The translations under genes were made by a program, and so were the position numbers. A stretch of 64,000 nucleotides of DNA from Desulfurococcus amylolyticus Z-533. Lineage in GTDB: Archaea; Thermoproteota; Thermoprotei_A; Sulfolobales; Desulfurococcaceae. Location: positions 758,484-822,483 of the forward strand of contig NZ_KI911318.1 of the NCBI RefSeq assembly GCF_000513855.1, in the 5' to 3' direction. Each line of letters begins with the position of its first letter. Position 1 is the stretch's first letter. The notes beneath the pieces are model-generated. The model was not told the origin of the DNA and ran no database searches. It saw only the letters and a list, made by a program, of their open reading frames with translations. Of this stretch, positions 1-64,000 are shown piece after piece.

Positions 1-2243
1 ATGTAGTATTGCCGGCCCCGGAGTTCGTGACAATGTATGAGGGTACAGGGTTAGTGCATGCTGCGCCAGGTCATGGTTTCGAGGACTTCATTGTAGCTAG
101 GAGGAATAATATCGAGTTTGTTGCAAGTCCGATCGATGATGAGGGCAGGTTTACTAGTGAGGCGGGTAAATATGCGGGTCTTCATGCTAGGGAAGCTAAT
201 AACGTGATAATAGAGGATCTAAGGGCTAGAAACGCGCTTGTAAACGCGTCAACCATAGTGCACAAGTATCCTGTGTGCTGGAGGTGTAAGACACCAGTTG
301 TCATGAGGGCTACGAGGCAATGGGTGATTAAAGTATCCAAGCTGAAGGAGAAGTTGAGAGAGGAAGTGAATGGTGTTAAATGGATCCCTGAGTGGGCTCG
401 GAGCAGGATAGAATCCATGATTGATAACCTGCAGGACTGGTTGGTTTCAAGGCAGAGGTATTGGGGTACCCCGCTACCTATATGGGAATGTCCGAACAAG
501 CATAGAATAGTTATCGGGAGCATCAGGGAGCTGCTAGAGTATGGTGGTGAGAAGCCAGAGGAGCTCCATAGACCATGGATTGATAAAGTAGTTTTAAAGT
601 GTCCCTACTGTGGCTTAGAGATGCATCGCGTCCCAGACGTTATCGACGTGTGGCTTGATAGTGGTGTAGCATTTTACGCTGCTAAAGGACATCCAGGAAA
701 CTTGAGTCTTGAAGATATAATACTAGACTTTATAGTAGAGGGACACGATCAGACCAGGGGATGGTTTTTCTCCCTGTTAAGGGCCGGTGTTCTAGGCTTT
801 AACAAGTCTCCATATAAGATAGTGCTGGTCCATGGCTTCATGTTGGATGAGAAAGGTAGGGAGATGCATAAGAGCCTAGGGAATTATGTTGGCACGGATG
901 AGGCAATCGCCAAGGTTGGGAGGGATCCGCTTAGACTATGGCTGGCTAGTAACACGATATGGGAGGATGCAAGGTTCTCGTGGAAGAGCTTGGAGGACGC
1001 CTTAAAGGATCTCTCAATACTGTGGAATGTAGCAGTATTTGCATACACCTACATGAGCTTGGACAGGTTTAACCCAGGAGAATACAGCCTAGAGAAAGTT
1101 GCCGGGTACTTGAGAATAGAGGATAAGTGGATACTTAGCAGGATAAACACGCTTATTAAGAAAGTCACGGAGCTGATGGATTCATATGAGCTATATATAG
1201 CCGTAAGGCTGATCAGAGAGTTCTTTATAGAAGATCTTAGCCACTGGTATATAAGGTTGATTAGGCCGCGTGTATGGGTCGAGGAAAACACCGGTGATAA
1301 ACTGGCAGCTTACGCGGTGTTATACTATGTGTTAGATAGGGTTGTAAGGCTATTAGCGCCATTCACCCCATTCATATCCGAGTATATTTATCAGGCGTTA
1401 ATGAAGCCTGTTTACGGAAAGCAATCAGTACATCTTCTTGAATTCCCAGAGACAGATTCAAGCTTAATAGATGAAGGGTTAGAGAAGGAGATGGATATAT
1501 TGAGGAAAATATATGAGACAGCTGGAGCAGCCAGGATGAAGCAGGGTATAAAGTTCCGTCAGCCAGTTAAGAGGCTCATAGTGTATACAGACCGGAAGGA
1601 AATAGTTGAAGCCGTATCTAGAAATATGGAGCTTGTAAAAGCCATCACGAATTCTAAGGAAGTGTTGGTCGAACCCCTCAGGCTCATGGGTGAAATAGTT
1701 AGGTATAAGGTTGAGCCAGTATACAAGAGTATTGGTCCAAGGTATAAGTCCCTCACTAAACAAGTATTGAGATACATTGAGGAGAACCAAGAGAGAATAG
1801 CCTTTGACATACTTAACAATGGTAAGCATGAGGCAGATGTAAACGGGTTGAGAATAATTTTAACAAAGGATGATGTAGTGATAACGCCCTACTACATCGA
1901 GGGGTATAGTGTAGAGGATGCCGAGTGGGGCAGTGTTGCGATCGACACAGTGTTAAGTGAGGGGGAGATAGCGGAGGGAATAGCCAGAGATCTCGTCAGG
2001 AGGATACAGGTGATGAGGAAAATGCTTAACCTACAACTTGATGCAAGAATCAAGACAACCATAATGACCCCACCCGACAAAATGCAACTCGTTGAGAAAA
2101 TGAGTAGTTATATTATGAATGAAACTAGGAGCATAGAGTTGAAGATCATGCCAGGCTATAATGGAAGAGACTCATTGAGGGGCTTCACTCAGTCATGGGA
2201 TATAAATGATGAAGAATACATTATAGGGATTGAGGTAGTATGA
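1..2243 (+). CDS. ileS: Isoleucyl-tRNA synthetase, C-terminal part (5' end outside window)
   Basis: Class I aminoacyl-tRNA synthetase that charges tRNA-Ile in the cytoplasm. The reading frame is open to the left edge, so the N-terminus with the HIGH motif lies outside. What remains shows the end of the editing region (GTGLVHAAPGHG), the RQRYWGTPLPIW motif, a Cys-pair zinc site (CPYCG), DVWLDSG, the KMSKS-loop equivalent written as GREMHKSLGN, and a long helical anticodon-binding domain containing the LLAPFTPFISEYIYQ stretch. The stop codon overlaps the start of the cytidine deaminase gene (ATGA), so the two are probably cotranscribed. The assignment to IleRS rather than ValRS or LeuRS rests on the family-typical order and spacing of these motifs. 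Confidence 0.95.
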   Translation, partial: VVLPAPEFVTMYEGTGLVHAAPGHGFEDFIVARRNNIEFVASPIDDEGRFTSEAGKYAGLHAREANNVIIEDLRARNALVNASTIVHKYPVCWRCKTPVVMRATRQWVIKVSKLKEKLREEVNGVKWIPEWARSRIESMIDNLQDWLVSRQRYWGTPLPIWECPNKHRIVIGSIRELLEYGGEKPEELHRPWIDKVVLKCPYCGLEMHRVPDVIDVWLDSGVAFYAAKGHPGNLSLEDIILDFIVEGHDQTRGWFFSLLRAGVLGFNKSPYKIVLVHGFMLDEKGREMHKSLGNYVGTDEAIAKVGRDPLRLWLASNTIWEDARFSWKSLEDALKDLSILWNVAVFAYTYMSLDRFNPGEYSLEKVAGYLRIEDKWILSRINTLIKKVTELMDSYELYIAVRLIREFFIEDLSHWYIRLIRPRVWVEENTGDKLAAYAVLYYVLDRVVRLLAPFTPFISEYIYQALMKPVYGKQSVHLLEFPETDSSLIDEGLEKEMDILRKIYETAGAARMKQGIKFRQPVKRLIVYTDRKEIVEAVSRNMELVKAITNSKEVLVEPLRLMGEIVRYKVEPVYKSIGPRYKSLTKQVLRYIEENQERIAFDILNNGKHEADVNGLRIILTKDDVVITPYYIEGYSVEDAEWGSVAIDTVLSEGEIAEGIARDLVRRIQVMRKMLNLQLDARIKTTIMTPPDKMQLVEKMSSYIMNETRSIELKIMPGYNGRDSLRGFTQSWDINDEEYIIGIEVV

Positions 2244-2641
2244 GTGTTAATATAAATATAGAGGGTTTAATCGATAAGGCAAAGTCATTTCTCAGTAATA
2301 GCTATGCACCCTATAGTAATATCCACGTTGCTGCAGCCGTCTTAACAGACAAAGGCAACATATATACCGGGGTAAACGTTGAGAACGCAAGCTATGGTTT
2401 AACAATATGTGCTGAGCGTTCAGCCATCTCAGCAATGGTTGCAGCTGGCGAAAGGAGACCTGTTGCTGTAGCTGTTGTAACAGACATGGATAACCCAATA
2501 CCGCCATGCGGAGCATGTAGGCAGGTTATAGCAGAGTTTAATCCAAAGGCATTAATCATAATGCATAGCGTTAAATCAGGGAAGACAATTGTGAAAAACC
2601 TTGAAGAACTCTTCCCGCAACCATTCATCCTTGAAAAGTAG
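2240..2641 (+). CDS. cdd: Cytidine deaminase
   Basis: Zinc-dependent deaminase converting cytidine or deoxycytidine to uridine or deoxyuridine in pyrimidine salvage. At 133 aa it has the usual length of the small homotetrameric family. It carries the substrate motif VNVENASYG and both zinc motifs: the Cys-Ala-Glu-Arg segment (ICAERSA, catalytic Glu) and PCGACRQV with two zinc cysteines. The start ATG overlaps the ileS stop by four bases. The last 17 bases overlap the 3' end of the convergent methyltransferase gene. The nucleoside-type ABC importer at 14.4-19.5 kb could supply substrate (inference). Confidence 0.93.
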   Translation: MSVNINIEGLIDKAKSFLSNSYAPYSNIHVAAAVLTDKGNIYTGVNVENASYGLTICAERSAISAMVAAGERRPVAVAVVTDMDNPIPPCGACRQVIAEFNPKALIIMHSVKSGKTIVKNLEELFPQPFILEK

Positions 2642-3299
2642 CTTGTTTTTCAGCCACCACGAGGATATTCCTTGTTAAACTAGGCTTACCCGGGTTCTCT
2701 ATGAAATACCTGCGCTCCAATATCGTAAAGCCTGCTTCACCTACATCTTTTAACAGCTCGTCAAGGGTGTAGAAGTAGTAGAAACGCTTTCCATCCCTTG
2801 ATGAAAGCATAAACCCGTCGCCACGCTTCTCAAGAGGCATCTTGAACTCGAGGGGGGACCAAACCGTTAGCACGAGGATTCCGCCCGATCTCAGCAACTT
2901 AGCAACATTCCTAAGCACTAGAAGCCTGCATTCTCTATAAGGTATATGATGTAGTGATGCAAGCATTAGAACAGTGTCAAAGGATGAAGCCTTGAAGGGA
3001 GGTGAGAGCATGTCTCCTTTAACAATTATTGTCTCTTCATCCAGCTCTGGTTTAAACCACTCGGCATCGTATATTAGGTCCAGTAAAACCACATTATCCA
3101 CTCTTCCATAGGCTTTGAGATCCCATAGGTAAAAACCAGGGCCAGCACCGAGATCCAGTACTCTGCCTCTTACAGCCTTCAGTATCCACTTATTCCTCCA
3201 TCCAGTACTCCTGTATCTCCCTATATTCCTGAAGAAACCCGCTGTCTCCTCTATTATTTCACGGGTTTTTTCACCACACTCCTGTTCCATATTTTTCAC
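2625..3299 (-). CDS. SAM-dependent methyltransferase, Trm9/UbiE-like
   Basis: Class I (Rossmann-fold) methyltransferase of 224 aa. SAM motif I is VLDLGAGPGFYLWDL (about residues 49-63); later come the acidic strand-end residues (KGDMLSPPF), the post-II segment FDTVLMLASLHHIPY and motif III LLRSGGILVLTVW. The LHHI and GG..VW pattern resembles Trm9-type wobble-uridine tRNA methyltransferases, but the substrate is not fixed by the sequence. The gene is the last of the mre11-nurA-herA-rad50 transcription unit, two bases after the rad50 stop. The start is GTG at 3299 or an ATG three codons downstream. Confidence 0.8.
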   Translation of the reverse strand: MKNMEQECGEKTREIIEETAGFFRNIGRYRSTGWRNKWILKAVRGRVLDLGAGPGFYLWDLKAYGRVDNVVLLDLIYDAEWFKPELDEETIIVKGDMLSPPFKASSFDTVLMLASLHHIPYRECRLLVLRNVAKLLRSGGILVLTVWSPLEFKMPLEKRGDGFMLSSRDGKRFYYFYTLDELLKDVGEAGFTILERRYFIENPGKPSLTRNILVVAEKQATFQG

Positions 3300-3301
3300 T
3301 A

Positions 3302-5758
3302 CTACTTAGGTTTATCATGGAAGTCAAACAAGCTTTTTCTCTTGGCTTGCTGAACAGTTCCAGCTCCTAACCTTACTTCCGGCTTGAAGCCTGCTGGCTC
3401 CACCTCTATCTTCTCCATTTTCACGGTATCTACCTGTAGTGAGCCACGTAAGAGGCCTTCGACCAGATTCTTGAATTTATTGAACTCCTCTATATCACAC
3501 TCCTGTTCCCGTACCTTAGAGACATGGTTTATGGGATCACGTTCTAGCATTATCTTGCAATCTCCTATTTCTTTCAATAATTCATCATGTGTTACGACTA
3601 TTACTTGTCCTTCTAGATCCCCTATTTTACGTAGTACCTCACTAAGCCTTTTAACAAGCTCCTGGCTGAAGCCTGTTGTTGGCTCATCTAGTATCAGGAC
3701 GGTTTTCCTCAGGAATGGCGAGTATGTTCTTACTGTAGCGTTTAAGGCGAGCCTGTATGCTAGGCTGATGGCTATGTTTTGCCCACCGCTGAGTGATGAT
3801 ATAGTGTAGATTCTACCACCTATCCTTATTTTCGGCTCTATTATGAAGTCGTCTCTTATGCCCACTTCCACTGGTTGCCCCTGTAATAATGTATCTAGTA
3901 TCATATAGAAGATCCTTCGGAATTCCGAGACCATCTCTAGTGAGACTCTTTTTTCAACCTCGTCGACTAATTTATCTAGTATATTCATCGTCGTGTCCAT
4001 CCATTCATGGAATTTCTTCTCATCCTCGAGTTGTCTCAGTTCATCCTCTTCTTTCTCAATGTCTTGTATCTCTAATTCAATGTACTTAATTGATTTCTCA
4101 GTCCCAGCTTTTTCAGCAATTAATCCCTCCAGTTTTTCCTTGGCTTCACGGTACTTGTCTTCGAGTTCATGTATGATGCTTATAGTGTTTTCTTTCTCAC
4201 TATTGATTCTGGCTAATTCTTCTTCCAGGCTTCTAGCCTCGGAGATCTCCTTTTCTATTCTTGAAGCCTCATCTACCAGGCTATTTATCTTTTCAGCAGT
4301 GTGCTTAAGACTTAGTAATTCCTGTAAAAGTCTTGTTGAATCTCTTCTCACTTTGTCCAGTTTTTCCTCTACTTCCTCCCGGTTTTCCTCGAGAGCATTG
4401 ATCCTCTTATTGATATCCTCTAATTCCTTATAGCGACTAGTTTCTTCTTCCTTCAGCTCCCTTATCTTTTTCCCTACTTCCTCTAATCTTCCTTGGACTT
4501 CATCAATTAGTTTAATGCCGTGTTCATGTGGTATCGGCTGGAGGCATAGGGGGCATATCCCCTTGTTTAAGAGATCCCTGTATTTTTCGAGTTGCTTATT
4601 TAACTCTTGTTCTTGTCTTGTAAGGTTTTCCTCGTCGGCTTCAAGTCTCCCAAGCCTCATCATTATATCTTCCCTTTTTCTCTTAGCCTCGTTTAATTCT
4701 TCCTCAATTTCCTTACGCTTATCTACTAGCTCAGATTCTATGTCTTGTAGCTCCCTTACTTTCCCCTCTATTTCTCTTTCTCTTCTCCTTAATTCTTCTA
4801 GTAACTCTGTATAACCAGTCGAAGCATTCTTGCCTAGATTAAGCGCTATTTTAGCTAGTTCGTTTCTCACATCTTTCAGCCTAGCCTCTTGTTTCCTAGC
4901 TTGCCCTATCCTGCTCTGTAACTCGCCTATTCTTCGCTCCATATCCCTAAGGCGATTCTGGTGCTCCTTTATTCTTTTATCTAGCTCATCACGCTCTTTT
5001 TGCTTCTCCACGAGTATTTTTTCAAGCTCTTTTAACTGCTTTTCTAATCTCTGCTTCTCTTCGAGTAGTTTCTCCTTGTTTTTGTCTTTAAGCTTTTTCT
5101 TCAGCCCATCGATTTTATCGGTTAATTCATCTATTTTATCCTTAATCATGTCTCTTACTGCATTGCTATTATTCTTATACTCCTTGTACTTGTATAGTCC
5201 CAGGGATCTCTCTATGATCTCGCCTCTCTCCTCGCTATCTAGACTGAGAATTTCATGTATGTTGAATTGGGGGGCATAGAGCACGCTTGTGAATAGGAGT
5301 GGTTTCTCCCTAGCCCTCTCTTTTATCCCGAGGATCTCCCGGATTCTCTTGTTCAATTCTTCTGTTCCGAGAATCAGGCTGTTTACTTTGATCAACTTAT
5401 CCTCCTTTATGATGTATTCTTCAAGCCTATTCCGGTCAACATTAACCACGCTGTTACTACTTCTCTTGAATTCTCTTTCAACAAGGTATACCCTGCCTTC
5501 ATGCTCGAATAAGAGTCGTATCCTACCCCTTAATGCATCAGCCCTCAATAGGTCTTTACCTGTTGGATATGCAAATGCCCTAAATGGATCCTTGCCCTCT
5601 TTTTGGAGCCCAAATAATGCCGCACTTATAGACATGAGTATGCTTGTTTTACCACTTCCTGTCTCGCCATGTATAACGGTTACCCCTTTCTTAGGGAACA
5701 CTATGTACTCGTTCTTAAAGCTCCGTATATTTTCAAGCATTAATCCATAAATTCTCAT
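3302..5758 (-). CDS. rad50: DNA double-strand break repair ATPase Rad50
   Basis: SMC-like ATPase that pairs with Mre11 to tether and process DNA ends. 818 aa. The Walker A box GETGSGKTS is at about residues 34-42. Long heptad-rich coiled-coil arms (about 185-620) flank the zinc hook CPLC (about 400-403), whose two cysteines let two Rad50 molecules share one zinc. The ABC signature SLSGGQNIAIS (about 655) and Walker B VLILDEPTTGF (about 689) follow. All elements are intact and the length is normal for archaeal Rad50. It lies 16 bases after herA on the same strand as nurA and mre11. Confidence 0.96.
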   Translation of the reverse strand: MRIYGLMLENIRSFKNEYIVFPKKGVTVIHGETGSGKTSILMSISAALFGLQKEGKDPFRAFAYPTGKDLLRADALRGRIRLLFEHEGRVYLVEREFKRSSNSVVNVDRNRLEEYIIKEDKLIKVNSLILGTEELNKRIREILGIKERAREKPLLFTSVLYAPQFNIHEILSLDSEERGEIIERSLGLYKYKEYKNNSNAVRDMIKDKIDELTDKIDGLKKKLKDKNKEKLLEEKQRLEKQLKELEKILVEKQKERDELDKRIKEHQNRLRDMERRIGELQSRIGQARKQEARLKDVRNELAKIALNLGKNASTGYTELLEELRRREREIEGKVRELQDIESELVDKRKEIEEELNEAKRKREDIMMRLGRLEADEENLTRQEQELNKQLEKYRDLLNKGICPLCLQPIPHEHGIKLIDEVQGRLEEVGKKIRELKEEETSRYKELEDINKRINALEENREEVEEKLDKVRRDSTRLLQELLSLKHTAEKINSLVDEASRIEKEISEARSLEEELARINSEKENTISIIHELEDKYREAKEKLEGLIAEKAGTEKSIKYIELEIQDIEKEEDELRQLEDEKKFHEWMDTTMNILDKLVDEVEKRVSLEMVSEFRRIFYMILDTLLQGQPVEVGIRDDFIIEPKIRIGGRIYTISSLSGGQNIAISLAYRLALNATVRTYSPFLRKTVLILDEPTTGFSQELVKRLSEVLRKIGDLEGQVIVVTHDELLKEIGDCKIMLERDPINHVSKVREQECDIEEFNKFKNLVEGLLRGSLQVDTVKMEKIEVEPAGFKPEVRLGAGTVQQAKRKSLFDFHDKPK

Positions 5759-5774
5759 CAGGGAGCCCCCTTAA

Positions 5775-7814
5775 TCACAGGAGAATACTTTTTAGATCCT
5801 CCTTGCTGGATTTACCCTTATCCGGTTCACCGGGTTTCTCCTCTATTCTCCTTATATCATCTTCATGCTCAAACCACGCTGGTATATATACTGGTAATGG
5901 TTCTTTAATGGGGAGATCCGGCGTATAGAGATATCCCTCTCTATCATTGAGGAATGGGAGGGTTTCAGATGGTACTCCTATATCCTTTAGTAATTCAATA
6001 TCGCTTCTACTCTTGGTCCTTAATACTATTAGGGTGTTGAAGTTGCCTAGTATCTGCTTCTCGATCATACTGGCAAGTTGCGTTATAGCTATAAGGCCAA
6101 CGTTGAACTTACGGCCTTCCCTGGCTATCCTGGCAAAGGGGTTGAATGGGTTTTCAACCTTATCAGGGCTTAAATAGAGGGGGGCTTCCTCAGAGACTAT
6201 GACCACAACGGGTTTTCTTGCCGACTCTTCAACACCAGCCATCAACCTGTTCTCGAAGATCTTCCTTGAGATGGTTAGAGCAATTAAGTCTGCTTGTTCA
6301 TTACTAAGTTGCGAGACATCCAGGATGACTATGTTCCCGTTTTCGATGGTGTTAATGATTTCATCTATGTTCATCCCTGGTTCACTAGTAAACACTGCCC
6401 CGGGTTCACCAACACTATCAGATTTAACACCATGTATGGATACAATGCTTTTCCAGGGATAATTAAAGTCTCCTGGTTCACCGAGTTCACTAAGTTTTCC
6501 AAGGAATTTCACAAGTACCACTGCAAGCGATACAGGATCTTTCAATAACTGGTTAACTTTTACAATACTATTTGAATCATCTATCACATCTATATAGATG
6601 CTCTTCTTACTCATAGTGCTTGTATCAGTGATCTTCTCTCGCCTGATCTTCCATCCCATTATATTCAGGATGTTTCTTCTAATGATCCTGATGTGATGGG
6701 TATATATGCCTCTATCGATAAGCATTTTAAAGAGACCCTTCCTATCTTTTCCCTGGGCTCCCCTCTCATATACCACCATGTTAGCGTAGAGTAGTGGTAT
6801 GAGAGCAATTAAGTTTCCATTCGGCTCGTTATCCGTACTTATGAATACACTACTTATTTTCCTCGCTATTTCATCACCGCTTTTCCCTAATTCATAGAAG
6901 ATATTAGATATTATGTCGGCGAACTCCTCGAGCATCCCAGTCATTTCTATCCCCATACGTCTCTCAAGCAGAGCCATGAATTCTTTAAGCTCTATACTGC
7001 TGGCGTTTAATGGTGACTCAACAAGGCTGAATGTTTCATGGTGATAGCTTTTATCTTTATTGGCGTCTATGCTGGTTGTTAATCGAATCGCCTTAATTTC
7101 CACGTTGGAAAGCCATTTATTGTTGCGCAAAGCCGTATTCATATACCATATGAAGCCTTTTCCACTACTATATCCCTCAGTATATTCTCCATGCCTATCT
7201 ATTATAAGCCATCCTACTTTCTCCTGGGACTCCAACGCGTATCTAATGAGTAATCCTTTCAGGCCGGAGGTTTTACCTGAACCGGTTTGACCAATTATAA
7301 TAACGTGTTTTCTTAGCATATTCTTCAGGCTTACCTTGAACCCGGCCTCCCTAACATACTTTGATCCGCCATACCAGGTAGTGCCAGCTCTTAGGTATGC
7401 TATGGTTGATGTATCGTCTTTTTTCTCGCTTGTAAGCTCGCTGAGGGTCTTCAGTATCTCAAGGGCTTCGGTGTCACTGGGATCCAGGAGAAATACGGGT
7501 TGCATTAATCTAGGTGGCCTTCTCGGCTTTAGTAGAGTCGGCTTATTGTTGATACTGGATATCTCAAGGAACAGTGATGCGAGAACCCCCATCTCCTTGG
7601 ATATATCGGTTAAAACGTTTTGACTTGGAGCCCGTATACTTGCAGGGGTTATAGGTATCCTTCCCTCGTAGCTTACTGTTTGAAGTATGATTGTCCTGTC
7701 TCCTTCTTTAACATATAATAGGTCGCCTAGTCCTGGATTATAATCTTGAGATGTAAGGGCCACCCTGATAGTATTACCCTCCAATTCATATATAAATCCT
7801 ATCTTAATGGGCAT
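5775..7814 (-). CDS. herA: Bipolar DNA helicase/translocase HerA
   Basis: Hexameric FtsK/HerA-type ATPase that works with NurA to drive 5'-end resection at breaks. An N-terminal HAS-type barrel (about 1-90) precedes Walker A (IGQTGSGKTSGLKG, about residue 175), a Walker-B-like strand ending VIVSEEAPLYL, and the arginine-containing segment VLRTKSRSDIELL. A GTG at 7823 overlaps the nurA stop (GTGA), but the sequence there, GGTGATCTACATG, is a strong ribosome binding site placed just before the ATG at 7814, so 7814 is preferred; the alternative adds three residues. The position between nurA and rad50 fits the conserved archaeal resection operon. Confidence 0.93.
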   Translation of the reverse strand: MPIKIGFIYELEGNTIRVALTSQDYNPGLGDLLYVKEGDRTIILQTVSYEGRIPITPASIRAPSQNVLTDISKEMGVLASLFLEISSINNKPTLLKPRRPPRLMQPVFLLDPSDTEALEILKTLSELTSEKKDDTSTIAYLRAGTTWYGGSKYVREAGFKVSLKNMLRKHVIIIGQTGSGKTSGLKGLLIRYALESQEKVGWLIIDRHGEYTEGYSSGKGFIWYMNTALRNNKWLSNVEIKAIRLTTSIDANKDKSYHHETFSLVESPLNASSIELKEFMALLERRMGIEMTGMLEEFADIISNIFYELGKSGDEIARKISSVFISTDNEPNGNLIALIPLLYANMVVYERGAQGKDRKGLFKMLIDRGIYTHHIRIIRRNILNIMGWKIRREKITDTSTMSKKSIYIDVIDDSNSIVKVNQLLKDPVSLAVVLVKFLGKLSELGEPGDFNYPWKSIVSIHGVKSDSVGEPGAVFTSEPGMNIDEIINTIENGNIVILDVSQLSNEQADLIALTISRKIFENRLMAGVEESARKPVVVIVSEEAPLYLSPDKVENPFNPFARIAREGRKFNVGLIAITQLASMIEKQILGNFNTLIVLRTKSRSDIELLKDIGVPSETLPFLNDREGYLYTPDLPIKEPLPVYIPAWFEHEDDIRRIEEKPGEPDKGKSSKEDLKSILL

Positions 7815-7819
7815 GTAGA

Positions 7820-9130
7820 TCACCTGTAACCATACCTCATTTTCAAGGTAGACTCGAAAACCTGTATTAAGGGATGGTCTTCCCTACCGGTGATGTCATG
7901 AAGCTTTACCAGGAATGATTGATATATGATCTTGGCTTTATGCTTATCTATTCTGACCTCCCTATCAACCTCCATGAATCCATAGGGCGGTAATCCCAGG
8001 ATATTACTCCTTATGGCGAATACTTGTGGAAGAGTATAGTGTATTTTCTCAGCTAAGTGCTCTGCTAGTTTTTCATTGACTTTTACAGTGGGCTTGCTAC
8101 CTTCATGAACTATATTTAACACGGGCTCCCTAGTATAGTATTCTGCGTGAAATATCTGCTTGAAATCGCCTGATACCGGTATTCTAAAGCTCCATATGCC
8201 TCCATCCTGGAATACTATCCTATTAAAAATTCTACTGGCCTCTTCAGCTACATCGACATCGAGCTTGGCGATAATATCCATTAATACATTAGCCGCTGCC
8301 CTAGCTGACTCGGAATCAACGTAGCCGTATACACCATTCTCTCGTTTCTCATACTTGTTGAATAAGTTAAAGGCTCTTGCAAGAGTTGTAAATTTCGACG
8401 TCTTAGAAATCCCAATAATGGAATCTAAGTGTGTTTCAAGAACAGCTTCATCTAACCCGGAGAGTGTTGAGAATATTCTATATCCACTTATCCGTGCACC
8501 TTTAACACTCAACCACCTGATCAATGTACCGTCTACGACGCCTATACAACCAGGTTTCCTACTGATTATCCTTGCGAGGTATCCTATCTCGATTAGTTGT
8601 GTGATATAACTGTGGATACGTTTCAGTATACGGGTTTTCCTAGCGATATTCATCCTTGAGCTTGCTAGATCCCTGTTTATTTTCTCCGAGAGTTCACTAG
8701 ATATTTTATAGGAATCTCTTCCATCTAAAAACAGAGAATACCCTACGGGTTCCATGATGATCTTGAATGATAAATCCATGTCTTCCCTTTTCTCGGCACC
8801 AATGCTCGAGTAAACAATGATTGTCTCCGCTAATGGAGCCTCGGGATTACCTAGGTACTCACCTGGAAGAATTAGCTCTCCTTCTTTATTACGTATTAAT
8901 GCACCAACGTTAACTATCGTAAGCGAGGAGACATCGGTCTCTAAATCCAATCTCCCCGAGTCAACGAATACCACGGGTTTTTCCTGGGATACTAATGGTA
9001 TATATGCCGCCTTATAGAATTTCTCATATAACCTGTTTCTCTCTCTGACAATTATGTTCTCACGTGATCTTAGGTAATCGCTGTGCATCAGCTTAGCATA
9101 TTTCTCCAGGATCTCTGAGAAGACATTCAA
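7820..9130 (-). CDS. nurA: 5'-3' nuclease NurA
   Basis: Single- and double-strand DNA nuclease that forms a complex with HerA. 436 aa, somewhat longer than many NurA proteins. Acidic active-site segments are visible: VVFVDSGRLDLE near residue 53 (a DSG variant of the usual Asp-Gly-Ser motif) and GCIGVVDGTLIRW near residue 197. The start is TTG at 9130, six bases after the mre11 stop and downstream of a G-rich stretch. Its stop overlaps the first possible herA start. Identification rests on these two motifs plus operon position. Confidence 0.9.
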   Translation of the reverse strand: MNVFSEILEKYAKLMHSDYLRSRENIIVRERNRLYEKFYKAAYIPLVSQEKPVVFVDSGRLDLETDVSSLTIVNVGALIRNKEGELILPGEYLGNPEAPLAETIIVYSSIGAEKREDMDLSFKIIMEPVGYSLFLDGRDSYKISSELSEKINRDLASSRMNIARKTRILKRIHSYITQLIEIGYLARIISRKPGCIGVVDGTLIRWLSVKGARISGYRIFSTLSGLDEAVLETHLDSIIGISKTSKFTTLARAFNLFNKYEKRENGVYGYVDSESARAAANVLMDIIAKLDVDVAEEASRIFNRIVFQDGGIWSFRIPVSGDFKQIFHAEYYTREPVLNIVHEGSKPTVKVNEKLAEHLAEKIHYTLPQVFAIRSNILGLPPYGFMEVDREVRIDKHKAKIIYQSFLVKLHDITGREDHPLIQVFESTLKMRYGYR

Positions 9131-9136
9131 GTGTTC

Positions 9137-10411
9137 TCAGCCCCCCTTATAGGATTCCTGGAGAATACTCTTGATTTTCTCATAGAGTTCCTTATAATAG
9201 TATCTACCCCTTTCACCTTTTTCTTCGTAGAGTAGCCTCAGGATCTCCTTGATTTTCTCAATGGGGATCCTTAAGCCTAGTTTTCCAGCGTACTCGTTGA
9301 GGATTTTCTCTTCAATCTCCTCTATTGATAAACTACCTGTATCTACTTGATGGATGTCGTAGCCTGCGAAAACGTTTTCAACGCCGCTGACTTCAGGGAG
9401 TCTTAAGTATACCAGCTTATTATAGCTCCGCTGGATCTCCTGAATAAAGGAACGTAGCTCGTTTACCTGTTCATCCTTTAATCCTTCAACCTTAGCCTCG
9501 AATATGAATCCATGGTAATCTGCTCCGTCTTTAACAATACTTGATATGTGCTTCCTTAATTCATCAATACTAATATACGAGGCCTTCTCATACATTATCT
9601 TCGGGGATGATTCCAGCTCTACGGCTTCTACCAAGGGAAGATCTCCTTCTAAATCTACCATGAGGAATCTTCTCCTAACTCCTTTCCTCTCAAGTAGTGC
9701 TGTTTCCCTTAAGTCCTCAATATTCATGCCTATTGGTGCCCCGGGGTAAGCTATGTTGGATTTGAATTTTCTCTCCTGGGGTATCGGGATATGTATGTGG
9801 CCTAGTGCAACATATTTTATCCCAGAAGGCATTATCCTCCACAGTTCATTCTCAACGACATCTATCATACCATATTGCCTGTTGTAATCACGTGGCCTGA
9901 AACCAGCAAACTCCACGCTTACGTGTGCTAAGATGATTACATTATTCTCATTATTCTTCTTAACGAATTTCACCCGGTTTTCCTTAATATACTTTGACTC
10001 AGCCTGATTCCTGAAACCCGGTACACCATAGAAGTCATAGTCATTTATTCTCAAAGGATAAAGCAATAGGTGCCCCCCTATTTCCTCGTACCTGGCTAAC
10101 TTGATTAACCCAGCTTCATTAAACAGGTCGAGCACACCTCTACCGCTTCTAGCATTATCGTGGTTTCCCGGTACAACAACCACCTCTATATTATTATCAC
10201 GTAATTGCCTGAGATACCTGGCTACCTCTATCATTAAAGAGTAGCTTACATCATAATGGTCGAAGAAGTCACCCGAGATGAGCACAACAGCTTTTTCACG
10301 AATAGCTTTCTCCACTAGCTCCTTTAGAACATCTATGTAGAATCTGGCGAGGGGGCTCTCCCTGGAAAGTGAGCACCCTAAGTGCAGGTCTCCTGTATGA
10401 ATAATCATCAT
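9137..10411 (-). CDS. mre11: DNA repair nuclease Mre11
   Basis: Manganese-dependent 3'-5' exonuclease and endonuclease of the Mre11-Rad50 complex. All phosphoesterase motifs are present: HTGDLHLG, SGDFFDHYD, VPGNHDN, ILAHVS and ALGHIHI. The C-terminal part holds a capping domain and a helical Rad50-binding tail. The frame stays open to a TTG at 10426, but ATG at 10411 gives the family-like start MMIIHTGD; the upstream TTG would add five residues. It is the promoter-proximal gene of the five-gene repair unit. Confidence 0.95.
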   Translation of the reverse strand: MMIIHTGDLHLGCSLSRESPLARFYIDVLKELVEKAIREKAVVLISGDFFDHYDVSYSLMIEVARYLRQLRDNNIEVVVVPGNHDNARSGRGVLDLFNEAGLIKLARYEEIGGHLLLYPLRINDYDFYGVPGFRNQAESKYIKENRVKFVKKNNENNVIILAHVSVEFAGFRPRDYNRQYGMIDVVENELWRIMPSGIKYVALGHIHIPIPQERKFKSNIAYPGAPIGMNIEDLRETALLERKGVRRRFLMVDLEGDLPLVEAVELESSPKIMYEKASYISIDELRKHISSIVKDGADYHGFIFEAKVEGLKDEQVNELRSFIQEIQRSYNKLVYLRLPEVSGVENVFAGYDIHQVDTGSLSIEEIEEKILNEYAGKLGLRIPIEKIKEILRLLYEEKGERGRYYYKELYEKIKSILQESYKGG

Positions 10412-10473
10412 GGATGACACACTCAAGGCAATAATATTTAGGATAGGGAGTGAAAAACCTTATTTGATTAAGA

Positions 10474-11742
10474 CTAGGCTAAAACACCATAGAATTTGCG
10501 GGCAGCCTTCCTGAATTCCTCAACATTTGGGTTTATTAATGGGGGTTCCCCGGCTGTTTTCCTAATTATATCAGGATCCTTTAGGCCGTGTCCTGTGACT
10601 AGTACCACGATTACTTCATCCCTATCCACCTGTTTCTCCTCAATAGCCTTTATTAGGCCGGCTAAACCGGCTGCACCACTTGGCTCAGCGAATACGCCTT
10701 CAAGACTAGCCAGCATCTTCATTGAATCCAGTATTTCCTTATCGCTTACAACTACACCGTAACCATTGGTGGTGTATAAGGCCTTTAATCCGGCATCGCC
10801 ATCCCATGGATAAGTGTCTTCTAGCCCGGTAGCTATTGTATCCGGCGGCTTCTCCCAGGGACGTATATTCATCGGATCAACCCTTTCTCTCCAAGCCCTT
10901 ACAAAGGGGTGATTTCCCTCGGGCTGTACAGCTACTAGCTTAGGATACCGGTTTATCCATCCAACCATATTGAAGTCCCTGAACCCGTTGAAGACCCCGG
11001 TTAATAGGCTGGCTGCACCGGTTGGTACAAAAACTTGATCCGGAACCATCCATTTCAATTGCTCTACTATTTCCATAGAGATGGTCTTAGGTCCCTCCAC
11101 CTGGTATGGGTTGAAGACGCCGAAGCTTGGACTCGGATAGAAGCCGTGTTCCTCATAGAGGATACGCATCATTTTAACCGTGGGATCCTCTGCTTCACTC
11201 CATCTAACCTTAAATACTTTGGCTCCATAATAGAGTAACTGGGCTATTTTACCATAGCCAGCGAAATCAGGGACAAATGCATAGACTTCTATACCGGCTT
11301 TAGCCCCATAGGCTGCTAGAGATGCGGCTGCATTACCACTGCTAGCGATCACTGCCTTCTTGAAGCCGAAGTACACGGCCATGGACACAGACACGCTCAT
11401 TGCTCTATCCTTAAAGCTCCCAGTTGGGTTCCTTGTTTCATCCTTAAGATACAGGTTTCTCAGGCCCAACTTCTCTCCAAGTCTCCTCGCCTTTAGTAGG
11501 GGGGTACCCCCTTCACCAAGTGAGACAATATAGTCTCTGCTTGGCACTGGGAGGAATTCCATGTATCTCCACATGTTGAATGATCTTTGTGAGAGAATAT
11601 CTCTATTAATGCTCTCAGCTATCGCTTCATAGTCATACACTATATCTAGCCTACCCAGATCCTTGCTGGGGCATGTCAATGGTTTCTCGCTTAGAAGTAG
11701 TCTTCTACCACACCTACTACACTTCAATTCTCTTACATACAA
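10474..11742 (-). CDS. thrC: Threonine synthase
   Basis: PLP-dependent enzyme converting O-phosphohomoserine to threonine. An N-terminal Cys-rich ribbon (CSRCG...C) is typical of the archaeal/plant-like class. The PLP lysine lies in PTGSFKDRAM (about residue 109), preceded by GEGGTPLL; ASSGNAAASLAAYG forms the phosphate/Ser-binding region, and VLVTGHGLKD lies near the C-terminus. 422 aa, usual length. The start is a TTG at 11742 with a GGGGTG element about ten bases upstream. The 120-base gap to the sugar kinase shows nothing else recognisable. Confidence 0.92.
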   Translation of the reverse strand: MYVRELKCSRCGRRLLLSEKPLTCPSKDLGRLDIVYDYEAIAESINRDILSQRSFNMWRYMEFLPVPSRDYIVSLGEGGTPLLKARRLGEKLGLRNLYLKDETRNPTGSFKDRAMSVSVSMAVYFGFKKAVIASSGNAAASLAAYGAKAGIEVYAFVPDFAGYGKIAQLLYYGAKVFKVRWSEAEDPTVKMMRILYEEHGFYPSPSFGVFNPYQVEGPKTISMEIVEQLKWMVPDQVFVPTGAASLLTGVFNGFRDFNMVGWINRYPKLVAVQPEGNHPFVRAWRERVDPMNIRPWEKPPDTIATGLEDTYPWDGDAGLKALYTTNGYGVVVSDKEILDSMKMLASLEGVFAEPSGAAGLAGLIKAIEEKQVDRDEVIVVLVTGHGLKDPDIIRKTAGEPPLINPNVEEFRKAARKFYGVLA

Positions 11743-11864
11743 TATCTTTACACCCCGGGTTCTTGAACTAAGATATTGAAGTGTTCTCCATATTAAGCAT
11801 TACTTGATGAACACGTTAATAGGAAAACTAATATGGTACCAGTATCTTAGAATCAATAGTAGTG

Positions 11865-12791
11865 TTAACCCTGCTCTCTCTCCCATATGAACTCTACTGC
11901 TTCATCATGCTGAGGGACTTGGTGCGATCCCAGTTTCTTTATCTTCAATGCGGCGACAGCGTTACCATATTGAACGGCTTTTCTTAACATGTATCCACGT
12001 AGTATTCCTGTTATGAAGCCAGAAGCAAAAGCATCACCTGCACCGGTGGTGTCTATAACGTTTTCCACGAGATAAGCAGGTATTTCACCAGTGTATTCTT
12101 TTGAGAGGACATATACTCCTTTACTCCCCCTCTTCAATAATATTACTGCACTGGTTTCATTAGCTATCACCTTAGCAGCTTCTCTATAGTCGTCTATTCC
12201 CGTCATTAATCTCGCCTCCTTCTCGTTAAGCATGATGTAGTCTACATTAGCCACTACATCCTTTAAGTTGCTAAGTCCCTGTGAAGCGAGTACCCTGCCA
12301 GGATCCCATGAAATTGTTAGACCATGTTTCCTAGCTAGCTCAATAGCCCTTATGGTGGTATCTAGCCTAAGGCTAGCTATATGCATCCATCTAGCTCTTG
12401 ATATAGCATATTCACTGATGTCGTCTGGCACTAGTTCTTCCGCTGCCCCCTTATACCCGTACATCATGATTTCCCCTCTATTATTTATAGCGACTATAGT
12501 AAAGCCTGTCTGCGTGAAACCTATTCTAAGCCCACTTATGTCGACTCCCTCCCTGAGTAATTCATCGACGATTATCCTACCGAAGCTGTCGAAGCCTACC
12601 CTAGCTATCAGGGAGGACTTCATGCCCAGCCTTCTCACACCTATAGCCACATTTACCGCCGAGCCTCCGGAACCCCATGACTGATTTAACACCTTGCTCT
12701 CCAAGTCTATCGTTGGGAACTCGTTCACAACTATCCGTATGTCGACTAGTGCGTGTCCTACTGTCACTACATCAATACTTTTATTCACCAT
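11865..12791 (-). CDS. PfkB/ribokinase-family sugar kinase (possible 6-phosphofructokinase)
   Basis: ATP-dependent carbohydrate kinase of 308 aa. It shows the N-terminal family signature (SWGSGGSAVNVAIG) and the C-terminal anion hole with catalytic Asp (DTTGAGDAFASGF). It lies 24 bases after the aldolase gene on the same strand, with a GGTGG ribosome site before its ATG. PfkB-type ATP-dependent phosphofructokinases are known from Aeropyrum and Desulfurococcus, so the pairing with fructose-bisphosphate aldolase suggests fructose-6-phosphate as substrate. That substrate is inference; an adenosine, fructose or ribose kinase remains possible. Confidence 0.85.
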   Translation of the reverse strand: MVNKSIDVVTVGHALVDIRIVVNEFPTIDLESKVLNQSWGSGGSAVNVAIGVRRLGMKSSLIARVGFDSFGRIIVDELLREGVDISGLRIGFTQTGFTIVAINNRGEIMMYGYKGAAEELVPDDISEYAISRARWMHIASLRLDTTIRAIELARKHGLTISWDPGRVLASQGLSNLKDVVANVDYIMLNEKEARLMTGIDDYREAAKVIANETSAVILLKRGSKGVYVLSKEYTGEIPAYLVENVIDTTGAGDAFASGFITGILRGYMLRKAVQYGNAVAALKIKKLGSHQVPQHDEAVEFIWEREQG

Positions 12792-12815
12792 GAACCACCA
12801 TGTTTCTATACTCCC

Positions 12816-13634
12816 TTACTCAGCGTATTTGATAGCTTCTTCGGGCGGCATTTCCTCGTGTACGACCTTCATTATCGCTCTTATGGCACCGCCTGGGTTC
12901 TTATGCCTGAAAACGTTTCTTCCAACTACTACTCCTCTACCACCGGCTCTTATAACGTTTTCAACATCTCTGAGGAAGTCTATGAATCTCTCCCTGACAG
13001 CTCCACCGCTCATTAATACTGGTATACCTGATGCAGCCTCAACTACTTCTCTAAATGACTCCAGGCTACCCGTGTAGTACGTCTTGATTAAGTCTGCCCC
13101 GCTCTCGATAGCAGCTCTCACACCGTATTTGACTATTTCAACATCATACATGTTCTTTATCGCTGGCCCCCTTGGATAAGACAGCTGGAGACTGGGGTAG
13201 CCGTATTTCTCGGCAAGCCTCTTTACTTCGAACCATTGCCTCAGCATGGCGTCCTCGTATTGACTGCCCCAGTACACTGTGGCGGCAACTGCTTCAGCTC
13301 CTAGTGCCACAGCGTCTTCCACGTATCCAAAAATACTTTGAAGTAGTCTCTCATTCTCCGGCCTTAGATTGGTTTTACTGGTTATCTTGACTATTAGACT
13401 GGTTTTCCCAATCCATAGATCCCTAGTCATGAACGCTGTTGCCGGGAGCATCATTACAGCATCCACACCTGCCTCAATGATTTTACCTATTATTGTCCTT
13501 GGATTGATGTATTCACGGGGAAAGTCGCTGGGCCCGTGTTCAACACCGTGGTCGAATGCGAATACTACTCCTCTTCCACTAGGTAGCAATCTCTTAAGTC
13601 TGAGCTCCTTCCCAGCTATACTATAACTCATCAT
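12816..13634 (-). CDS. fba: Fructose-1,6-bisphosphate aldolase, archaeal class I
   Basis: Schiff-base aldolase of the DhnA/FbaB family that cleaves or forms fructose-1,6-bisphosphate. 272 aa. The family start is visible (GRGVVFAFDHGVEHGP). The Schiff-base lysine is in ADLIKTYYTGS, and VLMSGG and GGRGVVVGRNVF form the phosphate-binding barrel end. The ribosome site AGGAGGTGA is a perfect match to the 16S tail, four bases before the tandem ATG ATG. It is followed closely by the PfkB-type kinase, giving a two-gene glycolysis/gluconeogenesis unit. Upstream the minus strand is AT-rich with TATA-like sequence near 13657-13670 and 13706-13726. Confidence 0.94.
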   Translation of the reverse strand: MMSYSIAGKELRLKRLLPSGRGVVFAFDHGVEHGPSDFPREYINPRTIIGKIIEAGVDAVMMLPATAFMTRDLWIGKTSLIVKITSKTNLRPENERLLQSIFGYVEDAVALGAEAVAATVYWGSQYEDAMLRQWFEVKRLAEKYGYPSLQLSYPRGPAIKNMYDVEIVKYGVRAAIESGADLIKTYYTGSLESFREVVEAASGIPVLMSGGAVRERFIDFLRDVENVIRAGGRGVVVGRNVFRHKNPGGAIRAIMKVVHEEMPPEEAIKYAE

Positions 13635-13719
13635 TGTTCACCTCCTTATCTAACTACAATTATTTAAAGGAGTTAATAATATTGTTCTCCCTATTTACGT
13701 ATATGATTTATATAGTTAT

Positions 13720-14214
13720 TTAAAGCATGAAGATCCGCCTTAATAATTCAATCCCTAGATAGGCGGCTGCAAAGACTATTACTGAGGCCACTAGGACACC
13801 GGTGTTAATGGCTATAATGGATCTTCTTCTATCAAGCCCAAGTATATATGCCACTAAACTACCTGTCCAAGCACCTGTTACTGGAAGCGGTATAGCAACG
13901 AAAACCATTAGTGCAATATAGGAGCTCCTCTTAATGCTGAGGGCTTTCCTTTCCCCAAGTTTCCTCAAGTACCCGTATGCCCTCTTAACAAGTAAGGGTA
14001 TCCACGGTTTTTTAACCAGGTTATCAAGTAGGTCGAACAATGGGAATGCTATGAATGGAATACACATGTTTGATAGAGTAGCTATTAGAAAACCATATAC
14101 TAGCGAGTAGATATCTCCCTTGGAGGCCACCAAGAAAAACGGTATGGCGCCACGTACCTCGCTCACAGGGGCTAAGCCTAGTATTATTGTCCAGAATACT
14201 ATGGTTGGATTCAT
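13720..14214 (-). CDS. Small multidrug-export-like membrane protein (COG2426)
   Basis: Integral membrane protein with four to five hydrophobic segments. The N-terminal signature ILGLAPVSEVRGAIPFFL is typical of the family annotated as putative small multidrug export proteins (PF06695); no transport function has been shown from sequence. A GTG at 14229 would add five residues, but GTGAGG then serves as a ribosome site for the ATG at 14214, which is preferred. It is monocistronic, facing away from the ABC importer across a shared AT-rich promoter region that contains a run of the tetranucleotide AATT. Confidence 0.75.
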   Translation of the reverse strand: MNPTIVFWTIILGLAPVSEVRGAIPFFLVASKGDIYSLVYGFLIATLSNMCIPFIAFPLFDLLDNLVKKPWIPLLVKRAYGYLRKLGERKALSIKRSSYIALMVFVAIPLPVTGAWTGSLVAYILGLDRRRSIIAINTGVLVASVIVFAAAYLGIELLRRIFML

Positions 14215-14344
14215 TGAAGCATGCCTCACGTACTATGGTATGATTAATTAATTAATTGAACATTTATTAGCTTATCTACCAACTTTCACATAAATAACCC
14301 TTCCAAGTGGGAGAATTTATTACATAAATTTTATATAACAGAAA

Positions 14345-14355
14345 TTTTTATATAC
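14345..14355 (+). promoter_or_regulatory. TATA box for the nucleoside importer operon
   Basis: Two TATA-like boxes (TTTTATATAAC at 14329-14339 and TTTTTATATAC at 14345-14355) lie 42-68 bases before the ATG of the binding-protein gene. Transcription from the second would start near 14377 and leave a leader of about 20 bases that contains the ribosome site. Confidence 0.5.
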
Positions 14356-14396
14356 TAGTATCTACGAGTAATATATGTATAAGGTAAGGGGATACT

Positions 14397-15782
14397 ATGA
14401 AGACAAATATCCTGATCGCGGTCTTCGTAATCCTAATAATAATAGCTGGTGCAGCAGGATTCTTCATAGGGCAATCCACGGCTCCAGCACAGGTTCAAAA
14501 ACAATATACACCACCAGATAGGATAAAGGCTGCATGGATCTATGTTGGACCGGTTGGAGATGCTGGATGGTCCTACATGCATGACATAGGCAGGAAATAC
14601 GTAGAGACATTATACAGTGGTTGGCTTGAGACAACATATGTTGAATCCGTTTCAGAGGATCAGTTGCTTGGAACAATAGATAGATTAGTTGCCAACGGGT
14701 ACACGGTGATCTTCACGACATCCTTCGAATTCATGGATAAGACCATCGAAGCCGCTAAGAAGTATCCGAATGTAATGTTCTTCCACTGCTCCGGGTATAA
14801 GAGGGCCCCCAATGTAGGTACCTACTTCGCAGACCTATATCAGGTCTACTACTTAAATGGATTAATGGCAGGCGCCCTTACTAGAACAGGCCAGGTAGGT
14901 TATGTCGCGGCGTATTTAATACCTGAGGTTGTGAGACACCTAAACGCGTTTGCTATAGGTGCCAAGGAAGTAGGTGATGCACTGGGTAAGGATATCAAAG
15001 TGCATGTGATAGAGATAGGTGCATGGTATGATCCTACAAAGGCTAGGCAGGCTGCGGACACGTTGAAGACGCAGTACAATGTGGATGTACTTGCATTCAC
15101 AGAGGACTCTACGGCTATTGTAGAGTATGGTGAGGCAAATGGTGTATACGTCTTCAGTCACTACGGCCCCATGTTGAAGTACGGGCCCAACTATGTTGTG
15201 AGTGGTCAGATCGTTAGGTGGGAAATAATATATGCTGACATACTAGCCAAGATAAAGGCTGGGATATATAGGCCGGATAACTTGGATAAGGTTGACTACT
15301 GGTATCTGTTGAGCTCTGGCGCGGTGGATCTAGGCGCCGATATCGCTCCTGATGGCAGTATAGTAATGATAAATCCAAAGTACATCGATATCTTAAAGAG
15401 CATACAGGTGAAAGATAAGTTAACTGGTGAAAATCTCAGCGTATACGATCTAGTTATGAGGAGATACTGGCAGATGAAAGGTGCCTTCACAATAGTACCA
15501 TTGGAGGAAACAGCCTTAACACATGTATATGAAAACCTATCCTCTATAACCATTGACTGGGGTGGTAGGATAGGTACTAAACCATACCCGATAGCACCGG
15601 TATTCGACCCGTTCACAGGGCCATTCACAGCATACTGTCTATACACACCCGATAAGGCCACATCTACGTATTGTAAAGGTATGTCACAGGGTGCACAAAT
15701 ATCATTCCCACAGGGATATATTGCTGGACACGATGATTTATGGAACATGGATTACCTAGTATCATGGGTCATTAAACACTAA
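14397..15782 (+). CDS. BMP-family substrate-binding protein of a nucleoside-type ABC importer
   Basis: Extracellular solute-binding protein of the BmpA/PnrA family (PF02608), whose studied members bind purine or other nucleosides. The N-terminus is a single hydrophobic segment with no lipobox cysteine, so it is likely anchored by an uncleaved or cleaved signal helix. A Gln/Thr/Pro-rich linker follows, then the family opening AAWIYVGPVGDAGWSYMHD and the KYPNVMFFHCSGY segment. 461 aa, longer than bacterial BmpA because of a C-terminal extension. It is the first of four genes; a T-run just after the stop may reduce read-through into the ATPase gene. Confidence 0.88.
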   Translation: MKTNILIAVFVILIIIAGAAGFFIGQSTAPAQVQKQYTPPDRIKAAWIYVGPVGDAGWSYMHDIGRKYVETLYSGWLETTYVESVSEDQLLGTIDRLVANGYTVIFTTSFEFMDKTIEAAKKYPNVMFFHCSGYKRAPNVGTYFADLYQVYYLNGLMAGALTRTGQVGYVAAYLIPEVVRHLNAFAIGAKEVGDALGKDIKVHVIEIGAWYDPTKARQAADTLKTQYNVDVLAFTEDSTAIVEYGEANGVYVFSHYGPMLKYGPNYVVSGQIVRWEIIYADILAKIKAGIYRPDNLDKVDYWYLLSSGAVDLGADIAPDGSIVMINPKYIDILKSIQVKDKLTGENLSVYDLVMRRYWQMKGAFTIVPLEETALTHVYENLSSITIDWGGRIGTKPYPIAPVFDPFTGPFTAYCLYTPDKATSTYCKGMSQGAQISFPQGYIAGHDDLWNMDYLVSWVIKH

Positions 15783-15809
15783 TCGGGTTAATATCTAATA
15801 TTATTTAAA

Positions 15810-15840
15810 CACAACACGTTTTTTAATCCCTCTCCTCCTT
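15810..15840 (+). terminator. Possible partial terminator after the binding-protein gene
   Basis: A T6 run followed by a C/T-rich tract lies in the 92-base gap between the binding-protein gene and the ATPase gene. Archaeal termination uses T-rich tracts, so this may lower expression of the downstream genes relative to the binding protein. There is no hairpin, so support is weak. Confidence 0.3.
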
Positions 15841-15874
15841 ATCATTTATACCAATAAGACGAGTAAATAATAGG

Positions 15875-17398
15875 GTGTCCTATAAAGTGGGCGAAAATAA
15901 ACCACTAGTATCTGTGAGAAACATATCAAAGTCCTTCCCTGGTGGGATAATAGCATTGGATAATGTGAGTTTCGATATCTACAGGGGTGAAATAGTAGCA
16001 TTGTTAGGGGAGAACGGTGCGGGGAAATCGACAATGGTGAAGATACTATATGGAATATACTTCCCTGATGAAGGCGAGATCTTTATTGATGGTAGAAAGA
16101 CTGTATTCTACAATCCAGTAGACGCTATAAAACAAGGTATTGTAATGGTTTCACAGATACCGCAGCTCATAGATAGGTTAAGTATAAGGGAGAACCTTGT
16201 AATAGGATTAAGCATTCTCGGCTTCGGTAAACTAGCTAGGACTTCCAGGGTGGATAAAGTAATCGGAGAGATAAGTGGGAAACTTGGGATGAAAATAGAC
16301 CCAGATACCATGGTGTGGAAACTGACGTATACGCAGAAGCAAATGATTGAAATACTGAGGGCCTTCCTTTTAAACGCTAAACTGGTAATCCTGGATGAAG
16401 CCTTAACATACTTGCCCCTAGAAGAGAGACGGAGATTCTACACGGTTCTAGACACGTTTAAGAAGAATGGGGGTTCCAGCTTAATTATAACGCATAAGAT
16501 CACGGAGGCCATGGAGATAGCTGATAGAATAATAGTGCTGAGGCGTGGCAAGCTCTCAGGCATCCTGAGACGTGAAGAGGCGAGTATAGAGAAAATCCGC
16601 GAGCTAATGTTCAGGGAGGACGCTGGGAAAATAACGTATGAAAGACTGGCATCGGTTGCACCGCTTAATGAGAACTGTATAAGCATAGAGGACCTCGTGG
16701 TAGTAGACGAGTATGGTAGGAGAATCGTGGATAATGCAAGAATACTTGTTAGGAAAGGAGAGGTGGTAGGCATTGCCGGCGTAGCAGGTAGTGGTCAAAA
16801 AGAACTACTACAGGCGGTCATAGGATTAATCAGGGTCAATAAAGGAAGAATAACTATCATCGGCAATGATGTAACTAATAAGGGCGTAGGCCTAGTTAGA
16901 CAGCTTGGGGTCGGATACATACCAGATATACCCCTACGTCATGGCGTCTCCTCAGATAACACTATCCTTGAAAACATTGCCGTATTATTTCAGAAAGATA
17001 GAGCTATAATTAGATGGGATGAGGCAAGGGAGATATCGGTTAGAGTAATGAAGAAATACCAGGTTCTAGCGAGGAATGAGGAAACACCTGTCAAGGTACT
17101 CTCTGGAGGTAATATAATGAAGGTGATTGTGGGGCGGGAACTAGAATACAGTAAGACTGCGTTGATAGCTTATAATCCTACAAGAGCCCTCGACGAGGTT
17201 ACAGCTGTAATGGTGCGTAGAATCATTAAGGATAAGGCTGTGAATGGAAGAATAGGGGTGTTGCTCGCTAGTGAAGACCTCGATGAGATCTTCCAGTTAA
17301 GTGACACCATATACGTGATGAACTCTGGGAAAGTCTACGGTCCATTTAATGCTGAAACAGTTAAAAGAAGCGAAATAGAACACTTAATGGTGATGTAG
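15875..17398 (+). CDS. Nucleoside-type ABC importer, ATP-binding protein with two ATPase domains
   Basis: 507-aa protein with two fused nucleotide-binding domains, as in sugar/nucleoside importers of the RbsA/NupO class. The first domain has an intact Walker A (GENGAGKSTMVK) and Walker B (LVILDEALTYL), but its signature loop reads LTYTQKQMIEI rather than LSGGQ. The second has a degenerate P-loop (GVAGSGQKELLQ), a better signature (LSGGNIMKV) and an Asn in place of the catalytic acid region (IAYNPTRALD). Such asymmetry is usual in this class. The start is GTG at 15875. It abuts the permease gene by one base. Confidence 0.92.
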   Translation: MSYKVGENKPLVSVRNISKSFPGGIIALDNVSFDIYRGEIVALLGENGAGKSTMVKILYGIYFPDEGEIFIDGRKTVFYNPVDAIKQGIVMVSQIPQLIDRLSIRENLVIGLSILGFGKLARTSRVDKVIGEISGKLGMKIDPDTMVWKLTYTQKQMIEILRAFLLNAKLVILDEALTYLPLEERRRFYTVLDTFKKNGGSSLIITHKITEAMEIADRIIVLRRGKLSGILRREEASIEKIRELMFREDAGKITYERLASVAPLNENCISIEDLVVVDEYGRRIVDNARILVRKGEVVGIAGVAGSGQKELLQAVIGLIRVNKGRITIIGNDVTNKGVGLVRQLGVGYIPDIPLRHGVSSDNTILENIAVLFQKDRAIIRWDEAREISVRVMKKYQVLARNEETPVKVLSGGNIMKVIVGRELEYSKTALIAYNPTRALDEVTAVMVRRIIKDKAVNGRIGVLLASEDLDEIFQLSDTIYVMNSGKVYGPFNAETVKRSEIEHLMVM

Positions 17399-17399
17399 C

Positions 17400-18521
17400 A
17401 TGCGGATACTTATAGTGAGGCGGAAGACGCCTCTGAAATATGGAACCATACTAATAATATTGCTCTCGCTAACGATAGGTGTGGCGTTATTCACAACTAT
17501 TTTAGCTATACAGGGAAGGAGTCCTGTTGAAGTATTAGGTACATTACTGATCTCGTTCGTGTCCCCATCTATTGTGAAAGACTTCATTATCCTAACAATG
17601 CTTGGATACGCATTACTCGTGTCATTTAAGGGTGCATTATGGAATATTGGAGCTGAGGGGCAGCTCTTCATATCAACAATACCGGTAATAGTACTGACCC
17701 TGCATGTAATGCCTAATCCCCCCTCACAGCTACACGCTGTCACAATAATACTGCTTATAATCATTGTTTCAACGATCACTGGTGCTGCCTGGGCATCAAT
17801 AGCCGGCTTCATTAGGGCATACCTTGAAATAGACGAGGTACCGGTGACCCTGATATTGAACTATATAGCATACTACGTAGTAAATATCCTGGTGATAGGC
17901 CCCCTTAAAGGTACACGTGTATATGGTTATAATAGGACTGATGAAATACCCAGCATATATAGGCTATATGTTACCGGTTTAGAGAGAAGGCTCACGGGTA
18001 ATCCTGCAGTGGATACATTCCTGGGATTCATTTATGAGGTAATATATTATCTTCCATGGCTGGTAGCAATGATAATTATAATGTTTACTGTATGGTACCT
18101 ATTAAACAAGACTCAAATAGGGCTTAGAATAAGGATACTTGGCTCAAACCCGGACTACTTAAGAAGCGTGGGGGTGAATACACGTCTCACACTAGTCTTA
18201 GCTTTAACTATATCAGGCGCTATAGTTGGCTTCACCTCGGCATTCTATACACTGAGCGATCTACTGAGGCTATCGTACCCTATAGAGGGACAAACAGCTG
18301 GATATGGTTATTTAGCAATACTGGTTGCGTGGTTATCCATGCTTGATTATAAATTAATACCCGTCTCAGCATACATTGTCGCCTCACTCAGGACAGCCGG
18401 CATAAATCTCCAGGTTGGTGGATTAGGCGGACTAGAGCAAACCCTGTTACTTATAGGCCTGATTCTCGCCGTGTATACCATAGTTAGATTCCTCCGCGAC
18501 TATGAGGTGAGGGTGGTCTAG
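17400..18521 (+). CDS. Nucleoside-type ABC importer permease 1
   Basis: Membrane permease of the BPD_transp_2 family (RbsC/NupP-like), 373 aa with eight to ten hydrophobic helices. The GALWNIGAEGQLFIST segment and the cytoplasmic coupling loop (IRILGSNPDYLRSVGVN) are characteristic. The ATG follows the ATPase stop by one base and the stop is followed directly by the second permease, so the two probably form a heterodimer. Confidence 0.9.
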   Translation: MRILIVRRKTPLKYGTILIILLSLTIGVALFTTILAIQGRSPVEVLGTLLISFVSPSIVKDFIILTMLGYALLVSFKGALWNIGAEGQLFISTIPVIVLTLHVMPNPPSQLHAVTIILLIIIVSTITGAAWASIAGFIRAYLEIDEVPVTLILNYIAYYVVNILVIGPLKGTRVYGYNRTDEIPSIYRLYVTGLERRLTGNPAVDTFLGFIYEVIYYLPWLVAMIIIMFTVWYLLNKTQIGLRIRILGSNPDYLRSVGVNTRLTLVLALTISGAIVGFTSAFYTLSDLLRLSYPIEGQTAGYGYLAILVAWLSMLDYKLIPVSAYIVASLRTAGINLQVGGLGGLEQTLLLIGLILAVYTIVRFLRDYEVRVV

Positions 18522-19460
18522 ATGGATGGATCGGCTATAGAGGCTTTAGCTCCTTTAATAGCAGCCTTTTCAACAATGTATCTAGTTGCGGTGGGTCACA
18601 GTATAGTTGAGAAATCCGGTATACTTAACCTGGCTATCGATGGAGCCTTCTTCTTCTCAACTGGTGTCAGCGTCTATCTCGCTGTAACACTATATAATGG
18701 ATTAACGTTTCTCGGTATAACTTATCCAGTTACAACGATACTCGCAATACTTTTAACCGGTGTATTCACAGCTGTGCTTGGCGCGTTCATGGCGTGGGTT
18801 CTAACATCTCTACCAATCAGTCACGGCGCCCTAGGACTCTCACTACAGTTTGTTGGATATGGATTAGGTATAATGATGGGTTATCCTATACGCCAGAGTA
18901 TCGGAAGCATTGAACCCTATGCATTGCCATACGACGCAATAACCTATACCACACTGCTCATCGCATCCATTATAGCCGGGGTTCTCGTACACGTCTTCTT
19001 GGAGAAAACACCATTAGGTGCATCGATAAAGGCTTGTGGTGAAAACCCCCATGCAGCCTCAGCACTCGGGGTCAACGTATTAAAGACAAGACTGTTGGCA
19101 GGTATCCTAGGATTCTACATTATCGGTGTAGGAGCCGCATTAAATCCACTGGCATGGCAGAGATACTGGGATATAAAGTCATATATCCTTGGATATGGGT
19201 GGTTCGCGTTTACAATAGCCTTGGCTGGTGGAAGAAACCCCATATACCTAATACCTCTCTCATTCGCCTTCGGCGGACTCCTAGAATACAGTATAGAAAT
19301 AATGGTTATACTGAAAGTATCAGCCGACGTCGCAAAGCTAATACCGTTTATAGGGGCCCTCAGCGTAATGGTGATATATGGTGCCACCGAGCTGAGGAGA
19401 ATATTTGCATCGCCTTCGAGCCTGGGTAAGGTATACTATAAGGAGGAAAAGACAGTATAG
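18522..19460 (+). CDS. Nucleoside-type ABC importer permease 2
   Basis: Second permease of the importer, 312 aa, strongly hydrophobic. It shows NLAIDGAFFFSTG, the family equivalent of the NiGAEG motif, and the coupling loop IKACGENPHAASALGVN. The ATG directly follows the previous stop and GGTGG in the end of that gene is its ribosome site. The operon ends here; a pyrimidine-rich tract follows. Confidence 0.9.
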   Translation: MDGSAIEALAPLIAAFSTMYLVAVGHSIVEKSGILNLAIDGAFFFSTGVSVYLAVTLYNGLTFLGITYPVTTILAILLTGVFTAVLGAFMAWVLTSLPISHGALGLSLQFVGYGLGIMMGYPIRQSIGSIEPYALPYDAITYTTLLIASIIAGVLVHVFLEKTPLGASIKACGENPHAASALGVNVLKTRLLAGILGFYIIGVGAALNPLAWQRYWDIKSYILGYGWFAFTIALAGGRNPIYLIPLSFAFGGLLEYSIEIMVILKVSADVAKLIPFIGALSVMVIYGATELRRIFASPSSLGKVYYKEEKTV

Positions 19461-19467
19461 CATATAG

Positions 19468-19546
19468 CTTTTATCAAAAAGCTTTTTCTTCTTTTCCTTC
19501 CTCTTAGTATTCACTTAAATTTTGAAAACCAGGTTTAAGTCTGGTT
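19468..19546. terminator. T-rich tract and small hairpin between convergent genes
   Basis: Between the importer operon and lysS lie a T/C-rich run (19483-19505, on the plus strand) and a 6-bp stem, AACCAG at 19527-19532 pairing with CTGGTT at 19541-19546. Position between converging genes suggests transcription end signals. Confidence 0.4.
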
Positions 19547-19547
19547 C

Positions 19548-21188
19548 TCACTTAGTGTATTTAAATACTTCGAGGTACCTGAGTGCCTGCTCCCTACCCA
19601 TTAGAGCGAGTAATGGGGCGGCTCTAGGTCCACTTGGTTTTCCAATATACAGCATGTAAAAGTATTTATAGAAGTCGTTAACCTTGTTTTTCTCCAGTGA
19701 GCTCGTTATATTAACCATTGTATTCTTAATTGCTTCCTCACTCCACTCGCTTAATGTTGAGAGCCCCTCATATAACCGTATGAATAGCCCTATATACTCT
19801 CCTGGTATTTCCCGAGCCTTCTTGCCGGCCTCTTCAATAGTATTCAATGTGAATACGTTTGCCTCGCCACCATATTTAACTGCCCATATATAAGCCCTTG
19901 GAATAGTTTCAAGGACTCTTTGGACCCCGTAGCGACTTGGTTCAGCTGGGAGTAACCCAATGTTCTTCAATCTCTTTAAGCCCTCATCAACCCATTTATC
20001 CCTTGGTATTATCTGGGCTAGAACAGCGAGGTGTGTATAGGGTATTTGCTCGGGAGGTTCCCTTGGTGGGGCTCCCTTTGGATAGCTTAGCTCATAGCTC
20101 CTCTTTAATATGACTTCCTCCTCTTCATCCTTTGCTTTCTCTAGCCCGTAATATATTCTCTCAGCCTTGTAGTACTGGCTATAATACTGGGGGACTTCGT
20201 GTAATCCAACAGCATATTTCTTCATTGGCGGCGTCTTCAACACGATAAACCTATATATATGTGGATGCGCTACCTCCACCCAGTCCCTTGGTGTGAATCC
20301 CAGAAAATCACTGCTTCCCATGTCTGCTATTTGCCCTGTGGGTGTCCTCCACTCCACCCACTCGTATGGTAGCCCCTCCGGTGGTTTTATCCCATAGACG
20401 TTTACCGCTAGGTCTACACAGCTATCTCTGCTTCCACCAGGCATCGCATGATCCTTGCCGTAGGGTTCGAAGTCTACTCCAAGCGTCCACCATACGCCAA
20501 CCCATTCTATTCTCCACATTAGTTTCCCATTACTTATCTCTGTAACCCCTTTGTAACCACAGTGCTCGCAGACATATTCGACGTGGTCTTCATCGATTAG
20601 CCTTACAACCTCTGTTGTATCTATTCTCCCGCATTTCTCGCATACTGGCTCGATTGGTATCCATCCCTCAGAGTATGGTTTTCTGCCCCTGTACTTGTTG
20701 ATTGTTTTCCTGACCTCTTCTCGCTTCTCAAGCGTTAGCTTTATGAATTGCTTCATCTTGTCCTTATACATGTCTGTTGTTGTAATTACCTCGATATTGC
20801 CGTCTGTGAACTCGTTGATGAATGGCCCAAAATCACTCCAATAGTGTTCAACCCAGTTACCATGGCACCCCTTTGGATCAGGTACTCTAATTAATGGATT
20901 ACCCTTGTACCTTGCTGCCTCACCTGGATTGGGGAACTGCTTCAATTGTTGCTCCTTTCCCTTCCAAGCATCTTGCGTGTAGAGTGTGAGGTATTGTTTT
21001 ATCTTGAGTCCTCGTTCACTGAGTATTTTCCTCAACGTCTCAGCTATTATTATTTCACCGCGCAGTCTTCCAACATGCTGTAGTCCTGAGACTGAGAGCC
21101 CACCATTGAATACATATACCTCTTTACCTCTCTTTGTCAATGCGTTGTAGATGTTGTCGGCCAGCTCGTCGATCCAGTGTCTAACCAT
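19548..21188 (-). CDS. lysS: Lysyl-tRNA synthetase, class I
   Basis: Class I LysRS (LysK type), the archaeal form unrelated to the common class II enzyme. 546 aa. The HIGH equivalent is in SVSGLQHVGRLRGE (about residue 38). Two Cys pairs make a zinc site (CEKCGR and CEHCGYKG). MPGGSRDSCVDLAV is typical of the family. At the expected KMSKS position the sequence reads ADMGSSDFLG and lacks the usual lysines. The start is ATG at 21188. It is transcribed alone, convergent with the nucleoside importer and divergent from the MFS gene. Confidence 0.93.
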   Translation of the reverse strand: MVRHWIDELADNIYNALTKRGKEVYVFNGGLSVSGLQHVGRLRGEIIIAETLRKILSERGLKIKQYLTLYTQDAWKGKEQQLKQFPNPGEAARYKGNPLIRVPDPKGCHGNWVEHYWSDFGPFINEFTDGNIEVITTTDMYKDKMKQFIKLTLEKREEVRKTINKYRGRKPYSEGWIPIEPVCEKCGRIDTTEVVRLIDEDHVEYVCEHCGYKGVTEISNGKLMWRIEWVGVWWTLGVDFEPYGKDHAMPGGSRDSCVDLAVNVYGIKPPEGLPYEWVEWRTPTGQIADMGSSDFLGFTPRDWVEVAHPHIYRFIVLKTPPMKKYAVGLHEVPQYYSQYYKAERIYYGLEKAKDEEEEVILKRSYELSYPKGAPPREPPEQIPYTHLAVLAQIIPRDKWVDEGLKRLKNIGLLPAEPSRYGVQRVLETIPRAYIWAVKYGGEANVFTLNTIEEAGKKAREIPGEYIGLFIRLYEGLSTLSEWSEEAIKNTMVNITSSLEKNKVNDFYKYFYMLYIGKPSGPRAAPLLALMGREQALRYLEVFKYTK

Positions 21189-21296
21189 CTCAAATGCACC
21201 ATGCCATAAATGGATAGTGGTGTCAAAGGCTTATTAATGTATTTTCAGCTCTATTAGTGTATTGTAACGATTATAAAATGTTATTGGGCGGTAGTG

Positions 21297-22436
21297 ATGA
21301 GAAAGACGATCGTGGTATTCGTACTCCTAGGACTCATATCACTTTTCGCTGACATGACCTATGAGGGGGCGTTATCTATACGTGGAAGCTACCTGGAGAT
21401 CATTGGTGCCCCCATTATAGTGGCAGGCTTAATTAATATAGGCTGGCTTGTCAGCTATGGATCAAGGTTTCTGAGTGGTGTTTTAAGCGATTACCTTAGA
21501 AAGCCAATCATACTCTGGGTGCTTACTGTAACAGGGTATTTGATCAACGTTATCGTTGTACCGCTTCTAGCGCTTACCAATAGGTGGGAACTGGTGCTGA
21601 TACTTATTGTGTTAGAGCGGTTTGGGAAAGGCCTAAGGGCCCCTGCAAGAGACGTTATACTAGCTGAGGTAAGCGAGGGAATAGGTAAGGGGCTTGGATT
21701 CGGGGTTCATGAAACCATGGATCAAGCAGGGGCCGTATTAGGGCCGTTACTGGCATCACTGATCCTCGTGGCGAGTAATCAGGATTATCCCAGAGTATTT
21801 CTAATGCTTGGTGTTCCCGGGGTCATAGCTGTAGTGCTAGCTATTATTGCCTGGTCTATGTATCCACAGCCCAGTTCGCTTTCAACGAGAAAAAGTATGC
21901 TAGGCTTCAAGGGTTTAACGCGTAGCTACTACATGTATACAGCTGGATTCTTCCTCTTCAGCCTAGGCTTTATATCGTGGGATATAATCAGCTACCACGC
22001 TAAAAATATAGGATTAAGGGGGGACTACATAGCCCTGCTCTATAGTATAGCTATGCTGGTAGACGGTTTGCTAGCCGTGCCCTCGGGGCTCCTTTACGAT
22101 AGAATAGGGATGAAAAGCACTATCCTAGCCCCACTGGCATCCATGGCTGCAGGCATAGCGTTCACGGTGTTTATTGATAGAAACCCATTAATAATGGCGT
22201 TTACATGGGGTCTTACCATGGGAGTTTTCGAGACGAATATCAGGGTGGCTGTCTCAGACCTGGTACCGGCTGAAAAAAGGGCTTTTGCTTATGGGTTCTA
22301 CGGCTTAGTAGAGGGGTTAGCAATGCTTGTTGGAGGTGTGATTCAGAGTATTCTAATAGCGGAGAACGCAATATTGCTCGCAGCATACATAGTTATCACA
22401 GAGTTCTCCAGCCTCATAGTATTCTACAGGATATAG
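21297..22436 (+). CDS. MFS transporter
   Basis: Major facilitator superfamily membrane protein of about 379 aa with 11-12 hydrophobic helices. The loop 2-3 region (SRFLSGVLSDYLRKPI) carries the G-x-x-x-D-x-x-x-[RK] pattern typical of MFS, and a related GLLYDRIGMKS repeat occurs in the second half. The substrate cannot be told. GTG at 21294 is possible; ATG at 21297 is preferred because GGCGGT precedes it. A TATA-like sequence (ATTATAAAAT) lies about 25 bases upstream, so the leader is very short. Confidence 0.8.
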   Translation: MRKTIVVFVLLGLISLFADMTYEGALSIRGSYLEIIGAPIIVAGLINIGWLVSYGSRFLSGVLSDYLRKPIILWVLTVTGYLINVIVVPLLALTNRWELVLILIVLERFGKGLRAPARDVILAEVSEGIGKGLGFGVHETMDQAGAVLGPLLASLILVASNQDYPRVFLMLGVPGVIAVVLAIIAWSMYPQPSSLSTRKSMLGFKGLTRSYYMYTAGFFLFSLGFISWDIISYHAKNIGLRGDYIALLYSIAMLVDGLLAVPSGLLYDRIGMKSTILAPLASMAAGIAFTVFIDRNPLIMAFTWGLTMGVFETNIRVAVSDLVPAEKRAFAYGFYGLVEGLAMLVGGVIQSILIAENAILLAAYIVITEFSSLIVFYRI

Positions 22437-22506
22437 ATAGGAAGAGTTAACATGATACATAGAGTTTTAAACAAACTATATGCTTTATTTCTAGTCTAGA
22501 ATAGGC

Positions 22507-25440
22507 TTGGAACGGTGTCCAGGATTGAATGAAAGGGAGTTTCTAGAGTGGTTGAGGAGTATAGAGGCTAAGTGGCAAGCTAGGTGGAAGGAGAACAGGG
22601 TTTTCGAGGCGAACCCGGAACCAGGGAAGCCTAAGTACTTTATAACCGTACCATACCCCTACAGCAACGCACCTTTACACATAGGACATGGGAGAACATA
22701 TACTATTGGAGATATTATCGCAAGGTATAAGAGGCTGAAGGGATATAATGTCCTCTATCCCATGGCCTTTCATATAACGGGTACACCAGTGCTAGCTGTT
22801 TCAGAGATGATAGCACGTGGCGATGAACGCGTTGTCAACATGTATAAGTCGTATATAAGATACTATGTCAGCGATGAGGGAAAGGTTAACGAGATACTTG
22901 AATCATTCAAGAACCCATTGAATCTAGCCGTGTTCTTCGCTGAGAGGATACAATCAGACTTCGATGCCCTTGGATACAGTATCGACTGGAGGAGGAAATT
23001 CCATACCGGCGAACCCATATACAACAAGTTCGTCACGTGGCAATACCATAAACTCAATGAGAAGGGATTGATTACGATAGGTGATCACATTGTAACATAC
23101 TGCCTCCTCCATAAACAACCAGAAGGAGAGGACGATATACAGGACGCTGATGTGAACCCGGTTGAGATACTCGAGTACACAGCCGTGAAATTCCTTGACC
23201 CGGAATGGAAGGTGTACCTGGCAGCAGCGACGCTGAGACCCGAGACGATTTACGGTGTTACGAATCTATGGGTTAACCCTAATACAAAATACCTTGAGAT
23301 ATCCTTTGGAGACGAGGTGTTAATAGTATCGGAAAAAGCATATGTAAAACTGGTTCACCAGCATCCTGAGAAGGAGATAAGGGTTCTCAGAGAGATACCA
23401 GGTAAGGGATTAGTTGGTAGAAGAGTGGTCTCACCGCTTGGTAAGGAAGTAATTGTTCTACCAGCTGAATTCGTTGATCCAGATAACGCCACGGGGGTAG
23501 TCTATAGTGAGCCAAGTGATGCACCATACGACTACGTGGCTCTCCAGGAGTTAAAAGCCAATAAAAACATGCTTAGAGAATATGGCTTAAACCCTGAGAT
23601 AATTGACTCGATCACACCTATCAAGATAATTGATGTACCAGGGCTAAGTGATCACCATGCAAAAATAATAGTTGAGAAAATAGGTATTAAGAGCCAGATA
23701 GATGAGCGCCTGGAGGAGGTTAGCAAGGAGGTATATAGGGAGCAGTATTATAATGGAGTGATGATCGTCGATGACCCATTGGTGAAGGGTCTCACAGTTA
23801 AAGAAGCCAGGGAGGTCATTAGGAAGAGGCTGATCGACTCTAACCAGGCATTCATATTCTATGAGTTGAATAGAAAGGCAAAGTGTAGGTCGGGCGGTGA
23901 GATCATAGTAGCCAAGATAAGGGGGCAGTGGTTCCTCAACTATGGTGTGAAGGCCTTTAAGGAGAGGGTGAAGAAGTATATAGAAGAAGAGTTAGTAGTG
24001 ATCCCTGAGAAATACAGGAAGGCTTTCCTGGACACGGTGGACTGGCTGGATAAAAGACCCTGTGCTAGGAAGAGAGGTATTGGCACACCTTTACCATGGT
24101 CGCCTGACTGGATTATTGAGAGCCTAAGCGATTCAACAATATACATGGCGTTCTATACTATAGTGCATAAGATCCGTGAATACGGTATTAAACCAGAGTC
24201 GCTGACGCCGGAGTTATTCGACTACGTGTTCCTTGGAATAGGGGACCCTGTGGATGTCTCTAGTAAAACAAGTGTGCCGTTGAAGGTACTTGAGGAGATG
24301 CGGTCTGAATTCATGTATTGGTACCCGGTTGATCATAGGCATACATCTATACCGCATATAAGCAATCATCTCTCTTTCTACATATTTCACCACGTAGTGA
24401 TATTCCCGCGTGAGCACTGGCCCAGGATGATAACCCTGAACGAGACAGTGATACGTGAAGGAGCCAAAATGTCGAAGAGCAAGGGTAATGTAATACCCTT
24501 AAGGGATATCGCTAGACTATACTCAGCCGATTTATTCCGCCTTTACATATCATGGGCAGCCGGATTGGATAGCGTGCTGGATTGGAGAGAGAAGGAGGTG
24601 GCCATTGTAATAGATTCATTGAAGAGGTTTGTAGAGCTCGCTGAAAACGCTGTTGGAGCTGAGTGCAGGGATAACGCGGGTGATGATGCTGCCTCAAGAT
24701 GGTTTATGGATAAATTCCATCAGTTGATCAGTGATGCAAGCAGTAATATCGAACACATGGAGATACGGGAATATGTGCAGAATGCGTTCTTCAACGTATT
24801 ATCTCTGATCGATAAGTACCGTGATATAGTGGGTGATCGCTATCTCTGTAGTATTAAACAAGTATTAAGGGACTGGATCACAGTAGTGAACCCTGTGATA
24901 CCTCATGTAACAGAGGAGATAAATGAATTAATGGGTGGCAAGGGCTTCTTGTCCAAAGGCTCGTGGCCAACCTCTCGTGAAGCAAGGTATCCTGAGATAA
25001 CTACGGCCATCGATAACGCGTTAGCCCTTCAGGAAGATATAAGGGAGATACTTGGGTTAGTCAAGGGGGTGCCAGGGAAGATATATATTATAGTTGCGCC
25101 AGAGTGGAAGAGAGAGATAGCTGTTAAAACCCTGGATGGCATCCAGCTAAGAGAGATAATGGATTACATGAGAAGTAGATACGGGTTGAAGGGCAGGGAA
25201 GTCGAGATAGCCGAGGTCTACAACTACTTCAAGAAACAGCCAAATGAGAAGGTGAAGCTTATATCGAGCTCCACTGAATTCAATACTTACATGTATATGG
25301 CGCAATACTACTCCAGGAAGTTCAATGTGGATGTAGAGGTACTATGGGAGGATGATGCAAGGGCTAAAAGAATACCTAAATCAGAGAAGGCGCTGCCCCT
25401 TAAGCCCTCAATATATGTTGAATTAATCCATCAACGCTGA
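22507..25440 (+). CDS. leuS: Leucyl-tRNA synthetase, archaeal type
   Basis: Charges tRNA-Leu. 977 aa, usual length for archaeal/eukaryal LeuRS. Motifs: NAPLHIGHGRTY (HIGH, about residue 57), an inserted editing domain with a TLRPETIYGVTN threonine-rich segment, and GAKMSKSKGN (KMSKS, about residue 653), then an anticodon-binding domain and the C-terminal extension. The start is TTG at 22507; an in-frame stop lies four codons upstream (22492-22494) with no ATG or GTG between, so the non-standard start is well supported. Confidence 0.95.
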   Translation: MERCPGLNEREFLEWLRSIEAKWQARWKENRVFEANPEPGKPKYFITVPYPYSNAPLHIGHGRTYTIGDIIARYKRLKGYNVLYPMAFHITGTPVLAVSEMIARGDERVVNMYKSYIRYYVSDEGKVNEILESFKNPLNLAVFFAERIQSDFDALGYSIDWRRKFHTGEPIYNKFVTWQYHKLNEKGLITIGDHIVTYCLLHKQPEGEDDIQDADVNPVEILEYTAVKFLDPEWKVYLAAATLRPETIYGVTNLWVNPNTKYLEISFGDEVLIVSEKAYVKLVHQHPEKEIRVLREIPGKGLVGRRVVSPLGKEVIVLPAEFVDPDNATGVVYSEPSDAPYDYVALQELKANKNMLREYGLNPEIIDSITPIKIIDVPGLSDHHAKIIVEKIGIKSQIDERLEEVSKEVYREQYYNGVMIVDDPLVKGLTVKEAREVIRKRLIDSNQAFIFYELNRKAKCRSGGEIIVAKIRGQWFLNYGVKAFKERVKKYIEEELVVIPEKYRKAFLDTVDWLDKRPCARKRGIGTPLPWSPDWIIESLSDSTIYMAFYTIVHKIREYGIKPESLTPELFDYVFLGIGDPVDVSSKTSVPLKVLEEMRSEFMYWYPVDHRHTSIPHISNHLSFYIFHHVVIFPREHWPRMITLNETVIREGAKMSKSKGNVIPLRDIARLYSADLFRLYISWAAGLDSVLDWREKEVAIVIDSLKRFVELAENAVGAECRDNAGDDAASRWFMDKFHQLISDASSNIEHMEIREYVQNAFFNVLSLIDKYRDIVGDRYLCSIKQVLRDWITVVNPVIPHVTEEINELMGGKGFLSKGSWPTSREARYPEITTAIDNALALQEDIREILGLVKGVPGKIYIIVAPEWKREIAVKTLDGIQLREIMDYMRSRYGLKGREVEIAEVYNYFKKQPNEKVKLISSSTEFNTYMYMAQYYSRKFNVDVEVLWEDDARAKRIPKSEKALPLKPSIYVELIHQR

Positions 25441-25603
25441 TCAATCAGTCTTCTATTTTCTTTAAGGAGGTCCTCGACCGTAAAGTAGGATGTAAATGCT
25501 TAAGCCCGTGTTTTATAGCTGGGTGGTTGACTACTTGGTCTCAGTATTTAAATAGTTTTACAATTAGGATAAAACAATTAGAAAGCTAGGTGGTGTTTAA
25601 CTG

Positions 25604-26960
25604 TTGACGCTACTCGTTAAGAATGCCGGCATCCCTTTACCATCAGGGGATATAGTGGTTGGCAACATATATATTGAGGACGGTGTTATCACTTATATTG
25701 GTAGGAAAGAGATACAGGCTGACAGAGTCATCAACGCTGAAGAGAGATTAACTATACCTGGAGGCATAGACATACATGCCCATATATATGATCCGGCTTA
25801 CACTAGCAATGAAGACTGGGAGACAGGTAGTCTAGCAGCCGCATTCGGTGGTTTAACAACAATAGTTGATATGCCTCTCAGAACAATTGTTGATAACAGG
25901 AAAATCCTTGAGGAGAAGCTGAGTGAGGCTAGGAAGAACTCATATATAAACTATGGTGTGACAGGCGGCTTCATTAATGAGAAGAACTATAATTCTATAC
26001 CCGAGTTAGCACGATATGGTGTTAAAACATTCAAGTTCTTCACATGTAGACCATTCAAAATAAGCGATGAAGCGTTACCCGATGCCTTCGAACAAGTGGC
26101 TGTTGCTAATGGAGTCGCAATAGTGCATGCTGAAGACGAGTCATTGATAGGATACTGGGAGAAGAAGCTGTTATCGCAGAACAGCATCGCGGCGTTTCAC
26201 TTAAGTAGGACAGGCGCCACCGAGGCTTCAGCAATATATAGAGTCGGCTATATAAGCATAGATGTAGGTGCAAGGGTGCATATCGCCCATCTCTCCAGCA
26301 GAGAGGGGATTGAGGCTGTTGCAGTCCTTAGGAAGAAGATTGGTTTAACTAGTGAGGTAACGCCTCACCACTTATTCTTCACAAGGGATGAGACATCGAG
26401 GTTTGGAGCATACCTTAAAGTAGCCCCCACGATTAAAACAAGGGAGGATAGGGATGCATTATGGAGGGCTCTCGATGAAGGCATTATGGAGGGCTCTCGA
26501 TGAAGGCATTATAGACGCATATGTAAGTGATAACGCTCCAGCACCTAGAAGCATGAAGGAGGCTAATGTATGGGAGGCATGGGCCGGTATCCCTAATCTG
26601 GAGATAATGATTCCATTCTTATTTACATATGGTATTCTCCAAAGACGTATCTCGCTAGCTAGATTCATAGATGTTACATCAAGGAATCCGGCTAAAATAC
26701 TTGGCATCTACCCCTTAAAGGGTGAGTTATCGATTGGCAGTCATGCTGACCTAGTGATTCTTGAGACAGGAAAGTCTAAGAGAATAACCGCTTCAACCCA
26801 TCATCATAAAGTTGATTGGACCCCATGGGAGGGCATGGAATTGTATGGCTATCCATATTACCTAATAGTAAATGGGGAAGTAATCATAGAAAAATATGAG
26901 CTCATAGGTAAAAAAGGCTTTGGAACATATATTGGCGAGTTAAAGCCGAGGAAGAGGTAG
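25604..26960 (+). pseudogene. Dihydroorotase/allantoinase-type amidohydrolase, split by a 25-bp tandem duplication
   Basis: Cyclic amidohydrolase of the dihydroorotase, allantoinase and hydantoinase superfamily. Metal motifs are present: GGIDIHAHIYDP, a lysine segment (KTFKFFTCRPF), IVHAEDESL, RVHIAHLSSREG, EVTPHHLFF and the catalytic Asp region VSDNAPAP. A 25-bp unit at 26456-26480 is repeated exactly at 26481-26505, shifting the frame: the first frame ends at TGA 26501-26503 after 299 codons, and the rest is read in another frame to 26960. Removing one copy restores one protein of 443 aa, the normal family length. Start TTG 25604 with GGTGGTG upstream. It is followed by MarC after six bases. 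Confidence 0.9.
26456..26505 (+). repeat. Exact 25-bp tandem duplication, two full copies plus a 7-bp partial third
   Basis: Copies at 26456-26480 and 26481-26505 are identical; the next seven bases (GCATTAT, 26506-26512) repeat the start of the unit before diverging. Since 25 is not a multiple of three, the duplication is frame-shifting within the amidohydrolase gene. Confidence 0.98.
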
Positions 26961-26966
26961 TGTATT

Positions 26967-27578
26967 ATGGATTACTTGATTATACTGCTAAGTTACTTCA
27001 CACAGTTAATAGCTATAATGAATCCTTTCTCGGCTATACCTACATTTATGTCTCTTACCGAGGGATTAGAACGCCGTAGGAGGCTTGAGATAGTTAAGAA
27101 AGCGTATTTCGCGGGATTAATACTGGTAATACTTTTTACCCTGGTAGGTCGCTACATCCTTGAAGCATTCAACATCTCAATAGCCAGCCTCAGGGTTGGA
27201 GGAGGCATAATATTGATGACTATAGCGCTAGACATGCTCGGTGATGAGGTTAGAACTAAGCGTATGCATCCAGGCGATATAGCGGTCGTACCAATAGCAA
27301 CGCCCCTTATCATCGGGCCGGGTACCATAACAACCATACTCTTGTTGACATCGTCTCTCCAGGAGACAACTGGTATGGTAGTGGTTTTAATTGCTGGAGT
27401 TATAGCTTGTAGCGTTACATTCCTTATACTAGCTCTAAGTGACATATTGACAAGGCTCTTAAGCATGTCTACTGTGCGCGCTATAGGTAGATTCATGGCG
27501 TTGATTATCTCCGGTGTAGCAGTTGAGATGATTGTCCAGGGGTTGTATAGCTATTACGTTGAGTTATTTAAGGGCTAG
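26967..27578 (+). CDS. MarC-family integral membrane protein
   Basis: 203-aa polytopic membrane protein of the MarC/UPF0056 family. Signatures are the N-terminal TQLIAIMNPFSAIPTF and the central IATPLIIGPGTITT. The biochemical role of the family is not established; it is not needed for multidrug resistance despite the name. It starts six bases after the split amidohydrolase gene and overlaps the 3' end of the convergent CDF-like gene by 11 bases. Confidence 0.88.
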   Translation: MDYLIILLSYFTQLIAIMNPFSAIPTFMSLTEGLERRRRLEIVKKAYFAGLILVILFTLVGRYILEAFNISIASLRVGGGIILMTIALDMLGDEVRTKRMHPGDIAVVPIATPLIIGPGTITTILLLTSSLQETTGMVVVLIAGVIACSVTFLILALSDILTRLLSMSTVRAIGRFMALIISGVAVEMIVQGLYSYYVELFKG

Positions 27579-28353
27579 ACACCTCTATACATACATCCAC
27601 ACCGTTCTCACCGAGTTTTTTCTTTAAATTCTTCAGGTTTTCATACCTGGTGCTCCCAGGACTTAGTACTATGTCCCCGTGATACTTACCGGGCACTATT
27701 GTTCTAAGCCTTATGGATTTAATTGAGAAACCCTCAGACTCAGCTATTCCCACTATTTTCTCGTAGATGCTTGGCGGTGGTGCCTCATCAGCCATGAATG
27801 ATGTTAGGTTACGCCCCTCCTCATATATCTCGTAGAAAATATAGGAGGTGAGTAATACGGCGCCTCCATAATCTATTAGATAGCTGTATAGCGCGCCGCC
27901 TAGGCTGGCTATAATGCCCACTACGCCTTCTAGAACCTCACTTATAGTGAATGCGCCGTATGCCCTAATAGATGGAGGGGCACTCCTCGATAAGAATATG
28001 GCAATAGAGTATGCTAGGATGGCTGTAACTGCTAAGTAGAATGCATTAAGTTCTACACTGTATTCTCTCACATAATATAAACGGGTGATGCTGATGCCTG
28101 CTACAAAACCATAGGTCACAATCATTACGAGTATACCAATGTACTCGAAGCGTTCGTGCCCGAAGTGATGATCAGAGTCGGGCGGTATAGTGACCACCCT
28201 TCTTGACCATATCACCACGAGTAGTGCTATCATGTTTGCAATGCTTGTTAAGGCATCAACGAACAATGTATTACTACCGTAGAGTATGCCTCCAAGTATT
28301 TTCAGTATGCTTCCAATGGTTCCAGCGCTAAGGATCGCGATTACCTTGTTCAA
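27568..28353 (-). CDS. Cation diffusion facilitator-like membrane protein
   Basis: Six-helix membrane protein of 261 aa with the CDF order of helices and a short cytoplasmic C-terminal domain. The TM1-TM2 region (NTLFVDALTSIANMIALL) and the loop DSDHHFGHERFEYIG match the family. Metal-site positions are unusual: the second Asp expected in TM2 is Asn (DALTSIAN), and the His-x3-Asp expected in TM5 reads EVLEG. It may transport a different ion or have lost transport. The start is TTG at 28353 after a G-rich run. Confidence 0.75.
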   Translation of the reverse strand: MNKVIAILSAGTIGSILKILGGILYGSNTLFVDALTSIANMIALLVVIWSRRVVTIPPDSDHHFGHERFEYIGILVMIVTYGFVAGISITRLYYVREYSVELNAFYLAVTAILAYSIAIFLSRSAPPSIRAYGAFTISEVLEGVVGIIASLGGALYSYLIDYGGAVLLTSYIFYEIYEEGRNLTSFMADEAPPPSIYEKIVGIAESEGFSIKSIRLRTIVPGKYHGDIVLSPGSTRYENLKNLKKKLGENGVDVCIEVSSP

Positions 28354-28405
28354 AAGCGTTCCCCCCAGCCCTGTCTAGCACTAAATCCTTACCCCATACG
28401 ACTCG

Positions 28406-28418
28406 ATATTTTTATAAC
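28406..28418 (+). promoter_or_regulatory. TATA box for the ferredoxin gene
   Basis: A TATTTTTATAACC box lies about 40 bases before the ferredoxin ATG; the expected start of transcription is near 28438, leaving a leader of about 15 bases that carries the GGTG ribosome site. Confidence 0.45.
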
Positions 28419-28452
28419 CTATGACGAGTTATTATATCGATGGTGCTAGGCT

Positions 28453-28686
28453 ATGTATAGAGTGAGAATTGAACCAAGGGAAAACTGTATATCTGACATG
28501 GTATGTGTCTCAATATGTCCCGACGTCTTCGAGATGAATCCTGAAGACAATAAGTCACAAATAGTCGAGAAATACAGGGAGAAAGGTAATATAGCAGTGG
28601 GCTTGATCCCAGATGACCTAGCTCAGTGCGCGCAGGATGCAGCTAATGCATGTCCTGTTCAAATAATACATGTTGAAAAAGCCTAG
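28453..28686 (+). CDS. Ferredoxin, single [4Fe-4S] with Asp ligand (Pyrococcus type)
   Basis: Small soluble electron carrier, 77 aa. The cluster motif is NCISDMVCVSICPDVF: the second ligand position holds Asp instead of Cys, as in Pyrococcus furiosus ferredoxin, while the last ligand lies in NACPVQII. An extra cysteine (LAQCAQD) and the middle region could provide the disulfide seen in that protein. It probably serves ferredoxin-dependent oxidoreductases of peptide and sugar catabolism (inference). It has its own promoter and is followed 45 bases later by the M20 peptidase gene. Confidence 0.92.
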   Translation: MYRVRIEPRENCISDMVCVSICPDVFEMNPEDNKSQIVEKYREKGNIAVGLIPDDLAQCAQDAANACPVQIIHVEKA

Positions 28687-28731
28687 TTTTTTTAAAACTA
28701 ACCATCCAACCCCATCTTTAGGGGATGCTCC

Positions 28732-29964
28732 TTGACTATTTCTCAAATACATGAGATAGCTAAAAAGATACTTGTTGATAGTATCAAGTTCCCCACTGTG
28801 CTTGGAGAAACCTATGAGGATATGGTTGACTATTACCGGGAGCAGTTATCGGAATATGGTATCCATGTGACAATACACAGGGTTCCCGATGAATTCCTTA
28901 GGAAGACTCTTCCCAGGGAGTTCAACCCTGAGAAACCCAGGTTCATATTGCTGGCTAGAATAGGTAGCGGTGAAAAGGTACTTCAATTCAATGGACATTA
29001 TGATGTAGTATCACCGGGAGAGGGCTGGGAGACGCCGCCCTTCGAGCCCGTTGTCAGGGATGATCTAGTATATGGGCGTGGCACAACGGATATGAAGGGT
29101 GGGATAGCGTCTATACTTACAGCCCTCATATCTCTTGCACAGGAGAGAAGAGAGCCAAGTGTAATTATCGAGGCCGCTCTTGTACCGGATGAAGAGATAG
29201 GGGGTAGGACTGGCACAGGCTACCTGGTTAACGAGCTTGGTAGTAGGCCTGACTATGTTATCATAGCTGAACCCTCCGGCTTAGATAACATCTATATCGG
29301 TCATAGAGGAAATGTATGGGGTATCATAAGGGTACATGGTAAGCAGGCTCACGGCTCAGCACCGTGGCTTGGAGACAACGCGTTCGAGAAGATGCTTGTG
29401 TTCGCGCAGGAATTCCTTAAGAGATATAGGGAGCGGGTTTCCTCCAGGAAGAGTAACTACCTATACGAGGATGAAAGAGCAGCCTATCCCACGATTACAC
29501 CGGGTGGACTCTTGATCGCACCTGGATCGATAAATATAGTGCCTGGAACAGCGGGTTTCAGCATAGATAGGAGGTTGATAGTTGAGGAGAGGGTTGAGGA
29601 TGTGATTGGAGAAATCCAGGAATTACTTGGTCAGGTCAGCAGGGAGCTCAATATAGATTCATCATTCACACTTGTAGAGTCCTCGCCGTCAGCGTTCACC
29701 CCGCCTGATAACAAGTATACTCAAATACTCGGTGAGATCATAAGGGAGAATACTGGTAGAGAACCTAGGAAAACCATATGTATTGGTGGGCTGGATTTGA
29801 GATACTATACAATTAAAGGAATACCAGCCGTATCATACGGACCAGGTGAGGTGGGGCTAGCTCATAAACCCAATGAATACATTAGGATAAGCGATGTAGT
29901 AAGGGTTAGCAAGATATATGTCGACTTTGCTAAGAGATTTGAGAAAATCCAGGTTGATACCTAG
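28732..29964 (+). CDS. M20-family metallopeptidase (ArgE/DapE/carboxypeptidase-like)
   Basis: Zinc-dependent deacylase or peptidase of 410 aa. Metal and catalytic motifs: FNGHYDVVSPG (His, Asp), RGTTDMKGG (bridging Asp), PDEEIGGRTG (catalytic Glu and metal Glu), IAEPSGL (Asp/Glu position) and a final AHKPNEY His. A lid dimerisation domain is inserted in the middle. Whether it acts on acetylornithine, succinyl-diaminopimelate or short peptides cannot be settled from sequence. The start is TTG at 28732; its 3' end lies directly beside the TnpB right-end sequence. Confidence 0.88.
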   Translation: MTISQIHEIAKKILVDSIKFPTVLGETYEDMVDYYREQLSEYGIHVTIHRVPDEFLRKTLPREFNPEKPRFILLARIGSGEKVLQFNGHYDVVSPGEGWETPPFEPVVRDDLVYGRGTTDMKGGIASILTALISLAQERREPSVIIEAALVPDEEIGGRTGTGYLVNELGSRPDYVIIAEPSGLDNIYIGHRGNVWGIIRVHGKQAHGSAPWLGDNAFEKMLVFAQEFLKRYRERVSSRKSNYLYEDERAAYPTITPGGLLIAPGSINIVPGTAGFSIDRRLIVEERVEDVIGEIQELLGQVSRELNIDSSFTLVESSPSAFTPPDNKYTQILGEIIRENTGREPRKTICIGGLDLRYYTIKGIPAVSYGPGEVGLAHKPNEYIRISDVVRVSKIYVDFAKRFEKIQVDT

Positions 29965-29990
29965 AATTGAGTAGCGGGAGTAGATTCGAG

Positions 29991-30062
29991 CCGACCTCCT
30001 CCCAGCTCTAAAGGGTTGGGGTTCCCTTTAGAGCGGGGGGTTCCCCGCATCTATTCGGGGCT
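29991..30062 (-). ncRNA. TnpB right-end / omega-RNA-like structured element, copy A
   Basis: Immediately 3' of the tnpB remnant on the minus strand is a compact GC-rich segment. It contains a perfect 11-bp stem (30005-30015 pairing with 30024-30034, loop of eight bases), a second 5-bp stem (CCCCG/CGGGG around 30044-30060), and ends in GGGAGGAGGTC. In IS200/IS605 systems the omega-RNA that guides TnpB is made from this place, overlapping the tnpB end and right end. Two other partial copies occur in this window. Expression is not shown; the homologous position is the evidence. Confidence 0.5.
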
Positions 30063-30069
30063 ACATCTT

Positions 30070-30306
30070 TTATCTGGAGGGCAGTCGATGGGGCCAGAGA
30101 TCCCCCATCTGGAGCTTAGCTAGTGTTCTTCTCTCAATGTTTAGAATCGCTATGTGGTCTCTATCCCCTTCGAAACCACATCTAGGGCATTTAAGTCTTC
30201 TATAACCGTTCTCCCTTAGCTTAGCCCCGCACCCAGGGCACTTAGTTGACGTTCCTCTAGGGTCAATAGTTACTACTGGGACACCGTGTTTCTCAGCCTG
30301 CCAGTC
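30070..30306 (-). pseudogene. TnpB (IS200/IS605-type) C-terminal remnant
   Basis: Only the last ~78 codons of a TnpB nuclease are recognisable: WQAEKHGVPVVTIDPRGTS, the zinc ribbon (CPGCG and CPRCGFEG) and the RuvC-III segment GDRDHIAILNIE with its Asp. The first two RuvC acidic motifs and the N-terminal RNA-binding part are absent. The open frame continues upstream to 30645, but that stretch is not TnpB-like and overlaps the oppositely oriented biotin-carboxylase gene. The element is therefore a decayed relic that kept its 3' end. Confidence 0.85.
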
Positions 30307-30508
30307 CGAGCGGGGTAACCCTAGATGTGAGCCCTGTGCCGTTGGGCTTGAAGGACGCCCATGACCCCCATATAGAGTGGTCAGTGACCACAGTGAAGCA
30401 CGGGGCCGGGGCACAATCAGTCCTAGGCAAACATACAACAACCTAGGACTGGAAATGGTTGGTTTTATTAAGTATGTGAGAATAATGTAGGTTAAGATAA
30501 GGAGGTCA
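30307..30508. other. Non-coding remnant between the tnpB relic and the carboxylase gene
   Basis: No gene is visible. On the plus strand, 30330-30410 shares patches (GCCCTG...TTGG...CCCATG...GTGAAGCA) with 63048-63110, suggesting both derive from the same degenerate element. The right part (30440-30500) is AT-rich with TATA-like TTTTATTAAG and holds the promoter of the downstream gene. Confidence 0.35.
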
Positions 30509-30511
30509 GTG

Positions 30512-32020
30512 ATGTCTAGGAGGATACTTATTGCTAATAAGGGAGAGGTGGCTGTAAGGATAGCCCGTACCCTTATTGAAAAAGGATACCACCCCTTAGG
30601 AGTATATGTCAGCAACGATGAGTTGAGCCCCCATAGAAGATACATGGTTGAAGAGGCGAAGATATCGAGCTACACAAACACAGAGGAGATTATTGAGGCT
30701 GCATTAGAGCTCGGTGCAGAAGCCATACACCCAGGGTACGGCTTACTCGAGAGCGAACCGGGGTTTTCCCAGGAGGTTGCACGCAGGGGATTAATATTCG
30801 TTGGCCCACCGCCTGGTCAAATAGAATTTGCTCGTGATAAACTAGCTGTCAAAACACTGGCGGAGAAGCTTGAAATACCGACCCTTCCATGGAGCCTTGT
30901 GAAAAACGAGGAGGATCTCGAGGAATTCGTAAGAACGTATGGCTATCCATTAATACTTAAACCCGTAAAAGGTAACTGGGGTAGGGGGCTTAGGATACTG
31001 TGGAGCGAGAAGGATCGAGACCAATTGAAGACCCTTATCAAGGAAGCCGAGAAAATATACAGGGATTCAAGGATATATGTCGAGCCATATATAACAAACG
31101 TTAAACACATAGAGATACAATTAATTGGTGACGGGGAGAAAGTAATTCATTTATATGATAGGGAATGCAGTATCCAGGATAACTACATGAAAATCCTTGT
31201 GGAGGCTCCCTCCACACTCCAAGTTAATGGTTTACGGGAAAAAATACTCAATTACGCCTTGTCAATCGGGGAAGCTATGAGGCTGAGAAATCTTGCAACA
31301 ATAGAGTTTCTATATGATGCAAGAAGTCGCAGTGTCTTCCTTAATGAAGTAAACATGGGTCTATCCCCTGAGCACGCTGTCACAGAGGCTGTCACTAGGA
31401 TTGACCTAGTTGAGAAGCAGGTTGAGGCGGCCCTATATTCTACAATAGGATTGAAGCAAGAAAACGTCTCATTGAATGGGTGGGCTTTCCAGGCCAAGGT
31501 ATTTAATAAAAACATATTCAGGGATGAGCCTTCAAGCGGCTTAATTAAGACTTATAACGAGCCCAACGGCTTAGGAGTAGCATGTGACACTGGGATAGCT
31601 CCAGGAGTTAAGGTAAGAGACGAGTACACCCTCTTGGTTAAGGTGCTTGCCTGGGGGAGCAGTAGGCTTATAGCTTTAAATAGGCTGAAGCGTGCCTTAA
31701 ACGATATATATATCAATGGAGTGCACACCAATATACCAGTGCTAAGGGAGATCCTTGACTCGAAGGATGTTGAAAACGGGATCTACAACACCAGATTCCT
31801 CGTGGAGAAGAGGGATGAAATTATCTCTAAGCTCAGAGAAAGAATGCTGCTCCACGCTATCGCATCTATCTCCCTGATCGAGTACGGTAGTAAGGAGGCA
31901 AGGAAAATACTTGGAGAAGGCAAGTTGAGTACTGAGAAGATAATGGAGAATGCTTCAAGAACAAAGAGGACAGCATGGTTCTACTACGCCAGGCTAAGGG
32001 AGAGGATTAGGAGAAAATAA
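30512..32020 (+). CDS. Biotin carboxylase homologue with altered active site
   Basis: ATP-grasp protein of 502 aa with the full biotin carboxylase fold order: N-terminal RRILIANKGEVAVRIART, HPGYGLLSE-like AIHPGYGLLESEP, ATP-grasp, and C-terminal domain. Key sites differ from active enzymes. The Gly-rich loop normally GGGGKG reads KGNWGRG, the DCSxQRRxQK segment reads ECSIQDNYMK, and the catalytic Asn-x-Arg of EMNTRIQVEH is replaced in EVNMGLSPEH (Arg to Gly). The later GHAIECR-like segment reads GWAFQAK. ATP or biotin carboxylation may be lost or changed. ATG 30512 follows a perfect AAGGAGGTC ribosome site; GTG 30509 is less likely. Confidence 0.82.
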   Translation: MSRRILIANKGEVAVRIARTLIEKGYHPLGVYVSNDELSPHRRYMVEEAKISSYTNTEEIIEAALELGAEAIHPGYGLLESEPGFSQEVARRGLIFVGPPPGQIEFARDKLAVKTLAEKLEIPTLPWSLVKNEEDLEEFVRTYGYPLILKPVKGNWGRGLRILWSEKDRDQLKTLIKEAEKIYRDSRIYVEPYITNVKHIEIQLIGDGEKVIHLYDRECSIQDNYMKILVEAPSTLQVNGLREKILNYALSIGEAMRLRNLATIEFLYDARSRSVFLNEVNMGLSPEHAVTEAVTRIDLVEKQVEAALYSTIGLKQENVSLNGWAFQAKVFNKNIFRDEPSSGLIKTYNEPNGLGVACDTGIAPGVKVRDEYTLLVKVLAWGSSRLIALNRLKRALNDIYINGVHTNIPVLREILDSKDVENGIYNTRFLVEKRDEIISKLRERMLLHAIASISLIEYGSKEARKILGEGKLSTEKIMENASRTKRTAWFYYARLRERIRRK

Positions 32021-32045
32021 GGTTGGAGAGGCCTTCCGCCGATGC

Positions 32046-32062
32046 ACGTGTTTTCAACACGT
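32046..32062. other. Perfect 7-bp stem with 3-base loop
   Basis: ACGTGTT and AACACGT flank a TTC loop 26 bases after the carboxylase-homologue stop. It could be an RNA 3'-end structure or a protein-binding palindrome; no T-run follows directly. Confidence 0.35.
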
Positions 32063-32124
32063 CTTAGATATCAATAGTTTCCTATGCATCATTGACTATA
32101 TACTATTAATAGATGTATATAGGA

Positions 32125-32136
32125 AAGCTTTTTATC
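32125..32136 (+). promoter_or_regulatory. TATA box for PEP synthase
   Basis: AAGCTTTTTATC lies 42 bases before the ppsA ATG; the predicted transcript would start near 32157 and include the AAAAGGTGG ribosome site. Confidence 0.5.
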
Positions 32137-32177
32137 CCTCATAAGTATTCTTTGAAGACGAGCGAAAAGGTGGTTAA

Positions 32178-34670
32178 ATGAATAAGGAGAACAAGTTCGT
32201 TCTATGGCTTGAGGAAGTTAGAAAAGAAGATGTCCCATTGGTTGGAGGTAAGAATGCAAACCTCGGAGAAATGATTAATGCTGGGATCCCAGTACCACCT
32301 GGATTTGCTGTTACAGCATACGCATTCAAGTACTTCCTTGAGAAGACGGGGCTTGGCGAGAAAATATATGGCATGCTGAGGAAGCTCGATGTAAACAATA
32401 CTAAGGAACTTGAGGAGACAACCGCGAAAATAAGAGAAATGATAATGAACCAGCCTATGCCTCCAGAAGTAGAGGAGGAGATAAAGAAGTACTATATCGA
32501 GCTGGCAAAGAAGCTAGGTATGGATCCAAACAAGCTTAGAGTAGCTGTTAGAAGTAGTGCTACAGCAGAGGACCTGCCAGAGGCTAGTTTCGCTGGACAA
32601 CAGGACACCTACCTAAACGTGTATGGAGCCGACAGCGTAGTATACCATGTTAAGAGATGCTGGGCAAGCCTCTTCACCGCAAGAGCAACATTCTACCGTG
32701 TTGCCCAGGGCATTCCACACGAGAAAACATTCATGAGTGTAACGGTTCAGAAGATGGTTAACAGCAGAAGTGCAGGCGTAATGTTCACACTTCACCCTGT
32801 AACAGGAGATGAGAATGTCGTAGTGATAGAGGGTAGCTGGGGTCTAGGTGAGTCAGTCGTAGGCGGTAAGGTTACTCCCGACGAGTTCGTTGTGGATAAG
32901 AAGACACTTAGCATAGTGGAAAAGCACATCAATAGAAAGATATTCATGATAACATTCGATCCAGCTCTAGGTAAAAACGTCCACTTGAAATGGGATGATC
33001 AGAAAGGTAGGTGGGTTGCTGAGGAAGGCGAAAACATTAGCCCGCCCCTAGCTCAGGTAGCCAATCCAGATAAGCAGGCATTGACAGAGGAAGAGGTTAG
33101 GAAGCTTGCTGAGCTGGCATTATTGATCCAGAGGCACTATGGTAAACACATGGATATTGAGTGGGCAATCGACTCTGACCTACAGTTCCCAGCCAACGTA
33201 TTTATTGTGCAGGCAAGACCAGAGACGGTTTGGAGTACCAGGAAGGCTAAGGAAGCCGAAAAGAAACCAGAGGAGGTAAAGGGTAAAACCGTGAAGCTAG
33301 GTGAAGCAAAAGTACTAATTAGGGGGCTGCCAGCTTCACCAGGTATTGGTGCTGGTGTTGCTAAAGTCATATTCGACCCGAAGAGCAAGGAGGCCATGGA
33401 GTTCAAGGAAGGTGACATACTGGTAACAAAGATGACTGATCCTGATTGGGTACCATTAATGAAGAAAGCTAGAGCAATAGTAACCGATGAGGGAGGTATG
33501 ACAAGTCACGCTGCAATAGTTAGCCGTGAGCTGGGTATTCCAGCAGTCGTTGGAACAGGCAATGCCACACAGGTCATTAAATCTGGTGTGGAGGTAACTG
33601 TTGATGGTGGCAGGGGAGTAATATATGAGGGTATAGTTGAGGAACTAGTAAAGCCAAAAGCTGAGGCGAAGACCGAGGGAGTAGTTGCAGCAGTAGGTAT
33701 CAGCCCTGAGCAACTACTGCCATTATACCCTGTCACAGCTACAAGGATATACATGAACCTCGGTGAGCCAGACGCTATTGAGAAATACAAGGATCTACCC
33801 TTCGATGGCATAGGCCTAATGAGGATAGAGTTCATATTCACTGACTGGGTACAGTATCACCCATTATATCTAATTGAGATAGGTAAGCCGGAAATAGTCG
33901 TCAACAAGCTGGCTGAGGGTATAGCTAAGGTTGCACAGGCAATATATCCAAGGCCAGTTGTAGTGAGATTCAGCGACTTCAAGACAAATGAGTACCGTGG
34001 ATTGAAAGGCGGCGAGAAATATGAGCCTGAGGAGAGGAACCCGATGATAGGATGGCGTGGAGTCAGCAGGTACATTCACCCGAAGTATGAGCCAGGCTTC
34101 AGGTTAGAGGTTAGAGCCATTAGGAAAGTAAGAGAAGAAATGGGATTAAGCAACGTATGGGTAATGTTCCCATTTGTCAGGACAACGTGGGAGCTTGATA
34201 AAGCCATTAAGATAATGGAGGAGGAGGGATTAAAGAGGAGTAAGGACTTCAAGGTATGGGCAATGGCTGAGGTACCAAGCATAGCACTACTGGCTGATAA
34301 GTTCGCTGAGTACGTTGATGGATTCAGTATAGGTAGCAACGACCTCACGCAGTTGGTGCTTGGTGCAGACAGAGACAGCAATATACTCGCTGAAATGGGC
34401 TACTTTGATGAGAGAGATCCAGCTGTACTAGAAGCGATTAGAATGATAATTGAGAAGGCTCATAGTAAGGGAGCTACTGTAAGCATTTGTGGGCAAGCTC
34501 CAAGCGTATACCCAGAGATAGTGGAGTTCCTGGTAAGGCTAGGAATAGACAGCATAAGTGTCAACCCAGACGCAGTGATATCAACAAGGAGGCTAGTGGC
34601 AAGCGTTGAGAGAAAGATCATGTTAGAGAGGCTGAATAAGATAATTGAGAAGCTGAAGGACTTCGAGTAA
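32178..34670 (+). CDS. ppsA: Phosphoenolpyruvate synthase
   Basis: Converts pyruvate, ATP and water to PEP, AMP and phosphate; in archaea it serves gluconeogenesis and sometimes the glycolytic direction. 830 aa with the three usual domains: N-terminal ATP-grasp ([34 protein letters not shown]), the swivelling phospho-His domain ([21 protein letters not shown]), and the PEP/pyruvate barrel ([20 protein letters not shown]). No unusual residues seen. Strong ribosome site GGTGG before the ATG and its own TATA box. Codon choice is clean and uniform, as expected for a highly expressed gene. Confidence 0.96.
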
Positions 34671-34702
34671 TTTTTCCCTAAAAATCATTTTTAATCCTTT
34701 AA
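34671..34702 (+). terminator. T-rich tracts after ppsA
   Basis: Two T5 runs separated by an A-rich stretch directly follow the ppsA stop, a pattern typical of archaeal transcription end sites. Confidence 0.45.
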
Positions 34703-34802
34703 CCCGTTCAGCCAGCGATCAGCACTGGTAATATTAATCTAAATATGTTTTCCATAAACGTTTATATAGTATATACTATCTCTATTATTTCTTGGTGGAA
34801 CC

Positions 34803-36134
34803 ATGGCCAGGAAGGTAGTTATACTGGGGGCTAGTGGAAGAGATTTCCACAACTTCAACATGTTCTATAGGGATAACCCTAACTATAGGGTCGTAGCATT
34901 TCTCCAGACCCAGATACCGGGTATCTCGGGCAGGCGTTATCCACCATCGCTGGCTGGATCATTATATCCCGATGGTATCCCGGTTCTAAGCATGGATTAC
35001 CTGGAGAAAATAGTTAAGACGTATGGGGTGGAAGAGGCTGTACTAGCCTACAGTGATTTAACTTATAGTGAATTAGGCTCAGTCCTCTCCCGTGTTACAT
35101 CCCTAGGGTTAACCTTCAAGATCCTGGGTCCCATGGATACCATGCTTGAGAGTATAAAGCCTCTCATAGCTGTTACAGGTGTTAAAACAGGAGCCGGTAA
35201 AAGCATGGTTTCAAGAGAAGTAGCCCTTGAATTGAAGAGACGGGGGCTGAGGGTTGGGGTGGTTAGACATCCGATGCCATATGGGGATCTAGAGAAATCA
35301 GTTGTTCAGAGTTTCCACAGCTTTGAGGACCTGGATAGGTATAATGCAACAATAGAGGAGAGGGAGGAATATGAGCACTACTTGAGGCTAGGGTTCTCGG
35401 TTTACGCCGGGGTTGACTATGGTAGGATACTTAGAGTACTTGAATCCGAGAACGATATAATACTATGGGATGGAGGCAATAATGACTGGCCATTCTATAA
35501 GCCAGACTTCATGATAACTGTTGCAGACGCTATGAGGCCTGGCATAGAGGTTTCATCGTTCCCAGGTGAGGTAAACCTCAGGATGTGTGATGCAGTAATA
35601 ATAAACAAGGTTGATCAAGCCAGACCAGGGGCTGTTGAGAAAATAAAGGAGAATATAAAGAGCAGGAATCCCAATGCATATGTAAGCCTGGGAGAAAGCG
35701 TTGTCACAGTAGATAACCCCAAGCTAATCGAGGGTAGAAGGGTATTAGTTATCGAGGACTCACCCACTGTAACGCATGGCGGAGCACCATACGCGGCTGG
35801 CTATGTAGCAGCATTGAAGCATGGGGCTCAACCAGTTGATCCACGGCCATTCGCAACCGGCTTCTTCCAGAAAATATATGAGGAGTACCCACATATGGGC
35901 CCGGTTCTCCCGAGCACAGGGTATAGGCCAGAACAATTGAAGGAGCTTGAGGAAACCATAAGGAGGGCTCCGGTAGATGCTGTTGTGCTTGGAACACCCT
36001 CAGACATAACCAGGCTTATAAAACTGGATAAACCGGTTGTGAGAGTAGAGTTTAAACTGAAGATTGTTGAGGGGCCCACGATAAAGGAGTATGTTGACAT
36101 GTTTATGGAGAAGGCGAGGAAAAAAGTCTTGTAG
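34803..36134 (+). CDS. COG2403-family P-loop protein (cyclic 2,3-diphosphoglycerate synthetase-like)
   Basis: 443-aa protein with an N-terminal Rossmann-like domain (KVVILGASGRDFHNFN), a central P-loop (AVTGVKTGAGKSMVSRE), an acidic strand (DIILWDGGNNDWPF) and NKVD-like base-recognition (VIINKVDQARPGA). The family is annotated as predicted GTPase and is related to cyclic 2,3-diphosphoglycerate synthetase, an enzyme of thermoprotectant synthesis; which activity this member has is not known. ATG preceded by GGTGGAACC. It converges on the secreted phosphoesterase gene with a three-base gap. Confidence 0.7.
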   Translation: MARKVVILGASGRDFHNFNMFYRDNPNYRVVAFLQTQIPGISGRRYPPSLAGSLYPDGIPVLSMDYLEKIVKTYGVEEAVLAYSDLTYSELGSVLSRVTSLGLTFKILGPMDTMLESIKPLIAVTGVKTGAGKSMVSREVALELKRRGLRVGVVRHPMPYGDLEKSVVQSFHSFEDLDRYNATIEEREEYEHYLRLGFSVYAGVDYGRILRVLESENDIILWDGGNNDWPFYKPDFMITVADAMRPGIEVSSFPGEVNLRMCDAVIINKVDQARPGAVEKIKENIKSRNPNAYVSLGESVVTVDNPKLIEGRRVLVIEDSPTVTHGGAPYAAGYVAALKHGAQPVDPRPFATGFFQKIYEEYPHMGPVLPSTGYRPEQLKELEETIRRAPVDAVVLGTPSDITRLIKLDKPVVRVEFKLKIVEGPTIKEYVDMFMEKARKKVL

Positions 36135-36137
36135 CTA

Positions 36138-37652
36138 CTACGTCTTTTTCCTGGTTAAAACATAGACTAGTCCAGTCAGGAACGCTATAGTCAACACTAT
36201 CACTAAGTAGATGTAGTCTTCTCCACTACTAATTCTCTCCGTAAACGTCTCGGTTATTGTTGTGGTATTGGTCACTGTGGTTGTCCACGTTATCTTTTGC
36301 GTCTCTACAATAGATACCGTTGTATATATTGTAGTGGGCTGAGTCACAGTAGTTGTCTCAGTTATTGTTGTCGGCTTAGTCACTGTTCTAGTGATGTATG
36401 CGACAGTGGTTGATGTAACTGTTTCAGTTTTCACTACTTGGCTAGGTGTCTCTACAGAGATTTCTTCACCTTGTATAAACTGTGATAAGTCTAGTCCTTC
36501 AGGTATACCATTGATAACTATTGGCTGGTCACTAGTTCCCTGCATGATATACACATAGTAATCGAGGTTTTGAGAGATATATAGCCTATGTGTAACGGGA
36601 TCTATTGAGAATACCACGCTGGCTGACGCTGGTATCTTGGCTACAATGTTTATCACTGTCTTCCCTGCTGTAAAGCGTAGCCTCACAGGGTATTCAACTG
36701 GCTCCCTATATATGTTTTTCTTCGAGTTAACCACCGAATAAGCTGTTGTATTCAATGGTATCACTTTTAATGTCCCACTATCATCACCCAGTGCTATTGG
36801 GGTATACGTGTATGTTCCATTAGGATAAAGGATTAACACTAGGTAGTGGTATACACTACTGCACTCAGCGCCAGGTGTTATTACATCACTACAGGAATAC
36901 AATGGAGAACCAGCACTACCTACTATGAGGAACTCTGTATTATTGTAACTATATTTAACCCATGCATGGAAGTGTGCCTGTAGCACTAGGGCCGGCCATC
37001 CATAGTTATTCATGTAATTCAATAACACGGTATCATATCCTATTTTCAGGTTATGGTTTACATTTGGGTAGAGGGGCCTATGGAATCCAAGTATTAGGTG
37101 TTTACCCCCGGTGTAATTATATACAGCCTTAACCTGGTTACCCCACGTAGTTATATCTGCCTCGGAATTAATCAGGGCTATTCTCCACCCAGGTATATCG
37201 TCAATAGTGATATTGTCTGACCCTATATACTGTCTCCATAGATCGATGCCCGTGGCATTTAATCCACTATAGGTCACGTCATGGTTTCCAGGTATCATCC
37301 AAATGTTTTCTAGACGGGTCCTATTAAGGATTCCATATAATCTATCATACTGTTCAGGTGTGCCTAATCCCACGTTATCTCCAAGCCCTATCACGGCTAG
37401 CGGAAGAGCATTCTCCGCTTCGTTTATAGCCTGGTAGAATACCTCTGGTGGATCCACAGCGTTCACATCCGGGGGCCTATTGTCACCGATCACTATTAAA
37501 GGATACCATGGTAGATTATCCGGGATCACGATACGGGTTTTCACGTATAATGGCACCACGGTTGATGCATCAGCATTTAAAAGAGGTGTTGCAATTGGCG
37601 GGACAAGCAGTGATGCCAGGATTATCAGGATGTACATAGCCCATTTATTCAA
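36138..37652 (-). CDS. Secreted, membrane-anchored metallophosphoesterase
   Basis: 504 aa. An N-terminal signal helix (ILIILASLLVPPIATPLL) directs export. The phosphoesterase core shows IVIGDNR (first metal motif, Asn replacing the usual His), GLGDNVG, MIPGNHDVTYSG, GFHRPLY and VLQAHFHAW. A beta-rich region follows, then a Thr/Val-rich stalk (about 405-470) and a C-terminal membrane helix with RKKT tail. It probably acts at the outer face of the cell on phosphate esters. A paralogue-like gene of the same design lies at 39860. The start is TTG at 37652; ATG 37637 is an alternative. Confidence 0.82.
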   Translation of the reverse strand: MNKWAMYILIILASLLVPPIATPLLNADASTVVPLYVKTRIVIPDNLPWYPLIVIGDNRPPDVNAVDPPEVFYQAINEAENALPLAVIGLGDNVGLGTPEQYDRLYGILNRTRLENIWMIPGNHDVTYSGLNATGIDLWRQYIGSDNITIDDIPGWRIALINSEADITTWGNQVKAVYNYTGGKHLILGFHRPLYPNVNHNLKIGYDTVLLNYMNNYGWPALVLQAHFHAWVKYSYNNTEFLIVGSAGSPLYSCSDVITPGAECSSVYHYLVLILYPNGTYTYTPIALGDDSGTLKVIPLNTTAYSVVNSKKNIYREPVEYPVRLRFTAGKTVINIVAKIPASASVVFSIDPVTHRLYISQNLDYYVYIMQGTSDQPIVINGIPEGLDLSQFIQGEEISVETPSQVVKTETVTSTTVAYITRTVTKPTTITETTTVTQPTTIYTTVSIVETQKITWTTTVTNTTTITETFTERISSGEDYIYLVIVLTIAFLTGLVYVLTRKKT

Positions 37653-37772
37653 TATATCACGCTCCTCAACAGGGTTATAACCATCTATGGAGGAGCAGGT
37701 ATATAAGTTAATTAAATCTATTCTTAGGAATATGATGGAAGTGGATAAGCGGGTTTAACACCGGTGTAAAAA

Positions 37773-39341
37773 GTGGCTCTGAGAATTGCTGGTGAAACCA
37801 TATATGTACCAGATCTAACGGCTCTTACACAGGGAGCCGTATCCAGGTTGATTGATGAGGGAAGCGTTAGCGGTAGAATAGTTATCCATAGAGCTATGCT
37901 CCAGCTGTTAGAGTACAATGCCTCGAAAGGCAGGGTTATAGGTTACGCAGGTCTCGAGGAACTTCGCAGGCTACGACAATACAATGATACAGGGATAATC
38001 AAGCTCGAGTTCGCTGGTGAAAGGCTTAGGGGGTTCATTGAGGACGAGGAGCAATTAGTCGGCGAGGTGAACTCCCTTATAAGGGAATATGCTTACTCTG
38101 TTAACGGTGTATTAATAACGGGTAATGAGCTACAGTACCAAGTGGCTAAATCCATGGGCATACAGGTTGTGCTGGTCAAGGATAAGGAGCGTGGAAGACT
38201 AGGGTTCGAGAAATACTTTTCCGAGAACACCATGAGCGTGCACTTAAAGGAGGGGGTGGTACCAGTAGCCAAGATTGGTAGGCCAGGCGAATGGAAGTTC
38301 GTGAAGCTAAGTGATGCCCCGTTAACCAGGCAGGAGATCGAGCAGATGGCTAATGAGATAATAGAGGCTACTAGGAGTAGAAGCGATGCCTTCATAGAGA
38401 TAGATCGAGCCGGCTCCACCATAGTCCAGCTGGGAGCCTACAGGATAGTTATAACGAGGCCCCCTTTAAGCGATGGATGGGAGATCACGGCTGTGAGGCC
38501 ATTGAAGAAACTGAGACTAGAGGACTATAATCTCCCGCCGGAGCTGGTTAAAAGGCTCAATGAAAGGGCTGAGGGTATACTCATAGCTGGTGCACCAGGG
38601 ATGGGTAAGACGACCTTTGCTCAAGCCCTAGCGGAGTACTACATGAGGATGAATAGGGTTGTGAAGACCATTGAGTCGCCTAGGGATATGATACTTCCAC
38701 CAGATATAACCCAGTATAGCAAACACTATGCTGACACAGGGGAATTACACGACATCTTATTGTTATCGAGGCCTGATTACACGGTCTTCGATGAGATGAG
38801 GAATGATGAAGACTTCAAGCTATTCGCTGATCTAAGACTAGCCGGAATAGGAATGATTGGGGTTGTACATGCCACGACACCTATAGACGCCATCCAGAGA
38901 TTCATTGGAAGGGTTGAACTCGGAATGATCCCCTCGATAATAGACACTGTGATCTTCATTAAGAATGGACAGATAGACAAGGTATACGAGGTCAAGATGA
39001 CTGTGAAACTACCAACTGGGTTACGTGAGGCAGAGTTATCAAGGCCAGTGATAGAGGTGAAGGATTTCCTCACCGGTGAGCTAGAATATGAAATATACAC
39101 TTTCGGCGAGCAGACGATAGTGGTACCAGTTAAAAAACTACGTGGTAAGCAGGGCATCCACGAGAAGATTATTGAGGAGATCGGTAAGATCATGCCTGAG
39201 GTAGATGTGAGAATGGAAAACGGTGATATAGTGATCACTCTATCAAGACAGGACTTAAAGAAGTATAATAGAAGGATTAAGAGGCTTAGGAAGCTTGAGG
39301 AAAAGTATAATATACCTGTGAGAGTTAAGGTGGAGGAGTAA
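37773..39341 (+). CDS. PIN-domain/PilT-type ATPase with KH domain (COG1855)
   Basis: 522-aa archaeal protein combining an N-terminal PIN nuclease-like domain (YVPDLTALTQGAVSR; acidic residues retained), a VirB11/PilT-like ATPase (GAPGMGKTTFAQAL, about residues 271-284; DYTVFDEMRNDEDF; GMIGVVHATTPIDAI) and a C-terminal KH-like RNA-binding segment. The family is nearly universal in archaea; its cellular role is unclear but is likely RNA-related. The start is GTG at 37773. Its stop is two bases from the end of convergent hjc. Confidence 0.85.
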   Translation: MALRIAGETIYVPDLTALTQGAVSRLIDEGSVSGRIVIHRAMLQLLEYNASKGRVIGYAGLEELRRLRQYNDTGIIKLEFAGERLRGFIEDEEQLVGEVNSLIREYAYSVNGVLITGNELQYQVAKSMGIQVVLVKDKERGRLGFEKYFSENTMSVHLKEGVVPVAKIGRPGEWKFVKLSDAPLTRQEIEQMANEIIEATRSRSDAFIEIDRAGSTIVQLGAYRIVITRPPLSDGWEITAVRPLKKLRLEDYNLPPELVKRLNERAEGILIAGAPGMGKTTFAQALAEYYMRMNRVVKTIESPRDMILPPDITQYSKHYADTGELHDILLLSRPDYTVFDEMRNDEDFKLFADLRLAGIGMIGVVHATTPIDAIQRFIGRVELGMIPSIIDTVIFIKNGQIDKVYEVKMTVKLPTGLREAELSRPVIEVKDFLTGELEYEIYTFGEQTIVVPVKKLRGKQGIHEKIIEEIGKIMPEVDVRMENGDIVITLSRQDLKKYNRRIKRLRKLEEKYNIPVRVKVEE

Positions 39342-39343
39342 AC

Positions 39344-39784
39344 TCACCGCATAGTATAATCCAGTATACTCTTATCCCCCTTAATCATTGAGATTAATGC
39401 TTTGAGCCTGAGGCTGTTTTTCACGGTTTCAACCGGGATCTTGAAGGCGCCTCCCTCCGATCCGGCGAGTTTCTCGATGGGTATAAGGAACCATTCCCCG
39501 CTTCCAACGAATTTAACAGCTATGAATGGTGTTGCGCCAGCCCTCCTTGAGAACTCTTGTAGCTTCTCCACCTGCTCCCTTCTAACATAGATTGTTCTCT
39601 CCTCCTTAATAGTCTTAACCTCCATGGCCACTATTTTACCATGGTAGATAGCTACTATATCAGGGTATTTGACGTGCCTAGCTCTACTACCACTTGCAGG
39701 AGCCCTAATAACTGCGAAACCATGATCCCACAGCCTCCTAACTAAATCCCTCTCATGAGAAAAACCCCTAGACCTATTACTCAT
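39344..39784 (-). CDS. hjc: Holliday junction resolvase Hjc
   Basis: Structure-specific endonuclease that cuts four-way DNA junctions. 146 aa. Active-site residues of the nuclease fold are visible: FSHERDLVRRL (Glu), the SGSRARHVKYPDIV loop (Ser, Asp), and the Glu-x-Lys pair in KIVAMEVKTIKEE. ATG at 39784 preceded by a GAGGGGG ribosome site. It is transcribed alone, convergent with the PIN-KH ATPase. Confidence 0.93.
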   Translation of the reverse strand: MSNRSRGFSHERDLVRRLWDHGFAVIRAPASGSRARHVKYPDIVAIYHGKIVAMEVKTIKEERTIYVRREQVEKLQEFSRRAGATPFIAVKFVGSGEWFLIPIEKLAGSEGGAFKIPVETVKNSLRLKALISMIKGDKSILDYTMR

Positions 39785-39859
39785 GTAGCCCCCTCAAGCT
39801 GATTAAAATTTATTATCTGAGATAGTTAAAAATAGTATTTCAACAGAGGGTGATATGTA

Positions 39860-42124
39860 TTGAAGACACGATATTACCTGCATTATCTACTATTATTTCT
39901 CATAATACTTGGTTCAATAGTATACTTGAATACGTATATTGCGGCTGCTGAGACAACCCCGGCTATACCCTCTATAACAAGTAATATAACCGAGATAATC
40001 ACCGCTAACATGGGACCAGTTGTACCAGTTATAATGTCACCCGGGGAATCGTTCATCATAGAGCTTAGGCCGGAGTATTCTTCTCTCAGTATCTCCTCAG
40101 CGTACATATGGACTGTTAAACCAGTTAGCAACCGGCTTGTAGTCTACAATTACACTTTAAGTATAAGCAGTGTAGGTCCAGGCATATACCAGGCTACTAT
40201 ATCATCAGAAGTTGAGGATGGATTATATGACTTATCTCTTCTAGCAGGCTCAACAGTATACAATGTGCCTAGATCAGTATGGGTGGTGAAGTCCTGGCCT
40301 TCAGTGATCAGATTCGTAGAGAACACTGATATACACTTCATAGCAGGCCAACCAAATCCATTTACAGGTGATATTAATCGTATAGCTGGATTTACTATAG
40401 ATAACATGTTATCACCCTTCTTCATTCTATGGCTCGGCGATGAAGCTGACACTGCTGCTTCATCAGAATATGTGATGACTCTCGCGTACAGGTATGCCTA
40501 TCTATATAACATACCTGTGTTAGGCATACCCGGGAACCACGATTACGCCTCCGGGGGTACTTATTATATGAATTATCTTGGACCCACGAAGTGGTTTAGA
40601 GTAATAGCTGGTAAGCTACTTATAATAGGTATATGGTCACCCGAGCAAGGATACCCATCATGGGAAGACCTAGTATTTGCCCAACAGGTGCTCCAGAATT
40701 ATAGTAGTATACCCTATAAGATGATATTAGTCCATCATCCGCCATTCTATTATCAGGGCGAACTATACACTAGGTATGATGATGAAAACGTGTTGAAACC
40801 ATATGTTCAAGGCGGTCCCTCCACACCGTTGAGTAGTTATTGGTCAAGTAACATGACAGCGTTCAGATACTTCTTGAAACTCGTGGAGGACTATAATGTA
40901 ACAATGGTTTTATCCGGTCACACGCACAGGGACTTCTTCACGAAGTATGTGAGTACTAGGACTAATACGACAACCCTATTCCTCACATTTACAACGTTGT
41001 CGCAGGGCTCAGCATCTTATGATGGATTAAGCCTCATGGAGTTCGACTTGAATACTGGTCGATTAGACTTCCCGTTAAAGCCGCCTACATTTATTGGTTT
41101 CCAGAACTCTACGAGGGCCCTGGCTTTAAACAGTATACCAATAGGAATATATCCGGTTCAAAATAGCCTTGGATGGAGTAATTTAACGTTTACATATATG
41201 AATGCTGTTTACTCCGATGCAGGTTACACGTTTAGATTCGAGAATAATAATATATCATGGATTAACTTCTCTGGCACCATGCTATGGAGCCTGCCATGGG
41301 CTGGTAACAATGTAAACTATCAAGTGGTTAACGTCTTGAATAATGCATCCATAAAGATCATTGATTACAAGATCATTGGGGGCAGGCTCTTCCTATTATT
41401 CGAGTTAAACCTGCCTTTCCAGGGCGGGTTAACATTAAGGCTGTACACAAATCCTGACTCCAAGCCGCCTATGATATCCCTGAGAAGAACAGTGCCGCAA
41501 ACACCCTCCGTTAATAGGGATGTGACAATATATATTGAGTTATCTGATGAGGGGTTGGGGATAGATCCGGGTAGTATAGTGGTTAGACTGGGGAACAACG
41601 TAATTAATTATAGTAGTATGCCTCAAAGAAATACCTATACAATGAGTCCAAGCACCTACACGGAGAAATTCAACATTGTAACCCTTGTTATAACAGTATA
41701 TGTCTCCTCTAATACGACGGTGACACAGCCACTGTTAATCCAGGTAGCGGATAATGCTGGAAACCCAGCCAATGCATCATTCAACATTACATTCGTGGGT
41801 CCCATGTTGACTACCACAACTACAACAACTACTGCGGCTACAACAACTACGACCACTACCACAACACCTCCTACGACTACAACAACCACCACTACCACAA
41901 CTACAACAACTACTGCGGCTACAACAACTACGACCACTTCAACTACAGCGGCAACTACCACAACTACAACAACCACTACCACAACGACTACTACTACTGC
42001 GGCTACAACAACTACTGCTATACCTTCTGGAGAAGCATCTCACCTTATCATGCTGGGAATAGCTGTGGTTGTTGTAGTGGTCATTATATTATTAGTGTCA
42101 TTGATGAAGAGTGGTGGAAAATAG
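39860..42124 (+). CDS. Large secreted metallophosphoesterase with poly-Thr stalk
   Basis: 754 aa. A signal helix (LLLFLIILGSIVYLNTYIAA) is followed by a beta-rich N-terminal domain, then a phosphoesterase core with NTDIHFIAG, LWLGDEADT, GIPGNHDYASG, LVHHPPF and LSGHTHRDF. An Ig-like domain follows (about 550-650), then about 65 residues of nearly pure Thr/Ala/Pro (about 655-722) and a C-terminal helix with GGK tail. This is a surface-anchored enzyme on a probably glycosylated stalk. The start is TTG at 39860 just after GGGTGAT; the nearby ATG (39855) is closed by a stop after two codons. Confidence 0.85.
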   Translation: MKTRYYLHYLLLFLIILGSIVYLNTYIAAAETTPAIPSITSNITEIITANMGPVVPVIMSPGESFIIELRPEYSSLSISSAYIWTVKPVSNRLVVYNYTLSISSVGPGIYQATISSEVEDGLYDLSLLAGSTVYNVPRSVWVVKSWPSVIRFVENTDIHFIAGQPNPFTGDINRIAGFTIDNMLSPFFILWLGDEADTAASSEYVMTLAYRYAYLYNIPVLGIPGNHDYASGGTYYMNYLGPTKWFRVIAGKLLIIGIWSPEQGYPSWEDLVFAQQVLQNYSSIPYKMILVHHPPFYYQGELYTRYDDENVLKPYVQGGPSTPLSSYWSSNMTAFRYFLKLVEDYNVTMVLSGHTHRDFFTKYVSTRTNTTTLFLTFTTLSQGSASYDGLSLMEFDLNTGRLDFPLKPPTFIGFQNSTRALALNSIPIGIYPVQNSLGWSNLTFTYMNAVYSDAGYTFRFENNNISWINFSGTMLWSLPWAGNNVNYQVVNVLNNASIKIIDYKIIGGRLFLLFELNLPFQGGLTLRLYTNPDSKPPMISLRRTVPQTPSVNRDVTIYIELSDEGLGIDPGSIVVRLGNNVINYSSMPQRNTYTMSPSTYTEKFNIVTLVITVYVSSNTTVTQPLLIQVADNAGNPANASFNITFVGPMLTTTTTTTTAATTTTTTTTTPPTTTTTTTTTTTTTTAATTTTTTSTTAATTTTTTTTTTTTTTTAATTTTAIPSGEASHLIMLGIAVVVVVVIILLVSLMKSGGK
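41818..42017 (+). repeat. Low-complexity Thr-codon repeat (ACN-rich)
   Basis: About 200 bases of imperfect ACA/ACT/ACC triplets with interspersed GCGGCT encode the poly-Thr/Ala stalk. Blocks recur within the tract, and one 28-base stretch (from about 41849) matches the linker of the binding-protein gene at about 44460. The antisense reading is an artefactual poly-Val frame. Confidence 0.9.
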
Positions 42125-42202
42125 TCTCCCCTATATTTGAAGCTGGCCAATACTAAACATTTTTTAACTATTCACTATAATATAATTTATGAGGTGGAGT
42201 GA

Positions 42203-44155
42203 ATGCGTAGACTACTTGTTATCCCATTATTAATACTCTCACTACTAATAGTTCCAACTATCCTACAGGTGGCACGGGCTGAACCCCAGCAGCCCCTGAG
42301 GACGATCACAGTGGCTGTTGACCTAGCCCATGGCGAGAGTGATAAGTATTTGAATTATATAATGGGGAATCTGACGTTCGTCAACTGGAAGACTATACCT
42401 AAAGGAACAACTATAACAAACGATATATTAAATGATGTCGACATACTGCTAATAGGTCAGCCAACAGTCGCGTTTGCCCCGAGTGAATTAGATGCTATAT
42501 ACAACTGGATTAACACCGGTCACAAGGTATTATATATAGCTGGAGATAGCGATTATGGGCCCGGCCCCACTACTATAGATAATGTTAACAAGGTCCTCGA
42601 ATACATGGGAGCCAAATTAAGGCTCGAACAGGCTTCAGCATACTCCGATCCCTCAATGAACTATACTTATAAGGGGACAACATATCCAACTTGTGCACAG
42701 GCATACTATAGAATGCTTGCATTCGTTGAGCCAGATAACATACCCGGCCTCTACACCTGGATGCTGGATCAAAACATTACAAAACCCATATTAATGCATG
42801 GACCGGGCGCAGTAATATGGGTTGATGATCAAGGGAACTATCATGATCCCGTTAAAGAGACATTCCCAGGACTTATCAGGATAGCCTGGTTCCATAAAGC
42901 CTACATAGGTGATAATAATCCACCAGCACCATACGTATACAATCCTATATTCTATGGCCAGGGGGCAGGGTGGTTCGATTTCATCGGTTATGCAGCTGAG
43001 TACTGGAGTGATAAAAACGTTGTTATAACCGTGGCGTCGGAATCTCTCTACGGTGACTACGAACCTGCATGGGCTTCCTTATATTATGGTGTACCATTGG
43101 ATGGGCCTGGATTCGTTGAAAACTTGTTGAAGTGGTGGATAAAAGTCGTTATACAGCCGAGCTACATGGCTGAGAATGTTCTTGAGGTAAGTGATCCAAC
43201 TGGTGATGACAAGGGCCAGGGAACCATTCTATATCCTACCAACACTGTGTTTAAACCCGGTGTATTTGACCTAGTTAACTTCAAGGTATTACAGGACGAA
43301 GACTTCATATATCTACAGGTAAAGGTCGGGGATCTTGGGGGCAATCCATGGAATGGGCCAAACGGCTTCAGCCTACAACACGTCCAGATCTACATTGGGA
43401 CAACAAATAAATCACTACCAGTCAATACTTCTACATTTGGCCTACATGTAGATCTCGCGCCAGGCTGGAACTACGCGATAATAGCAGTGCCTGGTTGGGG
43501 TAATACACCATATCCGGATGGAGAAATATCAGCCCTATATGGGGCTGATAATAAGCTTATAGTAGATGAATATAACAATACCACATTATTCGATGTCTAT
43601 GCTTATACTGACATCAATATAATCGAGGTTAAAATAGCAAAGAGCCTCTTAAGTGATGTAGACAACATCGGGAGCTGGATATGGTACGTCTTTCTAACTA
43701 GTTACGATGGATACGGTGAATTAAAGATTCGGAGTATACAAGCCGGTGACCCGGGCGAGTGGGCACTGGGAGGCGGTGATGCAACAGCCATACTTGCTGG
43801 CGTGCAGCCGAAAGTAGTAGACTTACTAGCTCCAACGGATCAGGATCAATATAATATGTTGAAGAGTTATGATGCGAGCGCTGGAAAGCTTGCTGTGGTT
43901 TACGGTATAAAGGGTGGTGTAATATACTATCCTCCTGTAACAGTAACTGTTACCACGACTGTCACTACTACGGTAACTGATACGGTGACATCAACTGTTT
44001 CTACAACCATAACAACCACAAAGACCGATACAAGTACGAGTACGCAATACGTATCCGAGACTGTTACCCAGCCAGATATGACTATTACAGGAATAGCTGC
44101 AGTGGTAGCTCTAATAGTGGGTCTAGCCATTGGAATGTTATTAAAGAGGAAATAA
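42203..44155 (+). CDS. Secreted protein with glucodextranase-C-like domain and Thr-rich anchor
   Basis: 650 aa. A clear signal peptide ends at LQVARAEP. The N-terminal half resembles the GATase1-like fold found in sugar-related secreted proteins (DVDILLIGQP, VLYIAGDSDYG). The region from about 330 to 560 (SDPTGDDKGQGTILYP onward, FDLVNFKV, DFIYLQVKVGDL) matches the C-terminal carbohydrate-associated domain of glucodextranases and archaeal pullulanases. A Thr/Val stalk and a C-terminal helix with KRK tail anchor it. A role in extracellular polysaccharide handling is likely but unproven. ATG preceded by GAGGTGGAG. Confidence 0.72.
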   Translation: MRRLLVIPLLILSLLIVPTILQVARAEPQQPLRTITVAVDLAHGESDKYLNYIMGNLTFVNWKTIPKGTTITNDILNDVDILLIGQPTVAFAPSELDAIYNWINTGHKVLYIAGDSDYGPGPTTIDNVNKVLEYMGAKLRLEQASAYSDPSMNYTYKGTTYPTCAQAYYRMLAFVEPDNIPGLYTWMLDQNITKPILMHGPGAVIWVDDQGNYHDPVKETFPGLIRIAWFHKAYIGDNNPPAPYVYNPIFYGQGAGWFDFIGYAAEYWSDKNVVITVASESLYGDYEPAWASLYYGVPLDGPGFVENLLKWWIKVVIQPSYMAENVLEVSDPTGDDKGQGTILYPTNTVFKPGVFDLVNFKVLQDEDFIYLQVKVGDLGGNPWNGPNGFSLQHVQIYIGTTNKSLPVNTSTFGLHVDLAPGWNYAIIAVPGWGNTPYPDGEISALYGADNKLIVDEYNNTTLFDVYAYTDINIIEVKIAKSLLSDVDNIGSWIWYVFLTSYDGYGELKIRSIQAGDPGEWALGGGDATAILAGVQPKVVDLLAPTDQDQYNMLKSYDASAGKLAVVYGIKGGVIYYPPVTVTVTTTVTTTVTDTVTSTVSTTITTTKTDTSTSTQYVSETVTQPDMTITGIAAVVALIVGLAIGMLLKRK

Positions 44156-44222
44156 ATGGGATCACTTTTTTTAAATACCTTCATTAAATAGTCTTACTTC
44201 CCGGTAAAATACATTCTCGGCG

Positions 44223-44250
44223 GGGCTTTTTCTAGGCGTCTTGAAAGCCC
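44223..44250 (+). other. Hairpin in the leader gap before the ABC operon
   Basis: GGGCTTT (44223-44229) pairs with AAAGCCC (44244-44250) in the 188-base gap after the secreted protein gene. The stem contains T-runs, so it is more likely a 3'-end signal of the upstream gene than a riboswitch; no known riboswitch motif was seen. Confidence 0.4.
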
Positions 44251-44287
44251 TGGCCGGCTTATTCCACTTTTTAGAACTGTTCATATA

Positions 44288-44300
44288 AAAATTTATATTA
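44288..44300 (+). promoter_or_regulatory. TATA box for the second ABC importer operon
   Basis: AAAATTTATATTA lies about 50 bases before the ATG of the binding-protein gene; transcription would begin near 44320, just before the GGGGGAGTG ribosome site. Confidence 0.45.
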
Positions 44301-44343
44301 TAATGTAGTGTATATATTCTATTTTAACAGGGGGAGTGTATCC

Positions 44344-45924
44344 ATGACTCATGCTCTCACTAAGCTTCAAGCACTATTTATTTCAGTAGTTATCATAATA
44401 GCAGTAATAGGGGTATTCCTTGGTACACGAACTCTGATTCCACCAGCTATAACTACCACAACTACAACAACTACGACCACTACCACAACGACTACGACAA
44501 GTAAGCCTTCATATCCTGAGTATCCATGGCTGGATCAATTAAAGCAGATGACCACAGAGAGGAATGTAGAGCTAATAGTGATAACAAGGCATGAACAATC
44601 CATCCTAAGTGAGACTACAAAGGAGTTCCTGAATTCTCCAGTAGCGAAGGAGCTGGGTATAGTCAATATACGGTTTTTATCTGTGTCAGCTGAATTATGG
44701 TCCAGCTATATTGATAACGCTGCCAAGGCAGGTAGGCCAATAGACATAGCATGGGGTGGCGGTCCTACACTATTTAACACTATGGATTCCCTGGGATATC
44801 TCCTACCTATTAACCTAAGTAAGCCTGAGTTTCAGGCAATAAAATATGAGATGGATAAGATACCGAGGATTATAGGTGGGGCCGAGGCATACAAGGTTGA
44901 CCAGAATGGATTAGTACGATGGATCGGGGCTAGTGTAAGTAGCTTCGGCTTCACAGCGAACCTCATACGCTTAAACCAGTATGGATTACCAATACCACAG
45001 AAATGGGAGGATCTAGCGAGCCCTGTTTACGCAAAGTACCTGCCCGATATACCACAGATATCTACAGCTGATCCAACCATGAGTACGAGTAACACTAGGA
45101 TCTTTGAGATAATTTTACAGGCTAAAGGATGGGATGAGGGATGGAGGATTCTTACACTACTAGCTGCAAATGCCATAATATATTCTGGAAGCAGCGATGC
45201 CCGCGACGCAGTGATAAAGGGTGATGTAGCTATAGGTACGACAATAGACTTCTACGGTTACATGGCTCAGCAAGTTAATCCTAATTGCAAGTATATAGCA
45301 CCTCAGGGAGAAACTATAATTAATAGTGATCCAATAGCAATCCTAAACACCACGAAGCACCTGATCCATGCTGTAGCGTTTGTTGCATGGGTACTTAACG
45401 AGTATGGCGGGCAACAGGTCTGGCTCAATACTGATATCAATAGGCTGCCAGTGAATCCATACGTCTTCAATACAACACAGGGTCAAAACAGGCAAGACTT
45501 AAAGCAAGCCTTCCAGGATGCATTGAATGCGCAGAGTATATTATTCAACGAGACTCTTTCAACAAACTGGGTATACTCAATTATGTACTACTTCAAGGCT
45601 ACATTAGTGAATCCACATGCCGATCTACAAGCTACATGGGCAAGAATAGCCCAAGCCTATTTGAATGGTAAAATAAGTAAGGAATGGTTCGACTACTTAT
45701 CCATGTATATATCAAAACCACTCACATTCACGGATCCTGTAACGGGTAAGCAAACCAATTTCACATTGGATTACGCAGTGTTCATTAATCAGAGACTTCA
45801 AAAGGATGCAGCGGTGTACCAGTCGTTAATGAGTCAATGGGAGCAGCTGGCTAGGCAGAGGTATCTTAATGCATTAAACCTGTTAAATGACGCATTAGCT
45901 GGAAAACCAATCCCTTCTAGCTGA
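44344..45924 (+). CDS. ABC importer substrate-binding protein with poly-Thr linker
   Basis: Extracellular binding protein of about 526 aa, of the cluster with Fe3+, thiamine and polyamine binding proteins. A signal/anchor helix (LFISVVIIIAVIGVFLGT) is followed by a run of about 17 threonines, then the binding fold starting ELIVITRHEQSILSETT. WGGGPTLFNTM and IKGDVAIGTTIDF are typical ligand-pocket regions. The substrate is unknown. The frame is open to 44308, but the ATG at 44344 directly follows GGGGGAGTG and starts the hydrophobic helix in the usual place. It is the first gene of a three-gene importer. Confidence 0.85.
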   Translation: MTHALTKLQALFISVVIIIAVIGVFLGTRTLIPPAITTTTTTTTTTTTTTTTSKPSYPEYPWLDQLKQMTTERNVELIVITRHEQSILSETTKEFLNSPVAKELGIVNIRFLSVSAELWSSYIDNAAKAGRPIDIAWGGGPTLFNTMDSLGYLLPINLSKPEFQAIKYEMDKIPRIIGGAEAYKVDQNGLVRWIGASVSSFGFTANLIRLNQYGLPIPQKWEDLASPVYAKYLPDIPQISTADPTMSTSNTRIFEIILQAKGWDEGWRILTLLAANAIIYSGSSDARDAVIKGDVAIGTTIDFYGYMAQQVNPNCKYIAPQGETIINSDPIAILNTTKHLIHAVAFVAWVLNEYGGQQVWLNTDINRLPVNPYVFNTTQGQNRQDLKQAFQDALNAQSILFNETLSTNWVYSIMYYFKATLVNPHADLQATWARIAQAYLNGKISKEWFDYLSMYISKPLTFTDPVTGKQTNFTLDYAVFINQRLQKDAAVYQSLMSQWEQLARQRYLNALNLLNDALAGKPIPSS

Positions 45925-45999
45925 ATAATTTATTTCAGAGCCGTATTTTTAAAACCCCTTCTCCATCATGTATAAAACAAAACATGGCGGGGATCACCA

Positions 46000-48243
46000 T
46001 TGAGTAGGCCCAACACACTATTATTACTTACCAGTTTGTTGTTTCTAACGTTATCAGTTATTATTAATAATATTTTAACGGCAGATGCTTCAAAAATGAT
46101 GAATCAATTATTAATCCTAGCAGGCATAGTAGCTGGGTGTATAATGGTTTTAAAGAATGCCTATAGCTATGAGTATATTAAGTATAGTTTCTCAATGAGT
46201 TTCATCGTGATAGCATCCCTCATATACTTATTCATAATATTGTTAATTGACGCTTACGGGTACCCCTTATCAATTGCAGGGTTCCTAGCACCACTTATAG
46301 GCGTAGGAGTATCTGGATACATAGTGGATAAGATCCGTGAGTCGAGGAAGAGAACAGCGCTTATTGGTAAGGGAAGAATCACGCTGGCACGTAGAATACG
46401 GAATACTATTAACCAGCTTGATGCTACAATGTGGTTCTTCATGGTTTTCGGGCTAGCTTACTTAGTATTATTCATGATTGTACCAATATTCTTCGTGTTA
46501 TTATATTCTTTTACCCCACCAGCTGGAGGTGAATGGTGGAGCAACTTCTACAACGTGTTAAGGACGCGTAGCTACGTAAACCTTGAGCCAATAGATAAAA
46601 GCTGGTGGAAACTAATAGAGATGCCTAGCGGTGAGAAGCTACTGGTTTTGAAGGGTGTCGACTATGGCCCGGTGGTTAATAGCCTGGTTATTGCATCTGT
46701 TGTAACGGTTTTTGCCACAATTCTAGGGGTAATAGTAGCATACGTGCTAGCCCGGTACAAGTTCCCAGGGCATATGTTACTCCGTATCCTAGCATTAATA
46801 CCATTATTTAACACTCCTTTCATCAATGCATATGTGGTTAAATTAATATGGGGACCAGATGGACCTGTTTCAGCCTTGATCAATGCATTGTTCGGGTACA
46901 AGTTAATGATCCAGGGATTAGCAGGGGTTATTGCAGCTCAAATAGTGACTTTCTTCCCAATAGTATATCTCAACGCGTATAATAGCTTCATAAACATTGA
47001 TCCATCAACAGAGGAGCAGGCCGAGAATCTCGGTGCTAAAGGATTCAGGTTATTCAGGACGGTGACCCTGCCTCTCGCTTTGCCAGGTATTGCGGCTGGA
47101 TCGATATTAGTATTTGTCTTCAGCCTCGAGGACCTAGGGGCACCGATAGTTTTTAATGCTCAGAGTCTCATGAGCTACAAGATATTCATGGGTATACGCT
47201 CGGCCACGGGGATTATTGCACCTGAAATAGCTGCGCTCGGCATTATACTACTACTTATAACTCTTGTCTCATTCCTAGCCATTAGAAACTATGTCAGTGT
47301 AAGGAGTTATGCGATGATCAGTAGGGGAGGTAGATTAAATCCCAGGATAAGACGCCCTGGAGTATTAGGCTTAATAATAGTGTACCTCGCGATATTTCCT
47401 ATAGTATTATTCGCCATGCTTCCCCAGGTAGGCGTGGTGCTGATATCGCTTGGAATACTCAAGCCTTATCCAGGCGCCACCGGCATCGAGTTATCCATAC
47501 CTGATAACATCTTCATATATATTAGCAAAGTATTATCTGATCCCTCCATATATCGTTACCTGGTCAATACCCTGGTATATGCCGGCATCTCAGTGATACT
47601 AGCGGTATTCCTGGCTACGGCTGTAGGCTATAGTGTGAGCAGGTTGAAGATAAAGTGGCTTGCAAACATTCTAGATGCATTATCTACTTCTCCTCTAGCG
47701 ATACCGGGATTAGTGCTGGCTCTTGGCTACTACTATTTCTTCTACATGCTTGCAGAGGCTCTATCCCCGATTATACCAGGGGCTCTAACATACCTAATGC
47801 CTGGCAGTCTATCTTTCGCTGTCTGGTTCGTGTTCATCATAGCTTTCAGTGTTAGAAGACTTCCATATGTGGTGAGATCAGTATTCGCGGGTTTCCAGCA
47901 GGTTCACGAGAACCTTGAGGAGGCCGCAATGAATCTCGGTGCATCCAGGTTCAAGGTGGTCTTTGGAGTTATACTGCCATTCATAATTGGATATATATTA
48001 AGCGGTGCGCTCCTAGGCTTCATATACATGGCTACAGAGGTATCAACAAGTGTAACCTTCGGCGGGATGAACAGTGATCAGGCACCATTAACATACTACA
48101 TGGCTCAAAACATTGCGGGTGCGGCTGGCCAGGGACCAATGCTTGTAGCTGCCATGGGCACAATACTTATATTCATCCAGTTAATTGTGGTCGTAATAGT
48201 AGTATACGTATTTAAACAGAGGTACGCTTTTATAGGAGTATAA
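46000..48243 (+). CDS. ABC importer permease, two fused permease domains
   Basis: 747-aa membrane protein joining two BPD_transp_1 permease domains, like FbpB/ThiP. Each half has its own ATPase-coupling EAA loop: EEQAENLGAKGFRLFRTVTL (about 345) and EEAAMNLGASRFKVVFGVIL (about 645). Three to four extra N-terminal helices precede the first half. The two halves remove the need for a second permease gene. The start is TTG at 46000 within an AT-rich gap after the binding-protein gene; GGCGGGG lies about ten bases upstream. Confidence 0.9.
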   Translation: MSRPNTLLLLTSLLFLTLSVIINNILTADASKMMNQLLILAGIVAGCIMVLKNAYSYEYIKYSFSMSFIVIASLIYLFIILLIDAYGYPLSIAGFLAPLIGVGVSGYIVDKIRESRKRTALIGKGRITLARRIRNTINQLDATMWFFMVFGLAYLVLFMIVPIFFVLLYSFTPPAGGEWWSNFYNVLRTRSYVNLEPIDKSWWKLIEMPSGEKLLVLKGVDYGPVVNSLVIASVVTVFATILGVIVAYVLARYKFPGHMLLRILALIPLFNTPFINAYVVKLIWGPDGPVSALINALFGYKLMIQGLAGVIAAQIVTFFPIVYLNAYNSFINIDPSTEEQAENLGAKGFRLFRTVTLPLALPGIAAGSILVFVFSLEDLGAPIVFNAQSLMSYKIFMGIRSATGIIAPEIAALGIILLLITLVSFLAIRNYVSVRSYAMISRGGRLNPRIRRPGVLGLIIVYLAIFPIVLFAMLPQVGVVLISLGILKPYPGATGIELSIPDNIFIYISKVLSDPSIYRYLVNTLVYAGISVILAVFLATAVGYSVSRLKIKWLANILDALSTSPLAIPGLVLALGYYYFFYMLAEALSPIIPGALTYLMPGSLSFAVWFVFIIAFSVRRLPYVVRSVFAGFQQVHENLEEAAMNLGASRFKVVFGVILPFIIGYILSGALLGFIYMATEVSTSVTFGGMNSDQAPLTYYMAQNIAGAAGQGPMLVAAMGTILIFIQLIVVVIVVYVFKQRYAFIGV

Positions 48244-48249
48244 GAAGGG

Positions 48250-49335
48250 GTGGGGGATTTGACACGGGTTAAACTTGAAGGTGTTTCAAAATACTATGGA
48301 AACGTGGTAGCAGTTGAAGATGTCAACATTGAAATACAGCACGGTGAATTCTTCGCGATCCTAGGGCCCAGCGGGTGCGGTAAAACCACTACTCTTAGAA
48401 TAATAGCCGGCTTTGAAACACCTGATAAGGGAAGGGTTTATTTTGACGATGAAGACATCACCTTTGTAAAGCCATATAAAAGAAATACCTCAATGGTCTT
48501 CCAAAACTACGCCCTATGGCCCCACATGACGGTGTTCGAGAACGTGGCTTATGGATTAAAGCTTAGGAAGAAGGAGCTTGGATTAACTGATGAAGATATA
48601 CGGAAGATGGTTAAGGAGGCTCTTGGACTAGTAAAGCTCTCGGGAATGGAGAATAGATACCCACTACAACTCTCGGGTGGGCAGCAACAGAGGGTAGCAC
48701 TTGCAAGAGCCCTGGTTGTTAAACCCAGGGTACTCCTCTTAGACGAACCCCTGAGTAACCTGGATGCAAAACTCAGGATCGAGATGAGAGAAGAATTAAA
48801 GAGGTTACAGAGGAGCTTGAATTTAACCACCATATATGTCACACATGATCAAGTAGAGGCAATGAGCCTTAGTGATAGGATGGCTGTAATGAATAAGGGA
48901 AAGGTGATACAAGTCGGCTCGCCGCAGGAGTTGTACTTTAGGCCTCACAGCCTCTTTATAGCTGATTTCCTAGGTAGGAGCAGTATTTATCCAGGCGAGT
49001 TAGTGGCACATAGCAAGGACTATGTGGAAGTAAGGCTTGAGGATGCAGACATAGTTGTTCGAGGTGTTTCACCGTTTGAGAAGCTACCGAGCAAGGTATC
49101 CGTTGTAATACGTCCAGAAGTGATTCGTTTAGGTAGCAGTGGGTCAAGTGGCGACACCGTGGTTAAGGGCATCGTTGACTTTGCAATGTTCCTCGGTGAG
49201 AAGATAGAGGCCAGGATTAAGATAGGGAAGCTGCCCCTGCTGGCATATCTGCCTAATACTGTTGGGGTGAGTGCTGGTAGCGAGATAGAGCTGGTTTTAC
49301 CGTGGAGAAACATTATTGTTCTTCCATCCGAGTAA
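48250..49335 (+). CDS. ABC importer ATP-binding protein (FbpC/PotA/UgpC type)
   Basis: 361-aa ATPase with GPSGCGKTTTLR (Walker A, about residue 39), LSGGQQQRVALARAL (signature), LLLDEPLSNLD (Walker B), the H-loop TIYVTHDQVEAM and a C-terminal TOBE-type domain (about 250-361). This class energises iron, polyamine, sulfate or sugar importers; with the fused permease an iron- or thiamine-type substrate is slightly favoured (inference). The start is GTG at 48250 or TTG at 48259; the G-rich stretch suits either. Its 3' end overlaps the convergent phosphoesterase gene by 23 bases. Confidence 0.93.
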   Translation: MGDLTRVKLEGVSKYYGNVVAVEDVNIEIQHGEFFAILGPSGCGKTTTLRIIAGFETPDKGRVYFDDEDITFVKPYKRNTSMVFQNYALWPHMTVFENVAYGLKLRKKELGLTDEDIRKMVKEALGLVKLSGMENRYPLQLSGGQQQRVALARALVVKPRVLLLDEPLSNLDAKLRIEMREELKRLQRSLNLTTIYVTHDQVEAMSLSDRMAVMNKGKVIQVGSPQELYFRPHSLFIADFLGRSSIYPGELVAHSKDYVEVRLEDADIVVRGVSPFEKLPSKVSVVIRPEVIRLGSSGSSGDTVVKGIVDFAMFLGEKIEARIKIGKLPLLAYLPNTVGVSAGSEIELVLPWRNIIVLPSE

Positions 49336-49891
49336 TATTCCAGCTCATGTCACTCCGCTTAGCCATATATTTTTCGATAACTAAACTACCTCCCTCTAAT
49401 ACATGTAACTCTATATGTAGATCAAAGCCTTCGGTCTCGAGAATAATGTATGATGGTTTAAAGGATCCTCCTCCACCGCCCCATACACCGGTTAAGGAGC
49501 CTGGGTTTAGGAGAAGTATGTTTCTCTTTACACCGGTCTTAATGAATGGCGAGTGAGTGTGACCTGAAACCAATATGTCTACACCAAGCTCTATTGAGAC
49601 CCTGGTTAACCCCATTGTATCACCACGTGGATGAATTCCATCCCCGTGAATTAACCCGGTTTTCCAGGCATCTATATTCACTATACGGTTTCTCGGTAGA
49701 GGGAGGTAATCCATGTTACCTCTTACAATAAGTACTCTCCCACTCAGTTTGTTAAGCCAATCTATAACCTCTCTTGAAGTTAAATCACCGGTGAATAACA
49801 AGTAGTCGAAGGGGGACCTGTACTCTAATTGTTTTTTAATAGAGGGATGGATTCTTTCGGCTCTATCAGGTATATGTGTATCCCCGGCCAA
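49313..49891 (-). CDS. Small metallophosphoesterase (YfcE/MJ0936-like)
   Basis: 192-aa phosphodiesterase-type protein. Motifs: AGDTHIPDRA, LFTGDLTS, IVRGNMDYLP, GLIHGDG, LVSGHTHSPF and LLNPGSLTG, the usual set for this family. The TTG at 49891 is the only standard start in the frame, yet it would remove the first beta strand. Upstream codons read T-R-I-L before LAGDTH, with a stop four codons further back, so an ATA start at 49897 preceded by GAGGAGAG is plausible. The family acts on cyclic or linear phosphodiesters; the natural substrate is unknown. Confidence 0.85.
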   Translation of the reverse strand: MAGDTHIPDRAERIHPSIKKQLEYRSPFDYLLFTGDLTSREVIDWLNKLSGRVLIVRGNMDYLPLPRNRIVNIDAWKTGLIHGDGIHPRGDTMGLTRVSIELGVDILVSGHTHSPFIKTGVKRNILLLNPGSLTGVWGGGGGSFKPSYIILETEGFDLHIELHVLEGGSLVIEKYMAKRSDMSWNITRMEEQ

Positions 49892-49934
49892 GAGTATCCT
49901 CGTCTCTCCTCACCCCGCTGCCTAATGGCTCTTT

Positions 49935-50684
49935 TTATTCATCCAGTATGTTTCTCCCTGAAAACATGTTGTTTAAAGTCTTCACAGTAGCAGTGTTTAA
50001 TGGGAAGGGTATTAACAGGTATAGTAATATCTTCACATCATCACTCAGCATAATGTTGGATAGTGTTTCCATTGGAATGCATGTAGAGCCCAGATATCCC
50101 TTGATAAACCCTTGGAGTCTATCCAGGTATGTATTCTGGTTTAAAATACAGTTGGTATAACAGCTTATGGCTAGTGTTGATATTAAGACGATCAAATCCC
50201 ATATAAAGTGTTCTACATTCCTGGTTTCAATTGCTTGCTCGGCATCAATGATGTATATTTCTCCACCACTATGTATAAAGTTAGATATCTTTGTATCCCC
50301 AATAGCCCAGTTGCTACAGTGTAATCGCCCTAGGAGTTCCCCTAGTAGTCTGTATACCTCTAAAGGCATTGTATAGGTTAGCTTTTCGCCCTCTACATAG
50401 CCCCTGATTATCCTCTTACCTATATAATCCACTATATATAAACTAGGCTTACTAAAGCCTGGTGTACTAGTTTTCAGAAATGCTACCTCTCTCTCCATAC
50501 GGCTCCTCGGATTCAGGACAAATGGGTACATTTTTATTGAGAATGAGGATAGGTTAACCATGAACCACTTAATTAATCCAACCTCTCTTCCATATTCTTT
50601 GACAACTAATTTTTTCGAGCCAACCATTATAACTGATGTCTGCCTCGAGAGGCTATCCAGTACTTCAAGGATGTTTATATTCAA
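49935..50684 (-). CDS. Bud32/RIO-like atypical protein kinase homologue
   Basis: 250-aa kinase-like protein. Visible elements: a beta-3-like Lys (KLVVKEYG), a helix-C Glu (MEREVAFLK), the catalytic-loop equivalent AIGDTKISNFI and the metal Asp in IYIIDAEQA. The pattern resembles Bud32/WaaP-type small kinases rather than classical ones; the DFG motif reads DAE. The C-terminal third is a helical region without recognised motifs. It lies six bases after the DUF211 gene. The start is TTG at 50684. It is not the canonical KEOPS Bud32; the substrate is unknown. Confidence 0.6.
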   Translation of the reverse strand: MNINILEVLDSLSRQTSVIMVGSKKLVVKEYGREVGLIKWFMVNLSSFSIKMYPFVLNPRSRMEREVAFLKTSTPGFSKPSLYIVDYIGKRIIRGYVEGEKLTYTMPLEVYRLLGELLGRLHCSNWAIGDTKISNFIHSGGEIYIIDAEQAIETRNVEHFIWDLIVLISTLAISCYTNCILNQNTYLDRLQGFIKGYLGSTCIPMETLSNIMLSDDVKILLYLLIPFPLNTATVKTLNNMFSGRNILDE

Positions 50685-50690
50685 GACTGC

Positions 50691-50984
50691 TCACTTTAAT
50701 AGGTATTCAGGAGGCTCTATTATTTTTTCCCCTGCAACTACCTGATCGATGCTATGTATTACACCGCCCTCTTTCTCTATGATTTTCCTCACATCATCAT
50801 AGTCTATGTTGATGCCTTCTATTATAACTAATATGTTCTGTGTATCCACATCTACTTCTTTAACGGTAATACTAACCGAGTTAATACCACTTATCTCTAT
50901 AATAGATTTAGCCAAGTCGATTATTGACACACCTCTAACCGGGTATAATACGTCCAGCACTATTCTCTTCAACACCTTCTTCAC
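50691..50984 (-). CDS. DUF211 protein (COG1888)
   Basis: 97-aa conserved archaeal protein. KKVLKRIVLDVLYP at the start, the alternating hydrophobic strand ITVKEVDVDTQNILVIIEG, and GGVIHSIDQVVAGEKI at the end are typical of the family, which has a small ferredoxin-like alpha/beta fold and no known function. It starts at GTG 50984 and precedes the kinase-like gene in a probable two-gene unit. Confidence 0.85.
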   Translation of the reverse strand: MKKVLKRIVLDVLYPVRGVSIIDLAKSIIEISGINSVSITVKEVDVDTQNILVIIEGINIDYDDVRKIIEKEGGVIHSIDQVVAGEKIIEPPEYLLK

Positions 50985-51274
50985 CAGGCTTGAACCCTAC
51001 AACCTAGATAATTAAGTAGCTTACTAGATTTTTAAACATGTGAAAAGCCCAGGGGAGTCCTCCCTGTTCATCCCTGCCCCGATGCGGGGGTGTTGCAGGG
51101 ATCATTATAAATAAAACGGTTGGGGTGATATAATCATTAAGTTTTCATGGAATTTTTTGTATTTAGTAACAATAATGTTTGTTTTACTTAAATATTTTAA
51201 TGATGATGACTCGATAAATCCTAGGATCTATTTATTAATTTAGAATTCAAAAATGATCTTGTGGTGCGTAATAA
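50985..51274. other. AT-rich intergenic region with a GC-rich nested hairpin
   Basis: No gene seen. At 51070-51102 an outer 7-bp stem (ATCCCTG/CAGGGAT) encloses a 5-bp stem (CCCCG-ATG-CGGGG) with a 6-base bulge. It stands out against very AT-rich flanks and slightly resembles the TnpB right-end stem at 30044-30060. TATA-like sequences follow and probably drive the ribbon-helix-helix gene. Confidence 0.45.
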
Positions 51275-51580
51275 ATGGTACTAGCCAAGATACGCGGTAA
51301 CAACAGTGAAAACGCTGTGATTATTGATGGAAATGTAATAGAGATATCATTGAAGCCTAGGAAGAGAATGATTTCGCTGAGAGTGAACGAGGAGGATTTA
51401 GAGATTATTGATAAATTCGTCGCAAGACAGGGCTCAATATCCAGGACACTGTTATTGACACGGGTCATGGAGGCTCTTGCAGAGGGGGTGAGGAGGAGTA
51501 ATGGGGAAATAACCTCTATAACATTGTCGTTTAAGACTAAGTCCAAGGAGACTATCTCGATACAGCTTAATTTAAATTAA
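51275..51580 (+). CDS. Ribbon-helix-helix-like DNA-binding protein
   Basis: 101-aa protein. The middle (MISLRVNEEDLEIIDKFVAR followed by SISRTLLLTRVMEALAEGV) has the strand-helix-helix pattern and length of CopG/Arc-type repressors. The N-terminal 30 residues and the C-terminal tail (a predicted beta strand) are extra and may bind a ligand or partner. No effector gene adjoins it on the same strand; the target is unknown. ATG with GGTG about ten bases upstream. Confidence 0.6.
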   Translation: MVLAKIRGNNSENAVIIDGNVIEISLKPRKRMISLRVNEEDLEIIDKFVARQGSISRTLLLTRVMEALAEGVRRSNGEITSITLSFKTKSKETISIQLNLN

Positions 51581-51615
51581 GCCGTTTGTTAAGCATTGCC
51601 CACACTCTGGGTTAA

Positions 51616-51996
51616 TCAGGGTACCTTGCCCGCTCTTATTAGCTCCACTATGAATTTCACTATGTCTGCTGGGAGACTTATTTGGTGGGCCAGCTGCTCT
51701 ACTATAATGTTTTCCCCATATTTTCGTAGAGCTTCCTGTACTGCCTGGACGGGCTCTATATAATATACCCTTCTCCCTTCTTTAACCTTCGCAATTATAC
51801 CTATCTTGTTCAACCTGGAGAGATATCTAGACTCGATTGTCCTAGCTCTCCCAGTATACTTGGAGACGTCTTCAGCTGTCACTTTCTTTAATGTTATTAC
51901 GGCTTCAAGTGTTTTCAGTAATGGGGGTGTTAGTAGTATTCCGCGTTTAATTAGGAAACGTATATCGTATATACTGTCATATCCGATATTACTCAT
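51616..51996 (-). CDS. Winged helix-turn-helix transcriptional regulator
   Basis: 126-aa protein with an ArsR/MarR-like core: LLKTLEAVITLKKVTAEDVSKYTGRARTIESRYLSRLNKIGII forms the helix-turn-helix and the KVKEGRRVYYIEP segment the wing. A C-terminal helical tail could dimerise. ATG 51996 has the strong ribosome site GGTGAT. It converges on the ribbon-helix-helix gene; possible targets include itself and the PhoU-like gene across the 290-base gap (inference). Confidence 0.7.
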   Translation of the reverse strand: MSNIGYDSIYDIRFLIKRGILLTPPLLKTLEAVITLKKVTAEDVSKYTGRARTIESRYLSRLNKIGIIAKVKEGRRVYYIEPVQAVQEALRKYGENIIVEQLAHQISLPADIVKFIVELIRAGKVP

Positions 51997-52030
51997 AAAA
52001 TCACCGTGTTCACTAAATAATTCGTATTAA

Positions 52031-52270
52031 AAACTTATAAATTTTTACATAATGAAAGCCTAACCTTCAGGATGTGGAGGAGATCGTGTGAAAAAGTATA
52101 CTGTGTCTAAGATACCATTAAGTACCAAGCAAACAAGTTAACCGAGTTAATAAGCATGGGCGATCACTTGTTAAGCTAACTGGTTAAACCTAGTTATAGA
52201 GTATTATGGTTAAGGCAGCTTAAGGGGAGCCATAGGATTTTAAGGGAGGAATAGTTAAATGTTATAAATA
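52031..52270. other. Intergenic region with repeated GTTAA elements
   Basis: No gene, tRNA or box motif recognised. It contains several GTTAA/TTAAC words (52138-52200) and a 6-bp inverted repeat AACAAG/CTTGTT (about 52132-52137 and 52168-52173), which could be operator sites or part of a structured leader. Confidence 0.3.
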
Positions 52271-52288
52271 ATGACCGGTGGATATCAT

Positions 52289-52942
52289 ATGAGCTTACCT
52301 AGAGGACGCTACTTCGAGGCTATACTTTCAAGCGTTATAGAGCATGCCAAGATAGTCAATAAGGGTATGTCAAAACTAGTAGAACTGGTCTCTAATATAC
52401 CTAGTGGAGTCAGCGCGGTCTCAACGCTATATAATGAATTAAATAGTATTGAGGAAAAAGGCGATGAGTTAAAGAAAGAAATGATCAAGGAGTTAAAGGT
52501 GGCATACCTGCATCCGGAGGACAGGGAAAATATTCTGAGATTCGTTTTATCCCTTGACGAAGCCCTCGGTTTCGCGAAAGCTGCTGGTAAGAGAATACTC
52601 CTTGTGCTAGAGTCAGGTGTACCAATACAAGAGGGGATCCAGGTGTTAATGAAGGAGATTGCGGATAAGAGCCTTGAGGCATCATTCAAGATCCTGGAGC
52701 TATTTGAGGCGATCAATAAGGATCCTAGGAAGGCGCTTGAAATAACCCATGAGATAGAATTCCTGGAGAAGAAAATAGATGAGCTAAGACTTGAAGCAGT
52801 GGGAAAGATATACCTGTATTGCAGCAAGGAGGTTAAACCAGAGTGTGTAGTAATCCCGCCTATAATAGAGGACCTGGAAGGAATAAGCGATGTATTCGAG
52901 AACATAGCTGACATCTACCGATTGTTCACTATATCGAGATAG
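52289..52942 (+). CDS. PhoU/DUF47-family helical protein
   Basis: All-helical protein of about 217 aa of the PhoU-like DUF47 family, which usually accompanies Pit-type phosphate transporters and is thought to regulate them or metal-phosphate balance. The repeated E..GD and EIEFLEKKIDELR helices carry the acidic metal-cluster residues of the family. No Pit gene is present in the window. ATG 52289 is preferred because GGTGG lies eight bases upstream; ATG 52271 would add six residues and has GGGAGGA much further back. Confidence 0.78.
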   Translation: MSLPRGRYFEAILSSVIEHAKIVNKGMSKLVELVSNIPSGVSAVSTLYNELNSIEEKGDELKKEMIKELKVAYLHPEDRENILRFVLSLDEALGFAKAAGKRILLVLESGVPIQEGIQVLMKEIADKSLEASFKILELFEAINKDPRKALEITHEIEFLEKKIDELRLEAVGKIYLYCSKEVKPECVVIPPIIEDLEGISDVFENIADIYRLFTISR

Positions 52943-52975
52943 ATATGGTTTACCACAAACAGGATAGGTGATTTT

Positions 52976-53599
52976 TTGATAGCCTGCATAGTTCCTGCAG
53001 CAGGGCTAAGTACTAGGTTTTCATGGAATAAACTACTCTATTTATTCGATGAGGAACCCGTTATTATACGTACAGTTAAGAACATATCCAGCTCCAGGTA
53101 TGTATCCAGGATCATAATTGTAACAGGCTATGAGTCAGACAAGGTGTCTGAGACTGTTAAGGAATACATAGGCGACTCAGAGAAAAGAATCAGGATAATA
53201 TATAACCCGGAGTATACAAGAGGGATGAGTTCGAGTATTAAGAAGGGTGTAGAGTCTTTACAGGGCGAGCTTCACTTGTTTAAGGGGATAATGGTGAACC
53301 CAGGTGATGTAGCCTGGGTTCACCCAGGCATATACGACTATGTGTCTATGAGGTTCCTGGAGTCAGGTAAGAAAATAGCCGTAGCTTCATACAGGGGTAG
53401 AAGGGGTCACCCGATAGTTTTCTCAAGTGATTTATTCATTGATTTAACTGGTATAAGTGAGGAATCAAGGGGTCTTAAAGCCGTGGTGGAGAAGTATATT
53501 AGTGAAACATTGGTTGTTGAAACAGGCTATCCAGGCGTCCTGCTAGATCTAGATACCGTGCTTGATTTAAACAGGGTCAAGGAATATTCATGGAGATAG
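52976..53599 (+). CDS. MobA/MocA-like nucleotidyltransferase
   Basis: 207-aa GT-A-fold nucleotidyltransferase. The N-terminal signature is CIVPAAGLSTRFSWNKLLY, with VTGYESDKV and the metal-site region NPGDVAWVHPG; RRGHPIVFSSDL is typical of MocA (molybdopterin cytidylyltransferase) and MobA relatives. It may modify a molybdenum/tungsten cofactor, or another phosphorylated cofactor. The start is TTG at 52976 after AGGTGATT. It is followed by hypD after ten bases, so the two are probably cotranscribed. Confidence 0.78.
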   Translation: MIACIVPAAGLSTRFSWNKLLYLFDEEPVIIRTVKNISSSRYVSRIIIVTGYESDKVSETVKEYIGDSEKRIRIIYNPEYTRGMSSSIKKGVESLQGELHLFKGIMVNPGDVAWVHPGIYDYVSMRFLESGKKIAVASYRGRRGHPIVFSSDLFIDLTGISEESRGLKAVVEKYISETLVVETGYPGVLLDLDTVLDLNRVKEYSWR

Positions 53600-53609
53600 G
53601 GGTTTATCA

Positions 53610-54734
53610 ATGTATAGAAGCAGAGATATAGCCGTACAGTTATCAGAAAGGATCAAAGAGCTCTCAAAAAAGATACTCGCAGAAACAGGGAGGGATGAAT
53701 TAAATATAATGAATTTCTGCGGAACACATGAATGGACTATAACGCATTACGGCTTAAGATCCCTAATGCCCCCATCAGTAAACCTGGTAGCTGGGCCGGG
53801 CTGCCCAGTGTGCATCACCCCGGGATATTACATTGATATATTAATCGATGCGAGTTTTGAAAGAAACACCGTTGTCCTCACGTATGGGGATGCATTCAAG
53901 CTACCTGGCTCCAGGAATAAGTATCCAAGAAGCCTTTTCCACGCTAAGGCCAATGGGGGAAACGTGAAGGTAGTATATAGTTTTCAGGATGCTGTTAAAG
54001 AAGCTGTGAGGGAGCCGAGTAAAAGACATGTGTTCCTAGCTGTTGGATTTGAGACTACGATGCCTGCTACAGCCATCCCGCTTGTAAGCGGGAAGATGCC
54101 TAGAAACCTATATATTCTATCAGCATATAGGCTTACACCACCAATAATGAGATTCCTCCTTGAGAAACACCCTGAGATAAGGCTTGATGGAATAATAGCT
54201 CCCGGCCATGTCTCAGCAGTGATCGGGGCCAACTCGTGGAGATTTGTTGCTGAAGAGTATGGTATACCAATAGTTGTCTCGGGCTTTGAACCACTCGATG
54301 TGGTTTTATCCATTTATATGATATTGAAGAGTATTGAGGAAGGTAGACCTGGGTTAATGAATGAGTACACCAGGGTTGTCAACCCGGATGGAAACACATA
54401 CGCATTAAAAGCTATTAGTGAAGCATATACTGTGAAAGACAGTTATTGGCGGGGCATAGGATCAGTTCCATTAAGTGGCGCAGTGCATAGCCCTAGGTAT
54501 AGCAACCATGATTACCTAGAGTCAATGGGGTTTAAGGAGACAATAACCGATGATAAGCATCCTGGTTGCATATGTGATAAGGTGGTTCTAGGACTCGCTA
54601 AGCCAACACAATGCCCCCTCTTCATGAAGACTTGTACCCCGAACAACCCGTATGGACCATGCATGGTTAGCTCCGAGGGTACTTGTAGAATATGGGCTGA
54701 AAACATGCCTGTGCTACATGGAGCGGTGTTGTAG
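53610..54734 (+). CDS. hypD: Hydrogenase maturation protein HypD
   Basis: Iron-sulfur protein that, with HypC, carries the Fe(CN)2CO unit for [NiFe]-hydrogenase assembly. 374 aa, normal length. Conserved motifs: NFCGTHEWTITHYG, the redox-active Cys pair in AGPGCPVCITP, GFETTMPATA, and the C-terminal cluster cysteines in HPGCICDKV, TQCPLFMKTC and YGPCMVSSEGTC. No hypC, hypE, hypF or hydrogenase subunit lies in the window. It is followed two bases later by a radical SAM gene. Confidence 0.95.
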   Translation: MYRSRDIAVQLSERIKELSKKILAETGRDELNIMNFCGTHEWTITHYGLRSLMPPSVNLVAGPGCPVCITPGYYIDILIDASFERNTVVLTYGDAFKLPGSRNKYPRSLFHAKANGGNVKVVYSFQDAVKEAVREPSKRHVFLAVGFETTMPATAIPLVSGKMPRNLYILSAYRLTPPIMRFLLEKHPEIRLDGIIAPGHVSAVIGANSWRFVAEEYGIPIVVSGFEPLDVVLSIYMILKSIEEGRPGLMNEYTRVVNPDGNTYALKAISEAYTVKDSYWRGIGSVPLSGAVHSPRYSNHDYLESMGFKETITDDKHPGCICDKVVLGLAKPTQCPLFMKTCTPNNPYGPCMVSSEGTCRIWAENMPVLHGAVL

Positions 54735-54736
54735 TA

Positions 54737-56302
54737 ATGATAAGTAAAATAGTAATCCTGGATGGATACACTGACGAGCCAGCAGGCCTTGGAGTACCTC
54801 CATACATAAACACTTATCCGAGGCTCGTTGCGGGTGCAGTATGGAATAGGGTGAAGGATGCTGATATAAAATACTGGACGATAGATGATGCAAGAAGGAA
54901 CTTTGGTTTATTTATAAAACAGGCAAGGGAAAACCAGCTCCTAGTCGTCATAGGAGGAGCTGAAGTACCTGGTAAATACCTTGGAGGCAAGCCACTAAGT
55001 ATACAGGAGCTTGAAACAATACTGCTCTTAACTAAGGATGTAAACAGGATCCTCATAGGTCCAGCGGCCAGTCATGGATTCGGGAGTGGGGGAGGAAATA
55101 TAGCTGTAGAAACAGGGAGGCTGAGGAATTTATTCACGGAAATAGTGAGAGGCGATCCAGAGATATATATTGACGAGTTAATGCAATACGGCTTCGAGAA
55201 GGCCCGTCCATGGCTGCTCAGAGAGAACTATGAATTAGCGGATAAAGCGTTTAGGCTGGGGGCTAAAATAGTCCTCCAACATCCTAACTACGGTAGAAAT
55301 CTCGTTGTTGAGATAGAGACGTATAGGGGCTGCAGCAGGTGGATAACAGGAGGTTGCTCATTCTGTATTGAACCCAGACATGGAAGACCGTTAATGAGGA
55401 GCTTGAAGGGTATTATTGAGGAGGTGGAAGCATTATATAGGCTAGGAGTTAGACACATCAGGCTGGGAAAGCAGCCTGATATATTGGCATACATGGCTAG
55501 GGACATCGGTAAACAGGTGTTTCCACGTCCGGATCCCGAGGTTATTGAAAGACTTTTCCAAGGAATAAGAAACGTTGCACCTGGATTGATCACATTACAT
55601 ATAGATAATGTAAACCCAGGTACAATAGTGCATTACCCTGAGGAATCAATTAGAATACTTAAGACAATAGTGAAATATCATACACCCGGAGACGTTGCGG
55701 CTCTGGGAATAGAGAGCTTCGATGAAAAAGTGGTTAATATAAATAACTTGAAAGTGTACCCTGATGAAGCATTGGAGGCTATACGCTTAATAAATAGGGT
55801 TGGAAGGGAAAGAGGATGGAACGGCATGCCCCATCTACTGCCTGGAATAAACCTCATTTATGGTTTGCCAGGTGAATCAAGGAATACCTACCACATGAAT
55901 CTAGAGTATTTAACCAAGATAATTAGAGAAGGGTTGATGGTAAGAAGGCTGAACATACGTAGAGTAGCTGTTCTAGAGAACACGCCTTTATGGTTGAGGA
56001 GAGATGAGGTTGAATACTTGCTTAAGAAGTACAGGGATCTCTATAGGTTCCACCGGGTAAGAGTAATGCAGTTATTTGATAAGATAATGTTAAAGAGGAT
56101 ACTTCCCCCTGGTACAATACTCTATTATCTCATAGCTGAGAAAAAATCATCAAGCCATACAATAGCCAGGTTCCCAGGTAGTTACCCTATCGCGGTCAAG
56201 GTTAAGGGGGAGATACCTTTATGGAGTATCCTAGCTGTAAGGGTGAAGGGATACTCAGCTAAAAGCGTGTCTGGTGAACCTATATCTCTTAGAAACCTCT
56301 GA
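54737..56302 (+). CDS. Radical SAM protein (COG1031-type)
   Basis: 521-aa archaeal Fe-S protein of unknown function. The radical SAM cluster motif is atypically spaced: CSRWITGGCSFC (about residues 198-209), as usual for this family. An N-terminal ~190-residue domain (cobalamin-binding-like strand order) precedes it, and a barrel with HIDNVNPGTI and LIYGLPGE follows; the C-terminal ~70 residues may form a TRAM-like fold. Tight linkage to hypD (two bases) suggests shared expression but not necessarily shared function. Confidence 0.8.
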   Translation: MISKIVILDGYTDEPAGLGVPPYINTYPRLVAGAVWNRVKDADIKYWTIDDARRNFGLFIKQARENQLLVVIGGAEVPGKYLGGKPLSIQELETILLLTKDVNRILIGPAASHGFGSGGGNIAVETGRLRNLFTEIVRGDPEIYIDELMQYGFEKARPWLLRENYELADKAFRLGAKIVLQHPNYGRNLVVEIETYRGCSRWITGGCSFCIEPRHGRPLMRSLKGIIEEVEALYRLGVRHIRLGKQPDILAYMARDIGKQVFPRPDPEVIERLFQGIRNVAPGLITLHIDNVNPGTIVHYPEESIRILKTIVKYHTPGDVAALGIESFDEKVVNINNLKVYPDEALEAIRLINRVGRERGWNGMPHLLPGINLIYGLPGESRNTYHMNLEYLTKIIREGLMVRRLNIRRVAVLENTPLWLRRDEVEYLLKKYRDLYRFHRVRVMQLFDKIMLKRILPPGTILYYLIAEKKSSSHTIARFPGSYPIAVKVKGEIPLWSILAVRVKGYSAKSVSGEPISLRNL

Positions 56303-56305
56303 GCA

Positions 56306-58084
56306 CTAGAGGTATTTACCGTTTTTCTCAATGATTTTTACCTCTACCTCCCCGTCTTTCTCATCTAGTATTATCTCGGGAGCACCATAGATGAGGTTGT
56401 GCTTCATAGCGAGGGGGTCTTGGTATGCACCTGTGTCTAGTATTGCGATATAATAATTCTCACCCTTTATTGGCAGGTGTAATGGGACTCCTCCAAGCTT
56501 GAGTCTTCTACCAGGGATCAACATGAGTCTTAGATCCATTTTAGTAAACCAGTCGGATGCCTCGAGGGGTGTCTTTACATGGCTTATATACTCGTTGATC
56601 TCCCCCATGCTGTCACAGGTTAGATCCCCTAGTACCGCTAATACATCGGGTTTCTCGTTTAGTCTCTGCGCTGGCACAGCCTGGAAGTACTGGTTTACCA
56701 GGACTGAATCGGGAATATCGGCGAATATCGAGAAGTTCAGAATGTATCTTTTAGAAGGCGAGGTGACCAGCTTGTATAGGAGGGGATCGTTTATCACGGA
56801 TTCTATCTGGGACGGCTTGTTTCTAACCAGCTCATATATTTTAGCTAGTAACTCATCCCTTACCTTAGATACTACATCCTCAGCCAGCTCTCTCTCCTCT
56901 AACGTATATTGATGCACTTGCTTACTCTTGTGAATATACTTCTTGTATTCGTTCACCAGTTTCTTCAGGTCATCTATAGATCTCACATTACTTAGGAAAT
57001 CCTCCACCTGGGCACTTCTTAAGGATTGTGCCTGCTCTGTTGAATAAGGGCGGATGTCGACAACTTTCGCAACAAGTATTCTATGAGCTGATACAATGTA
57101 TCTTCCCCCCTCATATACCAGGGTTGGGTGTTTTTCAAGCCTGCTGAAGACCTTAAGGATGTGGTTGAAGTATTCTATTAAACCATAATCCGGCGACTCA
57201 ATTGTTCCATCCCTAGTATCTAGGTATGGGTAGGCTAGCCCACCACCTAGGTCTACTATTTCTATACTGGGGAATCCATGTGACTGTAGCTGTGTGAATA
57301 TATTGTAAACCTCATTAATGAATGCCTCCATATCACTCCATTTATAGATTTGTGATCCTGGGTGTATGTGGAGGAGGCGACCCCTCTCCTCTATCCACTT
57401 GTATTCCTCTCTGAGTTTCATGAGAGTGTTTACTGTTAGCCCAAACTTGCCTTCTAGCCCAGCTGAATGAGCCCACTTACCTCCAGGCCTGAAGAGAGGC
57501 TTTATCCTGAGCCCTATTTCGAACTCGGGGTACTTTGATAGGATGTCCAGGTCGTGCTCACTTTCCACGTCGATTATTACTCTCCAGCCATTCTCCTTGA
57601 ACCTTACTAAGATCTTTATAACACTGTCTGAAACTACTCCATCATATATGAGTATCCTGCTGCCTTTCTCCAAGTACTTTGAGAGTAATTCCAGCTCTCC
57701 AAGGGAGCCGGTGTTGAATCCCCATTTATATTTTTCACCATACCTCCATATAGCATCTATAACTACTTCTATAGGGTTGACCTTCATAGGGAAAACTGGT
57801 TGAAGACTGCCTTTAAAACCATGGACTTTAGCCAGCTCTGTGAATGCCTCGTATACTGTCCTAATTGCCCTTTCTATTAATGGAAGTACCCTTATATATG
57901 CTACATCGAAACCATGTTTTTCCAGTAGGTTTTTTACTCTTATTTTCTGCTCTCCAAGACTTATTACTAGATATCCCTCTTCATCCACAGTTATAATGCT
58001 TCCCCTGATGCTATGGTTCAGTCCCCATAGTTCTTTCGCTACGTTGATATCCCATTCTTCCCTATTCATCTCTTTTTCATACAC
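56306..58084 (-). CDS. speA: Arginine decarboxylase, biosynthetic PLP type
   Basis: Fold-III PLP enzyme converting arginine to agmatine for polyamine synthesis. 592 aa, typical of SpeA-like enzymes. The PLP lysine is in QPVFPMKVNP (about residue 100); other motifs are GFNTGSLGEL, IVDLGGGLAYPY, VYEGGRYIVS and the active-site Cys-Asp in DLTCDSMGEI, where the residue after Ser is Met instead of the usual Asp. The start is GTG 58084, or ATG 58069 which begins MNREEW. It is transcribed alone; it converges tightly on the radical SAM gene (three-base gap). Confidence 0.9.
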   Translation of the reverse strand: MYEKEMNREEWDINVAKELWGLNHSIRGSIITVDEEGYLVISLGEQKIRVKNLLEKHGFDVAYIRVLPLIERAIRTVYEAFTELAKVHGFKGSLQPVFPMKVNPIEVVIDAIWRYGEKYKWGFNTGSLGELELLSKYLEKGSRILIYDGVVSDSVIKILVRFKENGWRVIIDVESEHDLDILSKYPEFEIGLRIKPLFRPGGKWAHSAGLEGKFGLTVNTLMKLREEYKWIEERGRLLHIHPGSQIYKWSDMEAFINEVYNIFTQLQSHGFPSIEIVDLGGGLAYPYLDTRDGTIESPDYGLIEYFNHILKVFSRLEKHPTLVYEGGRYIVSAHRILVAKVVDIRPYSTEQAQSLRSAQVEDFLSNVRSIDDLKKLVNEYKKYIHKSKQVHQYTLEERELAEDVVSKVRDELLAKIYELVRNKPSQIESVINDPLLYKLVTSPSKRYILNFSIFADIPDSVLVNQYFQAVPAQRLNEKPDVLAVLGDLTCDSMGEINEYISHVKTPLEASDWFTKMDLRLMLIPGRRLKLGGVPLHLPIKGENYYIAILDTGAYQDPLAMKHNLIYGAPEIILDEKDGEVEVKIIEKNGKYL

Positions 58085-58134
58085 CTAGAGGCTTACTATG
58101 TCTTCAATTAATACTAAGGATTTTTAAGCTTAAA

Positions 58135-58437
58135 CTATTCAATTTCTTCAATTGGCACATGTGATTGAGATAGTATCTCATCTACTCTTTCTCTTTCATT
58201 TTTCGCATTCATGAGCTCCGTGAGAATCCTTTCCCCAAGTATTTCTATTAAACCCTTCAACTTATTCTTGTCTTCATCGCTTAAATCACTTGAATCAATG
58301 CTGGACTCCAGGATTTTTAATTCCTCGAGCAACCTGAGGTACCTATATAATAACATGTCCTCGAGTTCTTTAGCTCTTAAATCAATGTATATACTTTTAT
58401 CTATCCTATCCATTGAAATCCCGAGAAGACTATCCAC
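58135..58437 (-). CDS. Small helical protein of unknown function
   Basis: 100-aa, highly charged protein that looks almost entirely helical with heptad-like spacing (LEDMLLYRYLRLLEELKILES). It has no recognised motif. The frame is clean, with archaeal-like composition, and lies upstream of speA on the same strand with a 50-base gap, so it may share that transcript. Start GTG 58437 or ATG 58413. No function is proposed. Confidence 0.55.
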   Translation of the reverse strand: MDSLLGISMDRIDKSIYIDLRAKELEDMLLYRYLRLLEELKILESSIDSSDLSDEDKNKLKGLIEILGERILTELMNAKNERERVDEILSQSHVPIEEIE

Positions 58438-58560
58438 TATAAAAGGGTTTTAAATTAAGCTCTACAGTAATACCTGGACCTATATTCAATGTATAACTAG
58501 TAATTGAGGAGCGGTCCCCCGGTCCGTGAATCAATCATCAATCATTTAGGAGGGCTCCGG

Positions 58561-58577
58561 TCATTCCATGGTAATGA
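58561..58577. promoter_or_regulatory. Possible operator upstream of nikR
   Basis: TCATT-N7-AATGA inverted repeat located 28 bases before the nikR ATG, enclosing CCATGG. NikR usually binds dyad sequences and often controls its own promoter, so this is a candidate autoregulatory site. The short arms make it tentative. Confidence 0.3.
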
Positions 58578-58604
58578 TATGTGTGAAAAAGGTAATTAAT
58601 CTTA

Positions 58605-59030
58605 ATGAGTAAGGATACCCTTGTGATAGTCATGGGTGGCAGGAAAATAGGTATTTATTTACCAGGGGACCTCGAAGAATTGGTCATTGAATACCTGAAG
58701 AGACGTGGTGGTAGAAGCATTAGCTCACTGGTTCAGGAAGCCCTTAGGACCTATTTAATGAGCGAGGAGATACCTGGGTGCAACCTAGTCGGCTATATAA
58801 TGGTTCTATATAAACATGGTATGGGAGACATTGATAGAGAGCTCACTGAAATCCAGCACGAGTACATTGGCTCGGTACTCTTTGAGAACCACATTCACAT
58901 CGATGAGGAGAGATGTTTAATGACTATCGCTTTTAGGGGTAGATACAGTGATTTTGAGTCGCTGATGAAAAAGGTTAGGAGTCTACGTGGTGTGATCCTG
59001 GTTAAACACCTATGTGTATGCGTTGACTAG
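58605..59030 (+). CDS. nikR: Nickel-responsive regulator NikR
   Basis: 141-aa repressor with an N-terminal ribbon-helix-helix domain (KIGIYLPGDLEELVIEYLKR, SISSLVQEALRTYL) and a C-terminal ACT-like nickel domain. The high-affinity nickel ligands fit exactly: His of IQHEY (about 85), both His of NHIHIDEE (about 96 and 98) and the Cys of RCLM (about 104), with family spacing of 11, 2 and 6. It likely represses nickel uptake when nickel is ample; the transporters it controls are not obvious, though the importer at 44.3-49.3 kb or distant genes are possible. Confidence 0.92.
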   Translation: MSKDTLVIVMGGRKIGIYLPGDLEELVIEYLKRRGGRSISSLVQEALRTYLMSEEIPGCNLVGYIMVLYKHGMGDIDRELTEIQHEYIGSVLFENHIHIDEERCLMTIAFRGRYSDFESLMKKVRSLRGVILVKHLCVCVD

Positions 59031-59054
59031 CTTTACAAATGAATACCTCACTCT

Positions 59055-59073
59055 TTTAGAGCTGGGAGGAGGT
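59055..59073 (+). repeat. 19-bp copy of the TnpB right-end sequence (copy C)
   Basis: TTTAGAGCTGGGAGGAGGT is identical to the minus strand of 29994-30012, the terminal part of the omega-RNA-like element beside the tnpB relic. It sits in the 42-base gap between the converging nikR and DtxR-type genes and just touches the latter's stop codon. No tnpB sequence accompanies it. Confidence 0.75.
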
Positions 59074-59447
59074 TAGTGCTCGGAAAAACTTTTTTTCACC
59101 AGGTACTCGCGTATCTTTGAGATCGTTACGGGATGCAATATATGCTCCATTTTACATGCGTCCTCCTCTGCGATCTCCCTGGGTACTCCAAGGCTTTCGA
59201 GGAATAACCCCAATAGCTTATGTCTCTCATGTATCTCCCTAGCTACCTTAAGGCCTTTTTCCGTTAACTCTATTTTACCGCCTTTCTCATATATTATGTA
59301 GCCTTCATTGGCAAGTTTTCTCAGGAATTCAACGACACTACTTGGTTTGACACAAAGTCTCCTAGCTATCTCCCTGACCTTTGGCCTTCCATTCATAGAT
59401 AACACATATATTACTTCCAGGTATTCTTCTGAGCGCTCACCGATCAT
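59073..59447 (-). CDS. DtxR-family metal-dependent regulator
   Basis: 124-aa winged-helix repressor. The N-terminal helix-turn-helix (KVREIARRLCVKPSSVVEFLRKL) and recognition wing are followed by the metal/dimer domain, with metal-site residues HERHKLLGLFL and DACKMEHIL. A Cys in the last motif is like DtxR/IdeR (iron) rather than MntR (manganese). There is no C-terminal SH3-like domain. ATG 59447, 11 bases after the stop of the oxidoreductase gene, so the pair is an operon. Confidence 0.88.
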   Translation of the reverse strand: MIGERSEEYLEVIYVLSMNGRPKVREIARRLCVKPSSVVEFLRKLANEGYIIYEKGGKIELTEKGLKVAREIHERHKLLGLFLESLGVPREIAEEDACKMEHILHPVTISKIREYLVKKSFSEH

Positions 59448-59458
59448 GGTTTTAATCC

Positions 59459-60196
59459 TCAGGAATTAATCCTCCTTAGTTTATTCCCGGCTTTAACCAG
59501 GATCTTCGCGTTTTCCTCTGGTGGCAGGTATCCGGGGATCACCTCAACCGGCTTCGCACCGTATTTCTCGTAATCGCTTAATTTAGTGATCGCCACGAAT
59601 GGCACATACTGCACCCCGTAAGAGTCTGCCTCAATAGGGTGTTCTAACGCCTCTATTGTCTCGACAACTATATTCTGGTTAACTATGCCGGCTTGATTGA
59701 AGAAGTCTACAACTAGTGGGCAGTACGGGCATTCTGGCGTCACGAATATCTTTACATGGAGAGGAGCATCGATACTCTCTATTTCTTCTATAACGCTCTT
59801 GGATAGCTTAACGCCGTTAGATATATAGTCGTGTATGAATATGAATGGCGCGAACTCCTGTCCGCTTGGTAGGCCATAGTAGCGTATATTCCTCTTAGGG
59901 GTATCATAAATGAATGCCGGAATATATCTTGGCCTCAACCCCGAAAAATTCTCAGGGTTTAATATCGTGAATCTGATCTTCCCCCCGCTAATCCTCATGA
60001 TTTCCTCTGCAAGTACTTTTGCCTCATCGCATGTGGGACAATCTCCATGGTGATGATGATGTTCTTCCTCGTCTTCATGGTGTTCATGCCCTCCACCACT
60101 GCTTGAAACCACTAATATATCATTTAGTTCTCTGGGAAAAGCCTGGAATATCTTCCTTAACTCTGACTCTGTATCTGGATCGAATAAGCCTCCCAT
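59459..60196 (-). CDS. Protein disulfide oxidoreductase (PDO) with His-rich insert
   Basis: 245-aa thermophile-type protein with two thioredoxin-fold units. Active sites are CPTC (about residue 53) and CPYC (about 155), the latter in VFVTPECPYCPLV. Between the first strand and CPTC lies an insert of about 16 residues made of Gly, His, Asp and Glu (35-50), including HHHHHGDCPTC, which is not a normal part of the fold and should bind metal. GGTGATTACGATG places the ribosome site right before ATG 60196; GTG 60205 is the alternative. It is the first gene of an operon with the DtxR-type regulator. Confidence 0.85.
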   Translation of the reverse strand: MGGLFDPDTESELRKIFQAFPRELNDILVVSSSGGGHEHHEDEEEHHHHHGDCPTCDEAKVLAEEIMRISGGKIRFTILNPENFSGLRPRYIPAFIYDTPKRNIRYYGLPSGQEFAPFIFIHDYISNGVKLSKSVIEEIESIDAPLHVKIFVTPECPYCPLVVDFFNQAGIVNQNIVVETIEALEHPIEADSYGVQYVPFVAITKLSDYEKYGAKPVEVIPGYLPPEENAKILVKAGNKLRRINS

Positions 60197-60307
60197 CGTA
60201 ATCACCTGTTAGGCCCATCTAACATTTATTTTATTTAACACCTTTTAAAATATATGGATTAACTTAATAAGGATCTCTATAGGCTAGTTATAAAATGGGT
60301 ATAATTA

Positions 60308-61120
60308 TTGCAGGCCAGATCATATACTCTTAGAGTGCTAGAGATACTGAATAATACGCCAAGCCTCTCATCCAGGGAGATAGCTGAGATACTTGGTATA
60401 GATTTCTCCAGGGCGAAGGAGATACTTGAGAGACTTAGGTACAGTGGATACGTGGAGAAAGCAGGAAGAGGATATATTATAACGACAAGGGGGAGGAGTC
60501 TTATAGCAGAGTTAACAAAACAGAAAACAATATCCCCACAGAATACTGCACAGGAGAAACAGGGTAGCCCAGCAAGTGAAGAAGCCGCCTCAAGTGAGAA
60601 ATCCGTTGACGAGAAGCGACAGGAGAGTAGGACAGAGAGGCGGATGCAGCAGGCTCCTGAAACACTGGATCACGTTAGCTTACTAGTTAAACAGTTAGAA
60701 GAGTTTTCCAAGCGCTTGAGGGAGTTAGAGGTTAAAATAAAAGATCTTGATGCAAGATTAACGAGCCTAGAGAACTTCGCCAAGGAGGTTGTGAAGCACC
60801 ATGATATGGTTCAGCACACTGGTAGCCAAAGCGGTGGAGAGGGACAATATGTCATAGAAACCCCTGTGATGAACATGAATGAAGCCCAGAGCAGGCTTGG
60901 ACCCCTGCTAGACAAATACCTGCTAGAGGGAAGGTTGATCAGGATTGGCACGCTCATAGTGGACCATGTATTCTATGAGGAATTCAAGAAGAAGTTCCCC
61001 ATTAAGGCTAGTGAAGTAAGCAAGTTGAGCAACCTGGAGAAAACACTTTTAAACGAGATGAGGAATGAAATGCTTGTAATATTATACGCTGGGAAAGAAT
61101 ACCGCTTGGTCAACGCGTGA
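60308..61120 (+). CDS. Winged-helix protein with coiled coil, function unknown
   Basis: 270 aa. The N-terminal ~70 residues form a helix-turn-helix (LSSREIAEILGIDFSRAKEILERLRYSG in two parts, with wing YIITTRG). A charged, low-complexity linker follows (about 75-118), then a heptad-rich coiled coil (LVKQLEEFSKRLRELEVKI) and a C-terminal globular part (LLDKYLLEGRLIRIG) without recognised motifs. The start is TTG 60308. A TATA box (TTATAAAAT, about 60283) lies only 25 bases upstream, so the mRNA is probably leaderless. Confidence 0.6.
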   Translation: MQARSYTLRVLEILNNTPSLSSREIAEILGIDFSRAKEILERLRYSGYVEKAGRGYIITTRGRSLIAELTKQKTISPQNTAQEKQGSPASEEAASSEKSVDEKRQESRTERRMQQAPETLDHVSLLVKQLEEFSKRLRELEVKIKDLDARLTSLENFAKEVVKHHDMVQHTGSQSGGEGQYVIETPVMNMNEAQSRLGPLLDKYLLEGRLIRIGTLIVDHVFYEEFKKKFPIKASEVSKLSNLEKTLLNEMRNEMLVILYAGKEYRLVNA

Positions 61121-61148
61121 AATGCAGGATCCATAATATTGTGAAGGA

Positions 61149-62243
61149 CTAATCCTGTATTTCCTCATACTCCTCCGTTAATACCGGTACATATTTCTCA
61201 GGGTTCTCCACCCCATCAGGGCATCCCCTACCATGTCTTTTCGGCTTACCTACCCTGCTTAAGAGAACTATACGGCTTGGCACGGACTCGCTCATCACTG
61301 TGTAACCTGTTAACTCAGCTATTTTCCTGGCTATTTCCCTTACCTCTATATGGCTTGGCATATTGTTTTTGAATAACCTACCTCTGCTTCCCCCGATATA
61401 CATGTATGCCTTGACCTCTACGTATGATGGTTGTGCTTTTTCAATGAATTTAGCGAAGTTCTTAAGAGCTATTTCATGATCGTTGAACCCCTTTACTATC
61501 GTGAACCTGAATACCGTGGGAGACTTGAAGCTGGGTATTAATTCAAGTGTTTCATTAAATAACTCCCATGCCCTTGGTACTAAGGGGCGGTTAAAGTGCT
61601 CGTAGCTATCTTTATCCCATGACTCTATACTTATATACAGCTGACTCGGCTCTGTTTCAAGGTTCCTGAGAGTATCAGGCCTTGTACCATGTGTGACAAG
61701 GAATGTAGTGATGCCTCTCTTATGATACTCGCTTATTAGCTCACCAAGCCTTGGATAAAGTGTTGGTTCACCGGTTAGGCTTATGGCTGCATGCTTAGGA
61801 TTCAATGCTTCTTCAACCAGTTTTTGATCAGCCCTTGGATTACCCTTGAAACCAGCCATGATCTCTCTGTGGGCCCTAATACTTTCTTCGACCAGGATCT
61901 CTGGATCATCGATCACTGGGGGACGCGTGTCATCCCAGTGCATGCCTATATCCTCTGGCTGGAGCCTCCAGCAGTGAAGGCACCTATTCCAGCACCATGC
62001 TACTACAGGCGTCATCTGTATACATCTATGGCTCTCAATACCGTACCATAGACACTTATAGCAATACCTATTCCTCAATACGGCTTCCTTGCTCCAGTGG
62101 CATCTTTTAACAGCTCCTATAGTACCTATTAAGTGATAGCCCTGCTTCACTAGCCTATCGTAAATAGCCTTGTAAACAGGGCTACTGCTCCAGAATTCCT
62201 CGCGCTTCTTCCTGACTTCGTCCCAGTCTATAGTCAAAACCAT
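61149..62243 (-). CDS. taw1: tRNA wyosine synthase Taw1/TYW1 (radical SAM)
   Basis: Radical SAM enzyme that joins pyruvate carbons to N1-methylguanosine-37 of tRNA-Phe, giving 4-demethylwyosine. 364 aa, usual archaeal length. The SAM cluster motif is CWNRCLHCWR (about residues 83-92), and further cysteines (HRC, YCYKC) provide the second cluster of the family. LTGEPTLYPRL and KAYMYIGGSRGRL are conserved. ATG 62243 with GAGGTGA ribosome site. Divergent from the biotin carrier gene. Confidence 0.93.
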   Translation of the reverse strand: MVLTIDWDEVRKKREEFWSSSPVYKAIYDRLVKQGYHLIGTIGAVKRCHWSKEAVLRNRYCYKCLWYGIESHRCIQMTPVVAWCWNRCLHCWRLQPEDIGMHWDDTRPPVIDDPEILVEESIRAHREIMAGFKGNPRADQKLVEEALNPKHAAISLTGEPTLYPRLGELISEYHKRGITTFLVTHGTRPDTLRNLETEPSQLYISIESWDKDSYEHFNRPLVPRAWELFNETLELIPSFKSPTVFRFTIVKGFNDHEIALKNFAKFIEKAQPSYVEVKAYMYIGGSRGRLFKNNMPSHIEVREIARKIAELTGYTVMSESVPSRIVLLSRVGKPKRHGRGCPDGVENPEKYVPVLTEEYEEIQD

Positions 62244-62289
62244 TCACCTCTTCATGTCTACTAATGTTTTAACAGAGTTATAAATCAAA

Positions 62290-62300
62290 GGTATTTAACC
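62290..62300 (+). promoter_or_regulatory. TATA box of the C/D sRNA and biotin carrier transcript
   Basis: GGTATTTAACC centred near 62295 would place the transcript start at about 62321, just ahead of the C box at 62325. One promoter could thus serve both the sRNA and the downstream gene. Confidence 0.45.
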
Positions 62301-62321
62301 ACTCCCAACTAATAGTTAAGT

Positions 62322-62377
62322 ATAGTGATGAGCGAACCCGTGTCGGATTAATGAAGACGGTTGGCGTTGCTGATTAA
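62322..62377 (+). ncRNA. Candidate C/D box sRNA (2'-O-methylation guide)
   Basis: Boxes in order: C GTGATGA (62325-62331), 12-base guide GCGAACCCGTGT (62332-62343), D' CGGA (62344-62347), 3-base spacer, C' ATGAAGA (62351-62357), 12-base guide CGGTTGGCGTTG (62358-62369), D CTGA (62370-62373). Guide lengths and spacing are exactly those of archaeal C/D sRNAs; internal boxes each differ from consensus by one base, as is common. By the D+5 rule the target Gs would be in CAACGCCAACCG (D guide) and ACACGGGTTCGC (D' guide). It ends 21 bases before the biotin carrier ATG. Confidence 0.6.
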
Positions 62378-62394
62378 AGTGATGGGGTGTCGGG

Positions 62395-62916
62395 ATGCCT
62401 AAGAAGTATAGCATAGTATTATTCAGCGATGAAAATATAGAGCTGGAAGTTCTGACAAAAGACAAGGACCTCATCGTGGTCAAGGATGCTGAGGGAAGGA
62501 TGCACAGGGTGAGAGTATTAAGGGAGAGCGATGAACGATACATGCTATACATAGATGATAAAATCACCTCCGTAGGAATAGTTGGTGATAAAATATATGT
62601 GGACCTCCAGCCCATACTAGTTAAAAAAGTAAAGGAATATGTCTCGCCAGTTAAAGTGGAAGAAAGGAAAGAAGAAAAACTGATCCAGGTAGAAGAGGGA
62701 GTGGTGACAGCACCCATAAGTGGTAAAGTAATAGAGGTTAAAGTAATGCAGGGACAGGAAGTAGGGGAAAACGATGTGATAGCAGTGCTTGAATCAATGA
62801 AGATGCTTATCGAGGTGAAATCACCATTTAAAGGAGTAGTTGAAGCAGTGTATATCAAACCAGGCGTATCCATTAGCAAAGGGGATAAATTAGTTAAGGT
62901 TAAACTAATGAAATAG
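62395..62916 (+). CDS. Biotin carboxyl carrier protein
   Basis: 173-aa carrier with a C-terminal biotinyl/lipoyl domain: APISGKVIEVKVMQGQEVGE, AVLESMKMLIEVKSPFKG, with the biotinylated lysine at residue 136 of ESMKM, 37 residues from the end. The N-terminal ~80 residues form a separate small beta domain, joined by a charged linker, as in archaeal methylmalonyl-CoA/propionyl-CoA carboxylase gamma subunits. It converges on the carboxyltransferase gene at the window end, its likely partner. ATG with CGGG just upstream. Confidence 0.92.
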   Translation: MPKKYSIVLFSDENIELEVLTKDKDLIVVKDAEGRMHRVRVLRESDERYMLYIDDKITSVGIVGDKIYVDLQPILVKKVKEYVSPVKVEERKEEKLIQVEEGVVTAPISGKVIEVKVMQGQEVGENDVIAVLESMKMLIEVKSPFKGVVEAVYIKPGVSISKGDKLVKVKLMK

Positions 62917-63545
62917 TTGTACGGGTTCACTGAGCCTTCTGCCTGGTAATAGGCTGCTGTGGATTTATAGATAACTTTAATATCTCTAGAGTACTTAGAG
63001 CTCCTGTGATCCGCTGTGCGGTGAGGGCCGTGCTAGAAACCCGGATGGGGCCCTGCAGCATTGGACTCGACCGAGCCCCATGCAGTCTAGGTGAAGCAAG
63101 TGAGCCCAGGCCAGGGGCTAACCCCGCTAACAAAACATCAGCGGGGAAACGCTGTAGATAAGGGAATATACTAATATATGGGACACCGTGCTCCATGACT
63201 AGGAATATGAGTCCTTGGCTGTTGTTTTGGTTTTTATATGGGCTTGTATTGGTTGGTGTTGTTTGCTGCTGTGAAGAGTTTATTATAATAAGGTGAGGGG
63301 CTGAGGACACCTCCAAAAGAAGCCCGGGATACAGGGTCTCAGAATACCCCTCAACACCCCTAAGCCAGATGAAGGGACAACACAGCCAACATAAACTTAA
63401 TATCAGACCCTGAACCCCTAAGAACTGACCTCCTCACCCTGAAGAGCGGGGGGATTCCCTGCATCTATTCGGGGGCTGTATCTTTCATCTATGGAGTAGT
63501 CGAGAGGGCAAGCCATATTAAGGTAAATGATACTGGAAAAGAATA
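62917..63545. other. 629-bp intergenic region with degenerate TnpB-type sequences
   Basis: No intact gene. A minus-strand patch near 63175-63200 reads EHGVPYISIFP, resembling the KHGVPVVTIDP segment of the relic at 30.27 kb. A perfect 7-bp stem, CCCCGCT/AGCGGGG (63122-63128 and 63140-63146), and a GC-rich plus-strand block (63048-63120) similar to 30330-30410 lie left of it. The right side holds right-end copy B. The region appears to be successive decayed insertions. Confidence 0.55.
63425..63516 (-). repeat. TnpB right-end / omega-RNA-like element, copy B (no tnpB)
   Basis: The segment aligns with 29991-30090 through GACCTCCTC, GAGCGGGGGG, TTCCC, GCATCTATTCGGGG and ATCTTT, and a few bases beyond into what was the tnpB 3' end (AGTCGA). 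Compared with copy A it lacks the 11-bp hairpin arm. No tnpB coding sequence follows; the carboxyltransferase 3' end lies 30 bases further on. Confidence 0.7.
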
Positions 63546-64000
63546 TTAGAGAGGTATATTGCCATGTTTCTTGGGTATCATGCCTAGGAATTCTTCCCTC
63601 TTATTCTTTAAAGCCTTAAGCGCCTCATATATCTTCAACCTTGTTAAGGCTGGATCTATTATATCATCTATGTATCCCAGCTCGGCAGCTCTAAACGGGT
63701 TTGCGAATGTCTCCCTATACTCGGCCAGCTTCTTTCGTGCAAGCTCCTCGGGGTCAGGTGCCTGGGATAACTCCTTCCTATAGAGTATTCTTATAGCTCC
63801 CTCGGGCCCCATTACCGCTATCTCTGCTGTAGGCCATGCTAGGTTTATATCGCTTTCCAGCGAGAGGCTACCCATAGCTATGTAGGCTCCTCCATAGGCC
63901 TTCCTCATAACCAGTGTTATCTTTGGTACTGTCGCCTCCGAGTACGCGTATAATACCTTTGCGCCATGCCTTATTATACCACCATGCTCCTGATCTACTC
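63546..64000 (-). CDS. Acyl-CoA carboxylase/decarboxylase carboxyltransferase subunit, C-terminal part
   Basis: Partial gene; the frame is open to the right edge (…VDQEHGGIIRHGAKVLYAYS) so the N-terminus lies outside. The biotin-dependent carboxyltransferase signature is plain: RHGAKVLYAYSEATVPKITL, MRKAYGGAYIAMGS and AWPTAEIAVMGPEGA, ending with KKHGNIPL. These fit methylmalonyl-CoA decarboxylase alpha or propionyl-CoA carboxylase beta subunits. It converges on the biotin carrier gene. Whether the complex carboxylates or decarboxylates depends on its partners (see the altered biotin carboxylase homologue at 30.5 kb). Confidence 0.92.
   Translation of the reverse strand, partial: VDQEHGGIIRHGAKVLYAYSEATVPKITLVMRKAYGGAYIAMGSLSLESDINLAWPTAEIAVMGPEGAIRILYRKELSQAPDPEELARKKLAEYRETFANPFRAAELGYIDDIIDPALTRLKIYEALKALKNKREEFLGMIPKKHGNIPL

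Follow-up and report, generated by a model that had tools for sequence, protein, structure and literature searches.

The window analysed here is the 64,000-nucleotide stretch G000:C1:758484-822483 of the Desulfurococcus amylolyticus genome, which consists of one contig of 1,307,099 bp. At 25604–26960, the window contains a cyclic amidohydrolase gene that is broken by a short tandem duplication. The gene and its immediate surroundings are as follows:

22507–25440, + strand: leuS, the intact upstream neighbour, sharing 78% identity with its syntenic counterpart in the sister genome
25545–25554, + strand: possible TATA box, TATTTAAATA, picked out by eye
25588–25595, + strand: Shine-Dalgarno-like site, AGGTGGTG, 8 nt ahead of the TTG start
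25604–26503, + strand: ORF1, the N-terminal 299 codons of the cyclic amidohydrolase, ending inside the duplicated segment
26454–26960, + strand: ORF2, the enzyme's C-terminal part of 168 aa, in a different frame from ORF1 and overlapping it
26456–26480, + strand: copy 1 of the 25-bp unit, GCATTATGGAGGGCTCTCGATGAAG, from tandem-array analysis
26481–26505, + strand: copy 2 of the 25-bp unit, identical to copy 1, from tandem-array analysis
26506–26512, + strand: GCATTAT, a 7-bp direct repeat of ancestral origin, 25 bp from its partner; the probable slippage site
26967–27578, + strand: gene for a MarC-family membrane protein, the intact downstream neighbour

The perfect tandem array at 26456–26512 has a period of 25 and 2.28 copies that are 100% identical. 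Agreement at 32 positions in register at a single offset far exceeds what chance would give. As the 25-bp period is not divisible by 3, the gene is read as ORF1 and ORF2 in different frames. Both open frames match the Pfam family Amidohydro_1 (E = 5e-9 for ORF1 and 1e-12 for ORF2), and they are 77% and 79% identical, respectively, to the corresponding parts of the ortholog in the sister genome. When only one copy is read, the gene is 1332 nt long and encodes 443 amino acids and a stop. The first-pass annotation of this DNA had described an exact, out-of-frame 25-bp duplication that splits the gene and whose deletion restores a 443-residue protein, and this description is confirmed. Its figure of 2.28 copies is also right, but the additional 0.28 copy does not represent a third, incomplete duplication; it is the ancestral short repeat, which most likely served as template for the event.

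In the single-copy reading, GCATTAT stands twice, 25 bp apart, at both ends of the segment that was duplicated. Homology of at least 7 bp in this arrangement is found for only 0.09% (0.0009) of random 10–60-bp duplications in the window, which suggests slipped mispairing as the origin. A perfect head-to-tail copy of a segment that is single in the relatives, with 7-bp repeats at its ends, is what a slippage-type duplication allele should look like. The sister species does not have the 7-bp repeat, with GCCCTCT and GCGTCAT in its place, and hence the opportunity for slippage is not conserved.

The sister genome (G001, one contig of 1,314,639 bp) is what we take to be that of Desulfurococcus mucosus DSM 2162. 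Its ortholog occupies the corresponding place between leuS and marC as a single open frame, and AGAGGTGGTAGTTTG is found where the Shine-Dalgarno-like site lies in the broken gene. From 21.3 to 34.7 kb, the window and the sister genome are collinear, with the amidohydrolase gene as the one split gene observed. We extracted 29 relatives of the protein, 28 of which reach past the duplicated segment. All 28 encode the segment once and in frame, up to an SDNAP or SDHAP motif, and none of them has a repeat at the duplication site. By the first-pass annotation's own test, in-frame coding of the repeated segment in all family members would have spoken against it; the relatives have one copy, not two. 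A search of genome contigs gave distant euryarchaeal relatives only. Most family members from Desulfurococcaceae have SDNAP and more distant relatives have SDHAP, a change of His to Asn beside the catalytic Asp.

The two halves of the broken gene have diverged from the sister ortholog to nearly the same extent, with dN of 0.137 for the N-terminal half and 0.126 for the C-terminal half. In the family tree, the branch to the broken gene has a length of 0.16, compared with 0.18 for the intact sister gene, so there is no acceleration. Among 88 strictly conserved columns, each of these two sequences departs at one. At a looser threshold of 90% conservation, the broken gene departs at 7 columns and the sister gene at 1; this excess is small and mostly conservative, and it may point to some relaxation before the break. 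Apart from the duplication, the gene has no lesion. Because both halves are equally constrained, the break is likely to be recent, as the first-pass annotation had suggested; its argument that the undecayed halves speak against an old pseudogene also stands. An old or decayed pseudogene is ruled out by the constraint in both halves, the branch length, and the single lesion. Synonymous sites are saturated relative to the sister species, and thus the break cannot be dated and only the absence of decay limits its age.

What activity would the intact enzyme have? The ortholog from the sister species can be aligned along its entire length with the L-selective hydantoinase of PDB entry 1gkr (E = 2e-65), and we assigned the metal-site motifs from this alignment. 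The metal-site His and Lys residues are in ORF1, in the motifs HAH, TFKFF (the lysine), VHAED, and HIAHLSS. The SDNAP motif, with the catalytic Asp, is in ORF2, and ORF1 is without that strand. The enzyme thus resembles the L-selective hydantoinase and the cyclic amidohydrolase family in its full-length alignment and its metal-site motifs, but it differs from the family in having SDNAP instead of the usual SDH and in missing the NCBIfam cut-offs. It is closest to hydantoinases, and allantoinases are then also near. With TIGR00857, the dihydroorotase model, the intact ortholog scores 275.6, just under the cut-off of 279.05. The initial description of the gene as dihydroorotase/allantoinase-type therefore holds at the level of the superfamily, but not more closely, since the intact ortholog is below the NCBIfam cut-offs and is best matched by hydantoinases, and the gene is not the pyrC of the D. 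amylolyticus genome.

A pyrC-like paralog in this genome is intact. It lies at position 902005 of the genome and directly precedes pyrB, the two genes together occupying about 901.9–904.3 kb (L034 5934-8302). Its score with TIGR00857 is 319.9, which passes the cut-off, so the broken gene is not the dihydroorotase of the pathway. We had also considered the broken gene itself as the de novo dihydroorotase PyrC, and this assignment was rejected, as its intact sister ortholog is below the TIGR00857 cut-off and sits between leuS and marC, and the paralog beside pyrB is the better candidate. The pyrC-like paralog passes both NCBIfam cut-offs, for dihydroorotase (TIGR00857) and for allantoinase (TIGR03178). 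The genome also has pyrE, a pyrK-like gene, and pyrD; the PyrI regulatory subunit was not found in the genus Desulfurococcus.

In a third species (G002, contig C3), the match to leuS runs to 283937 and that to marC begins at 284008. With about 70 bp between these matches, the amidohydrolase gene is absent from its place between the two neighbours. With the gene broken in D. amylolyticus, absent at that place in the third species, and intact in the presumed D. mucosus, it appears from these comparisons to be dispensable in Desulfurococcus. The leuS of the third species (G002:C3:281045-283937) is itself divided between two frames close to its 3′ end, into open stretches 926 and 58 codons long, owing either to a true frameshift or to an error in sequencing.

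We suggest that the gene carries a recent loss-of-function allele made by slippage duplication, and we put the probability of this reading at about 0.78. Replicating DNA would have slipped between the two GCATTAT repeats, 25 bp apart inside the gene, duplicating the 25-bp segment and shifting the reading frame. The most that the cell would then make is an N-terminal piece of 299 residues that lacks the catalytic Asp, together with a separate C-terminal piece if internal starts were used, and the enzyme would most likely be inactive. The loss would be tolerated because the hydantoinase-like amidohydrolase is outside de novo pyrimidine synthesis. Duplications of this kind have been described in Sulfolobus acidocaldarius, where 13 of 163 spontaneous pyrE mutations (8%) were tandem duplications of more than 5 bp (PMC7785828, Table 6), and the present allele is thus of an ordinary type in this phylum. 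The pyrE knock-outs (PMC7785828; PMC3139894) likewise have a crenarchaeal metabolic gene disrupted by a short tandem duplication longer than 5 bp, but they were selected in the laboratory, whereas the allele here is in a deposited genome and in a different gene.

Could the duplication instead be an error of assembly or consensus, with one copy and an intact gene in the real chromosome? The genome appears to be the Illumina draft of D. amylolyticus Z-533T, which was assembled with Velvet and ALLPATHS-LG from 28 million 150-bp reads into one scaffold (two contigs) of 1,309,099 bp with 45.2% G+C (PMC5391401); the G+C content of the 478 kb that we sampled is 45.1%. A falsely doubled contig overlap can produce a short tandem repeat without mismatches, and every relative has the gene intact. 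However, the array of 57 bp is well within a 150-bp read, and 28 million reads give very deep coverage. The window contains no N, and no similar gene-breaking duplication is present in the 478 kb sampled. Furthermore, the junction is located at a pre-existing 7-bp direct repeat, as biological slippage predicts, and a repeat of this length is irrelevant to assemblers that use far longer words. The junction homology, together with an array far shorter than the reads, makes an assembly error unlikely. The allele is known from one assembly, and the papers covered on other sequenced strains of the species make no mention of the gene. A reversible on/off switch, in which loss or gain of a 25-bp copy turns the enzyme on or off, had also been proposed in the first-pass annotation, and we consider it very improbable. 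Slippage can drop a perfect direct repeat and so restore the frame exactly, and both halves are undecayed, but any new tandem duplication can revert, and revertibility alone is therefore no sign of a switch or of selection for one. The resemblance to bacterial contingency loci with tandem-repeat phase variation is that a change in repeat number would change the frame. Such loci have a repeat that is conserved in relatives and either a many-copy tract or several loci in the genome. Here, there are only two copies (2.28), no relative has the repeat at this site, and even the 7-bp repeat is missing in the sister species. Our survey of perfect arrays covered 478 kb of the genome (37% of it, including 20 further stretches) and 417 kb of the sister genome, and no other gene-interrupting perfect tandem duplication was found in either. 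The product, a metabolic hydrolase, is also atypical for a phase-variable gene. We thus have little expectation that this hyperthermophilic archaeon has a naturally reversible frame switch with a one-copy subpopulation that makes the full enzyme.

The remaining explanations accept the two copies and keep the gene functional. It might work in two pieces, with ORF2 translated from an internal ATG, or by recoding, with a +1 shift in the overlap. Candidate starts in the ORF2 frame are the ATGs at 26454 and 26475, each with GGAGG a few bases upstream (26443–26447 and 26463–26467), and the folding of this mRNA region beats 199 of 200 shuffles. However, the upstream GGAGG and the ATG at 26454 belong to the normal coding sequence of the segment, while the other start site falls within the duplicated unit. 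The strong fold is explained by the near-palindromic GAGGGCTCTC, which has been duplicated. The enzyme is a single polypeptide in every relative, and a break just ahead of the last barrel strand, which carries the catalytic Asp, is unlikely to give a viable split. Nothing suggests that the ORF1 and ORF2 pieces work, and we regard this explanation as even less probable than a switch. The least credible of the alternatives is a 25-nt archaeal mRNA intron excised by the tRNA-splicing endonuclease. Excision of 25 nt at any point in the array brings back the frame, and there is a precedent in the mRNA introns of crenarchaeal cbf5 (PMC2738675). An intron would not have to duplicate the neighbouring exon exactly, though, and there is none at this site in any relative. 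Moreover, a bulge-helix-bulge arrangement fitting the excision of 25 nt was not found at the array, and the intron was rejected for want of this motif at the two splice sites.

The first-pass annotation was thus right in what it observed, and its interpretation is partly supported: a recent event most likely accounts for the locus, and the switch is not supported. Loss of function by slippage duplication is a gene-breaking mutation of an ordinary kind in a hot-spring archaeon, and the locus offers a tidy case, from nature and from a hyperthermophile, of a gene broken by slippage between short direct repeats. This fits the picture of a hydantoinase-like gene that is dispensable in Desulfurococcus. 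Recognition of the duplication should also help annotators not to take the two halves for two genes.

Some other features were seen in the course of the analysis. The only other perfect array in the sample with a unit of more than 6 bp is a 15-bp tandem duplication (CAGGTGTTCTAAATA) at L052 16288-16317, which has no long open frame across it. Imperfect tandem arrays rich in ACN are located at 41810–42016 and 44451–44498 of the window; in the ACN frame, they would give Thr-rich stretches, which are typical of linkers in archaeal surface proteins. On the − strand, an ORF at 30070–30645 has a C-terminal TnpB-type zinc ribbon (Cas12f1-like_TNB) and overlaps the start of a biotin carboxylase-like gene. 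As the match is confined to its last part, this ORF is probably a remnant of an IS605-type element.
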